From: a virus
IMG/VR virus record: IMGVR_UViG_3300044991_001407
Span: 31,038-95,037 of that record
Reading direction: 5' to 3' (one strand)
Length of the DNA stretch: 64,000 nucleotides
A program made the position numbers and the translations under genes. Positions 1-64,000 of this stretch are shown here, piece after piece; position 1 is the stretch's first letter, and the number at the start of each line of letters is the position of its first letter. Under the pieces are notes generated by a model that was not told the DNA's origin, did no database searches, and saw nothing but the letters and a program-made list of their open reading frames with translations.

Positions 1-27
1 TATTTACATCATAGACACTAATTGGCA
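1..27 (-). CDS. 5' end of an unidentified CDS leaving the window
   Basis: An ATG at 27 reads leftward off the edge of the window; only MPISVYDVN is visible. A GAGG ribosome site lies a few bases upstream, and the start follows the stop of the previous gene by five bases, as in the rest of this operon. It is probably the next neck or tail gene, but the residues seen do not allow a function. Confidence 0.5.
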
Positions 28-31
28 TAAA

Positions 32-568
32 TTACCTCAGGATATCCTTTGTAGGAGCTTTAATATTACCACCAGATGTAAAGCCCTGACCTGAAAAGGA
101 TCTTTTAATTTCAGCTTTGATAACCTTTGCAGCCGCTTCCTTTATCTTGTCTCTCTTAGATGCAATTGCTACCTGTCTAACTTCTTTATAAAATCTTGCA
201 TATCCCTGAGCAACAGAAGCTTGTCTAGTCTTCATGAGACCATCGCCAGCAGAGATCGTTCCCCCGCCCTTCCTGCCAGTCAACAAAATTGCTGATGCAA
301 TCTGGATGTTTCTACCATTCTTTCCAGTTTGTGATTTTGGATATGGTTTAATTTTTAATTTAATACCACCAGCACCAAATGGTATTAGTTCATATTGAAG
401 GTACTTAGCAGCCTTTGCGATTGGAGAAACAGCATCTTTTAACTTCATTTTAGCCATCATCATAGCTTCTGCTTGAGCGTACTGAATTCTGTTTGGCAAT
501 GTATCATAATAAATCTGTGCAGCAATCAATTGCGTCATTGAACGACTATCCACCTGAACATTAAGCAT
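32..568 (-). CDS. Virion neck/tail-completion protein candidate (HK97 gp10-like position)
   Basis: The product has 178 residues and is Lys/Arg-rich, especially in the last third (a KRDKIKEAAAKVIKAEIKR stretch). It starts 8 bases inside the preceding connector gene. In tailed phages the gene after the adaptor and stopper genes usually encodes a gp10-like tail-completion protein, and size, charge and position agree. I see no diagnostic motif, so the role is inferred from gene order. A tail terminator or minor head protein is the alternative. Confidence 0.45.
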   Translation of the reverse strand: MLNVQVDSRSMTQLIAAQIYYDTLPNRIQYAQAEAMMMAKMKLKDAVSPIAKAAKYLQYELIPFGAGGIKLKIKPYPKSQTGKNGRNIQIASAILLTGRKGGGTISAGDGLMKTRQASVAQGYARFYKEVRQVAIASKRDKIKEAAAKVIKAEIKRSFSGQGFTSGGNIKAPTKDILR

Positions 569-935
569 TTTCTACCACCTTACGACATGTAAGAAGTATT
601 TGACGCACCTTCCCGTTAAGACCAGTTTGTTTATGTATATTTACAATCTCAACTGGTCCAGCCTCAATGATATTCCCAAATCTATCTATAACATTTTGAA
701 TTCTGTTATTGTAAATAGCATAAGCCTGATCTTTATGAGAAATATAAAATTCAATTTCATCAATGTTATCTATGTACGGATAAGTCCTTCTCTCTGACGA
801 CATTGATTGAAAGAAAGCCTTTATTGTTCCAGCCTTAGTGTATGTCATTGTTTTCTGACCAGCATCATTCACAGAAGTGGTGCGTGTATAAACATCAATG
901 CTATGCGGAAGTGGTAGAAATGTTCCTTGTGACAT
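561..935 (-). CDS. Head-tail stopper/joining protein candidate
   Basis: This 124-residue, mostly beta protein opens with a segment running through PHSIDVYTRTTSVNDAG, followed by short strands and a basic C-terminus (QILLTCRKVVENA). Small proteins of this type, starting with a strand that describes a 'DVYTRT' edge and lying between the adaptor and gp10-like genes, are typical SPP1 gp16/HK97-type stoppers that close the portal channel after packaging. The call rests on length, fold impression and gene order; no catalytic residues are expected. Confidence 0.5.
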   Translation of the reverse strand: MSQGTFLPLPHSIDVYTRTTSVNDAGQKTMTYTKAGTIKAFFQSMSSERRTYPYIDNIDEIEFYISHKDQAYAIYNNRIQNVIDRFGNIIEAGPVEIVNIHKQTGLNGKVRQILLTCRKVVENA

Positions 936-937
936 GA

Positions 938-1870
938 TTATACAATATAGTCCATAACGAAAAGTGTATAATCCATCAACAGGACATCTGCATCAATATT
1001 GCCAGTTGACTCGTAGAACGAAGAATCTCTTCTCATTTCGTACTCAATAGTATCCATATCCACTCTTGCTATACCATGCCTTCTAAACTCAGAATCATCA
1101 TTCATCATGTCAACCAACAAAAGATCTGCTGCTTGCTCAATATTGTTCGGAACAAACTGCCATCCAAAATCACCCTCAATCCGATACACACTTTGAGGAT
1201 TAAACTTATTAACAATTAAAAGAACATTTACGCTATCAAGAACTGATTTCCTGAACTGAACATAATATGAGCTACCAAAACTATGAGGTTCTTTTATTTT
1301 TTCTATATGATTCATTGTTGCATCTGAGTAATCATGAAGAACTATCTCATCATTGGTTCCTGGATCGGCTGTGACCTTTCTCAGAGTAGTTATTGGATTT
1401 GGAAGATGGATTGATTTCTTTCCAGAACCCATAACCTCAAGTTGTTTATTTGGATAGTACTCAAAAGACTGTCCACAGAAAGTGTTGATAATATTTCGCA
1501 CCTTCTTTTCCATCTTCTCAAACTTGTCATACCAATCAGTTTCAAGCTCTGGGTGATCTTCAAAGAAGGTGTCAATGTCAATGTACGGCGTATAGACATT
1601 AAAGTATTGTGACTGTGTATATGATGTTGAACTTATCGTATATGTAAAATCAGCACGATATCTTCCCGCAGCATTTAGTATATAGATACCAGAAGCCGCT
1701 TGACCGTAAGTGATAGTGTAAACACCAGCACTTGATCTTGTTGCGTTTGTTGGACCAGAAACAAGTGAGCCAAACTCATGATACAAACTAACTGACACCA
1801 CATTAGATGTAGGGTCGCTTGGAAGCGTTAGAGTTAGCGTTTTACTTGTTTCAATCTTTACATCATCCAT
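938..1870 (-). CDS. Head-tail adaptor with N-terminal Ig-like domain
   Basis: This 310-residue protein has two parts. Residues about 1-95 are beta-rich and Thr/Ser-rich (VSVSLYHEFG, YRADFTYTIS) and resemble an immunoglobulin-like virion decoration. Residues about 100-310 begin with FFEDHPELETDWYDKFEKME and contain YRIEGDFGWQFVPNNIEQAA, a pattern seen in gp6/gp15-type connector proteins that bind under the portal ring. The fusion makes it about twice the length of a plain adaptor. The following gene starts just after its stop, in the usual connector order. Confidence 0.55.
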   Translation of the reverse strand: MDDVKIETSKTLTLTLPSDPTSNVVSVSLYHEFGSLVSGPTNATRSSAGVYTITYGQAASGIYILNAAGRYRADFTYTISSTSYTQSQYFNVYTPYIDIDTFFEDHPELETDWYDKFEKMEKKVRNIINTFCGQSFEYYPNKQLEVMGSGKKSIHLPNPITTLRKVTADPGTNDEIVLHDYSDATMNHIEKIKEPHSFGSSYYVQFRKSVLDSVNVLLIVNKFNPQSVYRIEGDFGWQFVPNNIEQAADLLLVDMMNDDSEFRRHGIARVDMDTIEYEMRRDSSFYESTGNIDADVLLMDYTLFVMDYIV

Positions 1871-1903
1871 AGTTCAATTATAACAGAATAAGGGTTTTAT
1901 ACC

Positions 1904-2110
1904 CTAGAATGTTGACATTGCTACATCAACAGCTAAATCAGAAATATCAACTTTAAACAGACCTTTTATGTCAAAAGAAATAATTGCATTACTTGAGTCT
2001 TTGAAAAATAAAATACCGTCAGCATAATTAATAGCTAATTCACCATATTCTAAAGATGTTGGGGCAGCATTGGCTGTACCAGAATTTTTAATTTTTATTA
2101 CATTAGCCAT
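1904..2110 (-). CDS. Short tail-fibre-like protein (isolated fibre N-terminal module)
   Basis: The 68 residues begin MANVIKIKNSGTANAAPTSL and continue through GELAINYADGILFFKD, matching the opening of the next gene upstream (MANTLRIKRRATGNAGAPAS, AELAFNEVDNILYYGK). This opening module is common on phage fibre and virion-attachment proteins. Here it stands alone, with only about 30 more residues. It may be a capping or adaptor piece, or the stump of a fibre that has lost its shaft. Confidence 0.6.
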   Translation of the reverse strand: MANVIKIKNSGTANAAPTSLEYGELAINYADGILFFKDSSNAIISFDIKGLFKVDISDLAVDVAMSTF

Positions 2111-2123
2111 TAGCCCCTCTTAA

Positions 2124-3314
2124 TTAGAATGTACCACCATCAATTGTAGCAGTGTTAGCGGCAAGTGCTGCGAGCTGAGCGCTGTAGGCTTGAACATTTG
2201 AACCAATTGCAAGACCTAATGCAGTTCTTGCATCAGAAGCATTTGCAGAGCCAGTACCACCGTAAGCAATTGCTACAGCAGTTCCTTGCCATACACCAGT
2301 CCCGATAGTTCCTACGGTTGTAAGACTTGAGGTAACAACACTTGAAGCCAAAGTTGTATTTGAAAGTACTGCTGAGCCCCCGATGTAGAATGACTTACCA
2401 GTAAGAATATTGAAGTGCTCAGAAGATGTCCAAGCATCGGTAGCATCTACCCAGTTCAATGTCTTATCTGTTGCACCAAGAATTGTGATACCAGCGCCAT
2501 CGGCAGTTGTATCTGTTGGTGTTGCAACATTGGCAAGAACAATATTCTTATCCTCAACAACGAGTGTTGCTGTGTTAAGAGTTGTTGTATTACCATTAAC
2601 AATCAAATCTCCAGAAACTGTGAGGTTATTACTGATCGTAACATTAGCTGGAAGGCTAAGTGTTACTGCACCAACACCAGAGTTTGATACTGCAATTTCA
2701 TTAGCGGTTCCTGTCAAACCCGTTACAAGGTTTGTTGCTCTATCACTAACTTGTGAAGCAGTGATTGAAATTGATGTAGATGCAGCATTGGTCAAACGAC
2801 CCTGAGCATCAACTGTGAATGAGCCAACAGCAGATGCGTTACCATATGTAGCAGCTGTAACGGCGGTATTGTCAAGGTTAATGGTAATTGTATCGGTTGC
2901 CCCAGCAGTTGCTGTAAGACCTGTACCACCTGAAATTGTCAGGGTGTCACCAGATGTAATTGTCTGACTCGTACCACCATCGCCAGCAAGGGTGAATGTT
3001 GTTGTAGCATTAGATACGGCACTATCAACATAAAGCTTAGTAGCTGCGTGACCGTTTGCAGTTGGAGTTGCGACAATCGTTGCACCGCTAAATGTTTTGT
3101 TACCAGTGATTGTTTGCTCACTAGACAGGGTGATAAAAGCACCAAGACCAGCGATTGCTTCAACAGTGGTTGCAGATCCACCTGCACCACCAGTTCCTTT
3201 ACCGTAGTAAAGAATATTATCTACTTCGTTAAATGCTAATTCTGCATTTTCCAAACTTGCAGGTGCGCCAGCATTGCCAGTCGCCCTTCTTTTGATTCTC
3301 AGCGTATTCGCCAT
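2124..3314 (-). CDS. Tail fibre / structural shaft protein
   Basis: The 396-residue protein has the N-terminal module described for its neighbour, a KLYVDSAVSNATTTF segment typical of phage repeat fibres, and a long Thr/Ser/Ala-rich beta region. A central block (SLPANVTISNNLTVSGDL, then NTTTLNTATLVVEDKNI) reappears almost unchanged in the 447-residue fibre at 18506-19849, so the two share a duplicated module. No enzymatic domain is visible. It abuts the next gene with a one-base overlap and is probably a trimeric fibre or baseplate spike part. Confidence 0.7.
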   Translation of the reverse strand: MANTLRIKRRATGNAGAPASLENAELAFNEVDNILYYGKGTGGAGGSATTVEAIAGLGAFITLSSEQTITGNKTFSGATIVATPTANGHAATKLYVDSAVSNATTTFTLAGDGGTSQTITSGDTLTISGGTGLTATAGATDTITINLDNTAVTAATYGNASAVGSFTVDAQGRLTNAASTSISITASQVSDRATNLVTGLTGTANEIAVSNSGVGAVTLSLPANVTISNNLTVSGDLIVNGNTTTLNTATLVVEDKNIVLANVATPTDTTADGAGITILGATDKTLNWVDATDAWTSSEHFNILTGKSFYIGGSAVLSNTTLASSVVTSSLTTVGTIGTGVWQGTAVAIAYGGTGSANASDARTALGLAIGSNVQAYSAQLAALAANTATIDGGTF

Positions 3315-3613
3315 TAGTAATTCCCTCCATCCATTAATAGATTTGCTGCACTATGAACATGATCTGCCCTAGCCGCTAAATTGCTTACTCCAACACTTGC
3401 AGCTCTAGTGACATCGGCTGGATCTGATGTAGCAAAAGAAAGTGATGCTAAATTAATTGTTCCAGAAGATTGAGTTAGGACTGTTGTATCATTCGTTTGT
3501 ACGGTTACTGCTGTAATCTCAGAAGCAACCGTAATATTTGAGACATCTGTAGATACAGACAGGGATGTTATGTCACCGCTAGATACCTGAACGGTTGTGA
3601 TGTCCCCAGCCAT
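3314..3613 (-). CDS. Small fibre-associated protein with 'RADHVH' C-terminus
   Basis: The 99 residues consist of repeated short Val/Thr strands (ITTVQVSSGDITSLSVST, ITVASEITAVTVQTN). They end in ARADHVHSAANLLMDGGNY, a terminal signature often seen in phage tail-fibre and head-fibre proteins. The start overlaps the neighbouring stop by one base, suggesting coupled synthesis with the adjacent structural genes. The exact role is unknown. Confidence 0.55.
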   Translation of the reverse strand: MAGDITTVQVSSGDITSLSVSTDVSNITVASEITAVTVQTNDTTVLTQSSGTINLASLSFATSDPADVTRAASVGVSNLAARADHVHSAANLLMDGGNY

Positions 3614-3945
3614 TACCTACTTACCTCACCAGTTACTGTTACTGTTCCAGTAATCAGCGTGGTGACAACAGCGCCATTAGTTTCTTGAAAATCATAAACA
3701 TATGTCCCTGCAGCAATATTTGCTGTAGCCGCAGCAGTCAAAGACATAACAACAATGCCATTAGCACCGTTTGTAATTTCAGATGTAAATGTCGCTGCAG
3801 CCGTGTCAGAGTTTCTTTTCTTTCTAATCTGACCAGAGTAAGTTCTAGATGTAATAGTTACATTAGCATTAGCACTATTTCTAATGCGTAGCTCATGAGC
3901 ATAAGTATCGCCTTGATAAATAGTAATATTTCTAGTTGCAGCCAT
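3613..3945 (-). CDS. Beta-sandwich virion protein (BppU-N-like)
   Basis: The 110-residue protein starts AATRNITIYQGDTYAHELRI, and the second half shows alternating Thr/Val strands (IVVMSLTAAATANI, YVYDFQETNG, TLITGTVTVTGEVSR). An 'IYQGDTYxHELRI' opening is typical of small Ig-like baseplate or fibre-anchoring domains in phages. It lies between the endolysin and the fibre genes and probably attaches a fibre to the virion. The family name is inferred from pattern only. Confidence 0.5.
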   Translation of the reverse strand: MAATRNITIYQGDTYAHELRIRNSANANVTITSRTYSGQIRKKRNSDTAAATFTSEITNGANGIVVMSLTAAATANIAAGTYVYDFQETNGAVVTTLITGTVTVTGEVSR

Positions 3946-3977
3946 AATATCTCCTATAAGATATTATCAAAGATTGG

Positions 3978-4820
3978 TTATGCCAGCAACGCAGCCCAAG
4001 TGTTTTGATCAACATCTCCAGTAACAGCAAGACCTTTTGCTTTCTGGAAATCTTTAATTAGTCCTTGAGTTTTTGGTCCAAAATCACCATCTGGCTTACA
4101 AGCAAAACCATGCTTTGCTAGAAGTGTTTGAGCTTCTTTAACAGCAACACCTTTGTTATCTTTTGTAAGATTTGGTTTGGCAGCAGCAGCGACAATGTTT
4201 GGCTTAGGCGTTGCTGCCTTTGCTTCAGCAGCAGCCTTTTGCTCAGCTACTGTCCCAAATGGACCGCCTTCTTTTGGATTACGAGCAACATAATCTTTTA
4301 CTGCTTGAGGAACTGCATCACCACATACATAACGGATATGCCAAGGCTCTGAAGGAACTACTTCCCAACTCCACCCGAACTTTTCAACATTAGCAATCAA
4401 CCAATTAATTCTTTTCTTATCACTTGCATTGGCAATATCAACTGCCAAGCCGAGGTTATGCTGTGACTTACCAGGTGTGGCAAGCATAGCCATACCTTTC
4501 TTCAAGTACCAAGTCTTACCTTCAAAAGTTTTTGTTGATCCAGTTCCTGTATTCTCAAGAGTGTAGCGAGTAAGAAATCCTGCCTTTTGGCTCTCATAAC
4601 TGCGATATAGATCGCCGCTGCTCGTGGGCTTAAGCTCAACACCATCAGCTTTTGCAGCCTCAACCATTGCAAGCCATGCATCAGCCGCAAGGTAAAACAA
4701 TTTTCCACCGCCTGGAATATCCCTAAGCAAGCTTGCATGCAACTTACCTGGCTCAACACCTTTAAGCGCAACAGGCATCTTTACTTCAACAATATAATCC
4801 CATTCTGTTCTCTTAGCCAT
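3978..4820 (-). CDS. Endolysin: M15 D-Ala-D-Ala carboxypeptidase-like domain plus peptidoglycan-binding domain
   Basis: This 280-residue enzyme should cut stem peptides of peptidoglycan at lysis. The M15/VanY zinc site is visible: SQHNLGLAVDIA (SxHxxGxAxD) near residue 145 and EPWHIRYV near 185 provide the zinc and catalytic residues. After an Ala/Lys-rich linker, residues about 215-280 form a PG_binding_1 repeat (KEAQTLLAKHGFACKPDGDF, then TWAALLA at the end). There is no signal peptide, so export depends on the adjacent holin candidates at 4820-5278. The start overlaps the holin-like stop by one base. Confidence 0.9.
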   Translation of the reverse strand: MAKRTEWDYIVEVKMPVALKGVEPGKLHASLLRDIPGGGKLFYLAADAWLAMVEAAKADGVELKPTSSGDLYRSYESQKAGFLTRYTLENTGTGSTKTFEGKTWYLKKGMAMLATPGKSQHNLGLAVDIANASDKKRINWLIANVEKFGWSWEVVPSEPWHIRYVCGDAVPQAVKDYVARNPKEGGPFGTVAEQKAAAEAKAATPKPNIVAAAAKPNLTKDNKGVAVKEAQTLLAKHGFACKPDGDFGPKTQGLIKDFQKAKGLAVTGDVDQNTWAALLA

Positions 4821-5068
4821 TACTTAATCTCCTCTTTTCTCTTTTCAGTTTTTGAAAAGACACGATCAATTTCGTCTAGACTAAGTTTACCATCATCCAG
4901 GAATGCTCTTGACAACCCTTCAATAACAGTTGCTACGCCTGCGATGCCCGCCATGAAAATTGCTTTCCATAGCGGGACACCAGCAATCGTGCCAGCACCG
5001 ACAACACCCAAGCCAGAAGCAGCAAATGTTGCAATAATTCTAAGGAGGATGTTTTGTATCTGTGCCAT
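4820..5068 (-). CDS. Holin candidate 1
   Basis: The 82-residue protein has two hydrophobic segments (about 5-30 and 33-50, with AAAA/GGVVG small-residue content) and a charged C-terminus (KTEKRKEEIK). It directly precedes the endolysin in transcription order and overlaps it by one base. Size, topology and coupling fit a class II holin that permeabilises the membrane to release the endolysin. No sequence family can be named from reading alone. Confidence 0.65.
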   Translation of the reverse strand: MAQIQNILLRIIATFAASGLGVVGAGTIAGVPLWKAIFMAGIAGVATVIEGLSRAFLDDGKLSLDEIDRVFSKTEKRKEEIK

Positions 5069-5080
5069 TTTAAATTAACC

Positions 5081-5278
5081 TTACTTCTTTCTTCCGAAAG
5101 CTGCATCGTTTGGATTCAACCAACGAAGAATTACTGGCGCAATAGCCGCAACTCCTGCAGTAGCAATCGCTTTTGGATCATGATTGCCTGTCATATAGAC
5201 AGCCAAAGCAGCTCCAAAGAACGATCTCGCCCAAGACGAAAGCATTTTTTTATTAGCATCATTCAATAAAGTAGACAA
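5081..5278 (-). CDS. Holin candidate 2 / small lysis-cassette membrane protein
   Basis: The 65 residues include a hydrophobic N-terminal half (ARSFFGAALAVYMTG), a second segment (AIATAGVAAIAPVILRWL) and a basic end (FGRKK). It sits 12 bases upstream of holin candidate 1, with a good GGAGGTGG-type ribosome site. Tandem small membrane proteins beside an endolysin are commonly holin plus antiholin; which is which cannot be decided here. Confidence 0.6.
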   Translation of the reverse strand: MSTLLNDANKKMLSSWARSFFGAALAVYMTGNHDPKAIATAGVAAIAPVILRWLNPNDAAFGRKK

Positions 5279-5329
5279 AAACCACCTCCTTACCCCAACG
5301 GGTCAATACTAATTATATCTCAGAGTTAT

Positions 5330-8300
5330 TTATTCGTCATTCTTTAGAATTTCATGAACATAATGCACAAGAATAGCAATTAAAGTTGATACTCCAGCTA
5401 TTTTTTGGGTTGTGCCAGACAATGTAACATAAACAACAAGGCTTCCAGCAAGAGTAAAGATAATTCCAGCTGTTATGTCCCACATTTTTTTACTAAACCC
5501 AAATAGATTAAATTTCTTCATTTCTTTACCCTCCCTTATATAATACCTGTAAATACTATTTTTTGTAAACTCTTCTCCGTCATCTTCTTCTGGACCAGCT
5601 ATTTCACCTGCCATCTCTCCTGACTCTTCTTCCTTTCTAGAACGACCTTCGGTTCCCCCAGAACTTCCAGAACCACCAGATCCTCCCGAACCACCGCCAG
5701 ATGAACCACCAGTGCTTCCTCCAGTAGATGCAGAGCCAACAGCTATTGCAGCTACTGCGGCTGTTGCAGCCAAGATTGATTTACGGGTTCCAACATCAAT
5801 TGATGAACCTGTCGGGGTGTAGTCATCAAACCCATCTCCATAGATGTCAACTTCCTCTTCAAACGATTCCTTAATTTCAGCAGGAGCGTCAGTAAGTGCT
5901 GTTGCTAATTCTGTTTTCTGCTCTTCGGTAAACTGATCTGGCTCAATTGCAGCGAACACTGCTGCAACTTGCTCAAGAGGAAGTTCTTCAAAGTTTCCAT
6001 TCTCAATAACTGCAATTGCAGAATCTGGATCAATTGTCTCTTCACTGATTGCATCAATCACATTTGCTAATGCGTCAACTGATTCAATATTTTCAATAAC
6101 ACCCAAAACCTCTTCTGCCGAAAGGCTGTCTAGGATTTCTGTCAACTGCTCCACAGATACTTCTTCAAAAACCTGGTCTAGTTGCTCAACAGAAAGTGTG
6201 TCAATTAAATATATGACATCTTCCACAGAAGCGTTCATAATCTCGTCAATGACCTGACCAACCTGCTCTTCTGTTAATATCTCCTCAGTTATAACAACTT
6301 CAAACTCTGGGATAAAAGTATCCACAATTTCAGGTTCTATAATTTCGGTCTCTATAATTTCAAAGTCTGGCAGACTGGTGTCCACTTCAACTTCTTCTAA
6401 AATTGAGTCTATGGGTTCAAACTCAGGTACCGTAATTGCTGGTTCCTCAATTACCGTTTCAATCTCAGGAAGGGGCTCAGAGGGCTCTGGGAGCTCCACT
6501 GTTGTATTTATAGGTGGATACTCAATGACAGGGGGCTCTGGTATATTTATAAAAACTGTAGTCGTTGTGGTCGTAGTAGTAGTTGTGGTAGTTACCACGG
6601 TATTGCCATCTTCAACAAAATTAAGACCAGCGTAAATTACACCATTTTCTTCAAATGTATTATTGCGAGAAGTTGACCAAGAGTTTGCATCAACACCATT
6701 GTTGAGCGATTGTCCATTGTTAAATCTATTTGCAAATTCAATTGCATATGCATTACCCGTAAATGTATTTCCCTCTATCAGTTGATTATCAACACCAGGT
6801 GTCCACGATGTAGGTATCCATGATGCAAGACGAATACCAACGCCATTATCTGTAAATGTAGAACTATAAACCTGTTGACGGTTAAGACCTTGTAGTTGAG
6901 CTGCGGCTGCTGTATTGCCAGAGAATACTGAGTTTTCAATTCTTACAAAGCGCTCAGTTGCAAGACCATATGAGTTGTTTAAGAATTGAGAATTATTAAT
7001 ATAAATTCTATTTTGATAGTCAGTGTCTGTAAGACTCTTTGCTGCTGGGGTGCTTCCATAGTCAGAACGAATGCCAGCGTAGTTGTTTATAAATATACAT
7101 CCATAAAAAGTTGTTACAGTTTGATTTTGCTGATACCATGCGTAGTTCTGAGTGTTAGAGAATTTAACATTTGTAATTGTAAATGTTCCTTGATTTGTCC
7201 ATACAAGTCCACCTGCAGCATTTTTACCATTCTTCAGTGTCATATCATTGATAAGAACATTTCTTTGACCATTATTGTAAATAGCACGATATAGACCGCT
7301 TCCGTCAACAATAGTCTCGTTCATCCCCAAGCCAGTAATTGTCAAACCCGCAGTGATTGCTGGAAGATCCGCAGTGAGTGTTACCGTTCCTGCAATATCA
7401 AAAGTAATTGAATCGTATATCCCACCAGAGTTTGCATTTGCCTGATTAATAGCCCAACGCAATGTCCCCGAAGAACCATCGTCTAAAAGACTTGTGACTT
7501 CTAAAGAATTTGCTGGAGGAAGGGTTGTTGTAGTAGTCGGTGGAGTTGTAGTAGTGGTCGTTGTAGTAGTGGTGGTTGTAGTAGTTTCTTCCACAGTAGT
7601 TGTTGGAGCAACTGTTGGTGCTGTTTCATTATTTGGAGCAACCCCGCCAAATGTTGTGCAGGATCCTGCTTGGGTGCAACTTTGAGTTGTACCTACTTCA
7701 TCATCAACCATCAGGACTGGAGAGAGAGCTGTGTCATCAAGATTGAATGCAGTGAAGCCCATCTTGTAAGTTCCGTCAACAGAAACCTCGTATGTTGAAG
7801 TTTGCCAGCCAGTTGAGCCATATGAGTTAGTTGAGTAATCACCAGTTCCTGGATTTGTAAACCCAAGAAGTGCATATGATTGTACAAAATTGTTTACAGT
7901 TATAACTGGAGTTGATGCAACGGTGACAGGGACAAGTGAGGTGATTGAGCCATCATTAAATGGAACATAATCAGTTGCCATATAATTCCAAGACATCGTG
8001 TAAACTACCCCCGCAGTTAATTCAACTTCACGAGTAATCCATGCCGCATCGGTTGGATTGCCATTGCCAAACCCAGCAGCAGAAGCCTGCCCTGCGAGCA
8101 TGCTTCTAATATCAGATGTTTGAGTTGTGGTAAGACCAAGAGCGGCGGTTGCTTGATTAAATGTTTGTTCATTTCTTGGCTGCAGAGCAACAGCATATGT
8201 TCCACCCTTTGGAGAGAATGTCCAGTTGCCTGCTGCAACCGCAGGAGCGTAATATGGGTTTGGTGCACCATTAACTGTTGGGCTTCCCATTGCTCCATTT

Positions 8301-8551
8301 GCACCATGACTAAACAACCTAGAACCGTTGAATATGGTTACTCCAGTTCCACCTCCGTTAATTGATGCCCCAAGGGTTCCTGTTTGTGATCCTCTTGACC
8401 AACCAGTAAAGGTATTATCTTCAAACCCCGCATTCGGAATAGAAACAGAAGTTGCATCTGCGTATGACGATGGAATAAAAATTGATACGAGAGATATAAC
8501 CAGTGCAGGGACTATTACCCAGGAGCCTTTGCTGAAAGATATCTTTCTCAT
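5330..8551 (-). CDS. Large secreted/surface beta-helix protein with Thr-rich linkers and C-terminal membrane segments
   Basis: This is a 1073-residue protein. Residues 1-33 form a signal peptide (basic start, WVIVPALVISLVSIFI, cleavage after SYA). About 35-290 is a beta-rich domain, followed by a poly-Thr linker (14 Thr in a row, then PPTTTTT). About 345-650 is a right-handed parallel beta-helix (repeated N-x-F/I-x-x-N turns such as FSGNTAAAAQL, IEGNTFTGNAY). A second Thr tract follows, then a very acidic Glu/Val/Ile repeat region with 'VEQLxxxLxxLSxEE' units, a hydrophobic segment, a Ser/Gly spacer, and two more hydrophobic helices near the end. The start is the ATG at 8551, overlapping the upstream stop (TGATG); a GTG one codon earlier is possible. 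It looks like an actinobacterial cell-surface protein carried beside the lysis genes. Confidence 0.75.
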   Translation of the reverse strand: MRKISFSKGSWVIVPALVISLVSIFIPSSYADATSVSIPNAGFEDNTFTGWSRGSQTGTLGASINGGGTGVTIFNGSRLFSHGANGAMGSPTVNGAPNPYYAPAVAAGNWTFSPKGGTYAVALQPRNEQTFNQATAALGLTTTQTSDIRSMLAGQASAAGFGNGNPTDAAWITREVELTAGVVYTMSWNYMATDYVPFNDGSITSLVPVTVASTPVITVNNFVQSYALLGFTNPGTGDYSTNSYGSTGWQTSTYEVSVDGTYKMGFTAFNLDDTALSPVLMVDDEVGTTQSCTQAGSCTTFGGVAPNNETAPTVAPTTTVEETTTTTTTTTTTTTTPPTTTTTLPPANSLEVTSLLDDGSSGTLRWAINQANANSGGIYDSITFDIAGTVTLTADLPAITAGLTITGLGMNETIVDGSGLYRAIYNNGQRNVLINDMTLKNGKNAAGGLVWTNQGTFTITNVKFSNTQNYAWYQQNQTVTTFYGCIFINNYAGIRSDYGSTPAAKSLTDTDYQNRIYINNSQFLNNSYGLATERFVRIENSVFSGNTAAAAQLQGLNRQQVYSSTFTDNGVGIRLASWIPTSWTPGVDNQLIEGNTFTGNAYAIEFANRFNNGQSLNNGVDANSWSTSRNNTFEENGVIYAGLNFVEDGNTVVTTTTTTTTTTTTVFINIPEPPVIEYPPINTTVELPEPSEPLPEIETVIEEPAITVPEFEPIDSILEEVEVDTSLPDFEIIETEIIEPEIVDTFIPEFEVVITEEILTEEQVGQVIDEIMNASVEDVIYLIDTLSVEQLDQVFEEVSVEQLTEILDSLSAEEVLGVIENIESVDALANVIDAISEETIDPDSAIAVIENGNFEELPLEQVAAVFAAIEPDQFTEEQKTELATALTDAPAEIKESFEEEVDIYGDGFDDYTPTGSSIDVGTRKSILAATAAVAAIAVGSASTGGSTGGSSGGGSGGSGGSGSSGGTEGRSRKEEESGEMAGEIAGPEEDDGEEFTKNSIYRYYIREGKEMKKFNLFGFSKKMWDITAGIIFTLAGSLVVYVTLSGTTQKIAGVSTLIAILVHYVHEILKNDE

Positions 8552-8811
8552 CACTCCTCTGATGAACTGTCTTTATTCCTTCCCGTAGAGATCATTAGAC
8601 CAGCTAATGTTCCTGTAATAAATGTTGCGACAGAGGAAAGAACGCCGAAGAACATTTTGTCGTTTTCGGCTTGAGCGCCAATTGGCTGTGTTACGAATAC
8701 AAGAGCGTAGAGGATAAAAACAGTAGTGACAAGTAGAACTGTTCCGAGCATACAGCCAATAACGAATTTCAAACGAGCGTCTAGTTCTTCTGGAGTTAGT
8801 CTTTTTTTCAT
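8551..8811 (-). CDS. Two-TM membrane protein of the lysis region
   Basis: The 86-residue protein starts MKKRLTPEELDARLKF and has hydrophobic helices at about 15-40 (VIGCMLGTVLLVTTVFILYA) and 55-75 (FFGVLSSVATFITGTLAGLM), with an acidic tail. The ATG at 8811 overlaps the lipoprotein stop (ATGA) and is preferred over longer reading-frame starts that would run across the lipoprotein gene. Location and topology make it another holin or spanin-like candidate. Confidence 0.65.
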   Translation of the reverse strand: MKKRLTPEELDARLKFVIGCMLGTVLLVTTVFILYALVFVTQPIGAQAENDKMFFGVLSSVATFITGTLAGLMISTGRNKDSSSEE

Positions 8812-9026
8812 GGTACGGTTGTCTCCTCTACGAGGATGCTTGTCTCCGAAGCTGGATCGTATCCGAGCAAGCTTTCTGTGCAAGCCCCATCTACCTTGCA
8901 TATTGGTGGATTGCATTCTTCCTTCTCCCAATTTTCTGGGTCTTGACATGGGTAGCGATAACCACCGTCATATCCGCAAGAAAGCAAGCCTATTGAAAGG
9001 CATAACACAGAAAATAATCTTTTCAC
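8808..9026 (-). CDS. Small Cys-rich lipoprotein
   Basis: The 72 residues begin with a lipoprotein signal: MKRLFSVLCLSIGLLSCGYD, lipobox LLSC with the acceptor Cys at 17. The mature part has four more cysteines (YPCQDPENWEKEECNPPICK, GACTES), suggesting a disulphide-stabilised outer-face protein. It is translationally coupled (ATGA) to the two-TM protein. Lipoproteins in lysis regions can be o-spanins or superinfection-exclusion factors; an actinobacterial host lacking a classical outer membrane argues against the spanin role. Confidence 0.65.
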   Translation of the reverse strand: MKRLFSVLCLSIGLLSCGYDGGYRYPCQDPENWEKEECNPPICKVDGACTESLLGYDPASETSILVEETTVP

Positions 9027-9063
9027 CTAAACATTATAACTTAATCTTAATTATTAAGATAAA

Positions 9064-9588
9064 TTATATAGATATAAGTAATGCTGCTGTGTATAAATCC
9101 TGAACTTTACCAAAGAGGGTTGAGTTTTTTATCTCGTCATAATAAATATTTTTATTAGTTGGTCTTGGGAAATTATCTGGATGGTTTGTTTTCATATCCA
9201 GATTTATATCATTAATATCTAATTGAAATATCTTATCTAAACCAAATTTATTTGATATATTATCCATGCATATCTGTGGACTATTTACTAATGAATCAAA
9301 ACTTATGCAGATAGATGTCTCAGTATTTTCAATAGAAGCCTGTAAGAATCTGCAGTACCAATCTATCAACCCCTCTGTGGTAGAGGGTATCTCCTCGGAC
9401 ATTTTCATCCATGATGAAATACATTCCAGTGGATCTCTAATGATAGTTACTACAGAATCTCCATCCCTGAGAGGCTGTATTCTATGCTGAGTATAATCAA
9501 CATTGTCTATGCCAAAAGAATTTCTACAACAAACATAAAGATATGTTGTTCCGCATCTGGGGAAGCCAACAATTTTTAATCTTGCCAT
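9064..9588 (-). CDS. Sulfotransferase-like protein (PAPS-dependent family)
   Basis: The 174-residue protein has the two PAPS-binding signatures in order: the 5'-phosphosulfate loop KIVGFPRCGTTYLY at the N-terminus and the 3'-phosphate segment TIIRDPLECISSWM near residue 50. Sulfotransferases move sulfate from PAPS to sugar or protein hydroxyls. It is shorter than most family members (about 250-300), so it may be minimal or have lost the acceptor-side region. The start at MARLKIV (9588) overlaps the upstream fibre-partner gene by 13 bases. Genes around it are adhesins, so a virion or host glycan is a plausible substrate. Confidence 0.7.
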   Translation of the reverse strand: MARLKIVGFPRCGTTYLYVCCRNSFGIDNVDYTQHRIQPLRDGDSVVTIIRDPLECISSWMKMSEEIPSTTEGLIDWYCRFLQASIENTETSICISFDSLVNSPQICMDNISNKFGLDKIFQLDINDINLDMKTNHPDNFPRPTNKNIYYDEIKNSTLFGKVQDLYTAALLISI

Positions 9589-9923
9589 TCTCCGACTTCT
9601 TCGTTCCAAACCCAATGCCCTTCAGAGCCAGGTTTTGCTACAGGAGGTTGCCAATCATAATTAGAATCTAACGACCATGAATCATATGGTTTTGGTGTAA
9701 TAAAAACATCAGCTTCTTGATTGTATGTATAACCTACTCCCGCATATTGTTTTCTAAAATTATTATTATATGAAGTCTGAATCCATGTCCCGCCCAACAA
9801 GTTGTGACAAAATTCAGCACCTTTTGCTTCATTTTCAACACCGTCAATTAATAGTTCACTGTTGTTAACAACAACTCCTTGAACAACAATATTGTTTTCA
9901 TCAATTCTTACAAAATGTGCCAT
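9576..9923 (-). CDS. Adhesin-partner protein, copy 1
   Basis: The 115 residues begin MAHFVRIDENNIVVQGVVVN and contain KQYAGVGYTYNQEADVFITP and SWSLDSNYDWQPPVAKPGS. Two close relatives occur at 12524-12862 and 15489-15725, each just downstream of a Gly-rich or fibre gene. The family (x-F-V/A-x-ID-E/D-NNIV start, YAGxGYTYD centre, W-Q-PP end) is common next to phage tail-fibre genes; a fibre-tip or assembly-chaperone role is likely but unproven. It overlaps the adhesin stop by one base. Confidence 0.7.
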   Translation of the reverse strand: MAHFVRIDENNIVVQGVVVNNSELLIDGVENEAKGAEFCHNLLGGTWIQTSYNNNFRKQYAGVGYTYNQEADVFITPKPYDSWSLDSNYDWQPPVAKPGSEGHWVWNEEVGEWQD

Positions 9924-10777
9924 TAGAAAGTTATACTCCCTGTTCCTGTGAATGTGTAGACATGAAATCCACTTCTTGATACTGCGCTATAAGTTGGGGA
10001 ACCAGTTGTTGCTAATGCAACTGGGAATGTACTTGGGTAAGCGATAATTACAACTCCAGAACCACCATTACCGCCAGTTCCGTTATAGAAGCTATACGAG
10101 CCTCCACCTCCACCACCACCAGTATTAGTTCCACCATTACCTCCGCCAAATGGTCCACCAACAACTCCGCCAGCACCGCCTCCACCGCCTCCACCTGCAC
10201 CACCAGCGCCGTAAGAGCCAGTTCCAGAACCTCCACCGCCTCCTCCACGCTGTACAGATGTTCCTGTTATGGAAGAAGCACGACCTGCACCACCATTTCC
10301 GCTAGAGCCAGCAGCATTAGTTCCACCGCCTCCACCACCACGACCGCCAAGGTTTGGGTCTCCACCAGCGGATCCTCCGTAACCCTCAACTGGAGTATAA
10401 CCACCAGAGTTTCCTGCACCACCAGCGGTGTTTACACCACCACCTCCACCGCAACCACCAGAGCCATTAACTATTGCACCACCGCTTGCGGCAAATGTGT
10501 TAAACGATGATGCTTGACCTACTGTTCCACCAGCGTTTGTTTGACCACTACCACCATTACCAACAGTTACGGTATATTGAACACCAGGTGTTACTGCCAA
10601 TGCAGCATTTTCACGCTGTCCACCTGCACCACCTGAGCCAGCAAGAAATGGTGATCCATGACCAGCACCACCACCTGCTTGAACAAGCACTTGAATAGTA
10701 GGTGTTACAGATCTTGACAGAACACGCTGACCGAAATTTTTAACACTTCCACCACCAAATTTAGAATAAAATGGCAT
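9923..10777 (-). CDS. Glycine-rich tail adhesin, copy 1
   Basis: The 284-residue protein has a short N-terminal part (MPFYSKFGGGSVKNFGQRVL), a beta strand (TIQVLVQAGGGAGHG), and then about 170 residues dominated by Gly/Ala/Ser loops. It ends with GGSGVVIIAYPSTFPV and a YTFTGTGSITF C-terminal strand. This is the polyglycine-sandwich layout of phage receptor-binding tip proteins (T4-type gp38 style), where the loops vary host range. Similar modules are at 12862-13782, 15745-17346 and 17343-18164. Confidence 0.75.
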   Translation of the reverse strand: MPFYSKFGGGSVKNFGQRVLSRSVTPTIQVLVQAGGGAGHGSPFLAGSGGAGGQRENAALAVTPGVQYTVTVGNGGSGQTNAGGTVGQASSFNTFAASGGAIVNGSGGCGGGGGVNTAGGAGNSGGYTPVEGYGGSAGGDPNLGGRGGGGGGTNAAGSSGNGGAGRASSITGTSVQRGGGGGGSGTGSYGAGGAGGGGGGGAGGVVGGPFGGGNGGTNTGGGGGGGSYSFYNGTGGNGGSGVVIIAYPSTFPVALATTGSPTYSAVSRSGFHVYTFTGTGSITF

Positions 10778-10785
10778 ATTAACTC

Positions 10786-11736
10786 CTAAGCGAATTTAGT
10801 TTGACTAGCAAGTACGGTGTATGTATTCGCTGCTGTTTTAAGAATACTTAATGCATAGCTATCAATTGAAGATGCATTTCCACCTGTCGGTGCTGTTCCG
10901 CCCTGCCATTTTGGAGTAATTGTTGTCCCATCTACTTGAACAACATTGGCAAAATATGCCGTAGTGCCTTGCTGAGCCATAAACACGACTGTAGCAACAT
11001 CACCGACAGCAATGCTGCTATTCATTGTTACCGTTGAATTACCACGCACATTTAATGTCCAGTTTGCAGATGCGTTTGTTGTATAAAAAACAGAAGGGTT
11101 TGATAAATAATTAATTGTAACCGTTCCAGTCGCAGCTGTTGCAGAAACAAGCATTGGTTCACTAACACTAGTTACAGAAAGTTTTGTTGAAACATTTGCA
11201 TTTGCAGATGTAATACTTGTAAGACCATCAATCGTAGTGTTGCTTGAACCCAACGAGATTGCTGTTGAACCAATTGTTACTGATGCGTTAGCAAGTTTGC
11301 TATTTGTAATAGTAGTGTTTGCAATATCTGCATCAACGATTACCCCAGAGCTAATTGCTGTTACTCCGCTATCAGAGATAACAACATCACCCGTTTCTGC
11401 AACTGAAGTTGGTACGCCTGATGAGTTGTACACAATAATATTTCCAGCCGTACTAGTTGCTAATTTTGATAGCGCAATAGCAGCAGATGAACTGATATCT
11501 GAGTTTACAACAGAGTTGCTTAATGAAAGCTTTCCATATGTAATCGCTGCTGAAGCATTCACATCGGCATTAACAATTGTTCCATCAACAATTGATGCAC
11601 TCGTAACAGAGTTAGATGGAATAACATTTTGTGTTAATGTAATCAAATTCCAGCTTGTACCGTTATACAACCAGGTTTTTCCACCTGATGTAAAGGTGTC
11701 GTTGTTTGCGGGGGAGTCTGGAAAGTTAATTGCCAT
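10786..11736 (-). CDS. Tail fibre with 'INFPDSP' N-terminus and decapeptide-like repeats
   Basis: This is a 316-residue protein. The N-terminal module (AINFPDSPANNDTFTSGGKT, then WLYNGTSWNLIT) is nearly the same as in the 154-residue protein at 14139-14603 and is a familiar phage fibre opening. Residues about 45-150 have imperfect repeats ('IVDGTIVNADVNASAAITY', 'IANTTITNSKLANASVTI') that would make a beta-helical shaft. The C-terminal half looks like a trimeric fibre head (NWTLNVRGNSTVTMNSSIAV, VVFMAQQGTTAYF). Confidence 0.75.
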   Translation of the reverse strand: MAINFPDSPANNDTFTSGGKTWLYNGTSWNLITLTQNVIPSNSVTSASIVDGTIVNADVNASAAITYGKLSLSNSVVNSDISSSAAIALSKLATSTAGNIIVYNSSGVPTSVAETGDVVISDSGVTAISSGVIVDADIANTTITNSKLANASVTIGSTAISLGSSNTTIDGLTSITSANANVSTKLSVTSVSEPMLVSATAATGTVTINYLSNPSVFYTTNASANWTLNVRGNSTVTMNSSIAVGDVATVVFMAQQGTTAYFANVVQVDGTTITPKWQGGTAPTGGNASSIDSYALSILKTAANTYTVLASQTKFA

Positions 11737-11803
11737 GTTTTCTATTATATCCTAAATAGATATATTAAACAATACATAGAATTACCCCTCAAGCCAAAAA
11801 GAA

Positions 11804-12511
11804 CTATTTATATTCTTTTTTATGCCAGAAGTTGTCCCGATAACCGCCATAGAATTTCCTTTGAACAGCATGTTTTTGTTTTGTTACTTCTTCTTCATCA
11901 TACAAAGACACTTCCGTATCCCATGATTCCCTTTTGATTGGAATTATCTGAAACATGGGGGTTCCAGCTGGAATCACTCCTTCAAAATCACTGTGGATTA
12001 AAAATGGAAGATTATTTGGGAACGGGTACATTCCGTAGCTATCAAGATCCACTATTCCAGTCGTTGTTTCAAATGGGAGATCGTTTCTATTTAATGGATG
12101 TGTTATTAATGCAGAGTACCCTTTAGGTAGTTTTGGGGACCAAGGCATTCTCCATGTAAATTCTTGATTTACAAATCCACTTGGTATTTCCATCACACTG
12201 TCTGGATGATTGGTCCTCATTGCCATAATTTCTGGCTCACACGAGTAGTGCCATTCAAGCTCTCCATTTTCAGTAGATATATATATGTCTGTCCAAGTTT
12301 CTTGTATATAACCCGTCATGAATGTGTCGCTAAATGGCATACATAATTTCACAGTTTTATTAGACATCTCACCATTATTAAATTTTTTTTTCCCGTCAAG
12401 AAAAAGAGGCATTTTTTTATAGCGTTCTGGAATATAGTCACGAGCTGGTTTTGGATAAGGTACTCTTATTCCAATTTCTTTTGTCATTGGGGTAAATTTT
12501 ATTGTTGGCAT
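11804..12511 (-). CDS. Conserved phage protein inside the fibre block (function unknown)
   Basis: The 235-residue protein starts MPTIKFTPMTKEIGIRVPYP. I use the ATG at 12511 because an AGGAG lies 8 bases upstream; the GTG three codons earlier has no spacing to that site. Distinct segments are TDIYISTENGELEWHYSCEP, FTWRMPWSPKLPKGYSALIT and GVIPAGTPMFQIIPIKRESW, suggesting a cupin-like or jelly-roll beta fold. It resembles conserved proteins of aquatic phages that I cannot name with certainty. It breaks the adhesin/partner pattern around it. Confidence 0.6.
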   Translation of the reverse strand: MPTIKFTPMTKEIGIRVPYPKPARDYIPERYKKMPLFLDGKKKFNNGEMSNKTVKLCMPFSDTFMTGYIQETWTDIYISTENGELEWHYSCEPEIMAMRTNHPDSVMEIPSGFVNQEFTWRMPWSPKLPKGYSALITHPLNRNDLPFETTTGIVDLDSYGMYPFPNNLPFLIHSDFEGVIPAGTPMFQIIPIKRESWDTEVSLYDEEEVTKQKHAVQRKFYGGYRDNFWHKKEYK

Positions 12512-12523
12512 ACAGCGCACTCC

Positions 12524-12862
12524 TTAGTTGGTTATTTGCTCCCAACTAAGTATATCTTCATTCCAGTCAAAAAACCCTTCAGGTTTTGGTACAGGTGGTT
12601 GCCAATCATGGTTGCTATCTAAAGTCCAGGATGGGAATGGCTGTGGTTGTATAAAAACATCCGCTATAGGATCATATGTGTAGCCAATGCCAGCAAATTG
12701 TTTTCGGATATTGTGATTATAGCTTGTTCTTACACAAGTTTGATTACGGAAATTACTATACCATTCTTCTGGGGTTACCCCATCAAGTATTTCGTGCTCA
12801 TCCTTGCCAGTAATTACTTCCGTTACAATGTTATTATCGTCAAGAAATGCATAGTGTGCCAT
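12524..12862 (-). CDS. Adhesin-partner protein, copy 2
   Basis: The 112 residues begin MAHYAFLDDNNIVTEVITGK. The shared core is clear: KQFAGIGYTYDPIADVFIQP and SWTLDSNHDWQPPVPKPEG. The start is taken at 12862 (TAATG overlap with the stop of the Gly-rich gene), two codons inside the longest frame. Copy 1 is about 60% alike by eye, so this and the preceding adhesin form a duplicated two-gene cassette. Confidence 0.7.
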   Translation of the reverse strand: MAHYAFLDDNNIVTEVITGKDEHEILDGVTPEEWYSNFRNQTCVRTSYNHNIRKQFAGIGYTYDPIADVFIQPQPFPSWTLDSNHDWQPPVPKPEGFFDWNEDILSWEQITN

Positions 12863-13782
12863 TACCAACTCACCGTTCCCGTACCAAGTGTAAACTCATA
12901 CACCTTGTTTGCCCCAACTATTGTCTTGGTATAAGTAAGACCAGCGCTAATTGTCGTTATATCTGCGTATTGCGTACCGTATCTAATATATACAACGCCA
13001 GATCCACCAAGACCACCCTGATGTCCACCACCACCACGGTTAGCAGTGCTTCCAGAGCCAGCGCCAGCTCCACCACTTGATGGTACATAACCTCCGTCAA
13101 CATAAATGGCTTTACCACCTCCACCACCTGCACGAGTTATAGATGTTCCTGTTACACTGGATGCAATTCCGCTTCCTCCATTTGGAGTTGAACCTGATGC
13201 ACCACTTCCTCCACCACCTGCAGCACCACCACCGCCTCCACCATTAGCCCATTGGTAAGCCGCTACACCTCCAACTCCACCACTATTTCCCTGTCCAGTT
13301 GTTCCAGAACCACCACTATACCCACCAACAAAACCAGACGAACCACCACCAGCGCCAGAACCACCAGACTGCCCAGCTGCTGCCTCACCGTTTGTTCCAC
13401 CACCACCATTTGATGTAATACTCCCAAAAACAGAATTAACACCATTTGTGTTGTACGCACCAGCAGCACCAACTGTAACTGTGTACGATGTTCCAGAAGT
13501 AATGCTTAGCGGAGTTAGAGCACTCCCGTTTTGACCTGTTAATTCGCCAGAAATTGAAGAGCGATAACCACCTCCGCCACCTCCGCCTGAAATATTCCAG
13601 TATCCAGCGTTTGTTCCGCTACCGCCGCCTGCAACAACAAGGAATTCAACAGAGGGAGGAGGTATTGAGCCCCAATTACTTGCCCCTCTTTCTATCTGAA
13701 CAGTGCGGTTATCCCATATACCAGAAGCGGAGCTAGGACTTACTGCTTGTTTAGCACCAAGAATACTTCCGTTGGGTCGCAC
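12862..13782 (-). CDS. Glycine-rich tail adhesin, copy 2
   Basis: The 306-residue protein has an N-terminal attachment region of about 50 residues (AVSPSSASGIWDNRTVQIER), the strand VEFLVVAGGGSGTN, a long Gly-rich loop domain, and the closing motif GGLGGSGVVYIRYGTQYADI followed by a YEFTLGTGTVSW strand. The 'LVVAGGG...SGVVYIRY' frame is shared by all Gly-rich proteins in this block while the loops between differ, as expected of exchangeable receptor-binding tips. Confidence 0.75.
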   Translation of the reverse strand: MRPNGSILGAKQAVSPSSASGIWDNRTVQIERGASNWGSIPPPSVEFLVVAGGGSGTNAGYWNISGGGGGGGYRSSISGELTGQNGSALTPLSITSGTSYTVTVGAAGAYNTNGVNSVFGSITSNGGGGTNGEAAAGQSGGSGAGGGSSGFVGGYSGGSGTTGQGNSGGVGGVAAYQWANGGGGGGAAGGGGSGASGSTPNGGSGIASSVTGTSITRAGGGGGKAIYVDGGYVPSSGGAGAGSGSTANRGGGGHQGGLGGSGVVYIRYGTQYADITTISAGLTYTKTIVGANKVYEFTLGTGTVSW

Positions 13783-14135
13783 TAACTAATTTCCTCATAA
13801 CTGCACACAGCCTCAAGATCGGAGTTCGCTGATGCTGTTAAACGCAAAGTATCACCTTCTTCTAAATAAATTGATTTACTAATAACATCAAGAGTAGCAT
13901 CTGATGGGACAGCTACGGTCTTAGCGATATGATAGGCGGTAGATGATCTAAATATGTCAACATTGATATCAGCAGCACTTGTACCGTCAATATTGGATAT
14001 ATAAAGAGCGTTAACCTTAAGTACCTTTCCGCTTCCTCCGCTATTTGTAACGATTGCTGTTGCAGATGTTGTAACCGCAAGCACCGCTGTCTTTCCTGTA
14101 ATTGTTGTTACACCTACAATATTTGGTGCTGCCAT
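13782..14135 (-). CDS. Small beta-sandwich virion protein, family A copy 1
   Basis: The 117 residues run through VTTSATAIVTNSGGSGKVLK, ALYISNIDGTSAADINVDIF and IYLEEGDTLRLTASANSDLE. This order, 'TNxxxxxxxVxxIxIxNxxxxxxxVxI' then 'LxxGDxLxLxA', recurs in the proteins at 18167-18502 and 19842-20174. Such proteins are usually fibre or virion decoration subunits. The gene abuts the adhesin start by one base. Confidence 0.55.
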   Translation of the reverse strand: MAAPNIVGVTTITGKTAVLAVTTSATAIVTNSGGSGKVLKVNALYISNIDGTSAADINVDIFRSSTAYHIAKTVAVPSDATLDVISKSIYLEEGDTLRLTASANSDLEAVCSYEEIS

Positions 14136-14138
14136 AAT

Positions 14139-14603
14139 CTATCCTCCAAAAACAATTGACATTGCAATTGCCTTACCTGTTGATGCAGGTGTAAAACCTA
14201 AGTTTGTTACAGCAACATTGGCTGCCAATTGTGTATTCGTAATCGTTGCATTTGCGATCTGTGTAGCTGTGATTGTCGCATTTGCAATGTGCGCACTTGT
14301 GATAGTTGTATTTGCAATATGCGCACTTGTAATAGTTGCGTTTGCAATTTTTGCGGATGTAACCGCAGCATTTGCGATCTGTGTATCTGTAATGGTAGTG
14401 TTTGCAATTTGTGTAGCGGTGATTGTAGCGTTTGCAATTTTTGCGGATGTAATTGTTGTATTTGCAATCAAATCATTGGTGATTGAACCATTTGACATCG
14501 CTTGCACAAAAGCTTGCCAGGTATCACCTGTCCATGTCCAGCTTCTTCCGCCAGATGTAAAGATATCATTTGTTGATGGGGAATCTGGGAAGTTAATTGC
14601 CAT
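14139..14603 (-). CDS. Short tail fibre made of 10-residue repeats
   Basis: The 154-residue protein opens with AINFPDSPSTNDIFTSGGRS, WTWTGDTWQAF, then about eight near-perfect decapeptides (IANTTITSAK, IANATITATQ, IANTTITDTQ, IANAAVTSAK, IANATITSAH and so on), and ends GFTPASTGKAIAMSIVFGG. The 30-base DNA repeat is plain on the opposite strand too. Pentapeptide-periodic repeats of this kind fold as a beta-helical shaft. The shaft length is likely to change by slippage of the 30-base unit. Confidence 0.75.
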   Translation of the reverse strand: MAINFPDSPSTNDIFTSGGRSWTWTGDTWQAFVQAMSNGSITNDLIANTTITSAKIANATITATQIANTTITDTQIANAAVTSAKIANATITSAHIANTTITSAHIANATITATQIANATITNTQLAANVAVTNLGFTPASTGKAIAMSIVFGG

Positions 14604-14803
14604 TAAATACCTCCTAACAATAGTTGTGCTTCTTCTTCTGTAATACCCAATTTTTCTAACAAAGCCTGTCTTGCGATTGTTTTAGCAGCGAGAGCAGCGG
14701 CTTGCGCTTCGGCTTCGGCTTTGTCGGCTTCAATTTGTGCAGGGTCGTATTCTTCAATGAAAACTGGGCAGGCACTTCCGTTTGGTGTTATTTCATTTGT
14801 CAT
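14603..14803 (-). CDS. Small coiled-coil fibre-associated protein
   Basis: The 66 residues include an Ala/Glu-rich helix (AQIEADKAEAEAQAAALAAK) and the end TIARQALLEKLGITEEEAQLLLGGI. This helical tail, '(A)xQALLxKLGITxEEAxLLLG', is frequent in small proteins beside phage fibres, where a trimerisation or chaperone role is suspected. It overlaps both neighbours by one to four bases. Confidence 0.6.
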   Translation of the reverse strand: MTNEITPNGSACPVFIEEYDPAQIEADKAEAEAQAAALAAKTIARQALLEKLGITEEEAQLLLGGI

Positions 14804-15489
14804 TTGGTGTACCCATAAATGCTTACTGTTCCTGTTTGTGCTTGGTCGTTTAAAAGTGTTATTCCGTCAAAACTTGTGCTGTCAATTTGTGCGTGACCGT
14901 AACTAATTATTCCGTAATTCGCTCCAGCGTTTTGTTCACGACCAATACCAATAAATCCTGTACTCGTTGCGATAAATGGTGAAATAATATCTGCCACGAC
15001 ATTACGGGTTGTCGTGCTAGAAATTGATAAACCAAAACTTGTTGTTGTTGTTGATCCACCTCCAGGAGTACCTGTGTTTGTGTATAAGCTGACAAAAGTA
15101 TAGTTTGTTGCGGTGTCCGTAGTTGCAATACGAAGTCTTGCTGAAACTGAAGCCGCACTTGCATAAGTTGCCCTATACACAATTCGGTAATTATCGTATG
15201 CAGAACTAAAAACACCGTTCAGACTTAGTGAAGTTGTAGCGGAAGTAAAAGTTACCTGCCCGTTAGTTCCAACTGTTGCAGTACCACCACCAACCGAAAC
15301 TGATGTAGGTATAATTGGAACAAGACCACCGTTCTGTGTGATCCAAGCAGATCCATTATAGGCTACCAAACGAGCTGTGTCAGTCTCATAAATAAGTTGA
15401 CCAACAAACGGAGAAGAAGGGCGAGTAGAACTCGTTACCACTCCTGGCTTAATTACCGATGAAGCTCCGATAACCGAAGAGAATGCCAT
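14800..15489 (-). CDS. Tail fibre with 'RPSSPFVGQLIYETDT' module
   Basis: The 229-residue protein contains TSSTRPSSPFVGQLIYETDT, ARLVAYNGSAWIT, a collar-like segment that links fibre domains in many phages. From about residue 85 a jelly-roll-like head follows (SLNGVFSSAYDNYRIVYRAT, FIGIGREQNAGANYGIISYG). The domain 'F(T/S)SxYDNYRIVxR' is widely found in carbohydrate-binding fibre tips. Confidence 0.7.
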   Translation of the reverse strand: MAFSSVIGASSVIKPGVVTSSTRPSSPFVGQLIYETDTARLVAYNGSAWITQNGGLVPIIPTSVSVGGGTATVGTNGQVTFTSATTSLSLNGVFSSAYDNYRIVYRATYASAASVSARLRIATTDTATNYTFVSLYTNTGTPGGGSTTTTSFGLSISSTTTRNVVADIISPFIATSTGFIGIGREQNAGANYGIISYGHAQIDSTSFDGITLLNDQAQTGTVSIYGYTK

Positions 15490-15725
15490 TATTCACCTTC
15501 TGGCATTACTGTTGGCTCTGGTGTAGGAGGAGCAGTAAAGTCCTGTGTTTCTGAGTCATAGGTGAATCCCTGACCCGCATATGTTTTACCTTCTGTATCA
15601 AAAAAGGTTTCAACCCAACGACCAGGATATCTGTCGGGGTTTGATTCTAAAAAATCACGCATAACAACAGCTACATGTGTAACCACATTGTTATCGTCTA
15701 ATTGTGCAAAATATTGTGCGCTCAT
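15489..15725 (-). CDS. Adhesin-partner protein, copy 3 (short)
   Basis: The 78 residues start MSAQYFAQLDDNNVVTHVAV and keep the core GRWVETFFDTEGKTYAGQGF and TYDSETQDFTAP. The C-terminal W-Q-PP segment of copies 1 and 2 is replaced by a Pro/Glu tail (PPTPEPTVMPEGE). It lies between a fibre gene and the double Gly-rich adhesin, so again it is next to a receptor-binding protein. Confidence 0.65.
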   Translation of the reverse strand: MSAQYFAQLDDNNVVTHVAVVMRDFLESNPDRYPGRWVETFFDTEGKTYAGQGFTYDSETQDFTAPPTPEPTVMPEGE

Positions 15726-15744
15726 ATATCTCCTATTCTACCAC

Positions 15745-17346
15745 TTATGCTGTTCTAAATCTAACATAGACAATACCAGATCCGCCAGCACCCGCTGCTG
15801 CACCAGAACCACCACCACCACCACCGTTTCCAGTGTTAGCAGCACCAGCCGAGCCAGCAGTTGACGCTGTACCGCCATTACCGCCAACACCAATAGTGGA
15901 ACTACTACCACCAATGAATAGCGACCTATCGTAACCTGCACCACCCGTGGCACCAACAGCGTTAGCCGTAACGCCAGCACCAGCACCTCCATCACCACTA
16001 CTCACGCCAGCAGAGCCATTGAAACCAAATCCTGTTACACCTGTTCCGCCTGGTTGAGATCCCCATAGACCACCACCACCACCACCACCATTTACACCTG
16101 GTGCGCCAAGACCGCTGGTTGCGGCTATATCCCCACCTCTAGTACCGCCTGTAGCATAAACCAACGGAACAATTCCCCCAACAGAACCACCTGTATTCAC
16201 AGCTCCACCTGCCCCGACATCAACATTGTAAGTAGCAGCACTAGCAAACACAGTTGTAAGAATTCTTCCACCAGCAGAACCACCGCCACCACGATAACCT
16301 CCGCCAGCACCATCAGCGCCACCGCCTCCGCCACCGACAATTAACACATCAAACAAACCTGGGGTTGTAACCGTTAATGTTCCATCCGATGTAAATGTAA
16401 GAAGGTTATAAGTTACACCATCAACCGTAATTGATGTTGGAGAACTTGCTCCTGTTGCAACTCCATAACCTTGGGTTGTTGCTAATGCATCACCTTCAAT
16501 TCTTCTACGGATATAAACGATTCCTGAACCGCCCGCACCGCCCGCATATGTGTATGTGCCACCACCACCACCTGAGCCAGTGCTTGCTAAGCCGCTACCA
16601 CCAACAGCGGTATCATTAGAACCAGCACCACCTACTCCAGAGCCACCTGCGCCAGCAGTACCGCCAGACTCACCACGACCTCCGCCTCCACCGCCAGCAA
16701 GGAATTGTGCAGAGCCGAGGAACCCGCTTGCATCATAACCAGTTCCGCCTGCACCAGATGCGGTGCCGCTTGCGTTAGAGCCAACGCTCCCCCATCCACC
16801 ACCACCACCTGATGGGTAAACACCTGTGCCCAAGCCATTCCCGCCAGTTTTTCCTTGCGTCAAAGCAAGCGCAGCACCGCCAGTTGTTACGGCGTTAGTT
16901 CCGTTTCCACCACCTCCAGAACCGCCTGGTGCACCATTGTTGGGTCCATTACTGTCGGTTCCACCACCACCACCACCAATGGCGACAATATTGTTAAAGC
17001 GTGAAGGTAAACCATCTCCACCCCGATTTCCTGCTCCAGTCGTTGTTGCTGCCGCACCACCTGCGCCAATAACTACAGAATATGTTCCAGGTGAAAGATA
17101 TTTTTGAACAGGGGCAACAAGCCCGCCTGCTCCGCCTCCACCACCACGACCTCTTCCTCCACCAGCACCACCGCCGACAACCAAAACATCAAACCAACCA
17201 CCTGTAGAAACAACAAAGTTTCCATCGGAAGTAAAGGTATGTAACTTATATGAAACACCTGATACGGTAATGTCTGTAGCTGTACCACCCGACCCAATTC
17301 CATATTGTGTTGCTATTCTTTTTTGACGGGCACTTGAAACACTCAT
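15745..17346 (-). CDS. Double Gly-rich tail adhesin, copy 3
   Basis: The 533-residue protein consists of two complete copies of the Gly-rich module. Each runs from a 'VSYKLHTFTSDGNFVVST / VTYNLLTFTSDGTLTVTT' entry, through 'FDVLVVGGGAGGG / FDVLIVGGGGGGA', a glycine loop region of about 170 residues, to 'GGSGIVYIRRR / GGSGIVYVRFR'. The tandem arrangement suggests in-frame duplication of a complete tip domain. It overlaps the next adhesin gene by four bases. Confidence 0.75.
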   Translation of the reverse strand: MSVSSARQKRIATQYGIGSGGTATDITVSGVSYKLHTFTSDGNFVVSTGGWFDVLVVGGGAGGGRGRGGGGGAGGLVAPVQKYLSPGTYSVVIGAGGAAATTTGAGNRGGDGLPSRFNNIVAIGGGGGGTDSNGPNNGAPGGSGGGGNGTNAVTTGGAALALTQGKTGGNGLGTGVYPSGGGGGWGSVGSNASGTASGAGGTGYDASGFLGSAQFLAGGGGGGRGESGGTAGAGGSGVGGAGSNDTAVGGSGLASTGSGGGGGTYTYAGGAGGSGIVYIRRRIEGDALATTQGYGVATGASSPTSITVDGVTYNLLTFTSDGTLTVTTPGLFDVLIVGGGGGGADGAGGGYRGGGGSAGGRILTTVFASAATYNVDVGAGGAVNTGGSVGGIVPLVYATGGTRGGDIAATSGLGAPGVNGGGGGGGLWGSQPGGTGVTGFGFNGSAGVSSGDGGAGAGVTANAVGATGGAGYDRSLFIGGSSSTIGVGGNGGTASTAGSAGAANTGNGGGGGGSGAAAGAGGSGIVYVRFRTA

Positions 17347-18164
17347 ACTTTAAACCTAACATAAATAATACCACTACCGCCTGAGCCTGACGATGAACCG
17401 CCTCCACCACCACCTGAACCTGTGTTTGCGGCAGCCGAACCACCAGCACCACCGCCTGTAGCACCAGCACCGCCGATACCGCTACCACCTGCACCACCCG
17501 TAGTGCTAGAACCACCACCGCCTGCTGCCTTAAACAAACTACTGCCACCTATAAAAGTATTTACTTCTACACCAGCACCGCCAGCACCGCCATTTCCAGC
17601 ACTACCTGTGCCACCAACTGCGCCTGCACCGCCTCCTCCACCGCCTGGAAATGGACTAGTAAAACCAGGACCACCGTTATTACCACCAAAACCCATAGCA
17701 AAACCAATATTTGATGCGTAACTACCGCCACCGCTTCCACCCGAACCACCCCTGGACAAACTGTAAGCCAAATTACCGTTTCCACCACCTGCAGCGGTCA
17801 CACCATTAGTCGCTGTTCCGATTTGTGAACTGAAACCAGCAAGCCCTCCAGCACCACCAGCGCCAACATCAACAGCTAAAGAACCAGCCTGAAAATAAGC
17901 AGTGCTAATAACATATTGACCAGCACCACCACCACCGCCCTGTCCACCATCATAATTAACACCACCACCGCCTCCACCACCGACTAACAAAATATCAAAC
18001 AAACCTGCTGTTGTAACAGTCAAAGTGCTGTCGCTCGTAAATGTCAAATAGTTGTATGCAACACCATTAACAGTTGTTGAAACAGGAGAGCCTATTCCAC
18101 CTGATGCAGTTCCATAGCCAACCTTACCAAGATTGGAATAACCATAGGCTGTTGACAAGCCCAT
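17343..18164 (-). CDS. Glycine-rich tail adhesin, copy 4
   Basis: The 273-residue single-module version has the entry VAYNYLTFTSDSTLTVTTAG, sheet FDILLVGGGGGGGVNYDGGQ, Gly-rich loops with occasional aromatic tips (FGGNNGGPGFTSPFPGG), and the closing GGSGIIYVRFKV that ends the protein. It is closest to the second half of its neighbour, suggesting that the pair arose by duplication and fusion. Confidence 0.75.
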   Translation of the reverse strand: MGLSTAYGYSNLGKVGYGTASGGIGSPVSTTVNGVAYNYLTFTSDSTLTVTTAGLFDILLVGGGGGGGVNYDGGQGGGGGAGQYVISTAYFQAGSLAVDVGAGGAGGLAGFSSQIGTATNGVTAAGGGNGNLAYSLSRGGSGGSGGGSYASNIGFAMGFGGNNGGPGFTSPFPGGGGGGAGAVGGTGSAGNGGAGGAGVEVNTFIGGSSLFKAAGGGGSSTTGGAGGSGIGGAGATGGGAGGSAAANTGSGGGGGGSSSGSGGSGIIYVRFKV

Positions 18165-18166
18165 AA

Positions 18167-18502
18167 TTAATTCGTCTTTTCCCAGCCAACCACCGTGACA
18201 TTAACCTTGGCGGCAGTGTCTGATAAACCCTGGAGGGTTTCTGTGGTTAGGAGAACAAGAGCTGTATCCCAAACCATAACATCGTTTGCACCAATTGGTA
18301 TAGCCGATAAAATTCTGTTAGAAGCTACAGCAGCATTACCGATAGCCAAAGTGACAGTGCGATCAGCAGTATCAGTGTTTGTGATAATAATTTGCTTAAT
18401 CACCTCCGTGATGCCTGTACCAGCAGTACAAATTGTTGTTGTTGAAGTTCCCAATTGAACTGGTCCACCCAGCCTAGATTCTACTCTATCTCCTGATGCC
18501 AT
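18167..18502 (-). CDS. Small beta-sandwich virion protein, family A copy 2
   Basis: The 111 residues include GGPVQLGTSTTTICTAGTGI, KQIIITNTDTADRTVTLAIG, IPIGANDVMVWDTALVL and KVNVTVVGWEKTN. The pattern of a 'V-x-x-I-I-I-x-N' strand, a loop, 'P-x-x-A/G-N-D-V-x-x-x-T' and a final hydrophobic strand matches the family seen at 13782-14135 and 19842-20174. It probably decorates or joins fibres. Confidence 0.55.
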   Translation of the reverse strand: MASGDRVESRLGGPVQLGTSTTTICTAGTGITEVIKQIIITNTDTADRTVTLAIGNAAVASNRILSAIPIGANDVMVWDTALVLLTTETLQGLSDTAAKVNVTVVGWEKTN

Positions 18503-18505
18503 ACT

Positions 18506-19849
18506 TTACGCTCCTATATCCATAATAATCAAAGCCGCATTTTTTGCGTCTGTCATAACATCTGAACTGACTGTTGCATTAATCCATGCGCTACCATTCC
18601 ATTGTAGCACTTGACCCGAACTTGCGCTAGTGATTGTTACATCACCAACATCATCAAGGGCGTTGATAGTTGGGATTGTTGCATTTACCCAAGCTGAACC
18701 ATCCCACTTCAAAAATTGTCCTGTAGAAATAGTTGTGATAGTTACATCGCCAATGTCGTCAAGGGCGTTAATAGTTGGGATTGAAGCCCATTCAAGACCC
18801 GTTGTTGCAGATGAATTTGCTTTTAGAAAATAACCATTAGTTCCAACTGCCAATCTATTTAGAGTATTATCAGCTGTTCCTACGAGCAAATCACCTTTTG
18901 CATTAATAATTGACAAAAGGCTATTTATTGCTAATGCACCAACTTCAACCCAAACTGAGTCGTAGTAAACATAGGTACCGCCATCTGATGAGTCATACCA
19001 GAATTGACCAGGAATTGGGTTAGAAGGAGCAGTATCTCCTACATAGGCAGCTGTACCGCTTGCTCCAATTTCAATCCAATGAGAATCATAATAAACATAA
19101 GTAGCGGCAGTATCTGACTCAAACCAAACTTGACCAGCAACTGGGCTTGTTGGAGCAGTGTCAGAGATTGTTGCACCACCAGCCCCTAGGTCTGTGTAGT
19201 TTGTTCCATCATTTGTGAACTGCCATTTATCTGTGGATTCATCCCAGCGAATAAAGACATTCGTAGAAGTGCCTCGTTCAATCTCAATACCCGAATTTAA
19301 TGTCGGAGAACTAGTCTCGCCAGAATTAAGAAGGATAAAACTATCTTCAACATTAAGATTAGCGGTATTTATAGTTGTTGTATTTCCACTAACAGTTAGA
19401 TCACCAGTAACGATAAGATTATTAGGTATAGTAACATTGGCTGGCAAGCTTATCGTAACAGCTGCGCTTTCAGAACCCGAACCAGATACGGTTATTTCAT
19501 TTGCAGTTCCAGCAATCGTAGCAACATAGTTGCCTGTTGTGTCTGATCCTAGAGCGATAGAGCCAGATATAGCAAGCGTACCGCTTGCATCGGGGAGGCT
19601 TACAGTTCTATCAGCGGTTGGGTTTACAACCGTTAAAATTGTTTCAAAATCATCAGCTGTGCTACCTTCAAAATAAATTACATGGGGTTCTGGAAGATAG
19701 ATGCCATGAATAACTGGAGTTTGACCAGTTGCAGTAATGGTTGGTCCATTAATAATCGGGGTCGTAAGTGTTTTATTAGAAAGCGTTTGAGTGCTATCTA
19801 AATCAACAGAGAGTGCATCGTTAATTAAATCTTTATTAAGATTAGGCAT
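18506..19849 (-). CDS. Large tail fibre with repeated shaft modules
   Basis: The 447-residue protein starts MPNLNKDLINDALSVDLDST, LSNKTLTTPIINGPTI, a frequent fibre N-terminus. It shares the SLPANVTIPNNLIVTGDLTV, NTTTINTANLNVEDSF block with the 396-residue fibre. Two internal duplications follow: 'PGQFWYDSSDGGTYVYYDSVW' style units near 255 and 290, and 'IPTINALDDIGDVTITTIST' style units near 365 and 405. The ATG at 19849 is used; the frame extends three codons further. Confidence 0.75.
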   Translation of the reverse strand: MPNLNKDLINDALSVDLDSTQTLSNKTLTTPIINGPTITATGQTPVIHGIYLPEPHVIYFEGSTADDFETILTVVNPTADRTVSLPDASGTLAISGSIALGSDTTGNYVATIAGTANEITVSGSGSESAAVTISLPANVTIPNNLIVTGDLTVSGNTTTINTANLNVEDSFILLNSGETSSPTLNSGIEIERGTSTNVFIRWDESTDKWQFTNDGTNYTDLGAGGATISDTAPTSPVAGQVWFESDTAATYVYYDSHWIEIGASGTAAYVGDTAPSNPIPGQFWYDSSDGGTYVYYDSVWVEVGALAINSLLSIINAKGDLLVGTADNTLNRLAVGTNGYFLKANSSATTGLEWASIPTINALDDIGDVTITTISTGQFLKWDGSAWVNATIPTINALDDVGDVTITSASSGQVLQWNGSAWINATVSSDVMTDAKNAALIIMDIGA

Positions 19850-20174
19850 ATTCCACACCGCTAATTGTAAATGTCACAGCGTTAGCTGTTACTTGATCAA
19901 CATAGATTTTACTATTAGCAGGTACGACTATGGATGTATTGTAGTACACAACATTGTTTGCCAAAACATTCACATTACTTATAATTTTATTATTCGCCGC
20001 CGCCGTTGCTGCTCCAACAAGAATATGAATGCTGCATACAGCATTAGATGCAGTTGCATTGCAAAGATTGATGTTTTTGATAATTGAATAATTACCAGCA
20101 ACATTAGCTGTTGTATAGGCATCAGTAGTAGAACCACTGCCAATATAAAAACTTTTTGGCGTTAAATTAGCCAT
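19842..20174 (-). CDS. Small beta-sandwich virion protein, family A copy 3
   Basis: The 110-residue protein runs through FYIGSGSTTDAYTTANVAGN, IIKNINLCNATASNAVCSIH, NVLANNVVYYNTSIVVPANS and VTFTISGVEYA. It follows the same strand order as the proteins at 18167 and 13782. It overlaps the large fibre by eight bases and is probably produced with it. Confidence 0.55.
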   Translation of the reverse strand: MANLTPKSFYIGSGSTTDAYTTANVAGNYSIIKNINLCNATASNAVCSIHILVGAATAAANNKIISNVNVLANNVVYYNTSIVVPANSKIYVDQVTANAVTFTISGVEYA

Positions 20175-20175
20175 A

Positions 20176-20517
20176 TTATACCCCCATCCACATTAATACT
20201 TCATTGTCATATGTTGTTGTATTCATATCTTGAATAACAGCGGCATCAAGAACATGGTCAACATAAGCGCCAGAAGTATGGGCTACTGCTGTAGTACCAT
20301 CATAACCTCTCTGCTCAACAGCAAGAGTGTTTGATGACCTTGAAGAAATCAAGATTTTTTCCTCAGCGGCATAACCACGGTCAATAACAACAACAAATGG
20401 ATTATTTCCACTAGGGTATGTTGAACCATCTAGGACAGAAATAGATGAAGCTGAGTTTGAAATATTTGCTGTAATAGTTGTTCTAAGGACAGCACCACTA
20501 AATTCTCTTCTTAGCAC
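20176..20517 (-). CDS. Virion-associated protein of the fibre block
   Basis: The 113 residues contain TTITANISNSASSISVLDGS, VVIDRGYAAEEKILISSRSS, LAVEQRGYDGTTAVAHTSGA and YVDHVLDAAVIQDMNT. The 'RGYDGTTAxxHxxGAxVxHVLDAxxxxDxN' stretch is typical of short phage proteins that sit at the base of fibres. No enzymatic residues are seen. Confidence 0.6.
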   Translation of the reverse strand: MLRREFSGAVLRTTITANISNSASSISVLDGSTYPSGNNPFVVVIDRGYAAEEKILISSRSSNTLAVEQRGYDGTTAVAHTSGAYVDHVLDAAVIQDMNTTTYDNEVLMWMGV

Positions 20518-20526
20518 CTGCCCTCC

Positions 20527-20910
20527 TTAGTCAATACTGATATCAAGATCGCCTGTTGCAATTCTTAGAGTATCCCCAGCATCCGTTGTTTTATTTGTTG
20601 TGAGTGAACCGTACAGCAACATGTTGCCGCTAGTTGAAGCATCAAAAACACCAATTGCTACAGTGGTAGCGGCTGGCATTCCTGTGAAATCAATATTGGT
20701 GTCGTTTGATGTTGCACCACTTGCAGCACCAGTAAATGTCGCTACTTGACGAGCGTATGAACCACCAGTAACTTCTGTTCCACCACCAGCTTCACCAGGT
20801 GTAACGGTAAACAATCCTACATAAACAGCCGCTGGTTTTGTATAAGTGGTTGTACCAAGAAAGTGGTCAATCAACTTATTTTCAAGATAGTTTGTAAGAT
20901 TGCCTGCCAT
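20527..20910 (-). CDS. Phage tail-fibre-like structural protein ('LTNYLENKL' family)
   Basis: The 127-residue protein begins AGNLTNYLENKLIDHFLGTT and continues TKPAAVYVGLFTVTPGEAGG and SYARQVATFTGAASGATSND. This opening and the 'P-A-x-x-Y-V-G-L-F-T' strand define a widespread small structural protein of tailed phages. It is the first recognisable fibre-type gene after the capsid terminator. Confidence 0.7.
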   Translation of the reverse strand: MAGNLTNYLENKLIDHFLGTTTYTKPAAVYVGLFTVTPGEAGGGTEVTGGSYARQVATFTGAASGATSNDTNIDFTGMPAATTVAIGVFDASTSGNMLLYGSLTTNKTTDAGDTLRIATGDLDISID

Positions 20911-20913
20911 TAT

Positions 20914-21213
20914 TTAATCCTCCTGATTAGTATAATACAATTCCTTTTCTTCATCACTAGGCAATCTAAAATTATCTAATGTAAGAAGCAAGTTGGCTTC
21001 TTCTACTGGAAGCAAGCCCATTTTATTTCTTTGTGAAAAACGGAATCCAGATGCAGTTGAATACCCAGATCCGCTTTCAAATACAATTAAAACCTTTCCT
21101 TCTTCAGAAATGTTTTCTTCAATGATTTCTTTTTTAACCGCAACTTTCTTTGCTACAGCTTTTTTAGGTTTATTAATTTTTTCGGATGTTACGCTTGTTT
21201 CGTTGTTAGTCAT
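20914..21213 (-). CDS. Small Lys-rich protein downstream of capsid gene
   Basis: The 99 residues have a basic N-terminus (KINKPKKAVAKKVAVKKEII) and a globular remainder (GKVLIVFESGSGYSTASGFR, EANLLLTLDNFRLPSDEEKE). Position after the major capsid gene suggests a head decoration or capsid-associated protein, but a terminator separates the two genes and I recognise no family. Confidence 0.5.
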   Translation of the reverse strand: MTNNETSVTSEKINKPKKAVAKKVAVKKEIIEENISEEGKVLIVFESGSGYSTASGFRFSQRNKMGLLPVEEANLLLTLDNFRLPSDEEKELYYTNQED

Positions 21214-21261
21214 ATGATCAATCTTACCACTTATGTTAATTTAAATCAATTTAAATATGAT

Positions 21262-21289
21262 AAAAGGCGGGGTTCTTGTGAACCCCGCC
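21262..21289 (-). terminator. Rho-independent terminator after the major capsid gene
   Basis: On the leftward strand a perfect 10-bp stem (GGCGGGGTTC / GAACCCCGCC) with a 4-base loop is followed by TTTTATC. It lies 25 bases past the capsid stop. It should limit read-through from the highly expressed capsid gene into the fibre block. Confidence 0.9.
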
Positions 21290-21313
21290 CAATACCTACT
21301 TTAATTGTTTAAA

Positions 21314-22360
21314 TTAGAGTGAACGCAACTTAACATTCTTACCGATTACATATGAATCAGCATTTTCAATGTTGTTTGCAACTCTCATGTACTGTGTGTA
21401 CTCAATTGTGTCAGTCTTTGGCTTGAACTGGCGATACACTGTGATGTCACGGTGGATACCAATTACACGGTTGTTAGGGAATGTAAGTTCCACAAAACCA
21501 TGACTGCCTGCAGCTGCTGAGTAATCACCAGTTGCGGTTTCTGGCATCAAAGGTACTTCAACAAGAGGAATACCGAATGGTGAAAGACCAGTTGCACCTG
21601 GACCACCATTTGCTCTCATTGAACCTTGCAAGAACGCCATTTCACCAGCTGTTGACATTGGAGCAGGTGCGCCTGCTGTTGCCTCAGTTGCCGAGTTTGG
21701 ATTACCCAAGCTATAAATTGAATCCTGAACAAGTCCTGGACCTGTGAAGAATCGCAATTCATTGCGGCGCTGCAAGTACTTGCTTGGCAAGGTGCGAAGA
21801 ACTTTGTCAAAGACCGAACGGGAAATGTTATTTCCTCCGAAGTCTACAACATCTCCGCTTGTTCTTGCAAGCTTATTGAAGCCATCCAAAGCCTTAAGAA
21901 GACCGTTGTTTGACGATGTGTTGCCGTTGATAAACAAGTCATCAAGGTCGTTTGCTGTCTGACGAGCCATAATCTGTGCGATATGGTCTTCCAGTGAAGC
22001 GCCCTCAATGTTGTCTTCCAACGATTCTGTTGAAATATTCCAGTCAAGACGAAGCTTTACAGTTGAAAGCGATACCTTGCTGAATGTGACAGCTGCGTTT
22101 GTGCCATCATCTGTTGCTTCGGTTGCCTTTGCAAGCAAACGAGTGCCGACAGACACCTTGTCAATGTCCATCTGTGGAGTACGCATACGAATTACTCGTG
22201 CGTTCTTCATCAATACTGACTGATCAACAACGAAGTCAAGGAAGCGGTTAGCTTGCTCTGGGTAGAGAAGTCCACCACCACCACTGACTGGGCTGCTGTT
22301 TGAAACCACCGATGTGGTGACTTCGTTGGCTTTTGCCAAAATTTCTTCTTGTGTTGCCAT
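21314..22360 (-). CDS. Major capsid protein (HK97 fold)
   Basis: The 348-residue protein begins with a short helical arm and reads LLYPEQANRFLDFVVDQSVL, the usual entry to HK97-fold capsid proteins in actinophages. Later segments are LRLDWNISTESLEDNIEGAS, SKYLQRRNELRFFTGPG and NNRVIGIHRDITVYRQFKPK in the P-domain and A-domain order. It is preceded by a near-perfect ribosome site (AAGGAGGAA), follows the protease/scaffold gene and is closed by its own terminator. Confidence 0.9.
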   Translation of the reverse strand: MATQEEILAKANEVTTSVVSNSSPVSGGGGLLYPEQANRFLDFVVDQSVLMKNARVIRMRTPQMDIDKVSVGTRLLAKATEATDDGTNAAVTFSKVSLSTVKLRLDWNISTESLEDNIEGASLEDHIAQIMARQTANDLDDLFINGNTSSNNGLLKALDGFNKLARTSGDVVDFGGNNISRSVFDKVLRTLPSKYLQRRNELRFFTGPGLVQDSIYSLGNPNSATEATAGAPAPMSTAGEMAFLQGSMRANGGPGATGLSPFGIPLVEVPLMPETATGDYSAAAGSHGFVELTFPNNRVIGIHRDITVYRQFKPKTDTIEYTQYMRVANNIENADSYVIGKNVKLRSL

Positions 22361-22380
22361 AGTAGTTATTCCTCCTTACC

Positions 22381-24204
22381 TTATGACCTATAACCTAGGG
22401 AGCTAATTAACTCCTGTGGCAAATATGTATTCTTCCAGAATGAAGTAGGTGCAGACTTGGCAATTGCCTCTTCTGCTACTTCTTCATCATCTTCTGGATC
22501 TACGCTCTTTTTAACAGCTCCAGCTGAAGCAAATGCCTCAACCTTTTCTGTTTGCTCAGCGAGAGCCAACTCTGCTGTTTCCAGCTTTTGTTGAAGTTCA
22601 GTACTCTGAACTTCAAAACCCTTAGCAACTGCTTCAATTTTTTCCTGAACAGAGGCTTCAACTTCTTCCTTGATTGAAGTAGCAAAACTAGCCAGTTTTT
22701 CATCAACAACAGCACTCAGAGCATCTTTAAGAACATTAATGTCCATTTCTTCCTCCTGTGTGTCTCCACTTACTTCAACGGAAGTTGAAGTTGTTTCTTC
22801 TGCGACATCTGGAACAAGCCATCCAATAAACTTTTTCAATAGACTAAGTTTACTAATTTCTTGTTCATTCATGTCAGAGATCTTATCATAAGTATTATTT
22901 AATTGCAATTCAGAGTCTTGCTGAATAATAGAATCCATTTTCTCAATCATCTCCTTAATTGTACCAAAAAGTTCATCGTCTTGTGAGAACATTTCGCTTT
23001 TTGTTGTCTTTTCAGTAGGGTTATTTGGAACACAGTTTGGAACCATGCTTCCATCCTTACCCTTCTTTTCACCTTCTTGGTGATAACCTTCCCCACAGGA
23101 AAGGTCTTCTTTCTTAACTTTCTTTTTTGGCTTAAACTTCGGAGAGCCAGATGGAAAAGGAGGAACAGTTGGTGATATGATACCATTTCTTGCTGGATAC
23201 TTAGACTCTGCATTTTCTGTTGTTACAGATGCATCTTTCTCAACATCTTCACAAGAATTGCAACCACAATCACAACCCTGATCTTTTATTAATTCCAAAA
23301 CGACATCCAACAATTCTTCGTCAAAATCATTTTCTAAGAAACCTTTTTTCTTTGAGTTCGCATAACGCTCAAGCATTCTGCGACCTTTTGCAGCAAGCTT
23401 TGCTGCATCAGCCATGTCTTGCGGCACTGGCTCACCCCACGCTGCTGCTGAGAGCGCAAGCCGTGTTGGCTCACCATTTGGCTTCTTCATTGGTCCAGAT
23501 GGATTGGTAAAAAATCTAGTTAGGAATGAACCCTTGCGGCGCATTTTTTCTGGGGTATTAGCAGCACCACGAACACCTGGCTTCAGGTTAGCACCTTCAG
23601 TTTCTTTAAAATGTCTTCTTCCAGCGGCAGTAAGACCACCCTTTGGATCTTTAAGAGGTTGTTTTGCTTTTGCTAATTGGCAATCAAGGTCACAATCAAG
23701 AGCATACTTAAGCAAACCCTCATCATTCATTTTAATAATATCAATAATAGCTAAAGCATTTGCTGGGTTATCTACAAGGCTAAGCTCGCCAAGAACATAC
23801 TTCTTAATAATATTTACTGGTTTACCACGAAAAAATTTATCTGCCGATGCAGATTTCTCAATTACTTTACCACCAATTGAAAAAGAACGAAGTGTTCCAT
23901 CAAGAACTTTTTGCCAAGTATCCTCGGCACCTTTTGAGATGTAAGCTTCTACTTTAACAGCATTGTATGATGTTCCGTCAGCGCCAGTAATAACAACTGG
24001 TTCATAACTGACAGCTTTGCCTACGGCAATAGGGGCATGCATCTCTCTAATATTCCCACCCCAGTTTGCAAAAGCTTCCTTGGATGCCTCAAAGTCAACA
24101 ATATCACCAGCTTTATCAATATTGTCTGCAGTGGCAATACCTACCACAATTCTTTGTTCCCGCTTAATCATATCAATTGGGAATGAAATATTAAAATCCG
24201 ACAT
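22381..24204 (-). CDS. Prohead protease (XkdF-like) fused to scaffold
   Basis: This is a 607-residue protein. Residues 1-165 match the XkdF/S78-type capsid maturation protease: REMHAPIAVGKAVSYEP, SFSIGGKVIEKSASADKF and GELSLVDNPANALAIIDIIK; the His and Ser in these segments are the likely catalytic pair. Residues about 185-370 are basic and Cys/Pro-rich, including a DCGCNSCED cluster. About 400-580 is an acidic coiled coil (FEVQSTELQQKLETAELALA) expected of a scaffold. The fusion means that protease activation would also remove the scaffold during capsid maturation. Confidence 0.8.
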   Translation of the reverse strand: MSDFNISFPIDMIKREQRIVVGIATADNIDKAGDIVDFEASKEAFANWGGNIREMHAPIAVGKAVSYEPVVITGADGTSYNAVKVEAYISKGAEDTWQKVLDGTLRSFSIGGKVIEKSASADKFFRGKPVNIIKKYVLGELSLVDNPANALAIIDIIKMNDEGLLKYALDCDLDCQLAKAKQPLKDPKGGLTAAGRRHFKETEGANLKPGVRGAANTPEKMRRKGSFLTRFFTNPSGPMKKPNGEPTRLALSAAAWGEPVPQDMADAAKLAAKGRRMLERYANSKKKGFLENDFDEELLDVVLELIKDQGCDCGCNSCEDVEKDASVTTENAESKYPARNGIISPTVPPFPSGSPKFKPKKKVKKEDLSCGEGYHQEGEKKGKDGSMVPNCVPNNPTEKTTKSEMFSQDDELFGTIKEMIEKMDSIIQQDSELQLNNTYDKISDMNEQEISKLSLLKKFIGWLVPDVAEETTSTSVEVSGDTQEEEMDINVLKDALSAVVDEKLASFATSIKEEVEASVQEKIEAVAKGFEVQSTELQQKLETAELALAEQTEKVEAFASAGAVKKSVDPEDDEEVAEEAIAKSAPTSFWKNTYLPQELISSLGYRS

Positions 24205-24253
24205 TTAGCCCTCGTAGCCTACCAGCATATATTGTTTTTAACAATATTGCAAA

Positions 24254-24505
24254 TCAGCCTAGTGCAAAAACTGCTACAGCAGAAGAGGCGGTGACTACCT
24301 CAATGGTTGTATAATCGCCATCAATTTCTATGTATTCCGTAGACTCTGCTGGAAGAAGGATTGTGTATTGTCCATTAAGCTTAATGTCAACATCACTAGC
24401 ACCTTTATTATAAACATACAGCTCACTTGTGTGTTGTCCAATATTTACAACACCATCAGCTGTCACTAAATTCTTATTTGAATATACCAAACTACTTTCA
24501 CTCAT
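24254..24505 (-). CDS. Small beta protein between portal and protease
   Basis: The 83 residues are almost all strands (LVTADGVVNIGQHTSELYVY, VDIKLNGQYTILLPAESTEY, IEIDGDYTTIEVVTASSAVA). The start overlaps the portal stop by eight bases. It could be a head-decoration or connector accessory protein; no family is recognised. Confidence 0.55.
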   Translation of the reverse strand: MSESSLVYSNKNLVTADGVVNIGQHTSELYVYNKGASDVDIKLNGQYTILLPAESTEYIEIDGDYTTIEVVTASSAVAVFALG

Positions 24506-26156
24506 CGTATTCTCCTTGAATAAATTTACTGGTTGAATCGTTGTTCACTCCAGAATCTTGATTTTGACCACGCTCTGCTTGAGCTCCATCTGCTACTGGA
24601 TCACTTGTTGCTCCATCACCAGTTGGTGACTTGGGGGGATTGGCAGCAGAATTATTATCATTTCCTGGAGGTGCGCCAGGACCAGGATTACCAGCAGCAT
24701 TTTGTTCTTTTTTAACATTTGTTGGGAAAGGCAAAACGCTATCTCCGTCATATCTTTCTGGCAAACCAATTTGACCTCTAACCTCGTTAGGGGTGATGAC
24801 CTCTGTGCGTAGATATCTATCATTAATTCTTGATTGAATATCTTCATCAACAAGATCAATCTTCTTCAGCCGAATTGCCATCAGGTCAGTAAACTCGGCA
24901 ATAAGTCTGTTTAGTTTCTTTTCAATAATTGATTGATCTGGACCAATCACCTGCATCTTAAAACTCTTGTCAGCATCTCTTGATACAGCCAGGTTGGCAT
25001 TGTCATAAACACCAACTTTTGGTGCAGGAACCCTATTTGCAACAAGAATTTCATCACGATTTGATTTACGATATTTATCAAAAGAAGAATCTTGAATTCC
25101 AGCTTCAAGTTTTTCAAATTTAATATCAGTGTCTGTTCCAAGACTTGCAGGAATTGGAATAACTAGCGTACCGTGATTGCGACCCTTAACTTCGTTTCTA
25201 AAATAATTAATCAACTCCTGCTTTGACTTATTGCTAAGTTTTGCACCTTTAATAAGAATTGCATAACGGGGGATTGCTTTATTTTCAAAATAATCAATAT
25301 TATATTCTTTTGCAAACTTATCACCAACAATTGCTGCAGCAGCAGAAACTGCTGATGGAATTCCATAGTATGTATTATTTGGTGAGTAGATTTTGAAATG
25401 AATCAGCTCGTTTGGCTTTGGATCATTATTAATTGGATCGGGAGTTTCTTTATCTTGAAACTGCCTAAAAAATACTGCTTGAATTTTATTTGTTTTTGCA
25501 ATCTGAACATAACCATCACGCTTCCTGCGAACACGAACAAGTGTTGCTGGAACATGACCAATGTAACCAATCTGACCAGAGTTATTACGACCAATTTCAA
25601 GATAGCCATTGCCAACAGTTAAGACATCCTGCCATACACGAACCAAGGTTTCAATCAAAGTTTCTTCAATGTTTAAATTCTCAAATGTTTCATCAAGGTT
25701 TTCTTTAAGATCCTGATACTGCTGTCTTAGTCTTGTAATCTTTTCCTCACTTCCGTGAGCTTTTTCAATTTTTCTTTTAGCCTTAAGTGTCTCTACAAAT
25801 TCATATCCAAGACCAACCGTGTTCATAACACGAGCATTGATTGCTGCGTAATGAATCGCACTCTGGTCATACAGACCAGCAAGCGTATCTAGATCATATG
25901 GAGGGTTTACAATATCGTAAAGTGAATATCCACTTACAACTTCTGGGTCAACATATTTTGACTTAGTACCATCTTCTCCTTCATGCTTCTTTTGCAGACG
26001 CATTGCTTTGCGTTTCATTTTTGGAGAAAGAGATGAAATTTTTACAAAAGAAAAAGGATCGGTATCTTCGGTTTTTGATGTAAACCCCATGTATGAAACA
26101 TCATCTATTTCAGTTTCAACATAATCATCCTGCACGAGCTCCATCTTCTTATCCAT
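24498..26156 (-). CDS. Portal protein
   Basis: This 552-residue protein is the dodecameric ring at one capsid vertex through which DNA passes. Diagnostic segments are SGYSLYDIVNPPYDLDTLAG, LVRVWQDVLTVGNGYLEIGR, HFKIYSPNNTYYGIPSAVSA, YFENKAIPRYAILIKGAKLS and FKMQVIGPDQSIIEKKLNRL, the phage portal/PBSX order. The start at 26156 has AGGAG six bases upstream; the frame extends 14 codons further into the neighbouring gene. The C-terminus is a low-complexity Asn/Pro/Gly tail. Confidence 0.9.
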   Translation of the reverse strand: MDKKMELVQDDYVETEIDDVSYMGFTSKTEDTDPFSFVKISSLSPKMKRKAMRLQKKHEGEDGTKSKYVDPEVVSGYSLYDIVNPPYDLDTLAGLYDQSAIHYAAINARVMNTVGLGYEFVETLKAKRKIEKAHGSEEKITRLRQQYQDLKENLDETFENLNIEETLIETLVRVWQDVLTVGNGYLEIGRNNSGQIGYIGHVPATLVRVRRKRDGYVQIAKTNKIQAVFFRQFQDKETPDPINNDPKPNELIHFKIYSPNNTYYGIPSAVSAAAAIVGDKFAKEYNIDYFENKAIPRYAILIKGAKLSNKSKQELINYFRNEVKGRNHGTLVIPIPASLGTDTDIKFEKLEAGIQDSSFDKYRKSNRDEILVANRVPAPKVGVYDNANLAVSRDADKSFKMQVIGPDQSIIEKKLNRLIAEFTDLMAIRLKKIDLVDEDIQSRINDRYLRTEVITPNEVRGQIGLPERYDGDSVLPFPTNVKKEQNAAGNPGPGAPPGNDNNSAANPPKSPTGDGATSDPVADGAQAERGQNQDSGVNNDSTSKFIQGEYDE

Positions 26157-26490
26157 TCTGTCTCCTATTGTCAAAGTGTTCATCAAACATATCTTCAAAC
26201 GGGTCAGCTACAAATCCGTTAGCTAACCTCTCTGTTTGATCATCTCTTTCTGCGGCAGAAATTTTTCTACCTCCAGCAATCCATCTAACATGCCCATCGT
26301 CATCGCCAGACCAGTACTTACCAGCATCAAGAACTCTTTTCTCAATGCTTAAATCATACATAATACCCTCTGCTGAAAGGACACCATCGCCATCCGACAA
26401 CGCTTCACCTTCAGCTGTAAAGTATACGCACACCCCATAGGAGCGCTCTGGAACCCAAATATTTTTATCTTTGATCATATCTGACGACAT
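26149..26490 (-). CDS. Hypothetical protein upstream of portal
   Basis: The 113 residues are acidic, with NIWVPERSYGVCVYFTAEGE, DAGKYWSGDDDGHVRWIAGG and an EDMFDEHFDNRRQNG end. It overlaps the portal start. In other phages this place may hold the terminase or a head protein, but this protein has no ATPase or nuclease motif. Function unknown. Confidence 0.6.
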   Translation of the reverse strand: MSSDMIKDKNIWVPERSYGVCVYFTAEGEALSDGDGVLSAEGIMYDLSIEKRVLDAGKYWSGDDDGHVRWIAGGRKISAAERDDQTERLANGFVADPFEDMFDEHFDNRRQNG

Positions 26491-26543
26491 AGGTTTAATT
26501 ATACACTAGTTTTAATCAAAAACAGTACAAGTATGTTCGGATA

Positions 26544-28472
26544 TCAGCGTATTGGGCATGCACCTGTTGCGCAATCATCCATGTCAATCATTAGATCACT
26601 AGAGTTTTGCTGAAGTGGGATTGAAAAGTCTAATTTTGCAACAGACTTGTTGTACTCTTCCTCGGTGATTTCTTCATACGGAGGAAGGGGAAAGTTATGA
26701 TCAACATGAAGTAGGAAAGAAACGCTCTTCACTGATGAGTCGTAGTTGGAGGCAAGCCACTCTTTAATTGATGACAACTCCTCTTTGCGATAATACACCG
26801 TTACAGAAACAGCATTATCAGCCCATTCAGTTTGCATCTTCTTTACCCACTCAAGCTGATCTATTGCAGTCATGTTTGCGGCTAACACAGCACCCTCTGG
26901 TGATTTGCATGGGAACTCAACAACATAGCGAGTATGATCTTCACGACCATCTAGCCCAATATCCCAAACAACCTTGTACCCACGCTTACGACAGGCATCA
27001 ACTAGTGGATCAACGGAGCTAAACCGAACTCTTCTTGTATAGAAATTAGCAAATGCTGGGTGGATACCTGGTGTCACACCTGGTAGCAACGAAAGAGTTC
27101 CAGATGGCTGAACAGTAGTGAGTCTCACCGAAGGGTTCCAGCCATGATCTTCACTATAAGACTTATCAAAACTCTTAAGATATGCATAGGTCTCATCAAG
27201 CCATGCAACTTGTTTCTCCGTTGCCTGAAGAATACCCGTCACAGACTGACCAAGGCGACCATTTTTATGAACAATAGTGTTCGTCTTTTCATATGGATAC
27301 GAAAGCCTTGTAATCTGTTTCTGAACCATGTACAGAAGTCTTGATACCTCAAGCATTTGAGCCAATGACTCAATGTTTGGCAAAAAGATTGTAGATAGGT
27401 TACAAGATTCACCATCTGATAGTGCAATTTCTGCACATGGATTAAATCCCTCTACTGTTGGGTCTGGTGACTTCTCACCAAGTCTGCCATATGTTCTTGC
27501 CATTCTTCTGTTTAATAAACCGTATGGCTCACCAGTTCCGTCATACCCCTTCCAGAATTCTGGAACAATCTCATCATAGGAGTCTGCATAAATACTATTA
27601 TTGCTGTTTGATCTCCAGGCTGGTACATTACCGCTTCCCCAGTTTTTTGCACGAAGGAATAACATATCGTCAGGATCGCCAATAGCAATCTGTGCTGAAC
27701 GGCGTGAAGAGCCAGAAATTACAATACGACCAATGATGTTGCAAATATCCAACACATCAACTGAGCGAAGTTTTTTCCCAACACGATTATCAAGAACTTT
27801 ACCAATATCAACAAGACCTTCTACAAGAGCTCCTGGACCAGAAGCAATGCCACCAAATGTCTTTAGTGGTGCCCCATATTCACGAATGAGAATTGTTGAA
27901 TATGTAAAGGATTTTCCAGTAATAAAATAAGATTCAAGAACCTTATGAAGAAGCTCTCTCCAACCCTGTCTTGAGTCTGGAACAATGAAGTCAGCGTCTG
28001 CGGTTCTTTCTGCTGTGATGTAATTAACTTTTTTAATCTTTGGCAGGTCGTGAATCTTTGAACGCTCAACAGAAAAGCCAACACCACCACCAAGCATCAA
28101 GTAATCAAACAAAAGCTCAAAGTCTTCAATCTTCTCAATATTTGTATAAAAACAATTATTAAGGGAAGTTCCAGAAAACTTACTTACAAGAGGTGTACCG
28201 AGCTGCCAGAGGGCTCTGCCAGAGACTGAGCACCTAAGGTTAAACATATGATCAAACAATTTCTCCGCTTCTTCCTGGGAAAAAGGAACTCCGATTTCAA
28301 CAGCGCCATTAATAATTCTTTTTATGGTTTGAACCCAAGACTCTGTTGAGTCAGTTCCTTCAATCTTGCGACTATATGTCCTAAGGAACACAACTTCTCC
28401 AAGCCCACCAAAACCCCAAGGCGGGGTCTTTGAACCATAACTAGCAATAAAATCATTTGACAACAGTGACAT
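26544..28472 (-). CDS. nrdJ: Class II (adenosylcobalamin-dependent) ribonucleoside-triphosphate reductase
   Basis: The 642-residue monomer makes deoxynucleotides for phage DNA synthesis. It has the Lactobacillus-type RTPR layout: WGFGGLGEVVFLRTYSR at the N-terminus, the redox Cys in SGTSLNNCFYT (about C107), the active loop FNPCAEIALSDGESCNLS with thiyl-radical Cys about 346, Glu 348 and the partner Cys 357. The C-terminal CxxxxC (CATGAC, about 634 and 639) passes electrons from the reductant. It is somewhat shorter than the about 740-residue family and lacks an ATP-cone. It needs host cobalamin and thioredoxin. It is in the leftward head-gene operon, upstream of portal. Confidence 0.9.
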   Translation of the reverse strand: MSLLSNDFIASYGSKTPPWGFGGLGEVVFLRTYSRKIEGTDSTESWVQTIKRIINGAVEIGVPFSQEEAEKLFDHMFNLRCSVSGRALWQLGTPLVSKFSGTSLNNCFYTNIEKIEDFELLFDYLMLGGGVGFSVERSKIHDLPKIKKVNYITAERTADADFIVPDSRQGWRELLHKVLESYFITGKSFTYSTILIREYGAPLKTFGGIASGPGALVEGLVDIGKVLDNRVGKKLRSVDVLDICNIIGRIVISGSSRRSAQIAIGDPDDMLFLRAKNWGSGNVPAWRSNSNNSIYADSYDEIVPEFWKGYDGTGEPYGLLNRRMARTYGRLGEKSPDPTVEGFNPCAEIALSDGESCNLSTIFLPNIESLAQMLEVSRLLYMVQKQITRLSYPYEKTNTIVHKNGRLGQSVTGILQATEKQVAWLDETYAYLKSFDKSYSEDHGWNPSVRLTTVQPSGTLSLLPGVTPGIHPAFANFYTRRVRFSSVDPLVDACRKRGYKVVWDIGLDGREDHTRYVVEFPCKSPEGAVLAANMTAIDQLEWVKKMQTEWADNAVSVTVYYRKEELSSIKEWLASNYDSSVKSVSFLLHVDHNFPLPPYEEITEEEYNKSVAKLDFSIPLQQNSSDLMIDMDDCATGACPIR

Positions 28473-28545
28473 CTATATACCTCCAAAAGTAAGAACAACT
28501 AGTTTAGACGCTGAGCATAGCAGAGTCAAAGATTAGTACTTAGGA

Positions 28546-29559
28546 CTACGACAAAGATTTTTGATAAAAATCAAGACGGTTTAAAATTTTATCTGCGACA
28601 GATGACCAAGACCACTCGGAGTGAATAATCCTTGCTGATTTAAACGCATACTTTTTAAAATCATCATACTCATTTACAACATTTTCCATTAAGTCAAGGA
28701 GTTGTTGAAAATTTGGACTTGCCCAATCCCCAGTATCACAATCGTAGAGATGATCTTGCCAATCAGCTTTTACAAAACTAGCCTCAAGAGGAATGCCATA
28801 TTTTGCAAAATCAGCACAACCAGTTAAGTTTGTGACAATTGTTGGTAGACCAGTTGCAATTGCCTCAAAAGGAATCATTCCAAAACCTTCACCCATTGTT
28901 GGATAAACCATACAATGGCATTTGTGATACAAAGATACTAAATCTTCTGTGCTAAAGTTATCTGGAATCCCAAGAATCTGAGGGTGATTATGAGCTGGCA
29001 CAAGTTGATCATTAACATAACACTCTGCATAGCAGAACTTGTTATACTTTAAAACTAGTTGAAAATCTTCATTGCCATCGTATAACTCAAGAAAAGCGTC
29101 AACAACCATTTGTGCATTTTTTCTTTTTGAATCTCCGCCGACATGTAAGAAGTTAAACTTCCCAGTTAGTTCTCTTTCAAGTATAGAAAATTCTGGAGAG
29201 ATACCGTGAGGGATGGTAAATACATTTGCATTCACATTGTGTTTAATATAAATATCTCTGATGAAATCAGATGTAGCCCAAACCTCATCACACTTACGCA
29301 TGTTATCAATCCAGTGTGGAGGGATCTTGGTTGACTCCCAAGGAGTATAACCAATATTGTATTTTGACTTTAGCTGATAGTAAGTTGGGGGGCAGAAGTT
29401 GATGTGATACGGAATGTCTTCTCGTGTATAAAACACCGCACACTCTTTTTCCTGCAAGGCTCTGATTGTAGACAGGGCAGCATTATAGTAACCCTGGCTA
29501 TACCAAGTGTCACCAGATGCATCTACATGATTTAGACTAAACCAGCTAATTTTTTTCAT
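28546..29559 (-). CDS. Glycosyltransferase, GT4 (group 1) type
   Basis: The 337-residue enzyme has a GT-B layout: N-terminal SWFSLNHVDASGDTWYSQG, the inter-domain VFTIPHGISPEFSI, nucleotide-sugar domain start FNFLHVGGDSKRKNAQMVVD, and the E-x7-E signature region YPTMGEGFGMIPFEAIATG. It would transfer a sugar from an activated donor. The substrate could be phage DNA, virion protein or host wall glycan; no hydroxymethylpyrimidine genes are visible here, so DNA glucosylation is not implied. Start MKKISWF overlaps no neighbour. Confidence 0.85.
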   Translation of the reverse strand: MKKISWFSLNHVDASGDTWYSQGYYNAALSTIRALQEKECAVFYTREDIPYHINFCPPTYYQLKSKYNIGYTPWESTKIPPHWIDNMRKCDEVWATSDFIRDIYIKHNVNANVFTIPHGISPEFSILERELTGKFNFLHVGGDSKRKNAQMVVDAFLELYDGNEDFQLVLKYNKFCYAECYVNDQLVPAHNHPQILGIPDNFSTEDLVSLYHKCHCMVYPTMGEGFGMIPFEAIATGLPTIVTNLTGCADFAKYGIPLEASFVKADWQDHLYDCDTGDWASPNFQQLLDLMENVVNEYDDFKKYAFKSARIIHSEWSWSSVADKILNRLDFYQKSLS

Positions 29560-29567
29560 TAAAGGTG

Positions 29568-29807
29568 TTACTCTTTTTCATTCTCCAGAACGATTTTGTC
29601 TGACGACATAGACAAACATTTTACACCTTTTTGCATCAGCTCGTTGGCTGTTTCTTCAGATATTTCTACGCTGATTGGCATGTTGGTAAAAACACACCTT
29701 GTAGCCGCAAGATAAAAATCATCAAATTTGACAACACTGATTTGTTCGGGGTCAACAATTGCAGCAGGACCATAATCATCTGATTCTACAACAGCAATAA
29801 TCTGCAT
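29568..29807 (-). CDS. Small hypothetical protein, first gene of the leftward operon
   Basis: The 79 residues begin MQIIAVVESDDYGPAAIVDP and include VKFDDFYLAATRCVFTNMPI. It is a compact alpha/beta protein of no recognised family. It is the first leftward gene after the divergent control region, so it should be made first from that promoter. Confidence 0.55.
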   Translation of the reverse strand: MQIIAVVESDDYGPAAIVDPEQISVVKFDDFYLAATRCVFTNMPISVEISEETANELMQKGVKCLSMSSDKIVLENEKE

Positions 29808-29819
29808 GCTTCTACCTTA

Positions 29820-29995
29820 CCATCTTTTCCGTTCGGAACATAGTGCTGGTATGCTTAGTATACTAAGTATATAAGTATATATAGTTTATAAGTATGCTAG
29901 GTTTTCCCGCATGCCCGCATGCGAAGCATACCATGAAATCTGAAAAAATTCCTGAGTAAATGATTTTTTTTTAATTTCTCTGATATCCTGTCTAC
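29820..29995. promoter_or_regulatory. Divergent control region with nested palindromes
   Basis: All genes to the left of this gap read left and all genes to the right read right. It holds a perfect 14-bp palindrome CTTAGTATACTAAG (29854-29867), an enclosing 9-bp inverted repeat GGTATGCTT (29848-29856) / AAGCATACC (29924-29932), a direct repeat TATAAGTAT (29870-29878, 29887-29895) and a CGCATG-rich near palindrome (about 29909-29923). The AT-rich repeats are plausible -10/operator material for two divergent promoters. No factor can be assigned. Confidence 0.6.
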
Positions 29996-30232
29996 ATGTC
30001 AAATTTTTTCTTTTGGATAGTCTGGTTTACTGTATCTGCTTTTGGTCTGAAGTACTCTACAAATCAATTACTGGATAAGGATCTTAGCATACAGGCAAGC
30101 TTTGTTATTATGTTTATTTATCAATGGATTAGATTTGTTAAACCAACAGATAAAGTTAATACTAATACAAATAAAACTTTACCTCCACCAAATACTAATA
30201 CTAAAAATAAGCGTAAATATGAGAATAACTAG
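29996..30232 (+). CDS. Small membrane protein, first rightward gene
   Basis: The 78 residues have a hydrophobic N-terminus (FFFWIVWFTVSAFGLKYST), a second hydrophobic segment (ASFVIMFIYQWIRFV), then an Asn/Thr/Lys-rich tail (NTNTNKTLPPPNTNTKNKRK). As the leading gene after the divergent promoter it may be made early. Function unknown. Confidence 0.6.
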   Translation: MSNFFFWIVWFTVSAFGLKYSTNQLLDKDLSIQASFVIMFIYQWIRFVKPTDKVNTNTNKTLPPPNTNTKNKRKYENN

Positions 30233-30497
30233 TTTTAACTCTGACATTAATCTAGAGGATATTGAGTCTCTCCAGATTATAATTAAGGCTGTGCCTTTTG
30301 AGGATAGTTATGTTCCAGCTTTTATTATTATGTCTCCAGAAGATAAGTATGAAATGACAATTGACGAACTTAATTCTTTGATGGATGGAATAGAGATAGC
30401 AAGAAACAAAGTTGATGAAATCATTACATATATTTTAAGAAAAAAAATATTTAATGAAAACGGAGAAGATAGATATGATTTTGGGACAGGTAATTAA
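30219..30497 (+). CDS. Hypothetical acidic protein
   Basis: The 92 residues start MRITSFNSDINLEDIESLQI; the ATG at 30219 is used because the longer frame overlaps the membrane-protein gene in a Leu/Ile-rich shadow sequence. It ends with a helix (IEIARNKVDEIITYILRKKI). It overlaps both neighbours slightly, indicating one transcript. No family recognised. Confidence 0.6.
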   Translation: MRITSFNSDINLEDIESLQIIIKAVPFEDSYVPAFIIMSPEDKYEMTIDELNSLMDGIEIARNKVDEIITYILRKKIFNENGEDRYDFGTGN

Positions 30498-30762
30498 AGA
30501 CTTTCCATATCCGACAAGAACATGTCCATATTGCAATAGAAATCTTGTTGTTGTTAATGCAGTTCACTGGCATGAGGACAGGTATCAATACAAAGCACTT
30601 TATTTCTGTTCATATGGGGAATGCCCTGTTTATGACGAAGGTGCTAAGAAAGCTTATGCAAGAATCGTATACTCATCCGAAGACGCTGCCGCATATTTTT
30701 GGCGTGTACAAATCCCAGTTCAACGCTGGGAGCAGGCTGATGTTGTGAGTATTTATGAATAA
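30475..30762 (+). CDS. Zinc-ribbon-like small protein
   Basis: The 95-residue protein has TCPYCNRNLVVVNAVHWHED followed by YFCSYGECPVYDEG: CxxC, then a His pair and CxxxxC, which would bind one or two zinc ions. The ATG at 30475 follows GGAG by nine bases and is preferred to an ATG seven codons earlier without a ribosome site. Such phage zinc ribbons often bind nucleic acid; nothing more can be said. Confidence 0.6.
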   Translation: MILGQVIKDFPYPTRTCPYCNRNLVVVNAVHWHEDRYQYKALYFCSYGECPVYDEGAKKAYARIVYSSEDAAAYFWRVQIPVQRWEQADVVSIYE

Positions 30763-30781
30763 TATGATAAAATAATAGATT

Positions 30782-31759
30782 ATGCCAGTGAATAAATGTT
30801 CAGAAGATGGAAAACCAGGTTTTAAATGGGGAGACTCAGGTGCTTGTTATATCTACACCCCAGGCAATGAAGCATCAATAAAATCTGCAAGGAAAAAAGT
30901 TCTTGCTCAAGCCCTTGCTATTGGTGATATTGGTAAAGATGATGATCTTCTATCGGAAGAGAATATTGAATATGCAATCAAGTCTTTGAAAGAATGGTTT
31001 AAAGAAAAATGGGTTGATATTTCAAGACCAAAGCCTGGTGGTGGATTTGAACCGTGTGGTCGTGCAGATGCAGATTCTGGTAAATATCCAAAATGCGTTC
31101 CTGCTTCAAGAGCAGCGAGAATGACACCAGAACAAATCGCCTCAGCCGTCAGAAGAAAAAGAACTGCTGAATCTACTCAACAAAGAGAAGATAAAAAGCC
31201 AATAAATGTTTCAACAGAAAAAGCAGAAACAAAAAATGTTCCAACAAATCCAGCTTTATATGCTAGGGTTAAAGCAGAAGCTAAGGCTAAATTTGATGTT
31301 TATCCATCTGCATATGCAAATGCATGGCTTGTTCGTGAATATAAAAAAAGAGGTGGAGGTTATAGAACAGTGAATAAAAGTTTTGATGTTTATAAAGTCG
31401 CAGAAGACTTAGCAGAGGAAGAGGCAGCTCTTGCCGATGCACTTGTAACAATTGCTCGGACTTATGGAAAGTTCAATGAAGATGAAACTGGCATTTGGGC
31501 TGGTTACGAGAGCGCTGAAGAAAACGAAGTTAAGGATATCGGCGTTAAATGCTCTAATTGTGTTCTCTATGAAGGTAATGGTGTATGTATGGTTATTGCT
31601 CAAGAAGTTGAGGATGACGGAATGTGCAGATTTGCCATCATTCCAGATGGAGTCGTAACCCCAGAAGGGGATGACGATATGGAAGACGATATGGAAGAAG
31701 AAATGGATAAAAGTGTTGGAATCAGCATTGCTGATGAGGTTATAAAAAATTTACTATGA
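30782..31759 (+). CDS. Conserved phage protein with several Cys-rich modules
   Basis: The 325-residue protein is built of short modules. They are NKCSEDGKPGFKWGDSGACY (1-22), a helical linker, and KEKWVDISRPKPGGGFEPCG with GKYPKCVPASRAARMTPEQI (75-120), a segment well known in aquatic phage proteins. Next come AKAKFDVYPSAYANAWLVRE (DUF5872-like, about 175-205) and a Cys module VKCSNCVLYEGNGVCMVIAQ with CRFAII near 255-285, and last a very acidic tail. The Cys modules may bind metal. The multi-domain form and the absence of catalytic signatures suggest a structural or DNA-handling protein. Confidence 0.6.
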   Translation: MPVNKCSEDGKPGFKWGDSGACYIYTPGNEASIKSARKKVLAQALAIGDIGKDDDLLSEENIEYAIKSLKEWFKEKWVDISRPKPGGGFEPCGRADADSGKYPKCVPASRAARMTPEQIASAVRRKRTAESTQQREDKKPINVSTEKAETKNVPTNPALYARVKAEAKAKFDVYPSAYANAWLVREYKKRGGGYRTVNKSFDVYKVAEDLAEEEAALADALVTIARTYGKFNEDETGIWAGYESAEENEVKDIGVKCSNCVLYEGNGVCMVIAQEVEDDGMCRFAIIPDGVVTPEGDDDMEDDMEEEMDKSVGISIADEVIKNLL

Positions 31760-31796
31760 TATGCTAGTAAGCATATCTTTAATACAAGGAGAATAT

Positions 31797-32177
31797 ATGA
31801 AAGACAATATGAAAAAAATGGTCTCTGACCACAACTCAATGAAGTCTTGGCACGAAACTGCTGCAAAAACTGCCGCAGAACAAATGCAAGATCACATTAA
31901 GGCTGCCGCATGGCATAGTTCGCAAGTTGATATTATCAAGGGAATGATTAATGAAGTTCCTCTTGATCCAGAAAAGAAGGTAAGTTCAGTCCCAACAGCT
32001 GGTTCTGCATCAACACCAACATCTGGTGCTGGAAAGACATCGGCTACAAACGAAGTCCCGCTTGACCCAAAAACAGTTAAGAAGAGCGATCTTGTTACGG
32101 CACTCTCTTCTTTTGAAGAAGAGTTCGGTAAGTTTGATATGTCAGTAGAGGATATTGCAAGCTTTCTGCTTGCATAA
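31797..32177 (+). CDS. Hypothetical protein with an internal 'NEVPLDP' duplication
   Basis: The 126 residues start MKDNMKKMVSDHNSMKSWHE after AAGGAGAATAT; the longer frame has no ribosome site. A helical N-terminus rich in Ala/His (KTAAEQMQDHIKAAAWHSSQ) is followed by NEVPLDPEKKV, a Ser/Thr/Gly linker, NEVPLDPKTVKK and an acidic helix. The duplicated motif looks like a short binding peptide presented twice. Role unknown. Confidence 0.55.
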   Translation: MKDNMKKMVSDHNSMKSWHETAAKTAAEQMQDHIKAAAWHSSQVDIIKGMINEVPLDPEKKVSSVPTAGSASTPTSGAGKTSATNEVPLDPKTVKKSDLVTALSSFEEEFGKFDMSVEDIASFLLA

Positions 32178-32189
32178 TAGTGAGGGCTG

Positions 32190-32432
32190 ATGGAAGCTGT
32201 AACTGTTGCTCTAATTGCTGCTGTCGGGGGAATCCTGGTAGCTTTGGTACAAAAGGGAAGAATAGAAAACAAAAACGATCATGGCGTAGTCGCTTCTTTG
32301 CTAAGAGATCTTCATAGTGATGTTGAGGTTGTAGAAAGCAAACTTGACAAACACATTGAATCACACAACCCAAAACAAGAAACAAAGCCAGTAACAACTA
32401 AAGTCGTTAAAAAAGTATCAACTAAAAAATAA
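32190..32432 (+). CDS. Small membrane-anchored coiled-coil protein
   Basis: The 80 residues are an N-terminal TM helix (VTVALIAAVGGILVALVQKG), then an amphipathic region (SLLRDLHSDVEVVESKLDKH) and a Lys-rich end. The layout matches DUF2746-type small membrane proteins found in actinophages, sometimes called holin-like. It is the last gene before a terminator. Confidence 0.55.
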   Translation: MEAVTVALIAAVGGILVALVQKGRIENKNDHGVVASLLRDLHSDVEVVESKLDKHIESHNPKQETKPVTTKVVKKVSTKK

Positions 32433-32438
32433 ATTTAA

Positions 32439-32506
32439 ACAGGCATCTTCAGGTTTGTAGTATTCCGAAAGGTTATTATAAATGTGTGAGGATGCCTGTT
32501 TTTTAT
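32439..32506 (+). terminator. Probable terminator with long loop
   Basis: A 10-bp stem AACAGGCATC (32439-32448) / GATGCCTGTT (32491-32500) encloses 42 bases and is followed by TTTTATTTTT. It stands just past the membrane-protein stop and before a new gene with its own leader. The large loop is unusual for an intrinsic terminator and might fold further. Confidence 0.6.
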
Positions 32507-32583
32507 TTTTAAAATAATCACTTATCCCGTTGATTTCCTTTTCTAATAATGATACGCTCTTCTCACCTAGAGAAAGGCTATAT

Positions 32584-33039
32584 ATGTCAGAAGAAAACAT
32601 CAACGAAGAAGATTCTGGATTTACTGCAACAAAAGAGTTCAGTATAATTTTTGACAAGCTTATTGGCTTGATCCCAGTCTCAGACCACAGAGAAGCTGCT
32701 TCTGTTATTTACGGTCATTACAAAGGTTGGTCTCCATCAAAGACCATTAAATATTACAACATTGATGAAAAATCATATTCAAAATACGCTGAGCTTTTCA
32801 AGTTCAAAGAAAAGGTGGTAAATCAAATGAGTGGAAGAAAGTCAAAACAAGATAATATTGTTAGTTTCCTTAGTGGAAATGTTGGTAAGGTCATTACACC
32901 TGTGCAGCTTGCAACGGATGTAGAAATTTCACTACCAACTTTTTACAACTTCTATAATGCAAATCGTTCTTACTTCAAGAAGGTAAAGCGTGGACATTTT
33001 GAAATCGTAGACCCAAAGGTTGAACGAGCAAATAGCTAA
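32584..33039 (+). CDS. Hypothetical protein with C-terminal winged-helix-like region
   Basis: The 151 residues start MSEENINEEDSGFTATKEFS after an AGAAAGG site. About 20-80 is helical (HREAASVIYGHYKGWSPSKT). About 85-150 reads as a small wHTH: SKQDNIVSFLSGNVGKVITP, VQLATDVEISLPTFYNFYNA, FKKVKRGHFEIVDP, where the last part forms the wing. A DNA-binding regulator or small terminase-like protein is possible. It is the first gene after the terminator, which fits a regulator. Confidence 0.5.
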   Translation: MSEENINEEDSGFTATKEFSIIFDKLIGLIPVSDHREAASVIYGHYKGWSPSKTIKYYNIDEKSYSKYAELFKFKEKVVNQMSGRKSKQDNIVSFLSGNVGKVITPVQLATDVEISLPTFYNFYNANRSYFKKVKRGHFEIVDPKVERANS

Positions 33040-33040
33040 T

Positions 33041-33706
33041 ATGGAAAAAACAATAGTCATACGAAATACAAAATCATGGGAGTTCTGTGCGGAAGAAGCC
33101 GTAAAAGACTTATTTTGGTTCGTAGATAGGTTTGATATAACTGGTATGACTATTGAGTGTGGTACTTCTCAGAAATCACGGGTGAGTAATTTTTACTGGG
33201 ATAACTTAAACATTGAATTATCAAATGATCATGTTAATAACATTAAAAAAATTATTGATTGGTGCATTGATAATAAAACATGGGAAAGTGACCCTCATTA
33301 CTACACAGGTGAAAATGATGATAAGTTAATGTATTGTCGGCAGTACCATAGTTGGTTATGGTCAATGATTGGTGCTGCCGCTCTGCACTACTGTAAAATA
33401 AATGGTATCTCTTTAGACAAAGAAATGCTTTCATCTACTCTGATTAAAAAACAAAAAGATTACGGTCCAAAAAATATTGAAAGATTTGGTCTTAACGGTC
33501 TGACTATCAGACTGCATGACAAAGTAGCTAGGTTAGAAAATCTTTTATCAAAACCAAAAGGAGTTACTAATGCAGTCTCAGATGAAAGCGTTTATGACAC
33601 ATTGCTTGATATTGGCGGTTATGCTGCGATTGCACTGATGTGGATTCGTGGAGAGTTCTTATTTCCAATGGAATATTTAGAACAGAGTGATCATGATATT
33701 ACTTAA
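33041..33706 (+). CDS. DUF1599 (Nmad1-type) protein
   Basis: The 221-residue protein has a helical C-terminal region KKQKDYGPKNIERFGLNGL, TIRLHDKVARLENLLSKP, SDESVYDTLLDIGGYAAIAL, which is the recognisable DUF1599 sequence. DUF1599 has been proposed, from gene neighbourhoods, to be associated with nucleotide or base modification. The N-terminal 110 residues are not typical of that family. The next gene is an Fe/2OG oxygenase overlapping by 14 bases, a neighbourhood compatible with modification of a nucleotide. Confidence 0.7.
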   Translation: MEKTIVIRNTKSWEFCAEEAVKDLFWFVDRFDITGMTIECGTSQKSRVSNFYWDNLNIELSNDHVNNIKKIIDWCIDNKTWESDPHYYTGENDDKLMYCRQYHSWLWSMIGAAALHYCKINGISLDKEMLSSTLIKKQKDYGPKNIERFGLNGLTIRLHDKVARLENLLSKPKGVTNAVSDESVYDTLLDIGGYAAIALMWIRGEFLFPMEYLEQSDHDIT

Positions 33707-34478
33707 AGACCTAGATGTTGGTTACATTCCTCCAACACCAAATACTATTGAGTCTATTCCAGGCACAGATAAAGCTAATAGGGTAATAATTACTTATGCA
33801 GAAAAATACGGACACCCAGTTGGGTATCTTCAAGAGCAGCATGGAAGGGTTGTGCAAGATATTTTTCCAATCAAAAAATCTGCAGAGAGTCAAATATCTT
33901 CTTCATCAAAAACCACACTAGAGCTACACACGGAAGCTGCGTTTCACCCCTATCTTCCAGACTATCTGCTTTTATTATGTTTGCGTGGAGATGAGAATGC
34001 TGGAACAACATACTCTGATTTATCAGACATACTAAAAGATATCCATGTTGGAATTATTAATATTTTAAAGCAAAGCTTATTTGAGACATCCGTAGACGAG
34101 AGCTTTAGGTTGAATGGAGAAGAAAATACTTTTATAAAACTACCTGTTCTAATCTGTGACTCAGATGGGAAATATACAATGAAATATGACAGAACGGTTA
34201 TGAGTGGGATTACTACCGAAGCTCAAATGGCTTTAAAAGTTTTTAACAATGCAGTTGAAAGAAATAAAAAAACTGTTTTTCTAGAAACTGGTGATTTGAT
34301 CATTATTGATAATTCAGTCACTGTTCACGGAAGAACATCTTTTGACGCAAAATATGATGGAACAGATAGATGGCTAAAGAGAGTTGTTGTGAGAAAAGAA
34401 GTAGATTCTATTAAAAATACATCTATCTGTTCTAAAACAGGATATGCTGTAATCAACAGTTATATGGAGGAAAAATGA
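33693..34478 (+). CDS. Fe(II)/2-oxoglutarate oxygenase, clavaminate synthase/AsnO-like
   Basis: The 261-residue protein shows the TauD-type jelly roll of amino-acid hydroxylases. The iron ligands are in LELHTEAAFHPYLPDYLLLL (HTE, HxE) and GDLIIIDNSVTVHGRTSFDA (distal His), and RWLKRVVVRK provides the Arg for 2-oxoglutarate. The HxE in place of HxD is usual in asparagine oxygenase and clavaminate synthase relatives. The substrate is unknown: free amino acid, peptide, or, given its DUF1599 neighbour, a nucleotide. The ATG at 33693 is taken; a GTG two codons before is an alternative. Confidence 0.75.
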   Translation: MILLKDLDVGYIPPTPNTIESIPGTDKANRVIITYAEKYGHPVGYLQEQHGRVVQDIFPIKKSAESQISSSSKTTLELHTEAAFHPYLPDYLLLLCLRGDENAGTTYSDLSDILKDIHVGIINILKQSLFETSVDESFRLNGEENTFIKLPVLICDSDGKYTMKYDRTVMSGITTEAQMALKVFNNAVERNKKTVFLETGDLIIIDNSVTVHGRTSFDAKYDGTDRWLKRVVVRKEVDSIKNTSICSKTGYAVINSYMEEK

Positions 34479-34735
34479 CAGATAATTTTTATGATCCAGA
34501 AAAAAATTTTAATCCATTCTTTGGAACGATGGAAGTAAATTTTGAGCGATGGATCGCTACTGGAATAAGCAATGGTTGGATCAGTGGACCAGTGTGTTCA
34601 ACGCATGATGGTATTCCAACCACGCATGATGAAGATGTGGAATGGGAAGAGGGTGGGGATCCATGTATCTACGCTGTTCGCCTATTTGCAGATGATGAAG
34701 AAAGAAAAGCCGTGGAGGACAACTGTGGTATATAA
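34475..34735 (+). CDS. Conserved small phage protein
   Basis: The 86 residues begin with TDNFYDPEKNFNPFFGTMEV and include SGPVCSTHDGIPTTHDEDVE, then WEEGGDPCIYAVRLFADDEE. The 'GWISGPVCxTHDGxPxTxxEExxWxxGxDPCxxxxR' pattern is frequent in phages of aquatic Actinobacteria and cyanobacteria and may bind metal through Cys/His. Start overlaps the oxygenase stop (ATGA). Function unknown. Confidence 0.65.
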   Translation: MTDNFYDPEKNFNPFFGTMEVNFERWIATGISNGWISGPVCSTHDGIPTTHDEDVEWEEGGDPCIYAVRLFADDEERKAVEDNCGI

Positions 34736-34736
34736 G

Positions 34737-35228
34737 ATGGCAAGACAACCTGCAAAAGTTGAAGAGATGGATGCCTGGGTTATTCGTTATGTGAATAAGC
34801 TTAAAAATATGATGGGGCTTTCTAATTGGACAATCATGATGCAAGCAAAGCCATCCAGTGCTGATGCTCTTGGAGAAACAGAGGTTATTCATGGTCAACA
34901 TCTAGCGAAGATGTATCTACACAAAGACTTCAGAAAGGACACTCCAGAAGATATTCGTGCAACTATTGTTCATGAATTGCTTCACTGTCACCTGGCTGTT
35001 CTGGAAGAAGCGGTGCATGAGGTTCTTAAGCCAGATCCAGATGATGCAAAAGCAAAAGCAGTTCATAAGATGATTATTTCTCTTATTGAATATGAAAATG
35101 AACGAATCATTGATAGCCTTGCCGAGTCAATGGGTAAGTGGATGCCAGTTCCAGATATGCCAAAACCAAGAGCTAAAAAGAAAGCGGCAAAGAAGACTGC
35201 TAAGAAACAAGTAAAAAGAAAGATATAA
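34737..35228 (+). CDS. Zincin metallopeptidase-like protein
   Basis: The 163-residue protein has the zinc motif ATIVHELLHCHLAVLEEAVH (HELLH, near residue 78) and a later conserved helix (HKMIISLIEYENERIIDSLA) that would supply the third ligand (Glu). It ends in a very basic Lys/Ala tail (KKKAAKKTAKKQVKRKI), suggesting DNA or wall polymer binding. Start ATG at 34737, one base after the upstream stop; longer in-frame starts lie inside the previous gene. SprT-type or phage-specific zincins are the nearest idea. Confidence 0.7.
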   Translation: MARQPAKVEEMDAWVIRYVNKLKNMMGLSNWTIMMQAKPSSADALGETEVIHGQHLAKMYLHKDFRKDTPEDIRATIVHELLHCHLAVLEEAVHEVLKPDPDDAKAKAVHKMIISLIEYENERIIDSLAESMGKWMPVPDMPKPRAKKKAAKKTAKKQVKRKI

Positions 35229-35229
35229 G

Positions 35230-35829
35230 ATGGAAGTTCCAAACAATATGATTCCCCATATTGAAAAAATATTCAAGGGGGAGTACGACATTCCGTATGA
35301 AAAAGAGAATCCAGTGATTCTAGACATCGGTGGTAATGTTGGTGGATTTTGTTTATGGGCTAATCAAAGATGGAAGAACTCAAAAATTTATTCATATGAA
35401 CCAATTAAAAAAAATTTTGAGTTTTTAAAATTAAATACAAAAAATCTTGATAATATCATGGTTATGAATCTTGCAATAGGTTCAAAGACAGAACAAAGAA
35501 GAATGCATTATGGAGCTCACAATGTTGGTGAGTGTAGTTTTCAGCATGGCGCTGAGCAGGTTGAAGAAGGTGAGGATGTTTCTGTTGTAGCAGCAAGTTT
35601 GTTGCCAAAAGCAGATATTGTGAAAATTGATACCGAAGGTGCTGAGATTGAGATACTAGAAAACATGGTTATTAAACCAGATGTTTATTTGATTGAATAT
35701 CACTCAGCGTACAATAGAAGAAGAATTGATAATATACTATATGAATATACACTTGTCGCAGCAGATATTGCTAATGCCAATTTTGGAATCGTAAAGTATG
35801 CTTTATCAAGTAAAATAGAATATAAATAA
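35230..35829 (+). CDS. FkbM-family methyltransferase
   Basis: The 199-residue SAM-dependent enzyme has motif I VILDIGGNVGGFCLWANQRW, motif II end SKIYSYEPIKKNFEFLKLNT, and the FkbM signature DIVKIDTEGAEIEILENM. FkbM enzymes usually O-methylate sugars or small metabolites. Together with the sulfotransferase and glycosyltransferase, it suggests glycan tailoring. A tRNA gene begins two bases after its stop. Confidence 0.85.
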   Translation: MEVPNNMIPHIEKIFKGEYDIPYEKENPVILDIGGNVGGFCLWANQRWKNSKIYSYEPIKKNFEFLKLNTKNLDNIMVMNLAIGSKTEQRRMHYGAHNVGECSFQHGAEQVEEGEDVSVVAASLLPKADIVKIDTEGAEIEILENMVIKPDVYLIEYHSAYNRRRIDNILYEYTLVAADIANANFGIVKYALSSKIEYK

Positions 35830-35830
35830 C

Positions 35831-35902
35831 GCCCCTTTAGCTCAGCGGTAGAGCACTTCACTTGTAATGAAGCGGTCCTCGGTTCAAGTCCGAGAGGGGG
35901 CT
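35831..35902 (+). tRNA. tRNA-Thr (anticodon TGT)
   Basis: A complete cloverleaf is visible. The acceptor stem GCCCCTT / AGGGGGC has one G-U pair, the D-arm is GCTCAGCGGTAGAGC, and the anticodon stem CTTCA / TGAAG encloses CTTGTAA. The anticodon TGT is at 35863-35865, and the T-arm contains GGTTCAAGTCC. The CCA is not encoded. It reads ACA codons, frequent in this AT-rich genome. Confidence 0.95.
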
Positions 35903-35923
35903 CTAAAAAAGGAGCAATGCAAT

Positions 35924-36559
35924 ATGCCAGAACTAAATGCGAATATTCCACCAATTGAATGCTATGTGCGTGGTAACTTCTTGAGAAATCAAGTTGATAG
36001 TCATGATATTAAATTCCCATGTGTAATTTTTGGGGTAGCGTCAATACCAGATAGAGCACCTGTGTTTCATTTCTTAATGGAAGATGGTGGTGTTTGGTGG
36101 AGAGCTCCAATAAATGCTTTTTGCTCATCCCTAGACAGCCCTGAGGTTGACCTGCATGATTTGGTTATGTGGAATAGTTTTTCTTCTCATATCGCAGTGA
36201 CAACTTTTGAACACATGCGTGGTATGTCTATGACCTATCTTGACAGGCGTAAGAATAAAGTTGATGGCAAATATATGTTCACATTGGACTGGCATACTCC
36301 TGATTCAAATATTATAAATACTGGATATTCAATTAATCCAGGTCAGCACAAGTGTGGTCATGTGATAAAAAGAAAAGATGGTAACTTTGCCATCCAGCCA
36401 AATAACAGAGTTAGGCTATGGGATCCTTCTTACACAACAAAGAAAGACGAAAGATTGATTGAAAGATTGATCAATACAAAAGTTTGGGATGTGGAAGATG
36501 GAGATAAATGGGTAACATCAGATGACGACAGATACGATTACGACATCGTTTCTGAATAG
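35924..36559 (+). CDS. Conserved hypothetical phage protein
   Basis: The 211 residues start MPELNANIPPIECYVRGNFL after GGAGCAATGCAAT; an apparent longer frame runs back into the tRNA and is rejected. Notable segments are VFHFLMEDGGVWWRAPINAF, VTTFEHMRGMSMTYLDRRKN, KYMFTLDWHTPDSNIINTGY and NFAIQPNNRVRLWDPSYTTK. The arrangement is that of a virion or DNA-metabolism protein widely found in aquatic phages without known function. Confidence 0.65.
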   Translation: MPELNANIPPIECYVRGNFLRNQVDSHDIKFPCVIFGVASIPDRAPVFHFLMEDGGVWWRAPINAFCSSLDSPEVDLHDLVMWNSFSSHIAVTTFEHMRGMSMTYLDRRKNKVDGKYMFTLDWHTPDSNIINTGYSINPGQHKCGHVIKRKDGNFAIQPNNRVRLWDPSYTTKKDERLIERLINTKVWDVEDGDKWVTSDDDRYDYDIVSE

Positions 36560-36572
36560 ATGGGGGTGAACA

Positions 36573-36653
36573 ATGTCAAAACAAGATAAGATTACACATG
36601 CAGTGTATTTCACACTTCATGCAATTACAATTGCTATACTATTAATTAAGTAA
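36573..36653 (+). CDS. 26-residue membrane microprotein
   Basis: ATG at 36573 follows GGGGTGAA; the product is MSKQDKITHAVYFTLHAITI plus AILLIK, a single hydrophobic helix with a charged N-terminus. It fills the gap before tRNA-Asn exactly and has no overlap with other genes. Many phage microproteins act on host membrane enzymes, but there is no direct sign of that here. Confidence 0.55.
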   Translation: MSKQDKITHAVYFTLHAITIAILLIK

Positions 36654-36658
36654 TACAA

Positions 36659-36734
36659 TGGCGAGTAGCTCAGTTGGCAGAGCAAGGGACTGTTAATCCC
36701 TGGGTCGTAGGTTCAAGCCCTACCTCGCCAGCCA
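36659..36734 (+). tRNA. tRNA-Asn (anticodon GTT), CCA encoded
   Basis: The acceptor stem TGGCGAG / CTCGCCA is perfect, the anticodon stem AGGGA / TCCCT holds CTGTTAA (anticodon 36692-36694), and the T-arm has GGTTCAAGCCC. The discriminator is G36731 and CCA follows at 36732-36734. The final A of CCA is the A of the next gene's ATG, a one-base overlap between a tRNA and a protein gene. Confidence 0.95.
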
Positions 36735-37288
36735 TGTTTATTATTGATAACTATGTACCTATAGAAGAACAGTCGTATCTTTACGATTACTTTACTAATC
36801 CTAAAGTTCCTTACCGCTTCTATCGCAGCCATATTTACCACGAAGATGCTAAGTGGTCACATGCACCAATGCAGATGTCTCATCACCTGTATGAGTCGGA
36901 ATCAGATATTGCCTCAACTCATCTACCAGCAATCCAGAAGCTTGTAGGTAATCTAGCAGATAAGTTTGGAAATATCAACCTATTGCGGGCTAAAGTTAAT
37001 GTTACTTCCCCTTACCCCCCGATGATGCACTATGAGCCTCAAGTTCCTCATGTTGATTTAGAGTACGATAATGGCGAGCCCGTTGACCACAAAGTTCTTC
37101 TATATTACATAAATGACTCAGATGGACCAACTTACTTTTTTAACGAAGCACACGAGCTCCAAGACACCGTATATCCAAAGCCAGGGCGAGCTATCATCTT
37201 TGACGGTAGCAACATCCATGCCGCTTCAAATCCCGTTCGCTCTCCGTTTAGGATGGTTGTCAATATTGACTTCCAAACATACAGATGA
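36734..37288 (+). CDS. Fe(II)/2-oxoglutarate oxygenase, prolyl-4-hydroxylase-like
   Basis: The 184-residue protein shows the double-stranded beta-helix core: ligands in VPHVDLEYDNGEPVDHKVLL (HxD), YYINDSDGPTYFFNE, and GRAIIFDGSNIHAASNPVRS (distal His, Arg for 2-oxoglutarate). Such P4H-like proteins are common in aquatic phages and hydroxylate protein or nucleotide targets. Start is at the encoded CCA of tRNA-Asn, without a clear Shine-Dalgarno, so translation may start poorly until the tRNA is processed. Confidence 0.8.
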   Translation: MFIIDNYVPIEEQSYLYDYFTNPKVPYRFYRSHIYHEDAKWSHAPMQMSHHLYESESDIASTHLPAIQKLVGNLADKFGNINLLRAKVNVTSPYPPMMHYEPQVPHVDLEYDNGEPVDHKVLLYYINDSDGPTYFFNEAHELQDTVYPKPGRAIIFDGSNIHAASNPVRSPFRMVVNIDFQTYR

Positions 37289-37476
37289 ATTATTTTTTTT
37301 GGATATGGTGGTTATTTGAATTATGCCTGCTATTCTTAGCGGATATGGCATATTACATTCTTGGATTAATCTTATTGTGGTGGGTGGCAAAAATCGGACT
37401 AAGCCAAAGGCATCGTCAGAAATCCCTTACCAGGCATAGAGTTCGCAATAGCTTTCGCAAGTCTTTTGACGAGTGA
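37285..37476 (+). CDS. Small membrane protein
   Basis: The 63 residues are a Trp/Phe/Leu-rich double hydrophobic segment (FFWIWWLFELCLLFLADMAY, ILGLILLWWVAKIGL) and a basic tail (RHRQKSLTRHRVRNSFRK). It overlaps the oxygenase stop (ATGA) and ends exactly where the convergent nuclease gene ends. Function unknown. Confidence 0.6.
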   Translation: MNYFFWIWWLFELCLLFLADMAYYILGLILLWWVAKIGLSQRHRQKSLTRHRVRNSFRKSFDE

Positions 37477-37890
37477 CTACTTCTTCTTGGAAAAGGATTC
37501 TCGCTTAGCGAGCAGAGCGTCAAAGTCTTTGATCTTGGTTTCGCCCATGTATCCCCAGGCATAACCTTCTTCAATGAGTTGTTCGTTGATTGACTTGGCA
37601 GCCCCATCAAGATATACCCAACCCAGAATGCGCCCGTACTTTTCCGAGCTGTCTGGCTTTTCTGTTTTGATCACTACATCTTTGGCGGCATCAATTGATT
37701 TCTTGAGCTTCTCTTTTACCTCAAGCCCCAGAACCTTCTCTCGTGCGTCTTTTGTGCGAGATTCAGGGGTATCAATTCCCGCCAGTCTAACTCTTTGCGT
37801 ATAGGAGATGTCAAACCCCAAATCAATGTCCACATCAATTGTATCTCCGTCAACAATCTTCAAAACCTTCTTCACACGATATTCGTACAT
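37477..37890 (-). CDS. Staphylococcal nuclease-like (thermonuclease) protein
   Basis: The 137-residue protein has the SNase OB-fold motifs: VLKIVDGDTIDVDIDLGFDI, QRVRLAGIDTPESRTKDARE (active-site Arg and Asp/Glu) and KYGRILGWVYLDG with SINEQLIEEGYAWGYMG at the end. It is a Ca-dependent phosphodiesterase family with DNA and RNA as substrates. It lacks a signal peptide and would act inside the cell, e.g. on host nucleic acid. Codons are more G/C-ending than in the rightward genes beside it. Confidence 0.85.
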   Translation of the reverse strand: MYEYRVKKVLKIVDGDTIDVDIDLGFDISYTQRVRLAGIDTPESRTKDAREKVLGLEVKEKLKKSIDAAKDVVIKTEKPDSSEKYGRILGWVYLDGAAKSINEQLIEEGYAWGYMGETKIKDFDALLAKRESFSKKK

Positions 37891-37958
37891 CTTTACATTA
37901 TACCACGGTGGCTCCGAAAGTACTAAGAACCAAACCTTACCTGCTTTTGTTTGTGAGT

Positions 37959-38204
37959 TTAAGGTTCAATGAAAATACACTCGCCAGGGCATTCCTCGGC
38001 GGCTTCAATGACATCTTCCAGCCGATCATCGGCAAAAGAAGCTAAGCCAGCTGCGCCTTCGGGGTTTCCCACAGAGGAAGCAAATATTTTGTCTCCTTCT
38101 CGTACATATGCTAAACCATCGGGCATCATCGTAAACACATCGGGTGCTATCTCGGCGCACAGACCATCTCCAGTACATAAGTCTTGATCAATCCAAACTC
38201 TCAC
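37959..38204 (-). CDS. Ferredoxin ([3Fe-4S]/[4Fe-4S], actinobacterial type)
   Basis: The 81-residue electron carrier begins MRVWIDQDLCTGDGLCAEIA, PDVFTMMPDGLAYVR, with C-x5-C at 10 and 16, and ends EAAEECPGECIFIEP, which provides the Cys-Pro ligand. With only three well-placed cysteines a [3Fe-4S] cluster is likely. This type serves cytochromes P450 in actinobacteria. A phage copy may feed an oxygenase or another redox enzyme. The gene is richer in G+C than the average here, consistent with recent host origin. Confidence 0.85.
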   Translation of the reverse strand: MRVWIDQDLCTGDGLCAEIAPDVFTMMPDGLAYVREGDKIFASSVGNPEGAAGLASFADDRLEDVIEAAEECPGECIFIEP

Positions 38205-38241
38205 AATAGGAAGTATACCATTCTTACGCTATAATGGGAAC

Positions 38242-38418
38242 ATGCCACAATACAACTATCGCTGTTCTAATGGGCATACTCATGAAGAGTTTAGATCCAT
38301 TCTGGAAGATAGTAAAACAGATGTTTGCCCCGAATGCAACGCTACGCTAAAACAAATCTATTCCCCGCCGATGATAGAACTCAAAGGCAGTGGATTTTAC
38401 CGTAACTCTAAGAAGTGA
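38242..38418 (+). CDS. FmdB-type zinc-ribbon protein
   Basis: The 58 residues begin MPQYNYRCSNGHTHEEFRSI and continue DVCPECNATLKQIYSPPMIE, ending GSGFYRNSKK. The zinc ribbon C/H-CPEC and the 'IYSPPxIxxKGSGFY' end define the FmdB/zinc-ribbon domain family, common in bacteria and many phages. It is divergent from the ferredoxin. A strong promoter-like sequence overlaps its stop codon. Confidence 0.8.
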   Translation: MPQYNYRCSNGHTHEEFRSILEDSKTDVCPECNATLKQIYSPPMIELKGSGFYRNSKK

Positions 38419-38424
38419 TATAAT
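38396..38424 (+). promoter_or_regulatory. Sigma70-like promoter for the small RNA
   Basis: TTTACC (38396-38401) and a perfect TATAAT (38419-38424) are separated by 17 bases. The -10 box overlaps the stop codon of the zinc-ribbon gene, and the predicted start is near 38431. This is one of the best consensus promoters in the window. Confidence 0.65.
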
Positions 38425-38430
38425 ACTTAT

Positions 38431-38582
38431 GGCACCCTAAAAGTGTCAAGCGGCAATCGTGATCTGCACTATCACCAGAGCAGAACGAATTTCGCTATCT
38501 TAGGACCGTTATAGTAACCATCCGCAAGGATGTTAACACACTGAGAAGAAAGAGAGACCGCCCGCAAAGCGGTCTCTTTTCT
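38431..38582 (+). ncRNA. Candidate phage small RNA of about 150 nt
   Basis: The interval runs from the predicted start to a strong terminator and carries no normal gene. Two local hairpins are clear: GTTA-tag-TAAC (38508-38518) and CATCC-GCAA-GGATG with a GNRA loop (38519-38532), then the terminator stem. A 23-residue GTG frame (38443-38514) exists but has no ribosome site, so I prefer an RNA product; a leader peptide is the alternative. Confidence 0.5.
38553..38582 (+). terminator. Rho-independent terminator of the small RNA
   Basis: A perfect 9-bp stem AGAGACCGC (38553-38561) / GCGGTCTCT (38569-38577) with a 7-base loop is followed by TTTTCT. Confidence 0.85.
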
Positions 38583-38913
38583 ATTCTCCCGCATTTTAAA
38601 CCAACTCCCGCCCATTTCCCGCCCACGCCATTTTTTAGAAAAATTGAGTATATATTCCAAGAGTGTTATGCATCTCTCAGGAGGGGTGGGCGAACCTATG
38701 TTCGGTAGGGTCAATGGGGTCTAGTCCGAAATTGGTCATTATGCGGATTTTTTCTTGGTCATTATGCGGATTTTTTTTCCGTCATTATCTAAGCCTTATT
38801 CCATAAGGGTTTTATAGGATTGGGTTATTCGTTGGGTGCTTGAATTGGTTAGCCATTGAACTATGCTTTAGTTATCGGGATGAACGAACGATTTCCGATA
38901 GGAGATAAGGAAC
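38583..38913. other. Gene-free leader with tandem repeats
   Basis: No supported reading frame. The interval has C-rich TTTCCCGCCCA sequence, a 23-base tandem repeat (listed separately), ATAAGGGTTTTAT (38803-38815), which recurs at 43107-43119, and the ribosome site of the gene at 38914. It looks like a control or initiation region rather than empty spacer. Confidence 0.5.
38732..38788. repeat. 23-bp iteron-like tandem repeat, 2.5 copies
   Basis: TTGGTCATTATGCGGATTTT begins at 38732 and again at 38755; each copy ends in a T-run. A degenerate third copy keeps GTCATTAT at 38781-38788, in register with the 23-base period. About two helical turns per unit would place bound proteins on the same DNA face, as for replication iterons or operators. 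Confidence 0.7.
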
Positions 38914-39354
38914 ATGGCAACCAAGATAAGCACCGCCAAGGCGGTAGAGAAATACAACATTCAAGCGGGAAAAAATCAACACCGCCCAATCGCTACCCAA
39001 GCGGTAGAGACAGTGAAGGGAAAATCCAAGGTTCACAAATTGGAAGCGTTTTGGTCAATGATTGACAACACCGCCAAGGCTACGAAAAAATGTCCACACC
39101 CAACACTACGAACCAACGGTGAAGCCCGTAGGCGTTGGTGTGCCGATAACAATATGCCCGTAGTGTTCGTGAACACCATTGCGGACAGGGTAGGTAGTCG
39201 CTGTGAAAATGTTGTCCGTGAGAAATTGGCGGTGTTAGCAATGATTAGCACCTACGCCGAAAAAATCGGATATGTTCGGGTATTGGACAGCAACACCGCC
39301 CAAGCCGAACCCAATCACCCAATGATCAATGCGGTGTACCTCTACAAGATGTAG
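38914..39354 (+). CDS. Hypothetical protein, first of the motif-rich region
   Basis: The 146-residue protein begins MATKISTAKAVEKYNIQAGK after GGAGATAAGGAAC. A basic first half (KATKKCPHPTLRTNGEARRR) and a helix (VVREKLAVLAMISTYAEKIG, YVRVLDSNTA) are visible. The last third resembles the protein at 40187-40606 (RPELAVLAIM..., GYARYAVNG). Codon use is GC-richer than in the operons either side. A nucleic-acid-binding role is plausible from charge only. Confidence 0.6.
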   Translation: MATKISTAKAVEKYNIQAGKNQHRPIATQAVETVKGKSKVHKLEAFWSMIDNTAKATKKCPHPTLRTNGEARRRWCADNNMPVVFVNTIADRVGSRCENVVREKLAVLAMISTYAEKIGYVRVLDSNTAQAEPNHPMINAVYLYKM

Positions 39355-39476
39355 ACCGTTGGGGAGGGGAGAAATCCTCTCCCCAAAACCCCCTCCCAAC
39401 CATAGAGCCCCCATACAGTCTCTTTAGTGAATGATTACAGCACCTTTATAAACAACCAACAACAAGGAGAATACCA

Positions 39477-39677
39477 ATGAATACACAGACAAGACCAAAT
39501 ATCCGCATGAAGGGCATGCCCGTAGCGGTAGTACAGACAGGACATATCCTCACCATATGGGTCGCCAGCCCAACGGGTGATAGTTCAGACAGTCACTTAT
39601 TCACCATGCCATGTGTCAATGAGGCACAAGCCGAGACCATCATGCAGACATGGCTACAAGTATGGGGGCTCGTATGA
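39477..39677 (+). CDS. Hypothetical small protein
   Basis: The 66 residues start MNTQTRPNIRMKGMPVAVVQ after AAGGAGAATACCA and include GHILTIWVASPTGDSSDSHL. It overlaps the next gene by four bases (ATGA). No family recognised. Confidence 0.6.
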   Translation: MNTQTRPNIRMKGMPVAVVQTGHILTIWVASPTGDSSDSHLFTMPCVNEAQAETIMQTWLQVWGLV

Positions 39678-39814
39678 ATTGGTTCGGACTGTTCACCATG
39701 TTCCTCATGGTGACATCAGTAATCGTATGGTTCGCATACGAGGCAGGCTACAATAAAGCCATAAAAGATGTCACTATGTCCAAAACATGGTTAGACCTAA
39801 ACAATAGAAAATAA
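39674..39814 (+). CDS. 46-residue single-TM protein
   Basis: The ATG at 39674 is inside the stop of the preceding gene. The product MNWFGLFTMFLMVTSVIVWF, AYEAGYNKAIKD has one membrane helix followed by a soluble tail. Coupled translation with the upstream gene suggests a joint function. Confidence 0.6.
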   Translation: MNWFGLFTMFLMVTSVIVWFAYEAGYNKAIKDVTMSKTWLDLNNRK

Positions 39815-39828
39815 TCTCCATCCAAAAA

Positions 39829-39862
39829 GAACCCCCTGAGAAATCGGGGGGTTCTCTCCTTT
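39829..39862 (+). terminator. Rho-independent terminator
   Basis: The stem GAACCCCC (39829-39836) / GGGGGTTC (39847-39854) is followed by TCTCCTTT. It closes the 38914-39814 gene group. Confidence 0.8.
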
Positions 39863-40133
39863 ACACCATGCCCACCATAGACGGTACACTCCGTATCTTT
39901 AGTGAATGTTTTTATGATGCTTTTACATGAGTGTAAGTTTACAAGAAAGGAACTTACATCCATGTAAGTTTTCAGGCGGGTGGAGCTGCACACGCAGGTA
40001 GCAGACGCACCCGCCGAGGCATACATGGTACATGTACCATTTTTAGTACATAAATGTAATCGCAATGTTGCTTTATCGCAACAACAGTGTTACCAATTCA
40101 CAACAACAGTGTTGTGTTTATGCAACAGTGCAT
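39863..40133. other. Convergent intergenic region rich in palindromes
   Basis: It lies between two facing terminators and has no supported gene. It contains TGTAAGTTTACA (39932), a 9-bp inverted pair AACTTACAT / ATGTAAGTT (39951-39970), GGCGGGTG ... CACCCGCC, a perfect 16-bp palindrome ATGGTACATGTACCAT (40025-40040), and repeats of ACAACAGTG. TCTTTAGTGAATG here is also found just before the gene at 39477. Confidence 0.5.
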
Positions 40134-40135
40134 AC

Positions 40136-40165
40136 AAAAAAAATACGGGGCATCTCTGCCCCGTA
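40136..40165 (-). terminator. Terminator of the leftward gene at 40187-40606
   Basis: On the leftward strand the stem TACGGGGCA / TGCCCCGTA (40144-40165) has a GAGA loop and is followed by eight T residues. It sits 22 bases past the stop. Confidence 0.9.
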
Positions 40166-40186
40166 CCTTTTTGCTTTTTGTTTTGT

Positions 40187-40606
40187 TTACTTGCGATACA
40201 ACAAAACTTTGTAAGCGTCTGGGTTACTCTCATCACTTGCAAGTGTTGTACCATTTACGGCATATCGTGCATACCCAACATTTGCAAGCTTTGCATCAAA
40301 CTCTACAAGTGAGAGCATAATTGCAAGCACTGCCAACTCTGGGCGCATAACGCCTTTTTCATTTAGTTTTGACTTGCGAGCGCATACTTCATACTGCAAA
40401 ACACTTACGCCATGAGTGAGCGCATGCATGCGAGCATTGTCACCTAGTGGAAGTTTTGGCATGTCGTATGCCTTGTACATTGCAATTGCAAGTTCGGTAT
40501 GGTCTGCATACTGTCTTACCCTTGCTTTGCTTGCCTTTGTATTGTGCTTTGCCATCTTTGCAATGAGCGCACTAGCCCGTTGCTTTGGCGTTTGCTTTGT
40601 TGCCAT
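40187..40606 (-). CDS. Hypothetical basic protein, lone leftward gene
   Basis: The 139 residues start MATKQTPKQRASALIAKMAK; the ATG at 40606 follows AAAGGCAAGGAC, a leader also used at 42469. Helical segments are HTELAIAMYKAYDMPKLPLG, RMHALTHGVSVLQYEVCARK and RPELAVLAIMLSLVEFDA, ending SNPDAYKVLLYRK. The C-terminal part resembles the 146-residue protein at 38914. It is the only leftward gene between 38.2 and 44.2 kb and has its own terminator, suiting a regulator. Confidence 0.6.
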   Translation of the reverse strand: MATKQTPKQRASALIAKMAKHNTKASKARVRQYADHTELAIAMYKAYDMPKLPLGDNARMHALTHGVSVLQYEVCARKSKLNEKGVMRPELAVLAIMLSLVEFDAKLANVGYARYAVNGTTLASDESNPDAYKVLLYRK

Positions 40607-41106
40607 GTCCTTGCCTTTCTGTAAGTGTGCCCCGTTTGGCACTGATGTAAGACTACACCCAATATGAGAAAACAACTCAAAAATAGCGTTACAATTTGAT
40701 GACAATTTAGTTACAAAATAACCTAAAGAATGTCACAAAACTTACACCAAACCCAAACCCAAAAACTCACCAGACGCATCAGGAGCCTCTTACAGCCGTG
40801 TAAGATTACACGAAGAAAACTTTATGAGGGGCTTCCAGGGAACCTTCTGGGTGGGCGTAAGGTGCTTCGCTAACAACCTTACGCCCATGTAAGTTTACAC
40901 CGTTGAGACTTTATGTTTAGTGTACATTTTGTATGTAAGTTTACAGCTATGTAACTTTATGAGAATGTATTTAGGGGATAACTTACACAAGGTCTGGAAT
41001 AGGGTCAAATTAGCCCGAAATCTAATGCTTGCAATTGGGTTGGGCATGGGGTAGGGTTGAGCGTAGCGAAACAAGTCGCACCTAAACGAAAGGCAAAACT
41101 TACACC
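40607..41106. promoter_or_regulatory. 500-base spacer with three composite TGTAAG-TTTATG elements
   Basis: No supported gene. TGTAAG hexamers at 40799, 40888 and 40934 are each followed after exactly 16 bases by TTTATG (40821, 40910, 40956). The layout matches a -35/-10 pair with an unusual -35. A 9-base inverted pair GGGCGTAAGG / CCTTACGCCC lies between (about 40853-40886). The downstream gene starts at 41107. Confidence 0.5.
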
Positions 41107-41331
41107 ATGTCCTACCTAACCTGTAAGATTAGGAACCGCATAAATTACCGAGATGATCTACCGCATGAATATATGTTCATTGGTACAGATACAACCGAGA
41201 CACAACACGGGAAATATACGATCACTCAAATACACGCAACTTGTAAATATTGCGGGATACTGAACACCACGACACAAATTGAAGATAGCGAACATTCATA
41301 TTCATCAACTTTGGGCGAGACCCAAAACTAA
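41107..41331 (+). CDS. Hypothetical small protein with CxxC
   Basis: The 74 residues start MSYLTCKIRNRINYRDDLPH and include TITQIHATCKYCGILNTTTQ. With the first Cys, a zinc-binding knuckle is possible. The leader has AAAGGCAAAACTTACACC. No family recognised. Confidence 0.55.
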   Translation: MSYLTCKIRNRINYRDDLPHEYMFIGTDTTETQHGKYTITQIHATCKYCGILNTTTQIEDSEHSYSSTLGETQN

Positions 41332-41349
41332 CACGGGAGAAAACTTACA

Positions 41350-41613
41350 ATGAACACTTACGAAGTATCCTGGCAATTTGAGCAAGGCGATGCAGAATGG
41401 GCAGATAGTTATCTGTACTATGCCAATAGCGTTGAGGAACTAGGCAAAATTTTGCGCTCTATCAAAAATTCCAATTCAACATGGAATGGCAAGCACGATG
41501 AAGACGAACCTGACATGAGTGTAATTTTTGCACAAATTCTAGATGATGATCTAGATGACGCAGATGACCGAGACATTACAGATGAACTACCCGAAGATAT
41601 TCTTGCTGACTAA
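41350..41613 (+). CDS. Hypothetical acidic protein
   Basis: The 87 residues begin MNTYEVSWQFEQGDAEWADS and end in a strongly acidic stretch (LDDDLDDADDRDITDELPED). It could mimic nucleic acid by charge, but the N-terminal half looks like an ordinary alpha/beta fold. CTTACA precedes the start. Confidence 0.55.
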   Translation: MNTYEVSWQFEQGDAEWADSYLYYANSVEELGKILRSIKNSNSTWNGKHDEDEPDMSVIFAQILDDDLDDADDRDITDELPEDILAD

Positions 41614-41655
41614 AGTTACACAACCGCAAACTTACACGGAAAGGCAAATAGTGAT

Positions 41656-41865
41656 ATGAGAAAATATACCCCGCTTTTCAGAGAAGGTCAATGGAAGGAA
41701 ACCTTGAAAGAGAATTCATTTCTTATTTTCGTTATTATTCTTTGGATAAGTGCATTTGTTTCTGTGACTTTCCGAGAACCGAACACCAGTCGTTGTGAAA
41801 TCGCACCTAGTTACTGTGAAGATGTGTACGAAGAAGACTACTTTCATTACGAACCTAGAGGATAA
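41656..41865 (+). CDS. Single-TM protein
   Basis: The 69 residues have a soluble N-terminus (RKYTPLFREGQWKETLKENS), one TM helix (FLIFVIILWISAFVSVTFRE), then a segment with two Cys (SRCEIAPSYCEDVYEEDYF). GGAAAGGC precedes the start. Confidence 0.6.
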   Translation: MRKYTPLFREGQWKETLKENSFLIFVIILWISAFVSVTFREPNTSRCEIAPSYCEDVYEEDYFHYEPRG

Positions 41866-41897
41866 ACAATGAATTCTAAACTTACAGGAGTGTAATA

Positions 41898-41990
41898 ATG
41901 AACATACTAAAAATAATCTACGGTGTCCTTATTCTTTGGTCATGGATAATCTTGCCAGTAGCGTTAGCGTGGTATATGGAAAGAGAGTAA
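41898..41990 (+). CDS. 30-residue membrane microprotein
   Basis: The ATG at 41898 has AGGAG eight bases upstream. The product MNILKIIYGVLILWSWIILP, VALAWYMERE is one hydrophobic helix. It is the last gene before a terminator. Confidence 0.6.
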   Translation: MNILKIIYGVLILWSWIILPVALAWYMERE

Positions 41991-42011
41991 ACTTACAAGC
42001 AAGTAAGATAA

Positions 42012-42037
42012 GCCCCCGCCAAAAGCGGGGGTTTTTC
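42012..42037 (+). terminator. Rho-independent terminator
   Basis: The stem CCCCCGC (42013-42019) / GCGGGGG (42025-42031) is followed by TTTTTC. It closes the 41107-41990 group. Confidence 0.9.
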
Positions 42038-42468
42038 TTTGCCTGTCTAAACTTACACAGCTGTAAGTTTACAGGCAGGTGTAACTTTTATGCCCTGCAA
42101 AAGTTACACCTGTGTAAGTTTGCACCGTTGTAAGTTAAGATTTAGTACATGGTTGTAAGTTAACTGAACATATCTTTATGATGTGAGAAAACTAACACTT
42201 GTGTAAGAGAACACGCATGTACTTTATGGAGCCCGCAAACTAACGCACCTGTAAGTTAAGGAATAGGTTGTGTAAGTTATCAAAAGTTGCTGTAAGTTTA
42301 GGGAAAAGGGTATCTGTAACCAGACTGTAACATTCCCTCTGATATATCTCATATGGGCATTGAGTTTCCCGACATTGTTACAAAATGATTACCTTGTGTT
42401 TGTGTTTGGGTTCCGATATTGTTTCTCTTATCAAGCAATAACGCTTGGTACTAACGAAAGGCAAGGAA
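42038..42468. promoter_or_regulatory. Motif-rich spacer upstream of paralogue 1
   Basis: No supported gene. A 10-bp inverted pair TAAACTTACA / TGTAAGTTTA (42048-42071) is followed by many TGTAAG/TGTAAC half sites, TTATCAAAAG, a GATATATCTCATATGGG segment and the ribosome site GAAAGGCAAGGAA. The second half resembles the spacer before 43229. Confidence 0.5.
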
Positions 42469-42741
42469 ATGGAATTTGAAGTAATTGAAGAGTCAGCGAT
42501 GGAATTCGTTCCTCGTGGTCGTCAGAGTCTCGTTCCCCAGGAATTGGTGAACGCATTGCAGAAGTTGGGTAAGGGCAAGGCTCTTAAACTTACAGGCATG
42601 CAAGTTAACCCAACTGCCAAGACTTTCAAGACTGACAAGGCACGAATCAGTGCAACACTCCGCCAAGCCGCAAAACAGGCAAAGTGTGAGGTTCACATTC
42701 GCTGGAGCGTCAATGGCACTCCACAATTGGTAAAGAAGTAA
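42469..42741 (+). CDS. Small basic protein, paralogue 1
   Basis: The 90 residues read MEFEVIEESAMEFVPRGRQS, ALQKLGKGKALKLTGM, KTDKARISATLRQAAKQAKC and VHIRWSVNGTPQLVKK. The protein at 43229 has the same length and order. An acidic start followed by a conserved FVPRGR and a Lys/Arg-rich helix suggests a DNA-binding protein, perhaps for the surrounding palindromes; this is inference. The ATG at 42469 is preceded by AAAGGCAAGGAA. Confidence 0.65.
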   Translation: MEFEVIEESAMEFVPRGRQSLVPQELVNALQKLGKGKALKLTGMQVNPTAKTFKTDKARISATLRQAAKQAKCEVHIRWSVNGTPQLVKK

Positions 42742-42796
42742 TTCACCCCCGAATTACTTCCGTGTAAGTTACACTTAACTTACACGCCTGTAAGGG

Positions 42797-42825
42797 AGCG
42801 GTAGCCTTCGGGCTACCGCTTTCTT
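42797..42825 (+). terminator. Rho-independent terminator with TTCG tetraloop
   Basis: The 10-bp stem AGCGGTAGCC / GGCTACCGCT closed by TTCG (42807-42810) is followed by TTCTT. Confidence 0.9.
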
Positions 42826-43228
42826 ACGCTCTAGTAAACTTACATGAGCGTAAACTTACACGGAGCTTGAGGGCGGGTGTAAGTTTAGTGCACTCCTAAA
42901 CTTACACCCGCTGTAAGATTACACATATGTAAGCTAAGTTTAGTATGTTTATGTAAGTTTACAGTCATGTACTTTATGTAATCCAAATACCAATGTAAGT
43001 TTACACCGAACACCTTTATGGGCAGCCCCGTGTAAGTTTTCTGAATTGGCTTGTAAGTTATCAAAACCTTGATAAAGGTTAGATATATCACTAAAACCCA
43101 TATGCAATAAGGGTTTTATCGGGGTTAGGTAGTATCAATGGGTTAGGGCTTGGACTAATCTGAGTGTTGTCAAAGCAATACCGCAATGACAACCGCTTAG
43201 GCGGTCTAAACTTACAGGAGAGGTAATT
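42826..43228. promoter_or_regulatory. Motif-rich spacer upstream of paralogue 2
   Basis: No supported gene. It holds three exact palindromes (42912, 42952, 42994). The last two form composite elements with TTTATG after 15 bases (42973, 43015). Further on are TAAAACCC / GGGTTTTA (43092-43099, 43111-43118), the ATAAGGGTTTTAT segment shared with 38803, and CTTACAGGAGAGG as ribosome site. Confidence 0.5.
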
Positions 43229-43501
43229 ATGGACTTTGAGTTCATTGACGAAGGGGATATGGATTTCGTACCCCGTGGGCGTAGGTCATCCGTACCTGCC
43301 GAACTGGTGACAGCCATTGCCAAATTGGGCAAGGGCAAAGCCATCCGCGTGTCATCCATGAAGGTGGATGTCACCAAGCCAACCGCAAAGACCGACAAGG
43401 CTCGGGTCTCGGCAACCATCCGCCAAGCAGGCGCACAAGCAAAGACTAAGGTCACGATTGCTTGGTCGCTTGACGGGACACCACAGGTACTGCGTAAGTA
43501 A
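43229..43501 (+). CDS. Small basic protein, paralogue 2
   Basis: The 90 residues read MDFEFIDEGDMDFVPRGRRS, AIAKLGKGKAIRVSSM, KTDKARVSATIRQAGAQAKT and VTIAWSLDGTPQVLRK. Identical length and about half identical residues show duplication of the 42469 gene. Codons here end in C/G far more often than in paralogue 1, so the pair diverged in base composition or was acquired separately. Confidence 0.65.
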   Translation: MDFEFIDEGDMDFVPRGRRSSVPAELVTAIAKLGKGKAIRVSSMKVDVTKPTAKTDKARVSATIRQAGAQAKTKVTIAWSLDGTPQVLRK

Positions 43502-43524
43502 CCCCAAACTTACAGACCTGTAAG

Positions 43525-43556
43525 AGAAGCCCGCTGTTCGCAGCGGGCTTCTTTTA
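43525..43556 (+). terminator. Rho-independent terminator with TTCG tetraloop
   Basis: The 12-bp stem AGAAGCCCGCTG / CAGCGGGCTTCT with TTCG (43537-43540) is followed by TTTATC. Confidence 0.9.
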
Positions 43557-44265
43557 TCTTACCCTTGTGTAAGCTTACACACCAGTAAGTTATGGGCGGG
43601 TGTAATCTTACATTTTTGTAAGATTACACCCGTGTAAACTTACACCACTTCCTTATCTAATTGAGTATGTATTTTCTAATCCAAATCAGAACCTTTATCC
43701 TAATCCTATTTTCAATACTAACTTTATGGAAGCGTAAGGTTACAACCCTGTAAGATTACAGTCCTGTAAGCTTACACCGCTGGAGATAAATAAAAAGGTA
43801 AAGGCTTACCTATGCTTTTAGATAAACCTTTACCTTTATGAGGGGTCTTTTACCCAACTTATATTTTTGGGGATTACATCATTGTAATTTGTATCTAGTA
43901 CTAGAGTAGATACCTAACCTGTTGGTCACACCTAATCATTCCCCGATTTCAATTACAAATTCTTGGACATGATCTTTCACTAATATCCTTGTGATATATC
44001 ACACTAAAGTTTTGATGAGTATGTTCATTTAATTTTTGGGGAATATATACATTAATGTATTCAGAACCTTTATAGGGGGTCATATAGGGTCTCATTCTAT
44101 GTCGCATACAAAAATCCTAAGGAAATAGGGTATATTTCCCTTATTTTATATGGTTTTACTATAAAACACCTATGTATTTAATAGATTCTACACCTTTATT
44201 GAGCGCTTTTCACAACAATTTAGGTATACGGGTAGGTATACGGTATGCTATTCAAGGGCTAATCC
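43557..44265. other. Gene-free convergent region
   Basis: About 700 bases without a supported gene lie between rightward and leftward operons. It holds six exact TGTAA-NN-TTACA copies (43568-43776), a hairpin AAAGGTAAAGG / CCTTTACCTTT (43794-43837), GTATCTA / TAGATAC around CTAGTACTAG (43891-43913), GTGATATATCAC (43991-44002), two TTTTTGGGGA stretches, and a direct repeat TAGGTATACGG near 44221-44243. This could be an origin or a double terminator zone. Confidence 0.5.
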
Positions 44266-44475
44266 CTATCTAATAGCTGTCCACCATTCATCTTCCTTAT
44301 CTTGATCTACTCCAGGTAATTGGTCTACCTTAGATTCAATCCTATTCAGACGATGAATGAGTTTCCTTTCTCTGAGGTAATCCTCTAGTATCTCTATCAT
44401 AGTAACCAATAGATATACCCCGCCAAATATCATGAAGTATGAGGCAACCATTTTTAGAAACAGATCCGTAGTCAT
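44266..44475 (-). CDS. Single-TM protein, last gene of the leftward series
   Basis: The 69 residues start MTTDLFLKMVASYFMIFGGV; the ATG at 44475 follows AAGGGATAAGGAT and avoids overlap with the next gene. One TM helix (YFMIFGGVYLLVTMIEIL) is followed by a basic amphipathic helix (RERKLIHRLNRIESKVDQL). Confidence 0.6.
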   Translation of the reverse strand: MTTDLFLKMVASYFMIFGGVYLLVTMIEILEDYLRERKLIHRLNRIESKVDQLPGVDQDKEDEWWTAIR

Positions 44476-44479
44476 ATCC

Positions 44480-44671
44480 TTATCCCTTCTCAATCGTAAA
44501 GTGAACACTATGCCCACCTGGGTTCTCATCCGTAGATACCATATGATCTATAACCTCATCCAGTTCCAATTCTGCATTACATTTCCTACAATAAACCAGA
44601 ACCTTTTCCCCAGCTTTTAAAACACTCAAAGGGAAGTTCCCATACAATTCCATAACACTATTGGCACTCAT
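44480..44671 (-). CDS. Small CxxC protein
   Basis: About 63 residues from MSANSVMELYGNFPLSVLKA, with VLVYCRKCNAELELDEVIDH in the middle. A single CxxC with later His residues may form a zinc knuckle. The start is uncertain: ATG at 44671 overlaps the neighbour by 14 bases, and in-frame starts exist up to 44695. Confidence 0.5.
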   Translation of the reverse strand: MSANSVMELYGNFPLSVLKAGEKVLVYCRKCNAELELDEVIDHMVSTDENPGGHSVHFTIEKG

Positions 44672-44828
44672 GCCCATACCCCATTTCATTCTCATCTAAT
44701 AACATTTCACACTCATCACAAATATCATAATAAAGCGTACCTGTTTCTATATCCTGAAGGGCTTTTACTCCCGCAATATTTATGCGAGCCATAGCCACTG
44801 CATCAGCTTTGTATTTAACCTTAGTCAT
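44658..44828 (-). CDS. Small zinc-knuckle-like protein
   Basis: The 56 residues start MTKVKYKADAVAMARINIAG (ATG 44828 with AGGTGG upstream) and end YYDICDECEMLLDENEMGYG, HECQ: CxxC and a terminal HxC pair suit one zinc ion. It overlaps both neighbours. Confidence 0.55.
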   Translation of the reverse strand: MTKVKYKADAVAMARINIAGVKALQDIETGTLYYDICDECEMLLDENEMGYGHECQ

Positions 44829-44961
44829 TTTTTGCCACCTGGTCCTTTTCAATAATTAATTTCATTCGTTCCACTATTTTCTTAACTTCTGTATAATGCC
44901 ATACTGGTCTATCAACATAGCCTTCTTCTAATTTAGATAGTATCCTAATAACCCATTCCAT
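44821..44961 (-). CDS. Hypothetical helical microprotein
   Basis: The 46 residues are MEWVIRILSKLEEGYVDRPV, WHYTEVKKIVERMKLI and a charged end. The ATG at 44961 avoids the 52-base overlap that the longest frame would give; AAGAG lies just upstream. Function unknown. Confidence 0.45.
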   Translation of the reverse strand: MEWVIRILSKLEEGYVDRPVWHYTEVKKIVERMKLIIEKDQVAKND

Positions 44962-44971
44962 CTCTTGGCTA

Positions 44972-45184
44972 TTAATCAAGATAATCCTCTTTCCATTGCT
45001 GAACAAGAGCTTTGAGGTTATCAAGGATCTTATAGATTTCGCTAAAGTCAGGGTGATCTTTTATCACAACCCCGATCCTGGTATGTTCCATATCCTCAAT
45101 GAAACCTCTAACAGTTTCTACACCCTTCTCTAATTCTTCAAGGGTTAAATCCATAGCCATTGTCTTAGTTATTCCCTGTTCCAT
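44972..45184 (-). CDS. Hypothetical helical protein
   Basis: The 70 residues are MEQGITKTMAMDLTLEELEK, TVRGFIEDMEHTRIGVVIKD and a C-terminal helix (IYKILDNLKALVQQWKEDYL). The GAAGAG site precedes the ATG. It overlaps the small gene upstream by 16 bases. Confidence 0.55.
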   Translation of the reverse strand: MEQGITKTMAMDLTLEELEKGVETVRGFIEDMEHTRIGVVIKDHPDFSEIYKILDNLKALVQQWKEDYLD

Positions 45185-45306
45185 TTATACTCTTCTTTCC
45201 ATTGAGTTCCGTATTGATCATGCTTTTCAATTGCTCTTCTAACCACATGAATATGAAACTGAATGCCAGCAAACATGCCAACTCCTAATGCCAATATTGT
45301 CTTCAA
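45169..45306 (-). CDS. 45-residue membrane-anchored protein with TTG start
   Basis: A TTG at 45306 is placed five bases after GGGAG. The product MKTILALGVGMFAGIQFHIH, VVRRAIEKHDQYGTQWKEEY has an N-terminal hydrophobic helix and a charged soluble tail. The frame fits exactly between neighbouring genes, which supports it as coding. Confidence 0.55.
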   Translation of the reverse strand: MKTILALGVGMFAGIQFHIHVVRRAIEKHDQYGTQWKEEYKWNRE

Positions 45307-45307
45307 C

Positions 45308-45382
45308 TTAACTCCCTAGTAATAAAATCATAATAAAGATACCGATAATTCCTAACCCAATTCTAACCATTTCAAATGTCAT
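45308..45382 (-). CDS. 24-residue membrane microprotein
   Basis: The ATG at 45382 follows GGAGGAG and overlaps the upstream stop (TAATG). The product MTFEMVRIGLGIIGIFIMIL, LLGS is one hydrophobic helix. The strong ribosome site is the main support. Confidence 0.55.
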   Translation of the reverse strand: MTFEMVRIGLGIIGIFIMILLLGS

Positions 45383-45711
45383 TAAAACTCCTCCTTTTTA
45401 AACCCCAATCCGTATGTATTATCGCATTCCATAATACGACTAAACCCATCTCTCATAACCTTAGCTTGATGCGAACCGCAGCAATAGTCTTGATTATACC
45501 TACTTAGTTTAGTCGCACAATTAACATAACAACAAATACCAGTATTTAGCTTTGAAACATCAAAACCAATTTCTGATAATTTCTTGATAACTCTGGTTTT
45601 TCTTGATTCATTTCTCTTACGATTTATCGCAAGACGAGCTTCAGGATCAACCTTCATCAAAGCTTTTTTCTTTTCGTATTTCACTTTCCTTGACTCTGGA
45701 CTATATGCCAT
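45382..45711 (-). CDS. Basic Cys-cluster protein (HNH/zinc-finger-like)
   Basis: The 109-residue protein has a basic helical first half (RKVKYEKKKALMKVDPEARL, RKRNESRKTRVIKKL) and TGICCYVNCATKLSRYNQDY, CCGSHQAKVMRDG, with five Cys in 25 residues. This resembles the zinc cradle of HNH-type or recombination endonuclease VII-like proteins but lacks an evident catalytic HNH. Nucleic-acid binding is likely. Confidence 0.5.
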   Translation of the reverse strand: MAYSPESRKVKYEKKKALMKVDPEARLAINRKRNESRKTRVIKKLSEIGFDVSKLNTGICCYVNCATKLSRYNQDYCCGSHQAKVMRDGFSRIMECDNTYGLGFKKEEF

Positions 45712-45770
45712 TTGTTCCCTTTTATATATGATAAAAATATTGTTGATATATTAGTTTTTCCTAATGATAA

Positions 45771-46319
45771 TTATAGCTCTACCTTAGGATACATTCCCAT
45801 CTCTTTTTCCCCTAGTTTTAGGTCATCTTTGAACCTGGTCAATGTCTGAACATAAGGTCTAGCTGACTCTAAACTCACTAATGATCTACCATCAAATTCA
45901 TCTAGAATTTCTTTCCTGACATAAACAAAATTCTCTTCCCAATTCTTAGGGTCAATCATATCGTGAATCCTTTGTAGGATAAGTAACATACCCAATGAGT
46001 TATCTGTAATCTCCCAATTTTCACAAGATGTTCTTACAGCATCAATCACACTTGGATTATCAATAGTTTGTGATTCTAAATGGTCATCATAAACATCATC
46101 ATCAATGATATGACCAACGGCACATTTAAGTGTGTCAATAATCGTACCTTGATCATCTCTTATAAAACCACGATAAACGCAATCTCCACTGCTATCCCAT
46201 GTTTCAGTTTCATAATCAAATACACTCTCTTGTGATTTCTCACCCTGTATCAAAAGGTTTGAAACAATATAATCCATCACTTGCATGTCATTTTCTAAAT
46301 CACTCAATTGCATAGTCAT
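45771..46319 (-). CDS. Hypothetical protein, 'CAVGxxIDxDxY' family copy 1
   Basis: The 182-residue protein has DTLKCAVGHIIDDDVYDDHL and MLLILQRIHDMIDPKNWEEN. The 127-residue protein at 48846 has MCAVGCLIDEDLYSEKIENL and MLGELQNIHDEYEPDSWSLK in the same places, so they are paralogues. GGAGG lies nine bases before the ATG. The single Cys in a GxCAVG turn is conserved. Function unknown. Confidence 0.6.
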   Translation of the reverse strand: MTMQLSDLENDMQVMDYIVSNLLIQGEKSQESVFDYETETWDSSGDCVYRGFIRDDQGTIIDTLKCAVGHIIDDDVYDDHLESQTIDNPSVIDAVRTSCENWEITDNSLGMLLILQRIHDMIDPKNWEENFVYVRKEILDEFDGRSLVSLESARPYVQTLTRFKDDLKLGEKEMGMYPKVEL

Positions 46320-46369
46320 ATTAAAATGCCTCCATTTAGCTCTATTTGGCTCTATTTTCGTTTTTAAAG

Positions 46370-46407
46370 GTTAAACACCCCAGATATACCTACCTGGGGT
46401 GTTTAAC
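46370..46407. other. Perfect 14-bp hairpin between operon genes
   Basis: GTTAAACACCCCAG (46370-46383) pairs with CTGGGGTGTTTAAC (46394-46407) around a 10-base loop. No T-run follows on the leftward strand, so it looks more like an RNA-processing or stability element than an intrinsic terminator. AGCTCTATTTGGCTCTATTT repeats nearby. Confidence 0.65.
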
Positions 46408-46412
46408 AAAGA

Positions 46413-46610
46413 TTAAGCTTTTATATCGGATTGATACTCGGCGTGAATATATTTCCAATATTTATTCAATTCAGCAGTGGTAGCTTCAGATGAATCTATA
46501 CCGTTAGACACAGTATGCTGATAATTCAAAAGAATATCGGCATAATCATCATCACAACCTAAAGCATCTTTTACCATGCTTCTCCAGTAATGATTATATT
46601 TATGGATCAC
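46413..46610 (-). CDS. Hypothetical small protein
   Basis: The 65 residues begin MIHKYNHYWRSMVKDALGCD and end in a helix (TAELNKYWKYIHAEYQSDIK). Its start overlaps the upstream stop (ATGA). It lies directly before the 14-bp hairpin. No family recognised. Confidence 0.55.
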   Translation of the reverse strand: MIHKYNHYWRSMVKDALGCDDDYADILLNYQHTVSNGIDSSEATTAELNKYWKYIHAEYQSDIKA

Positions 46611-47233
46611 GATACTACCGCTTCTTTCTTAATGTAATACGGTTCACCATCCATATCAGCTAAACAAATTTCTTCATTTAGAATTCTTGTTAATACATCT
46701 ATTGCTGTAAGGTAATCAATAGTCGTAAAATCAATCATAAGATCTGGGTTATCCCATTCCATACCATATTCATCAGCCTCTTCTAATGATCCATACTCTT
46801 CTACTCGCAAATCAGAATATTTATCTGACTCCATATACATCAACCATTTCCAAATAGAAGCACCATCACCATAATAAAGATTTCTACCCTCTTGATATGT
46901 GAAACCTAAAAATTCATTTGATGTGCTTTCAAAACCTTGAAGCTGAGCTGAATGATCATCAATTGTCAACCACTTAGGCGCTTTCCATTCATTTGCTATT
47001 GCTGTAGCAAATCCTGCAATACAACCCATTGATGTACAATTAAAGATATTTGTACCTTCTTCAATACGAAGAACTCTATTTACATTATATTTACTTGCCA
47101 ACTCACCATCTTCAAATATATATTCTTCATTTCTATCATCACTTAGCTTACCAATAAAGGCAGCCATATTAAATTTCTTTTGTCCATCAAACTTAATGGC
47201 ATCAATTACTCTTTGTAGATTTTGCTTATTCAT
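46607..47233 (-). CDS. Hypothetical protein with 'CxxxGCIAGxA' motif
   Basis: The 208-residue protein contains NVNRVLRIEEGTNIFNCTSM, GCIAGFATAIANEWKAPKW, then FLGFTYQEGRNLYYGDGASI and DYLTAIDVLTRILNEE. The 'C-x-x-x-G-C-I-A-G-x-A' turn followed by an x-L-G-x-xx-xx-LF region is seen in uncharacterised phage proteins. Cys residues at the turn may bind a metal or form a redox pair. Confidence 0.6.
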   Translation of the reverse strand: MNKQNLQRVIDAIKFDGQKKFNMAAFIGKLSDDRNEEYIFEDGELASKYNVNRVLRIEEGTNIFNCTSMGCIAGFATAIANEWKAPKWLTIDDHSAQLQGFESTSNEFLGFTYQEGRNLYYGDGASIWKWLMYMESDKYSDLRVEEYGSLEEADEYGMEWDNPDLMIDFTTIDYLTAIDVLTRILNEEICLADMDGEPYYIKKEAVVS

Positions 47234-47376
47234 CTCATCTCCTTGTAGTTTCCGTTTGCTGTTTCTTTTAGGTTTGTATAAATAATAACTTGACCTTCAT
47301 TATCTTCATCAAAAGAACAATTAGGCAAAAGCTTTTCTAACTTATTGCGTAACTTATCTCCATTTATTTTATTCAT
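47230..47376 (-). CDS. 48-residue 'DNEGQVIIYTNLK' phage protein
   Basis: The ATG at 47376 overlaps the end of the previous gene, and the stop overlaps the next start (ATGA). The product MNKINGDKLRNKLEKLLPNC, SFDEDNEGQVIIYTNLK belongs to a small family widespread in phages (acidic DNxGQxxIYT core). Function unknown. Confidence 0.65.
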   Translation of the reverse strand: MNKINGDKLRNKLEKLLPNCSFDEDNEGQVIIYTNLKETANGNYKEMR

Positions 47377-47608
47377 TCTCAATCCATCCATCATACTCAG
47401 TTATAGTTTCTACTATCATGTTGTATATTAAACCCTGGTAATACTCAGTCATATCGTCAAACTCCATAACTACCTTTTCCCATGACTCATTAGTTACTTT
47501 TGCATCCATGTCTTCAAATAACTCTTTAGCCCACCATGCAATACAAATTTCTTCATCCTGGTCTAAATAATCATTTAGCATCTTGATTGCTTCTTTTACC
47601 GTTGTCAT
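47369..47608 (-). CDS. Hypothetical acidic helical protein
   Basis: The 79 residues run from MTTVKEAIKMLNDYLDQDEE to MIVETITEYDGWIENE. The acidic character and helix pattern (WAKELFEDMDAKVTNESWEK) are similar to other short proteins of the series. It shares an eight-base overlap with the following gene. Confidence 0.55.
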   Translation of the reverse strand: MTTVKEAIKMLNDYLDQDEEICIAWWAKELFEDMDAKVTNESWEKVVMEFDDMTEYYQGLIYNMIVETITEYDGWIENE

Positions 47609-47609
47609 A

Positions 47610-47930
47610 TCAGAATAGTAACGCTTCCTGTACTCTTAGGAAATCCAAAACCTGAAGCCATTTCTCATCACTGAGCGCACCCAAATCAAGGAGGTCTTTT
47701 TCCAACTTATCATTAAGCCCAAGATCTGCCAATTCTTTTACACAGGAGACAAACTCAGGTTTGTTTGTTTCAAAATGAGCAATCTTACCTGTAATAGGGT
47801 TTCTTACATAAACAAATTGCGCACCCTTACAAGGAATCAATAGGCTATAATTTCCGTTAATAGCTCCTTGAATCAATTGCTCTTGTTCTGTCTTTTTGTC
47901 TAGCTTTACTGCAGCCTTTTTAGTTGCCAT
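47610..47930 (-). CDS. Hypothetical protein
   Basis: The 106 residues have a Lys-rich start (ATKKAAVKLDKKTEQEQLIQ), a beta region (SLLIPCKGAQFVYVRNPITG) and a helical C-terminus (LSDEKWLQVLDFLRVQEALL). It overlaps its neighbour by 11 bases. No family recognised. Confidence 0.55.
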   Translation of the reverse strand: MATKKAAVKLDKKTEQEQLIQGAINGNYSLLIPCKGAQFVYVRNPITGKIAHFETNKPEFVSCVKELADLGLNDKLEKDLLDLGALSDEKWLQVLDFLRVQEALLF

Positions 47931-48165
47931 TAGTTATCTCCAATTTTTCCTGTAGTAGTTGTAACATTCTTGTATCTGTTGCCATAATCTTTTCGTTATC
48001 TAATTTGATCCACTCACCCGTACCCATATTGAAAACTGGGGTTGGATAAAATACTTCAACATTTTCAAGATCTAAATCAAAGTTAATCTTGTCATCTTTA
48101 TCAAGCCATGCTTTTACAATAAAGTGATGTTCTTTTCTATGGATATCTCCATGCTTAATCCCCAT
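47920..48165 (-). CDS. Hypothetical protein
   Basis: The 81 residues from MGIKHGDIHRKEHHFIVKAW (ATG 48165; a GTG one codon earlier is possible) through FDLDLENVEVFYPTPVFNMG to MLQLLQEKLEITNGN. The longer frame would run further into the upstream gene. AGGA lies 9-12 bases upstream. Confidence 0.5.
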   Translation of the reverse strand: MGIKHGDIHRKEHHFIVKAWLDKDDKINFDLDLENVEVFYPTPVFNMGTGEWIKLDNEKIMATDTRMLQLLQEKLEITNGN

Positions 48166-48451
48166 CACGATTGTATATCCTTTCAACAGCTTCATGAAAT
48201 GCAATCAGTTTTTTTGCAACCGCTTCTATTTCTTTCTGATTTAAGATTTCAACAGATTCATTAAATGATTCAACCAATCGCTCGGCATCTGATAAATAGA
48301 TACCGTCACCTTGATATTCACTTATATACTCTTCATATTTAGTATTGAATACTGTTTTACCATCCATAAAATCAGACTCAGCTTCAACATTATGAAACCA
48401 AGTATTGTCAGTAGTATCATAACCTAAGATGTAATTATATATTAATGCCAT
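48155..48451 (-). CDS. Hypothetical protein
   Basis: The 98 residues start MALIYNYILGYDTTDNTWFH and contain a helical second half (DAERLVESFNESVEILNQKE). The start overlaps the upstream membrane-protein gene by 17 bases. No family recognised. Confidence 0.55.
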   Translation of the reverse strand: MALIYNYILGYDTTDNTWFHNVEAESDFMDGKTVFNTKYEEYISEYQGDGIYLSDAERLVESFNESVEILNQKEIEAVAKKLIAFHEAVERIYNRDGD

Positions 48452-48842
48452 GATTTAATCCTCCATATTCCGTTGAGACTTTAAGAATATTTATATTTTT
48501 ACCCGATGCTTCATAAGCAACACAAACATCAGACCAACCAGTTTCATATCCAGAATAATATTCAACGCAATCATTATTACCAGAATTATTAATTCTGGTG
48601 CTAATGACTAGATACATAACCCAGAAGAGGATTACGCCAAATACAATAGAAATATTTTTTATTCCATTTTTTATACTGGGTAAAATAGAATCACTGAAGC
48701 CGTGTTCAAAACAATGAAAAACTATTGCTAATAGTAAGAAAAACCAAAAATACATATCATTTTTTGGTGATATATATGTATTTATCCACACAGGGAACAC
48801 AAGCAACCACAAACCTATTCGTGTTATCTTTAGTATTTTCAT
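48435..48842 (-). CDS. Membrane protein with three TM helices
   Basis: This is a 135-residue protein. Hydrophobic helices are at about 8-25 (RIGLWLLVFPVWINTYI), 30-48 (MYFWFFLLLAIVFHCFEH) and 65-85 (NISIVFGVILFWVMYLVI). The outer tail has two Cys (NDCVEYYSGYETGWSDVCVA) that may form a disulphide. A role at the host envelope, such as exclusion, is possible. Confidence 0.6.
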   Translation of the reverse strand: MKILKITRIGLWLLVFPVWINTYISPKNDMYFWFFLLLAIVFHCFEHGFSDSILPSIKNGIKNISIVFGVILFWVMYLVISTRINNSGNNDCVEYYSGYETGWSDVCVAYEASGKNINILKVSTEYGGLNHGINI

Positions 48843-48845
48843 AAT

Positions 48846-49229
48846 TTAACCTGCCTGTATATATTCATTGTCTTCATTAAAGTAACTTTCAAAGTATTCT
48901 AATTTTAAAGACCAGCTGTCTGGTTCATATTCATCATGAATATTTTGCAATTCACCTAACATATCGCTATTTACTTTCCAAGTAGTAATTGAACCTCTAA
49001 TAGCTTTCATAACATCTTCATTACTCGCAGAAAGATTCTCAATCTTTTCTGAATAAAGATCTTCATCTATTAGACAACCAACGGCGCACATCAATACTTT
49101 ACCGTCTTCTGTTTGTGAACGATATTGACATTGTAATGACCAAGGATCTAATGATCTTTGATTTTGATTTAAAAGATGTTCTTTAACATAGTTAAATACA
49201 TCATAATCAGTCTTCAATTCTATATTCAT
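48846..49229 (-). CDS. Hypothetical protein, 'CAVGxxIDxDxY' family copy 2
   Basis: The 127 residues share VLMCAVGCLIDEDLYSEKIE, ITTWKVNSDMLGELQNIHDE with the 182-residue protein at 45771. The N-terminal region (TDYDVFNYVKEHLLNQNQRS) also corresponds. It is about 50 residues shorter, lacking the C-terminal extension of the paralogue. Confidence 0.6.
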   Translation of the reverse strand: MNIELKTDYDVFNYVKEHLLNQNQRSLDPWSLQCQYRSQTEDGKVLMCAVGCLIDEDLYSEKIENLSASNEDVMKAIRGSITTWKVNSDMLGELQNIHDEYEPDSWSLKLEYFESYFNEDNEYIQAG

Positions 49230-49231
49230 GA

Positions 49232-49543
49232 TTACTTATCCTTTCCATATCTAATACTGCTAACAATATCATTAACCCATCTTCTAGTATCTTGTTCAGC
49301 AGTTTCTCCAATGAATGCATCTTCCCAAAAATTACCATTTAGCTTATCGGTAATCTCAGCTTTTGAATATGCACCCATAATTCTATGTTTAGAATTTCCG
49401 CTATCATATTCACCATCTGCTTGGTAATACACAACTTCAATATCATAGTTATCCCAATTAGTACGCTCATTGTATTGTTCACGATCAACTATGCACCAAT
49501 CTGAAATCCTAGGATACATATTTATTTGACTTGGCTTAATCAT
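49232..49543 (-). CDS. Hypothetical protein
   Basis: The 103 residues begin MIKPSQINMYPRISDWCIVD and include NYDIEVVYYQADGEYDSGNS and GETAEQDTRRWVNDIVSSIR. The start overlaps the upstream stop (ATGA). No family recognised. Confidence 0.55.
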   Translation of the reverse strand: MIKPSQINMYPRISDWCIVDREQYNERTNWDNYDIEVVYYQADGEYDSGNSKHRIMGAYSKAEITDKLNGNFWEDAFIGETAEQDTRRWVNDIVSSIRYGKDK

Positions 49544-49989
49544 GCGAACACTTCCTTTTCAAATTGTTCTTCTAGTTTCTTTAAACGATATTGCATTTGT
49601 GTAGCTGTAAGCGAAACTGTTTGATTACGCTTTACATTCTTAATCCATTGACCTCTTGTAATGGTTGAATGATTAGTTGATAAACCAATATACTTAACCA
49701 ATTCTTTTGCCTCCAATGGCTTATCTTTGTAAGTATCTTCTTCTTCAACATATTCAGTTGTAAGATATGTGCTATACATTTCTTCACACAATTTCAATCT
49801 TGCATACCATTCACTTACATTTTTGTAATTGATTGAGCCAAGTGCAACCATACCACCAGCAAAAATCAAACCTTTAAGGAAAGGTTTTACATCCTTATAA
49901 GTATCACCAAACTGAGTGTATTCCGTATACGCTTCGTCAAAGTTATCCTTATACATTGCAATATCTGATATATCATAATTTAATGGCAT
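49540..49989 (-). CDS. Hypothetical helical protein
   Basis: The 149 residues start MPLNYDISDIAMYKDNFDEA; the ATG at 49989 follows GAGGAGAGATAAA and is preferred to a start 21 codons earlier inside the upstream gene. A short hydrophobic helix (FLKGLIFAGGMVALGSI) and a C-terminal basic coiled coil (QMQYRLKKLEEQFEKEVF) are seen. Confidence 0.6.
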   Translation of the reverse strand: MPLNYDISDIAMYKDNFDEAYTEYTQFGDTYKDVKPFLKGLIFAGGMVALGSINYKNVSEWYARLKLCEEMYSTYLTTEYVEEEDTYKDKPLEAKELVKYIGLSTNHSTITRGQWIKNVKRNQTVSLTATQMQYRLKKLEEQFEKEVFA

Positions 49990-49990
49990 T

Positions 49991-50236
49991 TTATCTCTCC
50001 TCATTGTTGAATGTTGTAATTGAACTAATTGCTCCATCAAATATGGAGTCAATACTATTTGTTTCTATAAAGCTAACCCCGTCATAATCACCACGATTTG
50101 GTAAATAATCACCGTAAGCACTAGACAATAAGTTAACTATGTTCCTGGCTTCTTCTTTTGTTGAATCAAAGGTGCTAACACCTACGACATTTTTATTCTT
50201 ATAAAATAACGCTGCGTAATTGCTGATATCTGTCAT
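49991..50236 (-). CDS. Hypothetical protein
   Basis: The 81 residues from MTDISNYAALFYKNKNVVGV to ISSITTFNNEER look alpha/beta. It directly abuts both neighbours. No family recognised. Confidence 0.55.
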   Translation of the reverse strand: MTDISNYAALFYKNKNVVGVSTFDSTKEEARNIVNLLSSAYGDYLPNRGDYDGVSFIETNSIDSIFDGAISSITTFNNEER

Positions 50237-50623
50237 TTAGTTGTTCTCTTCTTTCTGTGTCATTACTTTAAATGCGAATACAAATGCTTCAAAATCCTTG
50301 ATTTCATCATCTGTTAATGAACATTGATCTCCTTCATCATCTGTTTTTGTATAAATAACATCACCTGAAATGAAATCATCAATTCCTTTTAGGCTGTCTC
50401 TTTTCTTGAGAATATTCCAATACCACCACTTACTAGCAAGTTCATTCATTCCCTTATTGAATTTACCTTCTTCATTAACATAATAACCAGTGCTATTGCT
50501 AGAGTCAATCGTAACCCATTCAATATAGCCATCTACCTTTTCTTGTAGTTCTTTAAGTGTCATTTTTGTATCTGTATAAATCATTTCTATTTCATTATTT
50601 TCTTTAATTAGTATTGCTTTCAT
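50237..50623 (-). CDS. Hypothetical acidic protein below the RNA block
   Basis: The 128 residues begin MKAILIKENNEIEMIYTDTK and include DGYIEWVTIDSSNSTGYYVN and SLTDDEIKDFEAFVFAFKVM. It is the first protein gene downstream of the structured RNA block and tRNA-Arg. AGGAGACTCATAAAG precedes the ATG. Confidence 0.55.
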   Translation of the reverse strand: MKAILIKENNEIEMIYTDTKMTLKELQEKVDGYIEWVTIDSSNSTGYYVNEEGKFNKGMNELASKWWYWNILKKRDSLKGIDDFISGDVIYTKTDDEGDQCSLTDDEIKDFEAFVFAFKVMTQKEENN

Positions 50624-50662
50624 CTTTATGAGTCTCCTCTACTTGTGTTTATATATGACAAA

Positions 50663-50793
50663 AAGAGTTAAGCAGAAAACATTTATGAAGTTTCAATGAA
50701 CAACCTACTCCATATTTAACATTTCCTAATCAACAAAGGACAGGCAAATGCATATTTTCCTTAACCCGAAAGGTTGGGCTTAGCTTAACTCTT
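50663..50793 (-). ncRNA. Structured RNA unit A (131 nt)
   Basis: The interval is closed by a perfect 11-bp stem, leftward strand AAGAGTTAAGC (50793-50783) with GCTTAACTCTT (50673-50663). Inside are AACC-cgaaa-GGTT and other small hairpins. It starts two bases after the 3' end of tRNA-Arg. It contains no supported reading frame. Confidence 0.5.
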
Positions 50794-50795
50794 AG

Positions 50796-50869
50796 CGTAT
50801 CCGACAGGACTTGAACCTATAACCTAAACATTAGAAGTGTTTTGCTCTATCCAATTGAGCTACGGATAC
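50796..50869 (-). tRNA. tRNA-Arg (anticodon TCT)
   Basis: On the leftward strand: acceptor GTATCCG / CGGATAC, D-arm GCTCAATTGGATAGAGC, anticodon stem AAACA / TGTTT around CTTCTAA (anticodon TCT), and T-arm with GGTTCAAGTCC. The discriminator is G and CCA is not encoded. It reads AGA. It is embedded in a run of other structured units. Confidence 0.95.
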
Positions 50870-50878
50870 ATAAACATA

Positions 50879-50937
50879 TTGGTTAAACTCGGCTTTTGCA
50901 TATGTTAGACAAATAGTTTTTTCCAGGCTTTAACCAA
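50879..50937 (-). ncRNA. Structured RNA unit B (59 nt)
   Basis: Closed by a perfect 9-bp stem TTGGTTAAA / TTTAACCAA (50879-50887 and 50929-50937). The interior has no obvious long helix. It lies nine bases upstream of tRNA-Arg in transcription direction and five bases after unit C. Confidence 0.4.
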
Positions 50938-50942
50938 ACCTG

Positions 50943-51028
50943 TTTTTAATATCAGAGTATAATCAGATATGAGGATTATACATACTATTACAATGACCAA
51001 AAAGAATAGCATTTCCTGATATTAAAAA
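50943..51028 (-). ncRNA. Structured RNA unit C: three-way junction (86 nt)
   Basis: The closing stem is 13 bp, TTTTTAATATCAG / CTGATATTAAAAA (50943-50955, 51016-51028). Two arms follow: 8 bp at 50957-50964 / 50974-50981, and 8 bp at 50982-50989 / 51005-51012. The second arm has one non-Watson-Crick position, which is A-C on the rightward strand but G-U on the leftward strand, indicating a leftward RNA. Confidence 0.65.
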
Positions 51029-51029
51029 A

Positions 51030-51117
51030 TTGGTATTAGAATATAACCTTATACAAAGGCTATACCAGAATAGTAAAACCGTTCCCACTAGAATTACTAT
51101 TCTGTTTCTAATACCAA
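51030..51117 (-). ncRNA. Structured RNA unit D: three-way junction (88 nt)
   Basis: The closing stem is 12 bp, TTGGTATTAGAA / TTCTAATACCAA (51030-51041, 51106-51117). Arms are 11 bp CAGAATAGTAA / TTACTATTCTG (51066-51076, 51094-51104) and 8 bp at 51043-51050 / 51056-51063. The one irregular pair in the 8-bp arm is again G-U only on the leftward strand. One base separates it from unit C, which has the same architecture. Confidence 0.65.
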
Positions 51118-51124
51118 AACTTAA

Positions 51125-51190
51125 GTTGATGTTCCTTCAGCGTAAAAGATCAGATAATCTTTTGCATAAAGGAACACCAACAATCTTTTA
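51125..51190 (-). ncRNA. Structured RNA unit E with a copy at 56.6 kb
   Basis: The outer 13-bp stem GTTGATGTTCCTT / AAGGAACACCAAC (51125-51137, 51169-51181) has one pair that is G-U on the leftward strand, and the inner 7-bp stem is AAAAGAT / ATCTTTT (51144-51150, 51157-51163). The part from 51141 to 51190 is largely repeated at 56612-56660. It begins 28 bases after the stop of the gene at 51218. Confidence 0.6.
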
Positions 51191-51217
51191 ACCAATCTAT
51201 ACTAAAATTGAGTATAT

Positions 51218-51688
51218 TCATTCCCAACTTATAGTTGCAGTTTTAGTCAATAGCTCTTCACCATCAAAATACCATTGCCATAAGCTATTGTCTTCACCGC
51301 TCCAATTTATATAGCTTCCAGTTTTTATAAACTTAGCGATTGATTGAAAGAAATACTCTTCAGAGCCAATCTTGGAACTATAACCTAGACCAACTAAATC
51401 GCCATTGTCATTGTATTTAATATTTTCAAACCCAAGTTCATGCAAGATATCTTCCATATTCTTACATGTTTCTGGATAATTAGCATCCATCCAACTAAAC
51501 CATTTAGCTGGATGATAATTCATACCTTCAGGTCTTGGTGAATCGTAACTTACACCTTCAGAGTTCCAACCACCACCACTTTTTAGGTCATCCCTATCAT
51601 TAAGCTTACACATTGCTTCATAGCAATCCACAAACTTATCTTTAGGAATAAAGATATTTACTTCTGTTGCATCTACATAGTATCCCAT
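51218..51688 (-). CDS. Conserved hypothetical phage protein
   Basis: The 156 residues start MGYYVDATEVNIFIPKDKFV and include GWNSEGVSYDSPRPEGMNYH and LHELGFENIKYNDNGDLVGL. 'MGYYxDxxxxxFxIxxxxxxxA' proteins occur in many phages, usually with unknown function. The 3' end leads into the structured RNA block. Confidence 0.6.
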   Translation of the reverse strand: MGYYVDATEVNIFIPKDKFVDCYEAMCKLNDRDDLKSGGGWNSEGVSYDSPRPEGMNYHPAKWFSWMDANYPETCKNMEDILHELGFENIKYNDNGDLVGLGYSSKIGSEEYFFQSIAKFIKTGSYINWSGEDNSLWQWYFDGEELLTKTATISWE

Positions 51689-51703
51689 AAGATACCCTTT
51701 CTA

Positions 51704-52240
51704 TTAGTTAGATATTTTCCAGTTTAGTAGCTTACCTTTTGAATTGTCCATGATATATTTTGCAACGCTTAAGTTGCAATCTAATTCTAATAGACCATTC
51801 AAATCTGTACCGCAAACATTTTTAGTTACTGTTTGCCATGAGCTATTTATTTGCAGTAATCCTCTATCAATTGAACCATTCTTATTTAATGTCCAAGTTA
51901 CTTTACCATTTGCATCAAATTTTGCATTTATTGCTTTTGGATTACATCCACTTTCTCTCCAAGCAATATACGAAAATACCTGCACAGGTAATTTGTATTC
52001 TTTGAATTTAGAATGAAATTGAGGACAACGCTTATTCTTATCCGCAGGCACTCTATGATCCAACCAATCAGGTCTATCAATAGCCATTGGCTGAGTGTTT
52101 AACTCAACTAAATCAATAACTACTGAATATGAATTTGTATTAACAACATTCATTTCACCACTAGAAGCGTAAGCTATTGTGCCTACGATTCCTATATACA
52201 TACTTATAATTATACCTATTAAAGAACTTTTTGTCTTCAT
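51704..52240 (-). CDS. Exported lytic transglycosylase (SLT-like)
   Basis: This is a 178-residue protein. The N-terminal signal/anchor is KSSLIGIIISMYIGIVGTIA, with possible cleavage after YAS. The SLT domain follows: FSYIAWRESGCNPKAINAKF with the catalytic Glu in WRESG, GSIDRGLLQINSSWQTVTKN, and CNLSVAKYIMDNS. Cys pairs near 100 and 155 may form disulphides. It would cleave glycan strands outside the membrane. It is far from the M15 endolysin, so a role in early wall remodelling, entry or an independent lysis pathway is possible. Confidence 0.8.
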   Translation of the reverse strand: MKTKSSLIGIIISMYIGIVGTIAYASSGEMNVVNTNSYSVVIDLVELNTQPMAIDRPDWLDHRVPADKNKRCPQFHSKFKEYKLPVQVFSYIAWRESGCNPKAINAKFDANGKVTWTLNKNGSIDRGLLQINSSWQTVTKNVCGTDLNGLLELDCNLSVAKYIMDNSKGKLLNWKISN

Positions 52241-52420
52241 TTTGCCTCCACAGTTTAGGTTTTGCGATTAGTTCGCATTAGCATAGCTTTAGATGCAAAA
52301 CGAGGGCAATCTACAAATTTGCTCGCTCGCTTTACAGTAGGTTTTATTTTATAAATATACCTCCATGAGTATAAAAATATTTAATAATGAATTGAAACAG
52401 TGTATCAATATTAGCTTTTT
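52241..52420. other. Short gene-free spacer
   Basis: 180 bases with no supported frame. It includes the AGGCAAA ribosome site of the transglycosylase, GCTCGCTCGC, and AT-rich sequence with TATAAATATACC, which is a possible promoter element. No clear terminator hairpin is seen. Confidence 0.4.
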
Positions 52421-52774
52421 TTAAGATTCTTCTTGCTTCAATTTCTCATATACAGATTTTGCAAATGCTTGATGCATACCTGGTATCTTAGCCATTTGTT
52501 CTCTGACTTCCAAATTATACATTTCTGCATAAGATGAAAACGCATCTGAAACTGATGAATCAGTCACACTTGCAATAGAAGATAAAAGTATAGCCATATG
52601 CATCATGCAACCAAATATTACTCCAGGCATAAATGTTGGGTCATCTTCATTTGTAAATGAATACGATTCCATTAACTCATTTATCATTGAACCATTTGGA
52701 TTCATATAAGCTGCAAACATTTGAAATGCTATATCGCTATATAATTCATCGTTCACACTCAACTCTTCTCTCAT
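52421..52774 (-). CDS. Hypothetical helical protein
   Basis: The 117 residues start MREELSVNDELYSDIAFQMF after AGGAGTTTT. Met/Ser-rich helices (GVIFGCMMHMAILLSSIASV) and a charged C-terminus (AFAKSVYEKLKQEES) are seen. A moderately hydrophobic central helix may be buried rather than membrane-spanning. Confidence 0.55.
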   Translation of the reverse strand: MREELSVNDELYSDIAFQMFAAYMNPNGSMINELMESYSFTNEDDPTFMPGVIFGCMMHMAILLSSIASVTDSSVSDAFSSYAEMYNLEVREQMAKIPGMHQAFAKSVYEKLKQEES

Positions 52775-52851
52775 AAAACTCCTAATTGTTTGTGATACAT
52801 GAAAAACAATATCCTTCTATCATATCACAGATTGATTTAAAATAAAAACTA

Positions 52852-52989
52852 TCAAGCAAGCAGAACAGCAATCACCCCTATGATATAAAGAGGAAACAAT
52901 ATAATTGCTAATGGTATGATGATAATAGCAAATATAGTTGCCAAAAAGCACATCCAAATTATCCAAAGTATTGATTCAAATATTGACAT
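52852..52989 (-). CDS. 45-residue two-TM membrane protein
   Basis: The ATG at 52989 follows GCGAGG. The product MSIFESILWIIWMCFLATIF, AIIIIPLAIILFPLYI and GVIAVLLA is almost all hydrophobic, with a Pro-broken second segment. It fills the gap between two genes exactly on the operon strand. Function unknown. Confidence 0.55.
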   Translation of the reverse strand: MSIFESILWIIWMCFLATIFAIIIIPLAIILFPLYIIGVIAVLLA

Positions 52990-53036
52990 GTATAAAACCT
53001 CGCACTTTCATTACGATATTAATGATTTTTTGTTTG

Positions 53037-53375
53037 CTAACTTTCCTCAAGAAGAGTTTTAATTATCTTGCTCTTATTTTTTTTATCATCTAAAGTTAGC
53101 CCTTTATGAACCAATTCATTGAAATATTCCACATTCTTTGTTATCTCTCTATGCGTAGCTGAATGCGGATTATAAAAATGTTCTCTAACATGACCTATTT
53201 CATTAGATCCAGTTGTGTATTCAAATATTCTTGCATACCAATTATCTGGCTTAAATCCATGCTGATCTTTACATATTTGACCAGCAATACTTAAAGCCTC
53301 TTTAACAGTATTAACAGTATCTACCTGAATAGGCAATCTGAACTCTACAACAAAATAATTACCAAATTTTGGCAT
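53037..53375 (-). CDS. Hypothetical protein
   Basis: The 112 residues start MPKFGNYFVVEFRLPIQVDT and include KEALSIAGQICKDQHGFKPD and HVREHFYNPHSATHREITKN. It directly follows the ATPase/zincin gene, eight bases away, so the two may act together. No family recognised. Confidence 0.55.
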   Translation of the reverse strand: MPKFGNYFVVEFRLPIQVDTVNTVKEALSIAGQICKDQHGFKPDNWYARIFEYTTGSNEIGHVREHFYNPHSATHREITKNVEYFNELVHKGLTLDDKKNKSKIIKTLLEES

Positions 53376-53383
53376 TGCTCTCC

Positions 53384-55015
53384 TTAGTGAATAATACTAA
53401 TAGTAAAATCTTCAGGTATTTCAATAAAGAACCGTGTGCCATTATCAATTGCAATCGCACATCCAATTCCAGTATCTAATCCGTGAGAATAGATTTTATA
53501 AGCTCTTTTACCGATTGACATTATATAACACTCTAGCGGTCTAGACCACTCAATGTTATATTGAATACCACCCAATTCAGAAACACTTTCTATTGGAATA
53601 TAGATACCATCTTTACCAACCTGAATCAACTCAGGGCGATAAAATTCACACATCATTTTTCCAATTCTTCTGTCAGCCAAATCTCTAAAGCTTCTGCCAG
53701 CTATATCACCATCAGTATATCCAGTTTCATAGTGATCATATTCATGAATAACAGTTGCTACTATTTCATTTAGCTCACCATTAAGCGCATGATTTCTGTC
53801 AATCAAAATCTGTTTGTCATCTGTGTTTGGATTTATTACAACTCCCAAGTAATGATCTTTTTGTTTAGGCAAAAAGCAAGCAATTGGTTTTTCCAATTGC
53901 AATAAGCCTGGCTCAAATCTTGCTGCAATCTCAATTGCTTTGATCAACTTTGGATACTGACTAATATCTTGGTCAATATCATAGTTGATTGAATCTCCAG
54001 CAATATCATCAATTGTTTGAACTCCAGCCTTCTTCAATACCCAAAAGAAAAAGCTAGAACTAACCATCTTTGATTCAAGACCTTTTTCTTTAATGAAAGA
54101 TACATATGCTTGATTTAGAGATTGCTCAGGTGTAATCATAATACAATCCCCACCATAAAGCTCTTCCCAGGCTTCATACCAATTCTTATCTACATCATGC
54201 GCTGTACCAGTAAATTCAAACTCAACATAATTCTTATTAGAATTTGCTGACTGAATAAACATCTTAATGATTGAAACATCATTACATTCACAAATAGCCT
54301 GGGCAATTCTATAATTCATTGTCCATTCATCTGCTACTGTTCGCATCTCATTCAGTTTGATATTCTGAATCTCATAGTCAAAGATTGATGTGTAATCTTC
54401 ATTTTCATAAACCATAACTTGCTTATGATAAACATGAACATATCTGTTATGAGGTTTGTAAAAGGCAATCTTGTGATGACCTGATTTATTTTCAAATAAC
54501 GGTGTACGATTTTCAAGAAAATACCCATCATGATCGTTATAGATTTCCATCATATTAGGTGATGCTGTAATGTAAACAGAAAACTGATTCAAGTTAGGAA
54601 CAACATCTTTTTCATCAACTATTTCACGACTCCATGTCGTTCCTGAAGTCTTAGCTTCATCCATAGCATTTGCAATTGCCTCTCTATATACTTGAAATTC
54701 ATCTTCCCAACTCAATACGCCAGCATCAACTGTAAACGAAGATGATTTCTTGTAATCACCATAATCATAAACGATACAGTCAATTCCATCTTCCTTCTCA
54801 ACCTTATACTTAAGGATATACTGACCCTTTTCATCTTGACCAGTAAAAATCCAATCTAATCCCATACGCAAAGCTGCAATCGGAGCATATTTAATACCTG
54901 AACCGAATTGCCCAATCGTATCTGGATCATTTCGTTTAGTAGATAGCCCTAGTTTTTCTAGAGCTATCCGACTAACATTCTCCGATTGATTAGAAATTTT
55001 GATGTACTTTGACAT
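53384..55015 (-). CDS. GHKL-ATPase-like / zincin dual-motif protein
   Basis: This is a 543-residue protein. Residues 33-50 read TIGQFGSGIKYAPIAALR, like the glycine-rich lid of Hsp90/MORC-type GHKL ATPases. Residues 110-121 read YREAIANAMDEA, like the N-box (E..N..D) that binds Mg-ATP. The order lid-then-N-box is reversed relative to classical GHKL folds, suggesting circular permutation. Residues 413-440 read NEIVATVIHEYDHYETGYTD, with HEYDH (424-428) matching HExxH zincins. The middle part is beta-rich. Related proteins with 'YNPxTIGQFGxGxKxG' exist in phages and bacteria, mostly unnamed. ATP-gated proteolysis or a counter-defence role are ideas only. Confidence 0.65.
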   Translation of the reverse strand: MSKYIKISNQSENVSRIALEKLGLSTKRNDPDTIGQFGSGIKYAPIAALRMGLDWIFTGQDEKGQYILKYKVEKEDGIDCIVYDYGDYKKSSSFTVDAGVLSWEDEFQVYREAIANAMDEAKTSGTTWSREIVDEKDVVPNLNQFSVYITASPNMMEIYNDHDGYFLENRTPLFENKSGHHKIAFYKPHNRYVHVYHKQVMVYENEDYTSIFDYEIQNIKLNEMRTVADEWTMNYRIAQAICECNDVSIIKMFIQSANSNKNYVEFEFTGTAHDVDKNWYEAWEELYGGDCIMITPEQSLNQAYVSFIKEKGLESKMVSSSFFFWVLKKAGVQTIDDIAGDSINYDIDQDISQYPKLIKAIEIAARFEPGLLQLEKPIACFLPKQKDHYLGVVINPNTDDKQILIDRNHALNGELNEIVATVIHEYDHYETGYTDGDIAGRSFRDLADRRIGKMMCEFYRPELIQVGKDGIYIPIESVSELGGIQYNIEWSRPLECYIMSIGKRAYKIYSHGLDTGIGCAIAIDNGTRFFIEIPEDFTISIIH

Positions 55016-55027
55016 TCTTTACCCCTT

Positions 55028-55687
55028 CTATTTTAGTGATAGTGATGTGAGAATACGACTCTTATTGTATTCAGTATATTGGAGCGCATCTAGAACTTCA
55101 TTGATTTCTAGAATCGTAAATGAACGAAGAACCTGTACATTATCCTGAACAGTAATCGGTTGAACAATACCTTCTGTTTGCTTTTTCATGTAGCCTTCAA
55201 TAATTGACTCTACTGATTTAATAAATAAATCACCAACATGACAAGGCGATGTGTAATCAAAAGATGAAAGCAATTCCTCAGCCAATGACATAGCATCAAC
55301 TGGATCTAAATGATCTTTGACTTCACGAGCAATATCACGATAATCAATGTTTTCAATTACAGTATTTGAAATGTTATCCATATCTAGATAATCTTCTACC
55401 ATGATATCGCTAAGGACATCTGTAACCTTATCATTCCAGTCAATATCGCTAACTGCTGATTCAATTACATCTTCAAAGTCGTAACCTGCAATCAATTCCT
55501 CAACATCTTCCCCAGTCATTGTGTAGTCTTTAAACATTTCAATTAACTGTTCTGCTGGGAATGTCATTGTTGCAACGACATCCTTATTCTTTGTTTCTAC
55601 TGGTTCCATATTTATTTTTTCTCCTGTTTTAGTTGTGTATACAATATTTCCTGCTGTATCTGTTCTTTCAAGAAATTCTTGAGTCAT
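55028..55687 (-). CDS. Hypothetical acidic helical protein
   Basis: The 219 residues start MTQEFLERTDTAGNIVYTTK; the ATG at 55687 overlaps the upstream stop (ATGA) with AAAGG upstream. It is a long series of acidic amphipathic helices (YDFEDVIESAVSDIDWNDKV, MVEDYLDMDNISNTVIENID, YRDIAREVKDHLDPVDAMSL), suggestive of a protein-binding or DNA-mimic surface. It precedes the ATPase/zincin gene by 12 bases. Confidence 0.55.
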   Translation of the reverse strand: MTQEFLERTDTAGNIVYTTKTGEKINMEPVETKNKDVVATMTFPAEQLIEMFKDYTMTGEDVEELIAGYDFEDVIESAVSDIDWNDKVTDVLSDIMVEDYLDMDNISNTVIENIDYRDIAREVKDHLDPVDAMSLAEELLSSFDYTSPCHVGDLFIKSVESIIEGYMKKQTEGIVQPITVQDNVQVLRSFTILEINEVLDALQYTEYNKSRILTSLSLK

Positions 55688-56079
55688 TGCATGTACCTTT
55701 CCGCTTCCCATTGAACATACCTAAACATTGCTGAATCATCATGAATTTTTCTTTCTGCACAATCCCACCAATCTGTGAAGTGATATGTTGCTTTTTCAAC
55801 AACTCCATCTTCATCTATAATTGCTTCTATATATGAAGCTGGTCCACCACCACTCAATTCAATTGTCAGAAGTCTTTTCATAGTTGAACCTGCAGCATAT
55901 TCATGAATTGTTCCTTCATCAATACCGTCATCTTCAATTTCTTGCAATAACTTCTTATCATCCTCATCATCTTCATCAAATGAATAATCATCTAATACCT
56001 TGAACATAAGATCAATGTATTCTTCAGTTCTCATGTAATGATCTTCAATACGCTCTTTACAACTTAATTCTTTACTCAT
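55684..56079 (-). CDS. Hypothetical acidic protein
   Basis: The 131 residues include a very acidic stretch (DDYSFDEDDEDDKKLLQEIE) and LLTIELSGGGPASYIEAIID, then TYHFTDWWDCAERKIHDDSA. The 'LxIxLSGGGPxxxxxxxxD...YxFxDWWD' sequence recurs in uncharacterised phage proteins. Coupled by ATGA at both ends. Confidence 0.6.
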   Translation of the reverse strand: MSKELSCKERIEDHYMRTEEYIDLMFKVLDDYSFDEDDEDDKKLLQEIEDDGIDEGTIHEYAAGSTMKRLLTIELSGGGPASYIEAIIDEDGVVEKATYHFTDWWDCAERKIHDDSAMFRYVQWEAERYMQ

Positions 56080-56594
56080 AACCCCTGCATCTCCTTCTTG
56101 AATTCAAAGAATTCATCTATATTTGTTATATGTGTAATTTCTGATTTTACTAAAATTAGTAGTTTTTTTACATACCCTGCGAATCCATTGAATCTTTCAA
56201 TTAAAATAGAATCTGAAACTGTCATATTACTTTGACCATTACTCTCTGGACATTTAACATAATAAAACTTAGTGCTTGACCCATCAGAATACAAATGCAT
56301 GGGGCAAGCCCAACCTCCACTCCTGCCAGAACTTTCAACATAATCATAACCCCAACCATGCGCTATTTTCTGGCATTCATTCCAGAACAAAGCTTTAACC
56401 CCATCATAAACATATTCGTTCAATTGATAGTTAAAATACATTTGACCATCCAATAGTGGACTCAAACGATCATGATGATCTTTAACATTAACTCCAAGAT
56501 TTCCATCTTGAGTTATAAAGCTTTTATCTATAGTTTCAGGAGTAAAATACCCTCCTCTTAAATTTTTAACACTATGTACTTTAATGCTATTCAT
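56076..56594 (-). CDS. Hypothetical protein
   Basis: The 172 residues begin MNSIKVHSVKNLRGGYFTPE and contain QKIAHGWGYDYVESSGRSGG, WACPMHLYSD and FVYVKCPESNG-like hydrophobic strands. Its 5' leader carries the second copy of the unit E sequence, so it may be controlled by that RNA element. Confidence 0.55.
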   Translation of the reverse strand: MNSIKVHSVKNLRGGYFTPETIDKSFITQDGNLGVNVKDHHDRLSPLLDGQMYFNYQLNEYVYDGVKALFWNECQKIAHGWGYDYVESSGRSGGWACPMHLYSDGSSTKFYYVKCPESNGQSNMTVSDSILIERFNGFAGYVKKLLILVKSEITHITNIDEFFEFKKEMQGL

Positions 56595-56611
56595 AACTTT
56601 TCCTTCCCGAT

Positions 56612-56660
56612 GTAAAACATCAGATAATCGTTTATATAATGAAACACCAACAATCTTTTA
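56612..56660 (-). repeat. Second copy of the unit E RNA element (5' leader)
   Basis: On the leftward strand, TAAAAGATTGTTGGTGTT and GATTATCTGAT are identical to unit E (51190-51141), with changes in the segments between. The outer stem of unit E is not kept, so sequence, not just pairing, is conserved. It sits 18 bases before the start codon at 56594. Confidence 0.7.
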
Positions 56661-56689
56661 CTCAATTTATTAGCGAATTTTAATATACG

Positions 56690-57073
56690 CTATTCACCAT
56701 CATACTTAGACAGTTTGTATTCATAATCTTTGTCGCATTTTGGACAATTAACCGAAACATATCCCTGGTACTCTTCTTTTAGAACAACACCACTAAAATT
56801 GCAATCGCTTTCATATACTTCAACTGAAGTAGCATATGAGTTCAACTCCATAAGCAATGGCTTTAGGCGTTGCTGAACCCAATACTCAGTGATATTCCCG
56901 CTTCTTTTAAATTCATTAAATAAAGCCAATGCACTATCTGCAAGATCGTGCATTTCGTGTTTTGTAATGTGAACATAAGTTGCTGTCGCATTACATTCAA
57001 ACCATTCTTCAAATTCATTTCCCCCAGCAATTTCATATTCATTGCCAGTAACCCCAGGTGGATAATTACTCAT
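56690..57073 (-). CDS. Hypothetical protein with C-terminal CxxC
   Basis: The 127 residues start MSNYPPGVTGNEYEIAGGNE; the ATG at 57073 follows GGAGAAAGTT and is preferred to a start four codons earlier. The region EFEEWFECNATATYVHITKH and the end VSVNCPKCDKDYEYKLSKYD (zinc-knuckle CxxC) are notable. Function unknown. Confidence 0.6.
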   Translation of the reverse strand: MSNYPPGVTGNEYEIAGGNEFEEWFECNATATYVHITKHEMHDLADSALALFNEFKRSGNITEYWVQQRLKPLLMELNSYATSVEVYESDCNFSGVVLKEEYQGYVSVNCPKCDKDYEYKLSKYDGE

Positions 57074-57096
57074 AACTTTCTCCAATCTTTCTTAAT

Positions 57097-57130
57097 GGGG
57101 TTAGGCTAGTGATCAGCCTAACCTAACCCC
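57097..57130. other. Hairpin between operon genes
   Basis: GGGGTTAGGCT (57097-57107) pairs with AGCC...TAACCCC (57115-57130) around AGTGATC, with a 5-base duplication (TAACC) on one arm. There is no T-run on the leftward strand. Placement resembles the hairpin at 46370, so it may protect or process the long transcript. Confidence 0.6.
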
Positions 57131-57138
57131 AAATCTGT

Positions 57139-57321
57139 TTAAATAGATTCAACCTCTGTGTAAACAGAAGTCATTCTTCCAAATGTTGTCATTTGTGATT
57201 CTCTAGATGCAATAATATCTGCAATTTGTTCTGCTTCATTAATATCCAACAAATCTAGATATACATCTTTAACAATTCTAAGCCTAAAAGACTTTTCATC
57301 ACTCAATAATTTTGTTACCAT
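57139..57321 (-). CDS. Hypothetical small protein downstream of WhiB
   Basis: The 60 residues from MVTKLLSDEKSFRLRIVKDV to TFGRMTSVYTEVESI look alpha/beta. The start overlaps the WhiB gene by 23 bases, so the two are coupled. No family recognised. Confidence 0.5.
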   Translation of the reverse strand: MVTKLLSDEKSFRLRIVKDVYLDLLDINEAEQIADIIASRESQMTTFGRMTSVYTEVESI

Positions 57322-57586
57322 GTTTAATCACAATTTCCTTTGCTTGGTTAATTTCAATGTTTTTTTCATAAAGTCTATGATATTTTCTTCTTTCTCTTTG
57401 CGAAAGACCACCCCAAATGCCATATATTTCGTCAGCTCTTATTGATTGGCTTAGACATTCTGGTGCTACTTGACATTTCTCACAAACTTTTTTTGCTCTA
57501 ATAATTGCTAAAGCATCATCTGCATAAAAATCTATTCCTTTAATTGTTCTGCAATATGCTCTTTCAGTCCAATGTTCACTCACCAT
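57299..57586 (-). CDS. WhiB-like [4Fe-4S] transcription regulator
   Basis: The 95-residue protein has all WhiB marks: four cluster cysteines (AYCRTIKG at 12, then CEKCQVAPEC at 35, 38 and 44), the GIWGGLSQRERRK turn that contacts the major sigma factor, and a basic end (KYHRLYEK). WhiB proteins bind SigA and adjust promoter choice; phage versions such as TM4 WhiBTM4 inhibit host WhiB2. They are confined to Actinobacteria and their phages, so this gene is the best host indicator in the window. Confidence 0.92.
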   Translation of the reverse strand: MVSEHWTERAYCRTIKGIDFYADDALAIIRAKKVCEKCQVAPECLSQSIRADEIYGIWGGLSQRERRKYHRLYEKNIEINQAKEIVIKHGNKIIE

Positions 57587-57965
57587 CAGTTTCCTCTAAA
57601 TCCCAATATGGAAGCGTAGATGATTCATCAATAATTACTGGTATCACTTCATTTTTAGTGAACTCAAAATAATCTTGACGACTATCATCTTCCAAACTAT
57701 TGATTACATTAATAACATGAAAGCATAGAGATATAATTACTCCAGTAACTCTTTCATGATCCAATTCTCCATTATCATCATATGTATGATTAATTATATT
57801 CATCATTCCATGCATTCTAGATGTCATGTCATCATAATCTAATTCAGATAGAATATTGGTAATTGATATCATATCATTAGCATAATCACTTGCGTCAACC
57901 AAACCATCTGGCGCTGAATCAGTATTATCTTCACTCATCTTATCAAAATCATTTTCATTAAACAT
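57576..57965 (-). CDS. Hypothetical acidic protein upstream of WhiB
   Basis: The 129 residues start MFNENDFDKMSEDNTDSAPD and have a helical core (YANDMISITNILSELDYDDM, GVIISLCFHVINVINSLEDD). The stop overlaps the WhiB start by 11 bases. No family recognised. Confidence 0.55.
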   Translation of the reverse strand: MFNENDFDKMSEDNTDSAPDGLVDASDYANDMISITNILSELDYDDMTSRMHGMMNIINHTYDDNGELDHERVTGVIISLCFHVINVINSLEDDSRQDYFEFTKNEVIPVIIDESSTLPYWDLEETDGE

Positions 57966-57982
57966 TTAATCTCCCTTGTTAG

Positions 57983-58471
57983 TTAATACCAAATTGCTGA
58001 ACCTTCACAAAATTCACCTGCAAATTCTAACCACCAAGTTGCGTACATCCAATCCTTAATGAATTCCTCATAATTATCTGGATGCAATTGCTTAGCATTA
58101 AATGCAAACTTCTCTGTGTTATCTTTCATTATATTAGCCATAGAAATACATTCATCTGAGCTAATACCTTCCTCACCATTAGCAAAACCTTTTCCATAAA
58201 ATGAAATGCCAAGCGAAGATTCATGCCACATATCATCTATACCGTCAAGCATAGATATTAGTCCATTTCCATATTTACCTCTATACCAACAATCAGTTCC
58301 CATAATTCCTGTTGTTGGAACTGAATCTTTAACCATTGGATTAGATTCATATTCATTCTTCCATGTACATTTACCACAAGCTTGTGTTTCATTGCAATCA
58401 ATACGACCATCATGATCTTTAATTGCAACATCAATACATGGATATTCCTTAGGTATATTGTCTAGTCCCAT
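57983..58471 (-). CDS. Conserved phage protein, 'MGLDNIPxxYPC' family
   Basis: The 162 residues begin MGLDNIPKEYPCIDVAIKDH and have Cys at ETQACGKCTWKNEYES and GTDCWYRGKYGNGLISMLDG, FYGKGFANGEEGISSDECIS. The family is recognisable in many phages and may bind metal through CGKC and DCW. Function unknown. Confidence 0.65.
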   Translation of the reverse strand: MGLDNIPKEYPCIDVAIKDHDGRIDCNETQACGKCTWKNEYESNPMVKDSVPTTGIMGTDCWYRGKYGNGLISMLDGIDDMWHESSLGISFYGKGFANGEEGISSDECISMANIMKDNTEKFAFNAKQLHPDNYEEFIKDWMYATWWLEFAGEFCEGSAIWY

Positions 58472-58473
58472 TG

Positions 58474-59082
58474 TTATTCTCCGTATAATCCAAAGTCAAT
58501 GTCTTCTACATCATCATAAGTTTGATGAAATTCCCATTGATCATGTTGTTTAATTTCACCATTAGCAAATATCAATTGTCCAGCAAATGCCATTCCTGGT
58601 TCTTCATATGATATAAAACCACTTAGTTTCGGAAATCTATTTACAATTGCATTTGCTAATTCATCACAACCTGGACCCCAAGCAGTATCATATTCAAAAT
58701 GGATACTTGATTCCCCAGACAATGTTACAACTGGATTCTCATAATCTGTTTCACCATTTTCAAGGGTTGAATACGCATAATTTTTTTTATGAGTAATACC
58801 ACTTGCTGTCAAACTATAATCACCCCATTTAGTTCCCCAATTAGCATTGCACCAATCATACCAATTATCATGACCATACTTATCAACTAAATCTATATTG
58901 CTTTCTTTTCCAAATGATGATGTCGTTCCTTCTAATTCTTTTGGCATTGGCAATAGATTTGCAAATAATTCATATGGATTATCTTCTTTATCTGAACCGT
59001 TGTTTTCAACTGTTTTAATAAAGATTTCAATATCTTCAGTTGACCCAGTAATACCTAATTTATTATTACAATGGTTTGGCAT
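58474..59082 (-). CDS. Api92/YubB-like ferredoxin-fold protein
   Basis: The 202-residue protein begins MPNHCNNKLGITGSTEDIEI, FANLLPMPKELEG and continues YDWCNANWGTKWGDYSLTAS, HFEYDTAWGPGCDELANAIV, FISYEEPGMAFAGQLIFANG. This sequence of motifs is the Api92/YubB (DUF1281) family: a ferredoxin-like fold found on phages and plasmids. No enzymatic activity is established. Confidence 0.8.
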   Translation of the reverse strand: MPNHCNNKLGITGSTEDIEIFIKTVENNGSDKEDNPYELFANLLPMPKELEGTTSSFGKESNIDLVDKYGHDNWYDWCNANWGTKWGDYSLTASGITHKKNYAYSTLENGETDYENPVVTLSGESSIHFEYDTAWGPGCDELANAIVNRFPKLSGFISYEEPGMAFAGQLIFANGEIKQHDQWEFHQTYDDVEDIDFGLYGE

Positions 59083-59333
59083 TATTCTTCTCCCTTATAT
59101 GTCTTTTTGTAATGTGTATATTTTGATTCAATTACTGCTTTGAATTGTTTTCCAGGAGTTGTTCCTGGAGTATTTATTAACTTATTAAAATCATCAACAT
59201 ATATTTGCTCATAATAATATGTATCCAAAGATTTAAATATGGCTGTTAATTCACCATACATATTGCCGTTATCTCTTTCATATCTCAACTCATCAAGCAT
59301 TGATGAATTAAGATTTGTTACTGTTACTATCAT
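59082..59333 (-). CDS. Hypothetical small protein
   Basis: The 83 residues begin MIVTVTNLNSSMLDELRYER and end with basic KYTHYKKTYKGEE. It overlaps the downstream start by one base and the upstream stop by four. No family recognised. Confidence 0.55.
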   Translation of the reverse strand: MIVTVTNLNSSMLDELRYERDNGNMYGELTAIFKSLDTYYYEQIYVDDFNKLINTPGTTPGKQFKAVIESKYTHYKKTYKGEE

Positions 59334-60025
59334 TCAAACTCCAATACTGGTTGTGATTTGTCATATTTAGATATTTCATTAGCAGTAAATGGAGGTCTTT
59401 CCATTCCATTTTGATCACAAAATGAATACCATTCCATAAACCTTTCTGGACTCCAAATCTGAAGGTTAAAGATTGCCATCAAGATATCATTATCTTTAAA
59501 TCCTGAATGTCTGACATCAATATCCATATTTATTTCTAATTCATGATAAACTTCAGAAGCCCAATCTGGATTTTCAACAATATCTACATACCCAGGATTT
59601 AGATAATTCCAAAAGTCAATACTATCAATATTGTCATCATCAATCATTTTGTCGTATGTTTCTTCATCAGCAACTGGATAGTCATCTAATTTATCTAACC
59701 ATTCCATTGCTAAATAGAATGAAGATGCGATAACTTTTTTGTCTGTATCATCTTCATAAACACGACAAACTAATCTATCAACATTACCAACAGCCCAATG
59801 TGCATAGTTTTCTATTCTGAAATCTTCAGGAAAAATGCCCATCAATTCTTCAGTAATATATTTGAAGTTTGCTTTTTCTAATGGATCAGAATCTCTATTC
59901 TGATCAATATTAGTAAAACCCCAAGTATCAAACATATCTTTACTACCCCAATAACCGAATTCTTCTGGTTTAGTTGTAGCTTGTTTTGCATACTTTTCAA
60001 TATTTAAAACAAAATCGCTCATCAC
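59330..60025 (-). CDS. Hypothetical acidic protein
   Basis: The 231 residues include FGYWGSKDMFDTWGFTNIDQ, ENYAHWAVGNVDRLVCRVYE, LAMEWLDKLDDYPVADEETY and DVRHSGFKDNDILMAIFNLQ. The Trp/Asp-rich composition and lack of motifs give no function. Coupled by ATGA to both neighbours. Confidence 0.55.
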   Translation of the reverse strand: MMSDFVLNIEKYAKQATTKPEEFGYWGSKDMFDTWGFTNIDQNRDSDPLEKANFKYITEELMGIFPEDFRIENYAHWAVGNVDRLVCRVYEDDTDKKVIASSFYLAMEWLDKLDDYPVADEETYDKMIDDDNIDSIDFWNYLNPGYVDIVENPDWASEVYHELEINMDIDVRHSGFKDNDILMAIFNLQIWSPERFMEWYSFCDQNGMERPPFTANEISKYDKSQPVLEFE

Positions 60026-60489
60026 ACCTCGCTTCCAGCAATCATCAATTCTTTAACTGCTTCTGCAAGCTGACCTCTAGCATCACCATAATCATAAACT
60101 GGATTCTCTAAATCATCACTAAATGAAATACAATTAGCAAATTGAAGGTGACTATTAGCCGAAACTAAAAGACGAACTCTACGCCTATCTGGATGTTCAG
60201 ATGGAGGCAAATCACTATTCTCATCATTTTCTTCTTTAATAGGTGCAGCCCAACCAGTTGTTGCAATAGTAATAAAATCATAATTTTTTACTTGAGCAAT
60301 AAGTGCTGGATTATCATAAAGCATATCGTAAATATCTCCGTCAGATGCAATCTGTTCTGTTTGCACAGTCAAATCATTATTTACCATAACACCATATGCT
60401 ATTGCTTTACCCATACTAAAATCAGTACTGATTGAATCAGTAATATAGTCTGCTATGATTTTTAGTGTATCGTCATCTACTTTTTTCAT
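60022..60489 (-). CDS. Hypothetical protein
   Basis: The 155 residues run through IAYGVMVNNDLTVQTEQIAS, FITIATTGWAAPIKEENDEN and PDRRRVRLLVSANSHLQFAN, resembling small conserved phage/actinobacterial proteins with a 'TxGWAAPxxxxxxxxPSxxPxRRRVRL' signature. The arginine-rich turn may bind nucleotide or phosphate. Coupled at both ends. Confidence 0.6.
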   Translation of the reverse strand: MKKVDDDTLKIIADYITDSISTDFSMGKAIAYGVMVNNDLTVQTEQIASDGDIYDMLYDNPALIAQVKNYDFITIATTGWAAPIKEENDENSDLPPSEHPDRRRVRLLVSANSHLQFANCISFSDDLENPVYDYGDARGQLAEAVKELMIAGSEV

Positions 60490-60827
60490 TTTGCATTCTC
60501 CTTATTTGTTGTTAGGTTTAATTCTTTAATTGCTTCCTCATCCCAATTAGTTGGGGTATTCCATTCAATTTCAATTGCTGTTGCCGCCTCTAATTCATTA
60601 TCAGCATCATAAACAATTACAATTTCACCATATGAGCCAAAATCATGTGGAAACCACATCTTTTTAAATCTCATACTCTTATGTGTTTCTAAACCTGGAA
60701 ACATACGCTCAAGCTGAGCCATATACGCATCCAATTCTTTATTCGCCCGATTTTCATAATCTGGACTACCAACTTGAGCACAATCTTCATCTGAAGGTGT
60801 GCTTCCTAAATTAAGATAATCTAACAT
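60486..60827 (-). CDS. Hypothetical protein
   Basis: The 113 residues start MLDYLNLGSTPSDEDCAQVG and include LDAYMAQLERMFPGLETHKS, MWFPHDFGSYGEIVIVYDAD. The 'PxDExCxQVGxxdYxxxAxxExxxYxxxLxRxFP' layout suggests a conserved phage family. It starts one base after the upstream stop. Confidence 0.6.
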   Translation of the reverse strand: MLDYLNLGSTPSDEDCAQVGSPDYENRANKELDAYMAQLERMFPGLETHKSMRFKKMWFPHDFGSYGEIVIVYDADNELEAATAIEIEWNTPTNWDEEAIKELNLTTNKENAK

Positions 60828-60828
60828 T

Positions 60829-60969
60829 TTATACCTCTCCTATTTCTTTGATTTTCCATATTTCATCTGGCATTTTTTTCTCAGTCCAACCTGTTTTTTC
60901 AGTCCAATAATATTGAGGCTCAGGTTTTTCTTTCACCCATTGCAGTATTTTTACTTTTTTCTTTTTCAT
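60829..60969 (-). CDS. 46-residue basic Trp-rich protein
   Basis: ATG at 60969 overlaps the upstream stop. The product MKKKKVKILQWVKEKPEPQY, YWTEKTGWTEKKMPDE has a Lys-rich start and two YWTE/GWTE repeats. It could be a small nucleic-acid- or protein-binding peptide. The frame is bounded by coupled genes on both sides. Confidence 0.55.
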   Translation of the reverse strand: MKKKKVKILQWVKEKPEPQYYWTEKTGWTEKKMPDEIWKIKEIGEV

Positions 60970-61034
60970 AATTTATCCTTAATTAAAATTGTGAATATTA
61001 ATAAAAGCATTGCTAAAAGCAAAATGTGATCCAT
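60966..61034 (-). CDS. 22-residue membrane microprotein
   Basis: The ATG at 61034 directly follows the upstream TAA, and the stop overlaps the next start (ATGA). The product MDHILLLAMLLLIFTILIKD, KL is one hydrophobic helix. Exact fitting between two genes is the evidence. Confidence 0.5.
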   Translation of the reverse strand: MDHILLLAMLLLIFTILIKDKL

Positions 61035-61166
61035 TTAGTAACCATCATCCCAATCAGATTGAGAACTAATAAAATCAACTGGAATCACAACTTCACTTCC
61101 ACAAATAGGGCAAGGCATAACCCCTTCTTCAAAGAATTCAAAACATTCTTGACATTGATAATCCAT
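61035..61166 (-). CDS. 43-residue zinc-ribbon protein
   Basis: The ATG at 61166 overlaps the upstream stop (TAATG), with AAGGATATG upstream. The product MDYQCQECFEFFEEGVMPCP, ICGSEVVIPVDFI has two CxxC knuckles 11 residues apart and an acidic tail; one zinc ion is expected. Confidence 0.6.
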   Translation of the reverse strand: MDYQCQECFEFFEEGVMPCPICGSEVVIPVDFISSQSDWDDGY

Positions 61167-61573
61167 TACATATCCTTTTCTGTTAGTTTGATAGTGACCC
61201 AACCCCAGTCACAACACTGGTATTCTTTTTGATCTGAAGGGTGAAGCCCAATCAGATTTTTTGTTTTTCTATAAAATAAAGTAAACATCTTTACTGTACA
61301 GTCATGACAAGCAGTTATTTTAACCACATCATCTTCTGACATACAGTCAAAGAATTCACCATAACCACCACATAATTCAAAAGTCAAACCTTGACTTATT
61401 TGTTCTACAATAATGTCAGGTTCACGACCTTCAAAATTAAATTCCATACTCTCATTGTCTGAGTATTCTTTTGTTTTTTCATTATATGTTCTTTGCCAAA
61501 ATACGGGAGCTATTTTTTCACCACAACCGTCACATTCAACCCAATCTTTTTTGGTTAAGATTATTGTATCCAT
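61166..61573 (-). CDS. Hypothetical protein with multiple CxxC motifs
   Basis: The 135 residues have DWVECDGCGEKIAPVFWQRT near the start, KITACHDCTVKMFTLFYRKT near 90 and YQCCDWGWVTIKL at the end. The three Cys pairs should bind zinc. The gene opens a chain of five overlapping small genes. Function unknown. Confidence 0.6.
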   Translation of the reverse strand: MDTIILTKKDWVECDGCGEKIAPVFWQRTYNEKTKEYSDNESMEFNFEGREPDIIVEQISQGLTFELCGGYGEFFDCMSEDDVVKITACHDCTVKMFTLFYRKTKNLIGLHPSDQKEYQCCDWGWVTIKLTEKDM

Positions 61574-61770
61574 TACCTATTCCATCCTGAATTACCGAAG
61601 TATTCATTTATTTCATTCTGCCATTTTTGCCAATCTGGATTCATATCCAAATCTAATGCCCAGTCGTAAACTTCAACTCTTTCATGAGTTTCACGAGTAA
61701 GTTTATTTGATTTCTTCATTGCAGGATGATTTTTTCTACTTTCATTTTCTTCAAACGGGTTCATTTTCAA
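61573..61770 (-). CDS. Hypothetical small protein
   Basis: The 65 residues have a basic start (ESRKNHPAMKKSNKLTRETH) and an aromatic end (WALDLDMNPDWQKWQNEINE, YFGNSGWNR). Overlaps the next gene by one base. No family recognised. Confidence 0.5.
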   Translation of the reverse strand: MKMNPFEENESRKNHPAMKKSNKLTRETHERVEVYDWALDLDMNPDWQKWQNEINEYFGNSGWNR

Positions 61771-61778
61771 TCTTCTTT

Positions 61779-62000
61779 CTATTGTAGTAAGTCGGCTCTA
61801 ACATTTAGTGTTTTTAATTCTGTTTTCTTTACCCAAAAGTAATTAGATTTGTGAAGCAAAGCAGGAGTATAAATCTTTCTAAATTCCCTTTCTGAAACAT
61901 CAAGACCAATCTTTTGGCATTTCTCACCTAAACAATATTCATAACCAGCTTCATATCTTTCATCAATAAAATCTGATGAACAATATATACATTTAGCCAT
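61779..62000 (-). CDS. Small zinc-finger protein
   Basis: The 73 residues start MAKCIYCSSDFIDERYEAGY, EYCLGEKCQKIGLDVSERE: CxxC followed by CxxxxC makes one zinc site. A basic C-terminal part follows (ALLHKSNYFWVKKTELKTL). The ATG at 62000 is three codons inside the longest frame, after the upstream gene's end. Confidence 0.6.
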   Translation of the reverse strand: MAKCIYCSSDFIDERYEAGYEYCLGEKCQKIGLDVSEREFRKIYTPALLHKSNYFWVKKTELKTLNVRADLLQ

Positions 62001-62181
62001 TCGTTTCATCTTTCATTAGAAGTTGGCAAATTGTAATTACTTTTTTTATCTTTTTATTATCCGTATTGTTTATTGCAACATTACGCATAATCCAGCGATA
62101 ATCCCTTCTGCGAGCAAAAGGAATATCTAAAAGACTTGATAATTTCTCAAGTTCATTCAATAGCTGACTTTTATATTCCAC
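61993..62181 (-). CDS. Hypothetical basic helical protein
   Basis: The 62 residues read MEYKSQLLNELEKLSSLLDI, PFARRRDYRWIMRNVAIN and KKVITICQLLMKDETNG. The Arg cluster suggests nucleic-acid binding. No family recognised. Confidence 0.5.
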   Translation of the reverse strand: MEYKSQLLNELEKLSSLLDIPFARRRDYRWIMRNVAINNTDNKKIKKVITICQLLMKDETNG

Positions 62182-62182
62182 T

Positions 62183-62581
62183 TTATTCCTTTACCAGTTG
62201 ATCGTGATAGATAACAAATTGACATTCAGTATTCATAAAACTCTCAATCAATTGTTCTTTGAACATTTTACTTAGAAGTAAAAATTCACGAATATCTTCA
62301 AGAATTACCACTTCACCTTTTCTATTCTTTCTTTGAACCTTGATGGATACTAAAGACATAAGCAATTCCTGGTCATTATCTCTCCAGTAATCACGATATG
62401 TTCTTTCTTTTGTATATGAACCATAAGGAAAAAACGCATCTACTTTTGCTTTCTTTTCTTTGATTACAATCTCAACATCATCTTCTTCAATAATGTCAAT
62501 AACAAGGTTTCCAGTAATCTCATATGAAGTCATAGTCTTATCTGGAATAACTTCTGAAACATCAACGATTTCAATTTCCAT
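62183..62581 (-). CDS. Hypothetical protein
   Basis: The 132 residues include MEIEIVDVSEVIPDKTMTSY, DDVEIVIKEKKAKVDAFFPY, and EDIREFLLLSKMFKEQLIES. Beta-rich first half, helical end. It is coupled by one base to its neighbour. Confidence 0.5.
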   Translation of the reverse strand: MEIEIVDVSEVIPDKTMTSYEITGNLVIDIIEEDDVEIVIKEKKAKVDAFFPYGSYTKERTYRDYWRDNDQELLMSLVSIKVQRKNRKGEVVILEDIREFLLLSKMFKEQLIESFMNTECQFVIYHDQLVKE

Positions 62582-62796
62582 TACTGCAACTCGCTTTCTA
62601 TTTTCAATAGTTGTTTTTCCTGAACATCTTCTTGTATTCTTTCATAAACATCATCTTTAATACCAGTACTAAACTCAAGCAAAATCATTTGTTGTTCTGC
62701 ATAAAATTGTTGAGGAGTAATCAAACCCCTATTCTTTTGCATATACAAACGATTTAGACGATTACTAATATAATAGTAAAGTGATTCTATTCTCAT
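62581..62796 (-). CDS. Hypothetical helical protein
   Basis: The 71 residues, MRIESLYYYISNRLNRLYMQ, KNRGLITPQQFYAEQQMILL and a long amphipathic tail, look like a small coiled coil. Coupled by ATGA to the first gene of the series. Confidence 0.5.
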   Translation of the reverse strand: MRIESLYYYISNRLNRLYMQKNRGLITPQQFYAEQQMILLEFSTGIKDDVYERIQEDVQEKQLLKIESELQ

Positions 62797-63206
62797 TTGC
62801 TTTCTCCCATTGTTTGCTTATTATAATAAACTGGATTACCTGAACTAATATGAGAAGTGATATTTATTTTCTCATCTCCAATAGTTGCTGTATTGTTTAT
62901 ATTACCCGTAACACAAGGTGAAACAATACGCTTACGCTGAGGACCAAATTTAGCCTTAGATACTTGGTAATCATTAGACCAAGCATAAACTACAAAGTCA
63001 CTACCTTTTTTACGCAAACGCAAATTCTGAGCATAAAGTAACTTAGCAACGGTAGATATACGCATTGCTTTACCTGAATCTAACACTACGGCAAAGAATG
63101 TCTCATTATTTTGCGTAATCTCTACTACTTCAGAGACAATACCATAAACCCTATTTTTATCTGATATTTTATTACCAACAATAGAACCGAACAATCTATC
63201 ACTCAT
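62793..63206 (-). CDS. First gene of the long leftward series; unknown
   Basis: The 137-residue, mainly beta protein has MSDRLFGSIVGNKISDKNRV, EITQNNETFFAVVLDSGKAM and FGPQRKRIVSPCVTGNINNT. The end contains 'THISSGNPVYYNKQTMGES'. Being first after the promoter region it should be expressed early. No family recognised. Confidence 0.55.
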   Translation of the reverse strand: MSDRLFGSIVGNKISDKNRVYGIVSEVVEITQNNETFFAVVLDSGKAMRISTVAKLLYAQNLRLRKKGSDFVVYAWSNDYQVSKAKFGPQRKRIVSPCVTGNINNTATIGDEKINITSHISSGNPVYYNKQTMGESK

Positions 63207-63445
63207 TGACTAATCCAATCTTTTAGATTTATGCTGATATACGAAAATATCACACTAAATCTCTTAGAAATAGTGTGATATAAAATTTGACCTAATTGCT
63301 GAACTAATGTGTCGTTCATTGAGTAATAACGATATCGGGGAAACTAATCAAAAAAAACCTGCGTGAAAATATTTCTTTTATATTTCTTTTGCATCGGAAA
63401 AGTATGCAGAAAACAAATCAGCTCTTATATAAACTTTTACATAAA
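63207..63445 (-). promoter_or_regulatory. Promoter/operator region of the leftward series
   Basis: No gene is seen. An 11-bp inverted repeat ATATCACACTA (63247-63257) / TAGTGTGATAT (63271-63281) with a 13-base spacer lies about 40 bases before the first start codon. The ATATCACACTAAA core also occurs at 43997, at the far end of the series. AT-rich sequence upstream can serve as a promoter. It is likely an operator controlling the whole 44-63 kb series. Confidence 0.5.
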
Positions 63446-63487
63446 AAAACTTACAGCCCCGTGTAAGATTACAGGGCTGTAAGTTTT
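63446..63487 (-). terminator. Terminator built from TGTAA-NN-TTACA motifs
   Basis: On the leftward strand, 14-bp arms AAAACTTACAGCCC / GGGCTGTAAGTTTT (63487-63474 and 63459-63446) enclose TGTAATCTTACA and run into TTTTTTTAT. It ends the partial gene at 63602. Both the arms and the loop contain the motif that is dispersed at 39.9-43.8 kb. Confidence 0.75.
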
Positions 63488-63601
63488 CCGCTTGAATATT
63501 ATTATTTATATTAAGAATTAGCTAATGAATCACCAAGCATCTTTTAGCCAATATTTTACCAAATTTTAATATGTATTTCATGACCAACTAGGGTCATTTC
63601 A

Positions 63602-64000
63602 TTATTTTGGATTTTTAGTAGGTTTTTGGGAAATAGAAATTAGGTAATCCATCATGCTACCTTCATAGTTAAATCTACCTAAATGCTGAATCTCAATCGC
63701 AGGATCAACCCAAACTTTACCATCAAGCTTTTGCCAATACCTACAGAATCCATAATCTTCAGATACGAATCTACCATCATCATCTACATAAGAATTAAAG
63801 AAAGCATATGTCCAGTTCTTTTCTTCATCATTCATTGAACCTGTATCATCATTAAACTTTAATTCAGGGTATGCCTCAATAAGCTTTTCAATAACCGATC
63901 TCTTAATGCACATAAAGCCAGTACCAGCATCATGAACAGAAATTGCACCATTATCTGTTTCAATTGTATTATTTCCAGCACGAACAGGATTTACCACAAA
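63602..64000 (-). CDS. Glycosyltransferase C-terminal part (5' end outside window)
   Basis: At least 131 residues are visible and the frame stays open at the right edge. SVHDAGTGFMCIKRSVIEKL, SEDYGFCRYWQKLDGKVWVD and PAIEIQHLGRFNYEGSMMDY correspond to the acceptor side of phage GT-A-type transferases (Anp1-like), where GTGF and the EDYxFC segment lie near the catalytic base. The N-terminal DxD region is not in view. Confidence 0.65.
   Translation of the reverse strand, partial: FVVNPVRAGNNTIETDNGAISVHDAGTGFMCIKRSVIEKLIEAYPELKFNDDTGSMNDEEKNWTYAFFNSYVDDDGRFVSEDYGFCRYWQKLDGKVWVDPAIEIQHLGRFNYEGSMMDYLISISQKPTKNPK

Follow-up and report, generated by a model that had tools for sequence, protein, structure and literature searches.

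In bacteriophage T4, two small stable non-tRNA RNAs, RNA C and RNA D, lie within the transcript of the tRNA cluster and are co-processed with it. To our knowledge few phage non-coding RNAs have been described, and for RNA C and RNA D we know of no function. Phages and prophages also carry GOLLD and ROOL, RNAs located near tRNA islands that form cages and whose function is not known (PMC12286853). Phage-encoded regulatory small RNAs have been characterised in cultured phage-host systems (PMC12197685), and phages such as PhiTE can encode mimics of a type III toxin-antitoxin RNA (PMC3475682).

The locus analysed here is a row of folded RNA units with a tRNA-Arg, on the minus strand of the window, by which we mean the whole stretch of 64,000 nucleotides (W; positions 31,038-95,037 of a 95 kb IMG/VR virus record). 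The portal protein shares 44-48% identity with its counterparts in Streptomyces phages, for example Wakanda, Faust and Blueeyedbeauty. This suggests that the phage group is distantly related to them and that the host is likely to be actinobacterial. Among isolate phages the matches were limited to the tRNA, and no close DNA relative was found. Among the array RNAs only the tRNA reached the Rfam gathering threshold, and at E 10 the tRNA was joined by chance matches only, GOLLD and ROOL being absent. None of the units is in Rfam, and the proposal made from the letters alone, that several structured RNAs of no known family surround the tRNA, is upheld. A literature search turned up GOLLD and ROOL and the review of phage small RNAs, and no description of these RNAs.

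Layout and folding of the array

The array lies in the gap between two protein genes (50,624-51,217), its units of 57-131 nt following one another almost end to end in the transcript order E-D-C-B-tRNA-Arg-A (Table 1). Within the gap the only open reading frames are chance ones of 41 aa on the minus strand and 53 aa on the plus strand, as expected from the earlier statement that no protein gene fits, and the relatives of the array conserve RNA pairing rather than a reading frame. ARAGORN and Rfam both call the tRNA-Arg where it had been placed. Two further tRNAs of the window, tRNA-Thr (35831-35903) and tRNA-Asn (36659-36734), stand singly between plus-strand genes with nearly no spacer and are without such units.

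Table 1. Positions of the array features, and order of units in related phages (W, window; positions refer to W unless a locus is named)
Feature	Position	Strand	Structure, basis or order
156-aa gene	ends at 51,218		flanks array
Promoter-like repeat overlapping E, core ATTGGYTAAAAGATTGTTGGTGTTTC	51142-51216	minus	putative promoter
Other gene-gap copies of the promoter-like element	56612-56686; 63518-63572		
Unit E	51125-51181	minus	single long hairpin: 15-bp outer stem, inner stem, 4-nt loop
Unit D	51030-51117	minus	three-way junction: 10-bp terminal stem and two hairpins
Unit C	50943-51028	minus	three-way junction: 13-bp terminal stem and two hairpins
Unit B, redefined	~50873-50942	minus	comparison; two conserved hairpins
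B hairpins	50924-50942; 50873-50906	minus	
B complementary loops	50931-50935; 50881-50885	minus	GGUUA with UAACC
tRNA-Arg, anticodon TCT (UCU)	50795-50869	minus	ARAGORN, Rfam RF00005; CCA not encoded
Unit A	50663-50793	minus	covariation; independent homologues L024, L015
Invariant loop CCUUUC of A	50768-50773	minus	complementary to Shine-Dalgarno GAAAGG
Conserved core of A, UAAGNNAAAUAUGC	50750-50763	minus	alignment
U-rich tail, 3' end of A, terminator-like	50658-50666	minus	sequence
DUF3846 gene	starts at 50,623		flanks array
A2	L028:3927-4009; L033:8146-8228; L019:3221-3317; L021:10566-10672		
Order in W, L008			E-D-C-B-tRNA-A
Order in L009, L043			D-C-B-tRNA-A
Order in L039			D-tRNA-A
Order in L018, L020, L022, L023			C-B-tRNA-(spacer or extra unit)-A
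Order in L014			B-tRNA-plain terminator
Order in L028, L033			tRNA-A2-A
Order in L019, L021			tRNA-A2
Order in L034			different stem-closed unit-tRNA-A, unit replacing B
Order in L032			further stem-closed unit-tRNA-A, unit replacing B
Order in L015			long hairpin-tRNA; A elsewhere
Order in L024			A without adjacent tRNA

Each unit was folded against 200 dinucleotide shuffles. The z-scores of E (-7.3), D (-8.1), C (-5.0) and A (-3.2) agree with the folds described in the sequence-only reading, but B, there a piece of 59 nt, is a poor single fold (-1.0, with 31 of the 200 shuffles equally good). This weak score does not disprove B, because even the tRNA, whose identity as an RNA is certain, reaches only -2.3. 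The entire array of 578 nt scores -6.9, and no shuffle was as good. The terminal stems, put at 9-13 bp, have 10 pairs in D, 13 in C and 11 in A, and E has 15 continuous pairs. In a window-wide scan strong intergenic hairpins proved frequent, several of them terminator-like; fold energy alone is therefore no proof here, and we relied on comparison. In the relatives, too, the intergenic sequence is unusually strongly folded, with z between -1.7 and -10 and in most cases under -3, against a mean of -1.1 for random controls. On the plus strand, the hairpin at 32395-32525 is very strong (z -6.8); a U-run follows it, and it is probably a terminator.

Comparison changes the outline of B. In place of the 59-nt unit with a terminal stem it gives a slightly larger unit of two hairpins with complementary loops. 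The short spacings reported between units hold for A, the tRNA, C, D and E, and the ends of B shift to 0 nt from C and 3 nt from the tRNA. The loops are always complementary across phages (GGUUAAA/UUUAACC), and each hairpin has one double-changed pair. Judged by the aligned loops, what had been taken for the terminal stem of B is more probably a contact between the loops or a pseudoknot; this putative contact would compete with part of hairpin 1. B is kept in nine phages; one of them, the distant L014, retains nothing else of the array but the tRNA.

The first loop of C contains the invariant UUUUUGGUCAUU, and the first hairpin of D is tipped by the invariant UCUAGUGGGAACGG. C was found in eight viral contigs besides the window and has a single pair in which both sides have changed. 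D is present in W, L008, L009, L043 and L039, where every change retains pairing, mainly via G-U, and at most one pair is double-changed. Both are 99-100% paired, but shuffles do nearly as well, since the sequences hardly vary. More generally B, C and D are 97-100% paired with few changes, and shuffles are often as high, the relatives being very alike. As far as the alignments go, B, C and D are too conserved and covariation is decisive for A alone. Of the 36 stretches of viral contigs that contain the 14-mer of the D loop, only those from this locus adopt the D fold; the others are chance. A tandem repeat of the window (TTGGTCATTATGCGGATTTTTTC, 38732-38788) has the 9-mer TTGGTCATT in common with the invariant loop of C, which is not clearly above chance. 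We rejected the tandem repeat (38732-38763) as a target of that loop (UUGGUCAUU), as the 9-mer count is weak and is matched by 4 of 100 shuffles.

E is a true palindrome, yet it is the least secure of the units as an RNA. It was found in W and L008 only, and the single stem change between them is compensated (TTCC/GGAA to TTTC/GAAA). A promoter-like element (ATTGGYTAAAAGATNNTTGGTGNTTCATTA) recurs in gene gaps of the window and at the corresponding places in the relatives, and the 5' half of E and the sequence upstream belong to it. The strong fold of E stands, but the unit overlaps this repeat and may not be transcribed whole. There is, we consider, an even chance that E is a promoter or regulator binding site, a palindrome that acts as DNA and drives the array rather than an RNA unit. 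Its 5' half and the 30 nt upstream recur before other genes of this phage and its relatives without the long palindrome, which favours the DNA site; against it stand the compensated change and the failure to detect a consensus sigma-70 promoter on the minus strand. We take the repeat to be a phage promoter or regulator site; E would then mark the start of the transcript and not a processed RNA. Elsewhere in the window, 17 of the 20 palindromes TTACA-N3to6-TGTAA fall within 4 kb (39923-43874), mostly of small ORFs. Half-sites (TGTAAG/CTTACA) number 52 in these 3.9 kb and 39 in the other 60 kb, and the stretch resembles a cluster of sites for an operator, for replication or for partition.

Unit A and its invariant loop

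The consensus of A has 52 pairs in an alignment of 13 distinct sequences and consists of a terminal stem P1, a stem P2 with the invariant loop CCUUUC, and stems P3, P4 and P5; UAAG and AAAUAUGC are likewise invariant. It had been suggested that real stems would be kept by compensatory changes in related phages and would be open to a covariance-model search. A bears out the former very strongly: in 34 of the 52 pairs both sides have changed with the pair preserved, 97.5% of cells pair, this falls to 44-48% when the structure is slid along the alignment, and none of 500 shuffles reaches any of five measures. P1 has 11 bp in W and about 26 bp in some relatives, and its sequence varies freely while complementarity is kept. 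A covariance model built without L024 and L015 recovers both among the related viral contigs (50 bits, E ~1e-10 to 1e-9, and 43 bits, E ~1e-8). Judged by its alignment, A is a real RNA and a new structured RNA family.

The A model scores 107-163 bits on the minus strand of the 13 sequences and at most about 52 bits on the opposite strand, and A-D combined have 102 G-U against 3 A-C cells. The folded RNA is therefore the minus strand. The motif CCTTTCNGNNTAAGNNAAATATGC is present in 15 viral contigs, and there is never more than one A locus per record. Among bacterial genomes the motif has four matches, none of which passes the A model; these thus give no host or prophage evidence. Placed beside the tRNA from the letters alone, A does lie there in W, but it is not tied to a tRNA: in L024 and L015 it stands away from tRNAs, after protein genes, and therefore needs no tRNA-based processing. 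Its last part also resembles an intrinsic terminator, and the 3' end may thus be formed without processing. By eye we also noticed A2, a smaller unit that is closed by a terminal stem and has a CCUUUC-loop hairpin in common with A; under the A model it reaches only E ~1, and we tentatively regard it as a simpler cousin of A.

CCUUUC is invariant in the 13 sequences and in L024 and L015, where it reads CUCCUUUC, and it matches the 16S rRNA end that bears the anti-Shine-Dalgarno sequence. This loop is the one concrete lead to the action of A. Of 286 ORFs examined in these phages, 29 have GAAAGG upstream, compared with 1 in background; these sites are possible targets of the A loop rather than a demonstration of its action. 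We consider the likeliest action of A to be that of a trans-acting small RNA whose loop would pair with the Shine-Dalgarno sequence of mRNAs, copying the 16S rRNA end; that last step is speculative and rather unlikely, and its basis is one 6-nt motif. A wider version, in which interchangeable small RNAs, each folded on its own, form a phage 'RNA island', a cassette around the tRNA whose members all act on the host in trans, with A diverting or blocking translation by its anti-Shine-Dalgarno copy, is more doubtful still; if true, it would be an RNA counterpart of the variable clusters of anti-host protein genes.

Gain and loss of units among related phages

Relatives were collected through neighbouring proteins and through the A motif (15 contigs), the B motif (9) and the C motif (8), giving about 15 distinct phage loci. 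Compared with W, L039 is missing C and B together, the gap opening exactly where C begins and closing exactly where B ends. The gap is direct evidence for the units first drawn from the letters, and the relatives uphold those boundaries by losing whole units. The folded units are evolutionary modules that are lost or gained whole. In L014 a plain hairpin and U run occupy the place of A. Other stem-closed units, unlike A-E, lie by the same tRNA-Arg at L034:6766-6849, L015:14750-14812, L022:10846-10947 and just upstream of the tRNA in L032.

We lean slightly towards a modular non-coding RNA locus, in which the minus strand is transcribed through independently folding RNAs and the tRNA-Arg, most likely as one precursor. 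Co-transcription is suggested by the spacing of 0-9 nt, which leaves no room for separate promoters. The row of units and the tRNA would be transcribed as a single minus-strand precursor that terminates at the U-run after the terminal stem of A. RNase P and RNase Z would free the tRNA, by itself splitting the row in two, and the remaining units would be compact stem-closed RNAs with exonuclease-resistant ends, possibly trimmed by RNase III. Such a cutting of the row into discrete, stable RNAs is plausible.

The units could instead be cis elements of one untranslated region and not independent RNAs, A being an elaborate terminator or 3' end, and B and the others 5' leaders that aid folding or processing of the tRNA or insulate it. 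The U-run end of A, its replacement by a plain terminator in L014, its position after protein genes in L024 and L015, and the presence of B immediately before the tRNA in all nine aligned phages are consistent with this, but P2-P5 and the invariant loop motifs of A show conservation well in excess of the requirements of a terminator, and the tRNAs of L028, L033, L019 and L021 lack any upstream unit. We consider a purely cis role unlikely. A single large ornate RNA of the GOLLD/ROOL type, assembling whole with the tRNA in a linker, is a very unlikely alternative. The row, of roughly 530 nt, is densely folded. GOLLD and ROOL are found close to phage tRNAs, and the linkers of GOLLD may contain tRNAs (PMC12286853). 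However, no GOLLD or ROOL match appears even at E 10, units are gained and lost singly, A is alone in two phages, and an unsystematic look noticed no conserved pairing between units. Finally, small mobile palindromes of DNA, of the MITE or REP kind, gathered beside the tRNA, with terminal stems as inverted repeats, might account for long terminal inverted repeats and whole-unit presence or absence, but this is extremely improbable, since the stems vary freely with complementarity kept, the opposite of transposase-recognised ends, A occurs once per record, second copies of A-D are absent from the genome, the inner stems covary, the G-U bias indicates one-strand RNA, and no scattered copies that preserve the sequence of the terminal repeats were found.

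Comparison with known systems

The modular locus that we prefer lays out the gain, loss and replacement of single non-coding RNA units, traceable across relatives. A has a firm consensus structure, and its invariant loops point to the putative site of contact with a partner, so that function can be tested by loop mutation. Like the PhiTE mimic, the array could provide a phage RNA that counters a host defence; unlike it, the array does not repeat one RNA unit in tandem and has no ToxI-like Rfam match. The likeness to phage regulatory small RNAs lies in the C/U-rich loop of A, which may act in trans on ribosome-binding sites, and not in homology. With GOLLD and ROOL the array shares being phage-borne, structured, non-coding and beside a tRNA, though A also occurs away from tRNAs; they are single large RNAs with sequences of their own, whereas the array consists of several small separable units. 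Nearest by arrangement are RNA C and RNA D of T4, which belong to a different phage type; the array, known here from sequence, is modular and includes a larger, strongly covarying A. We therefore class the array RNAs as new families whose modular arrangement is itself new and is of a known kind, that of phage RNAs found near tRNAs.
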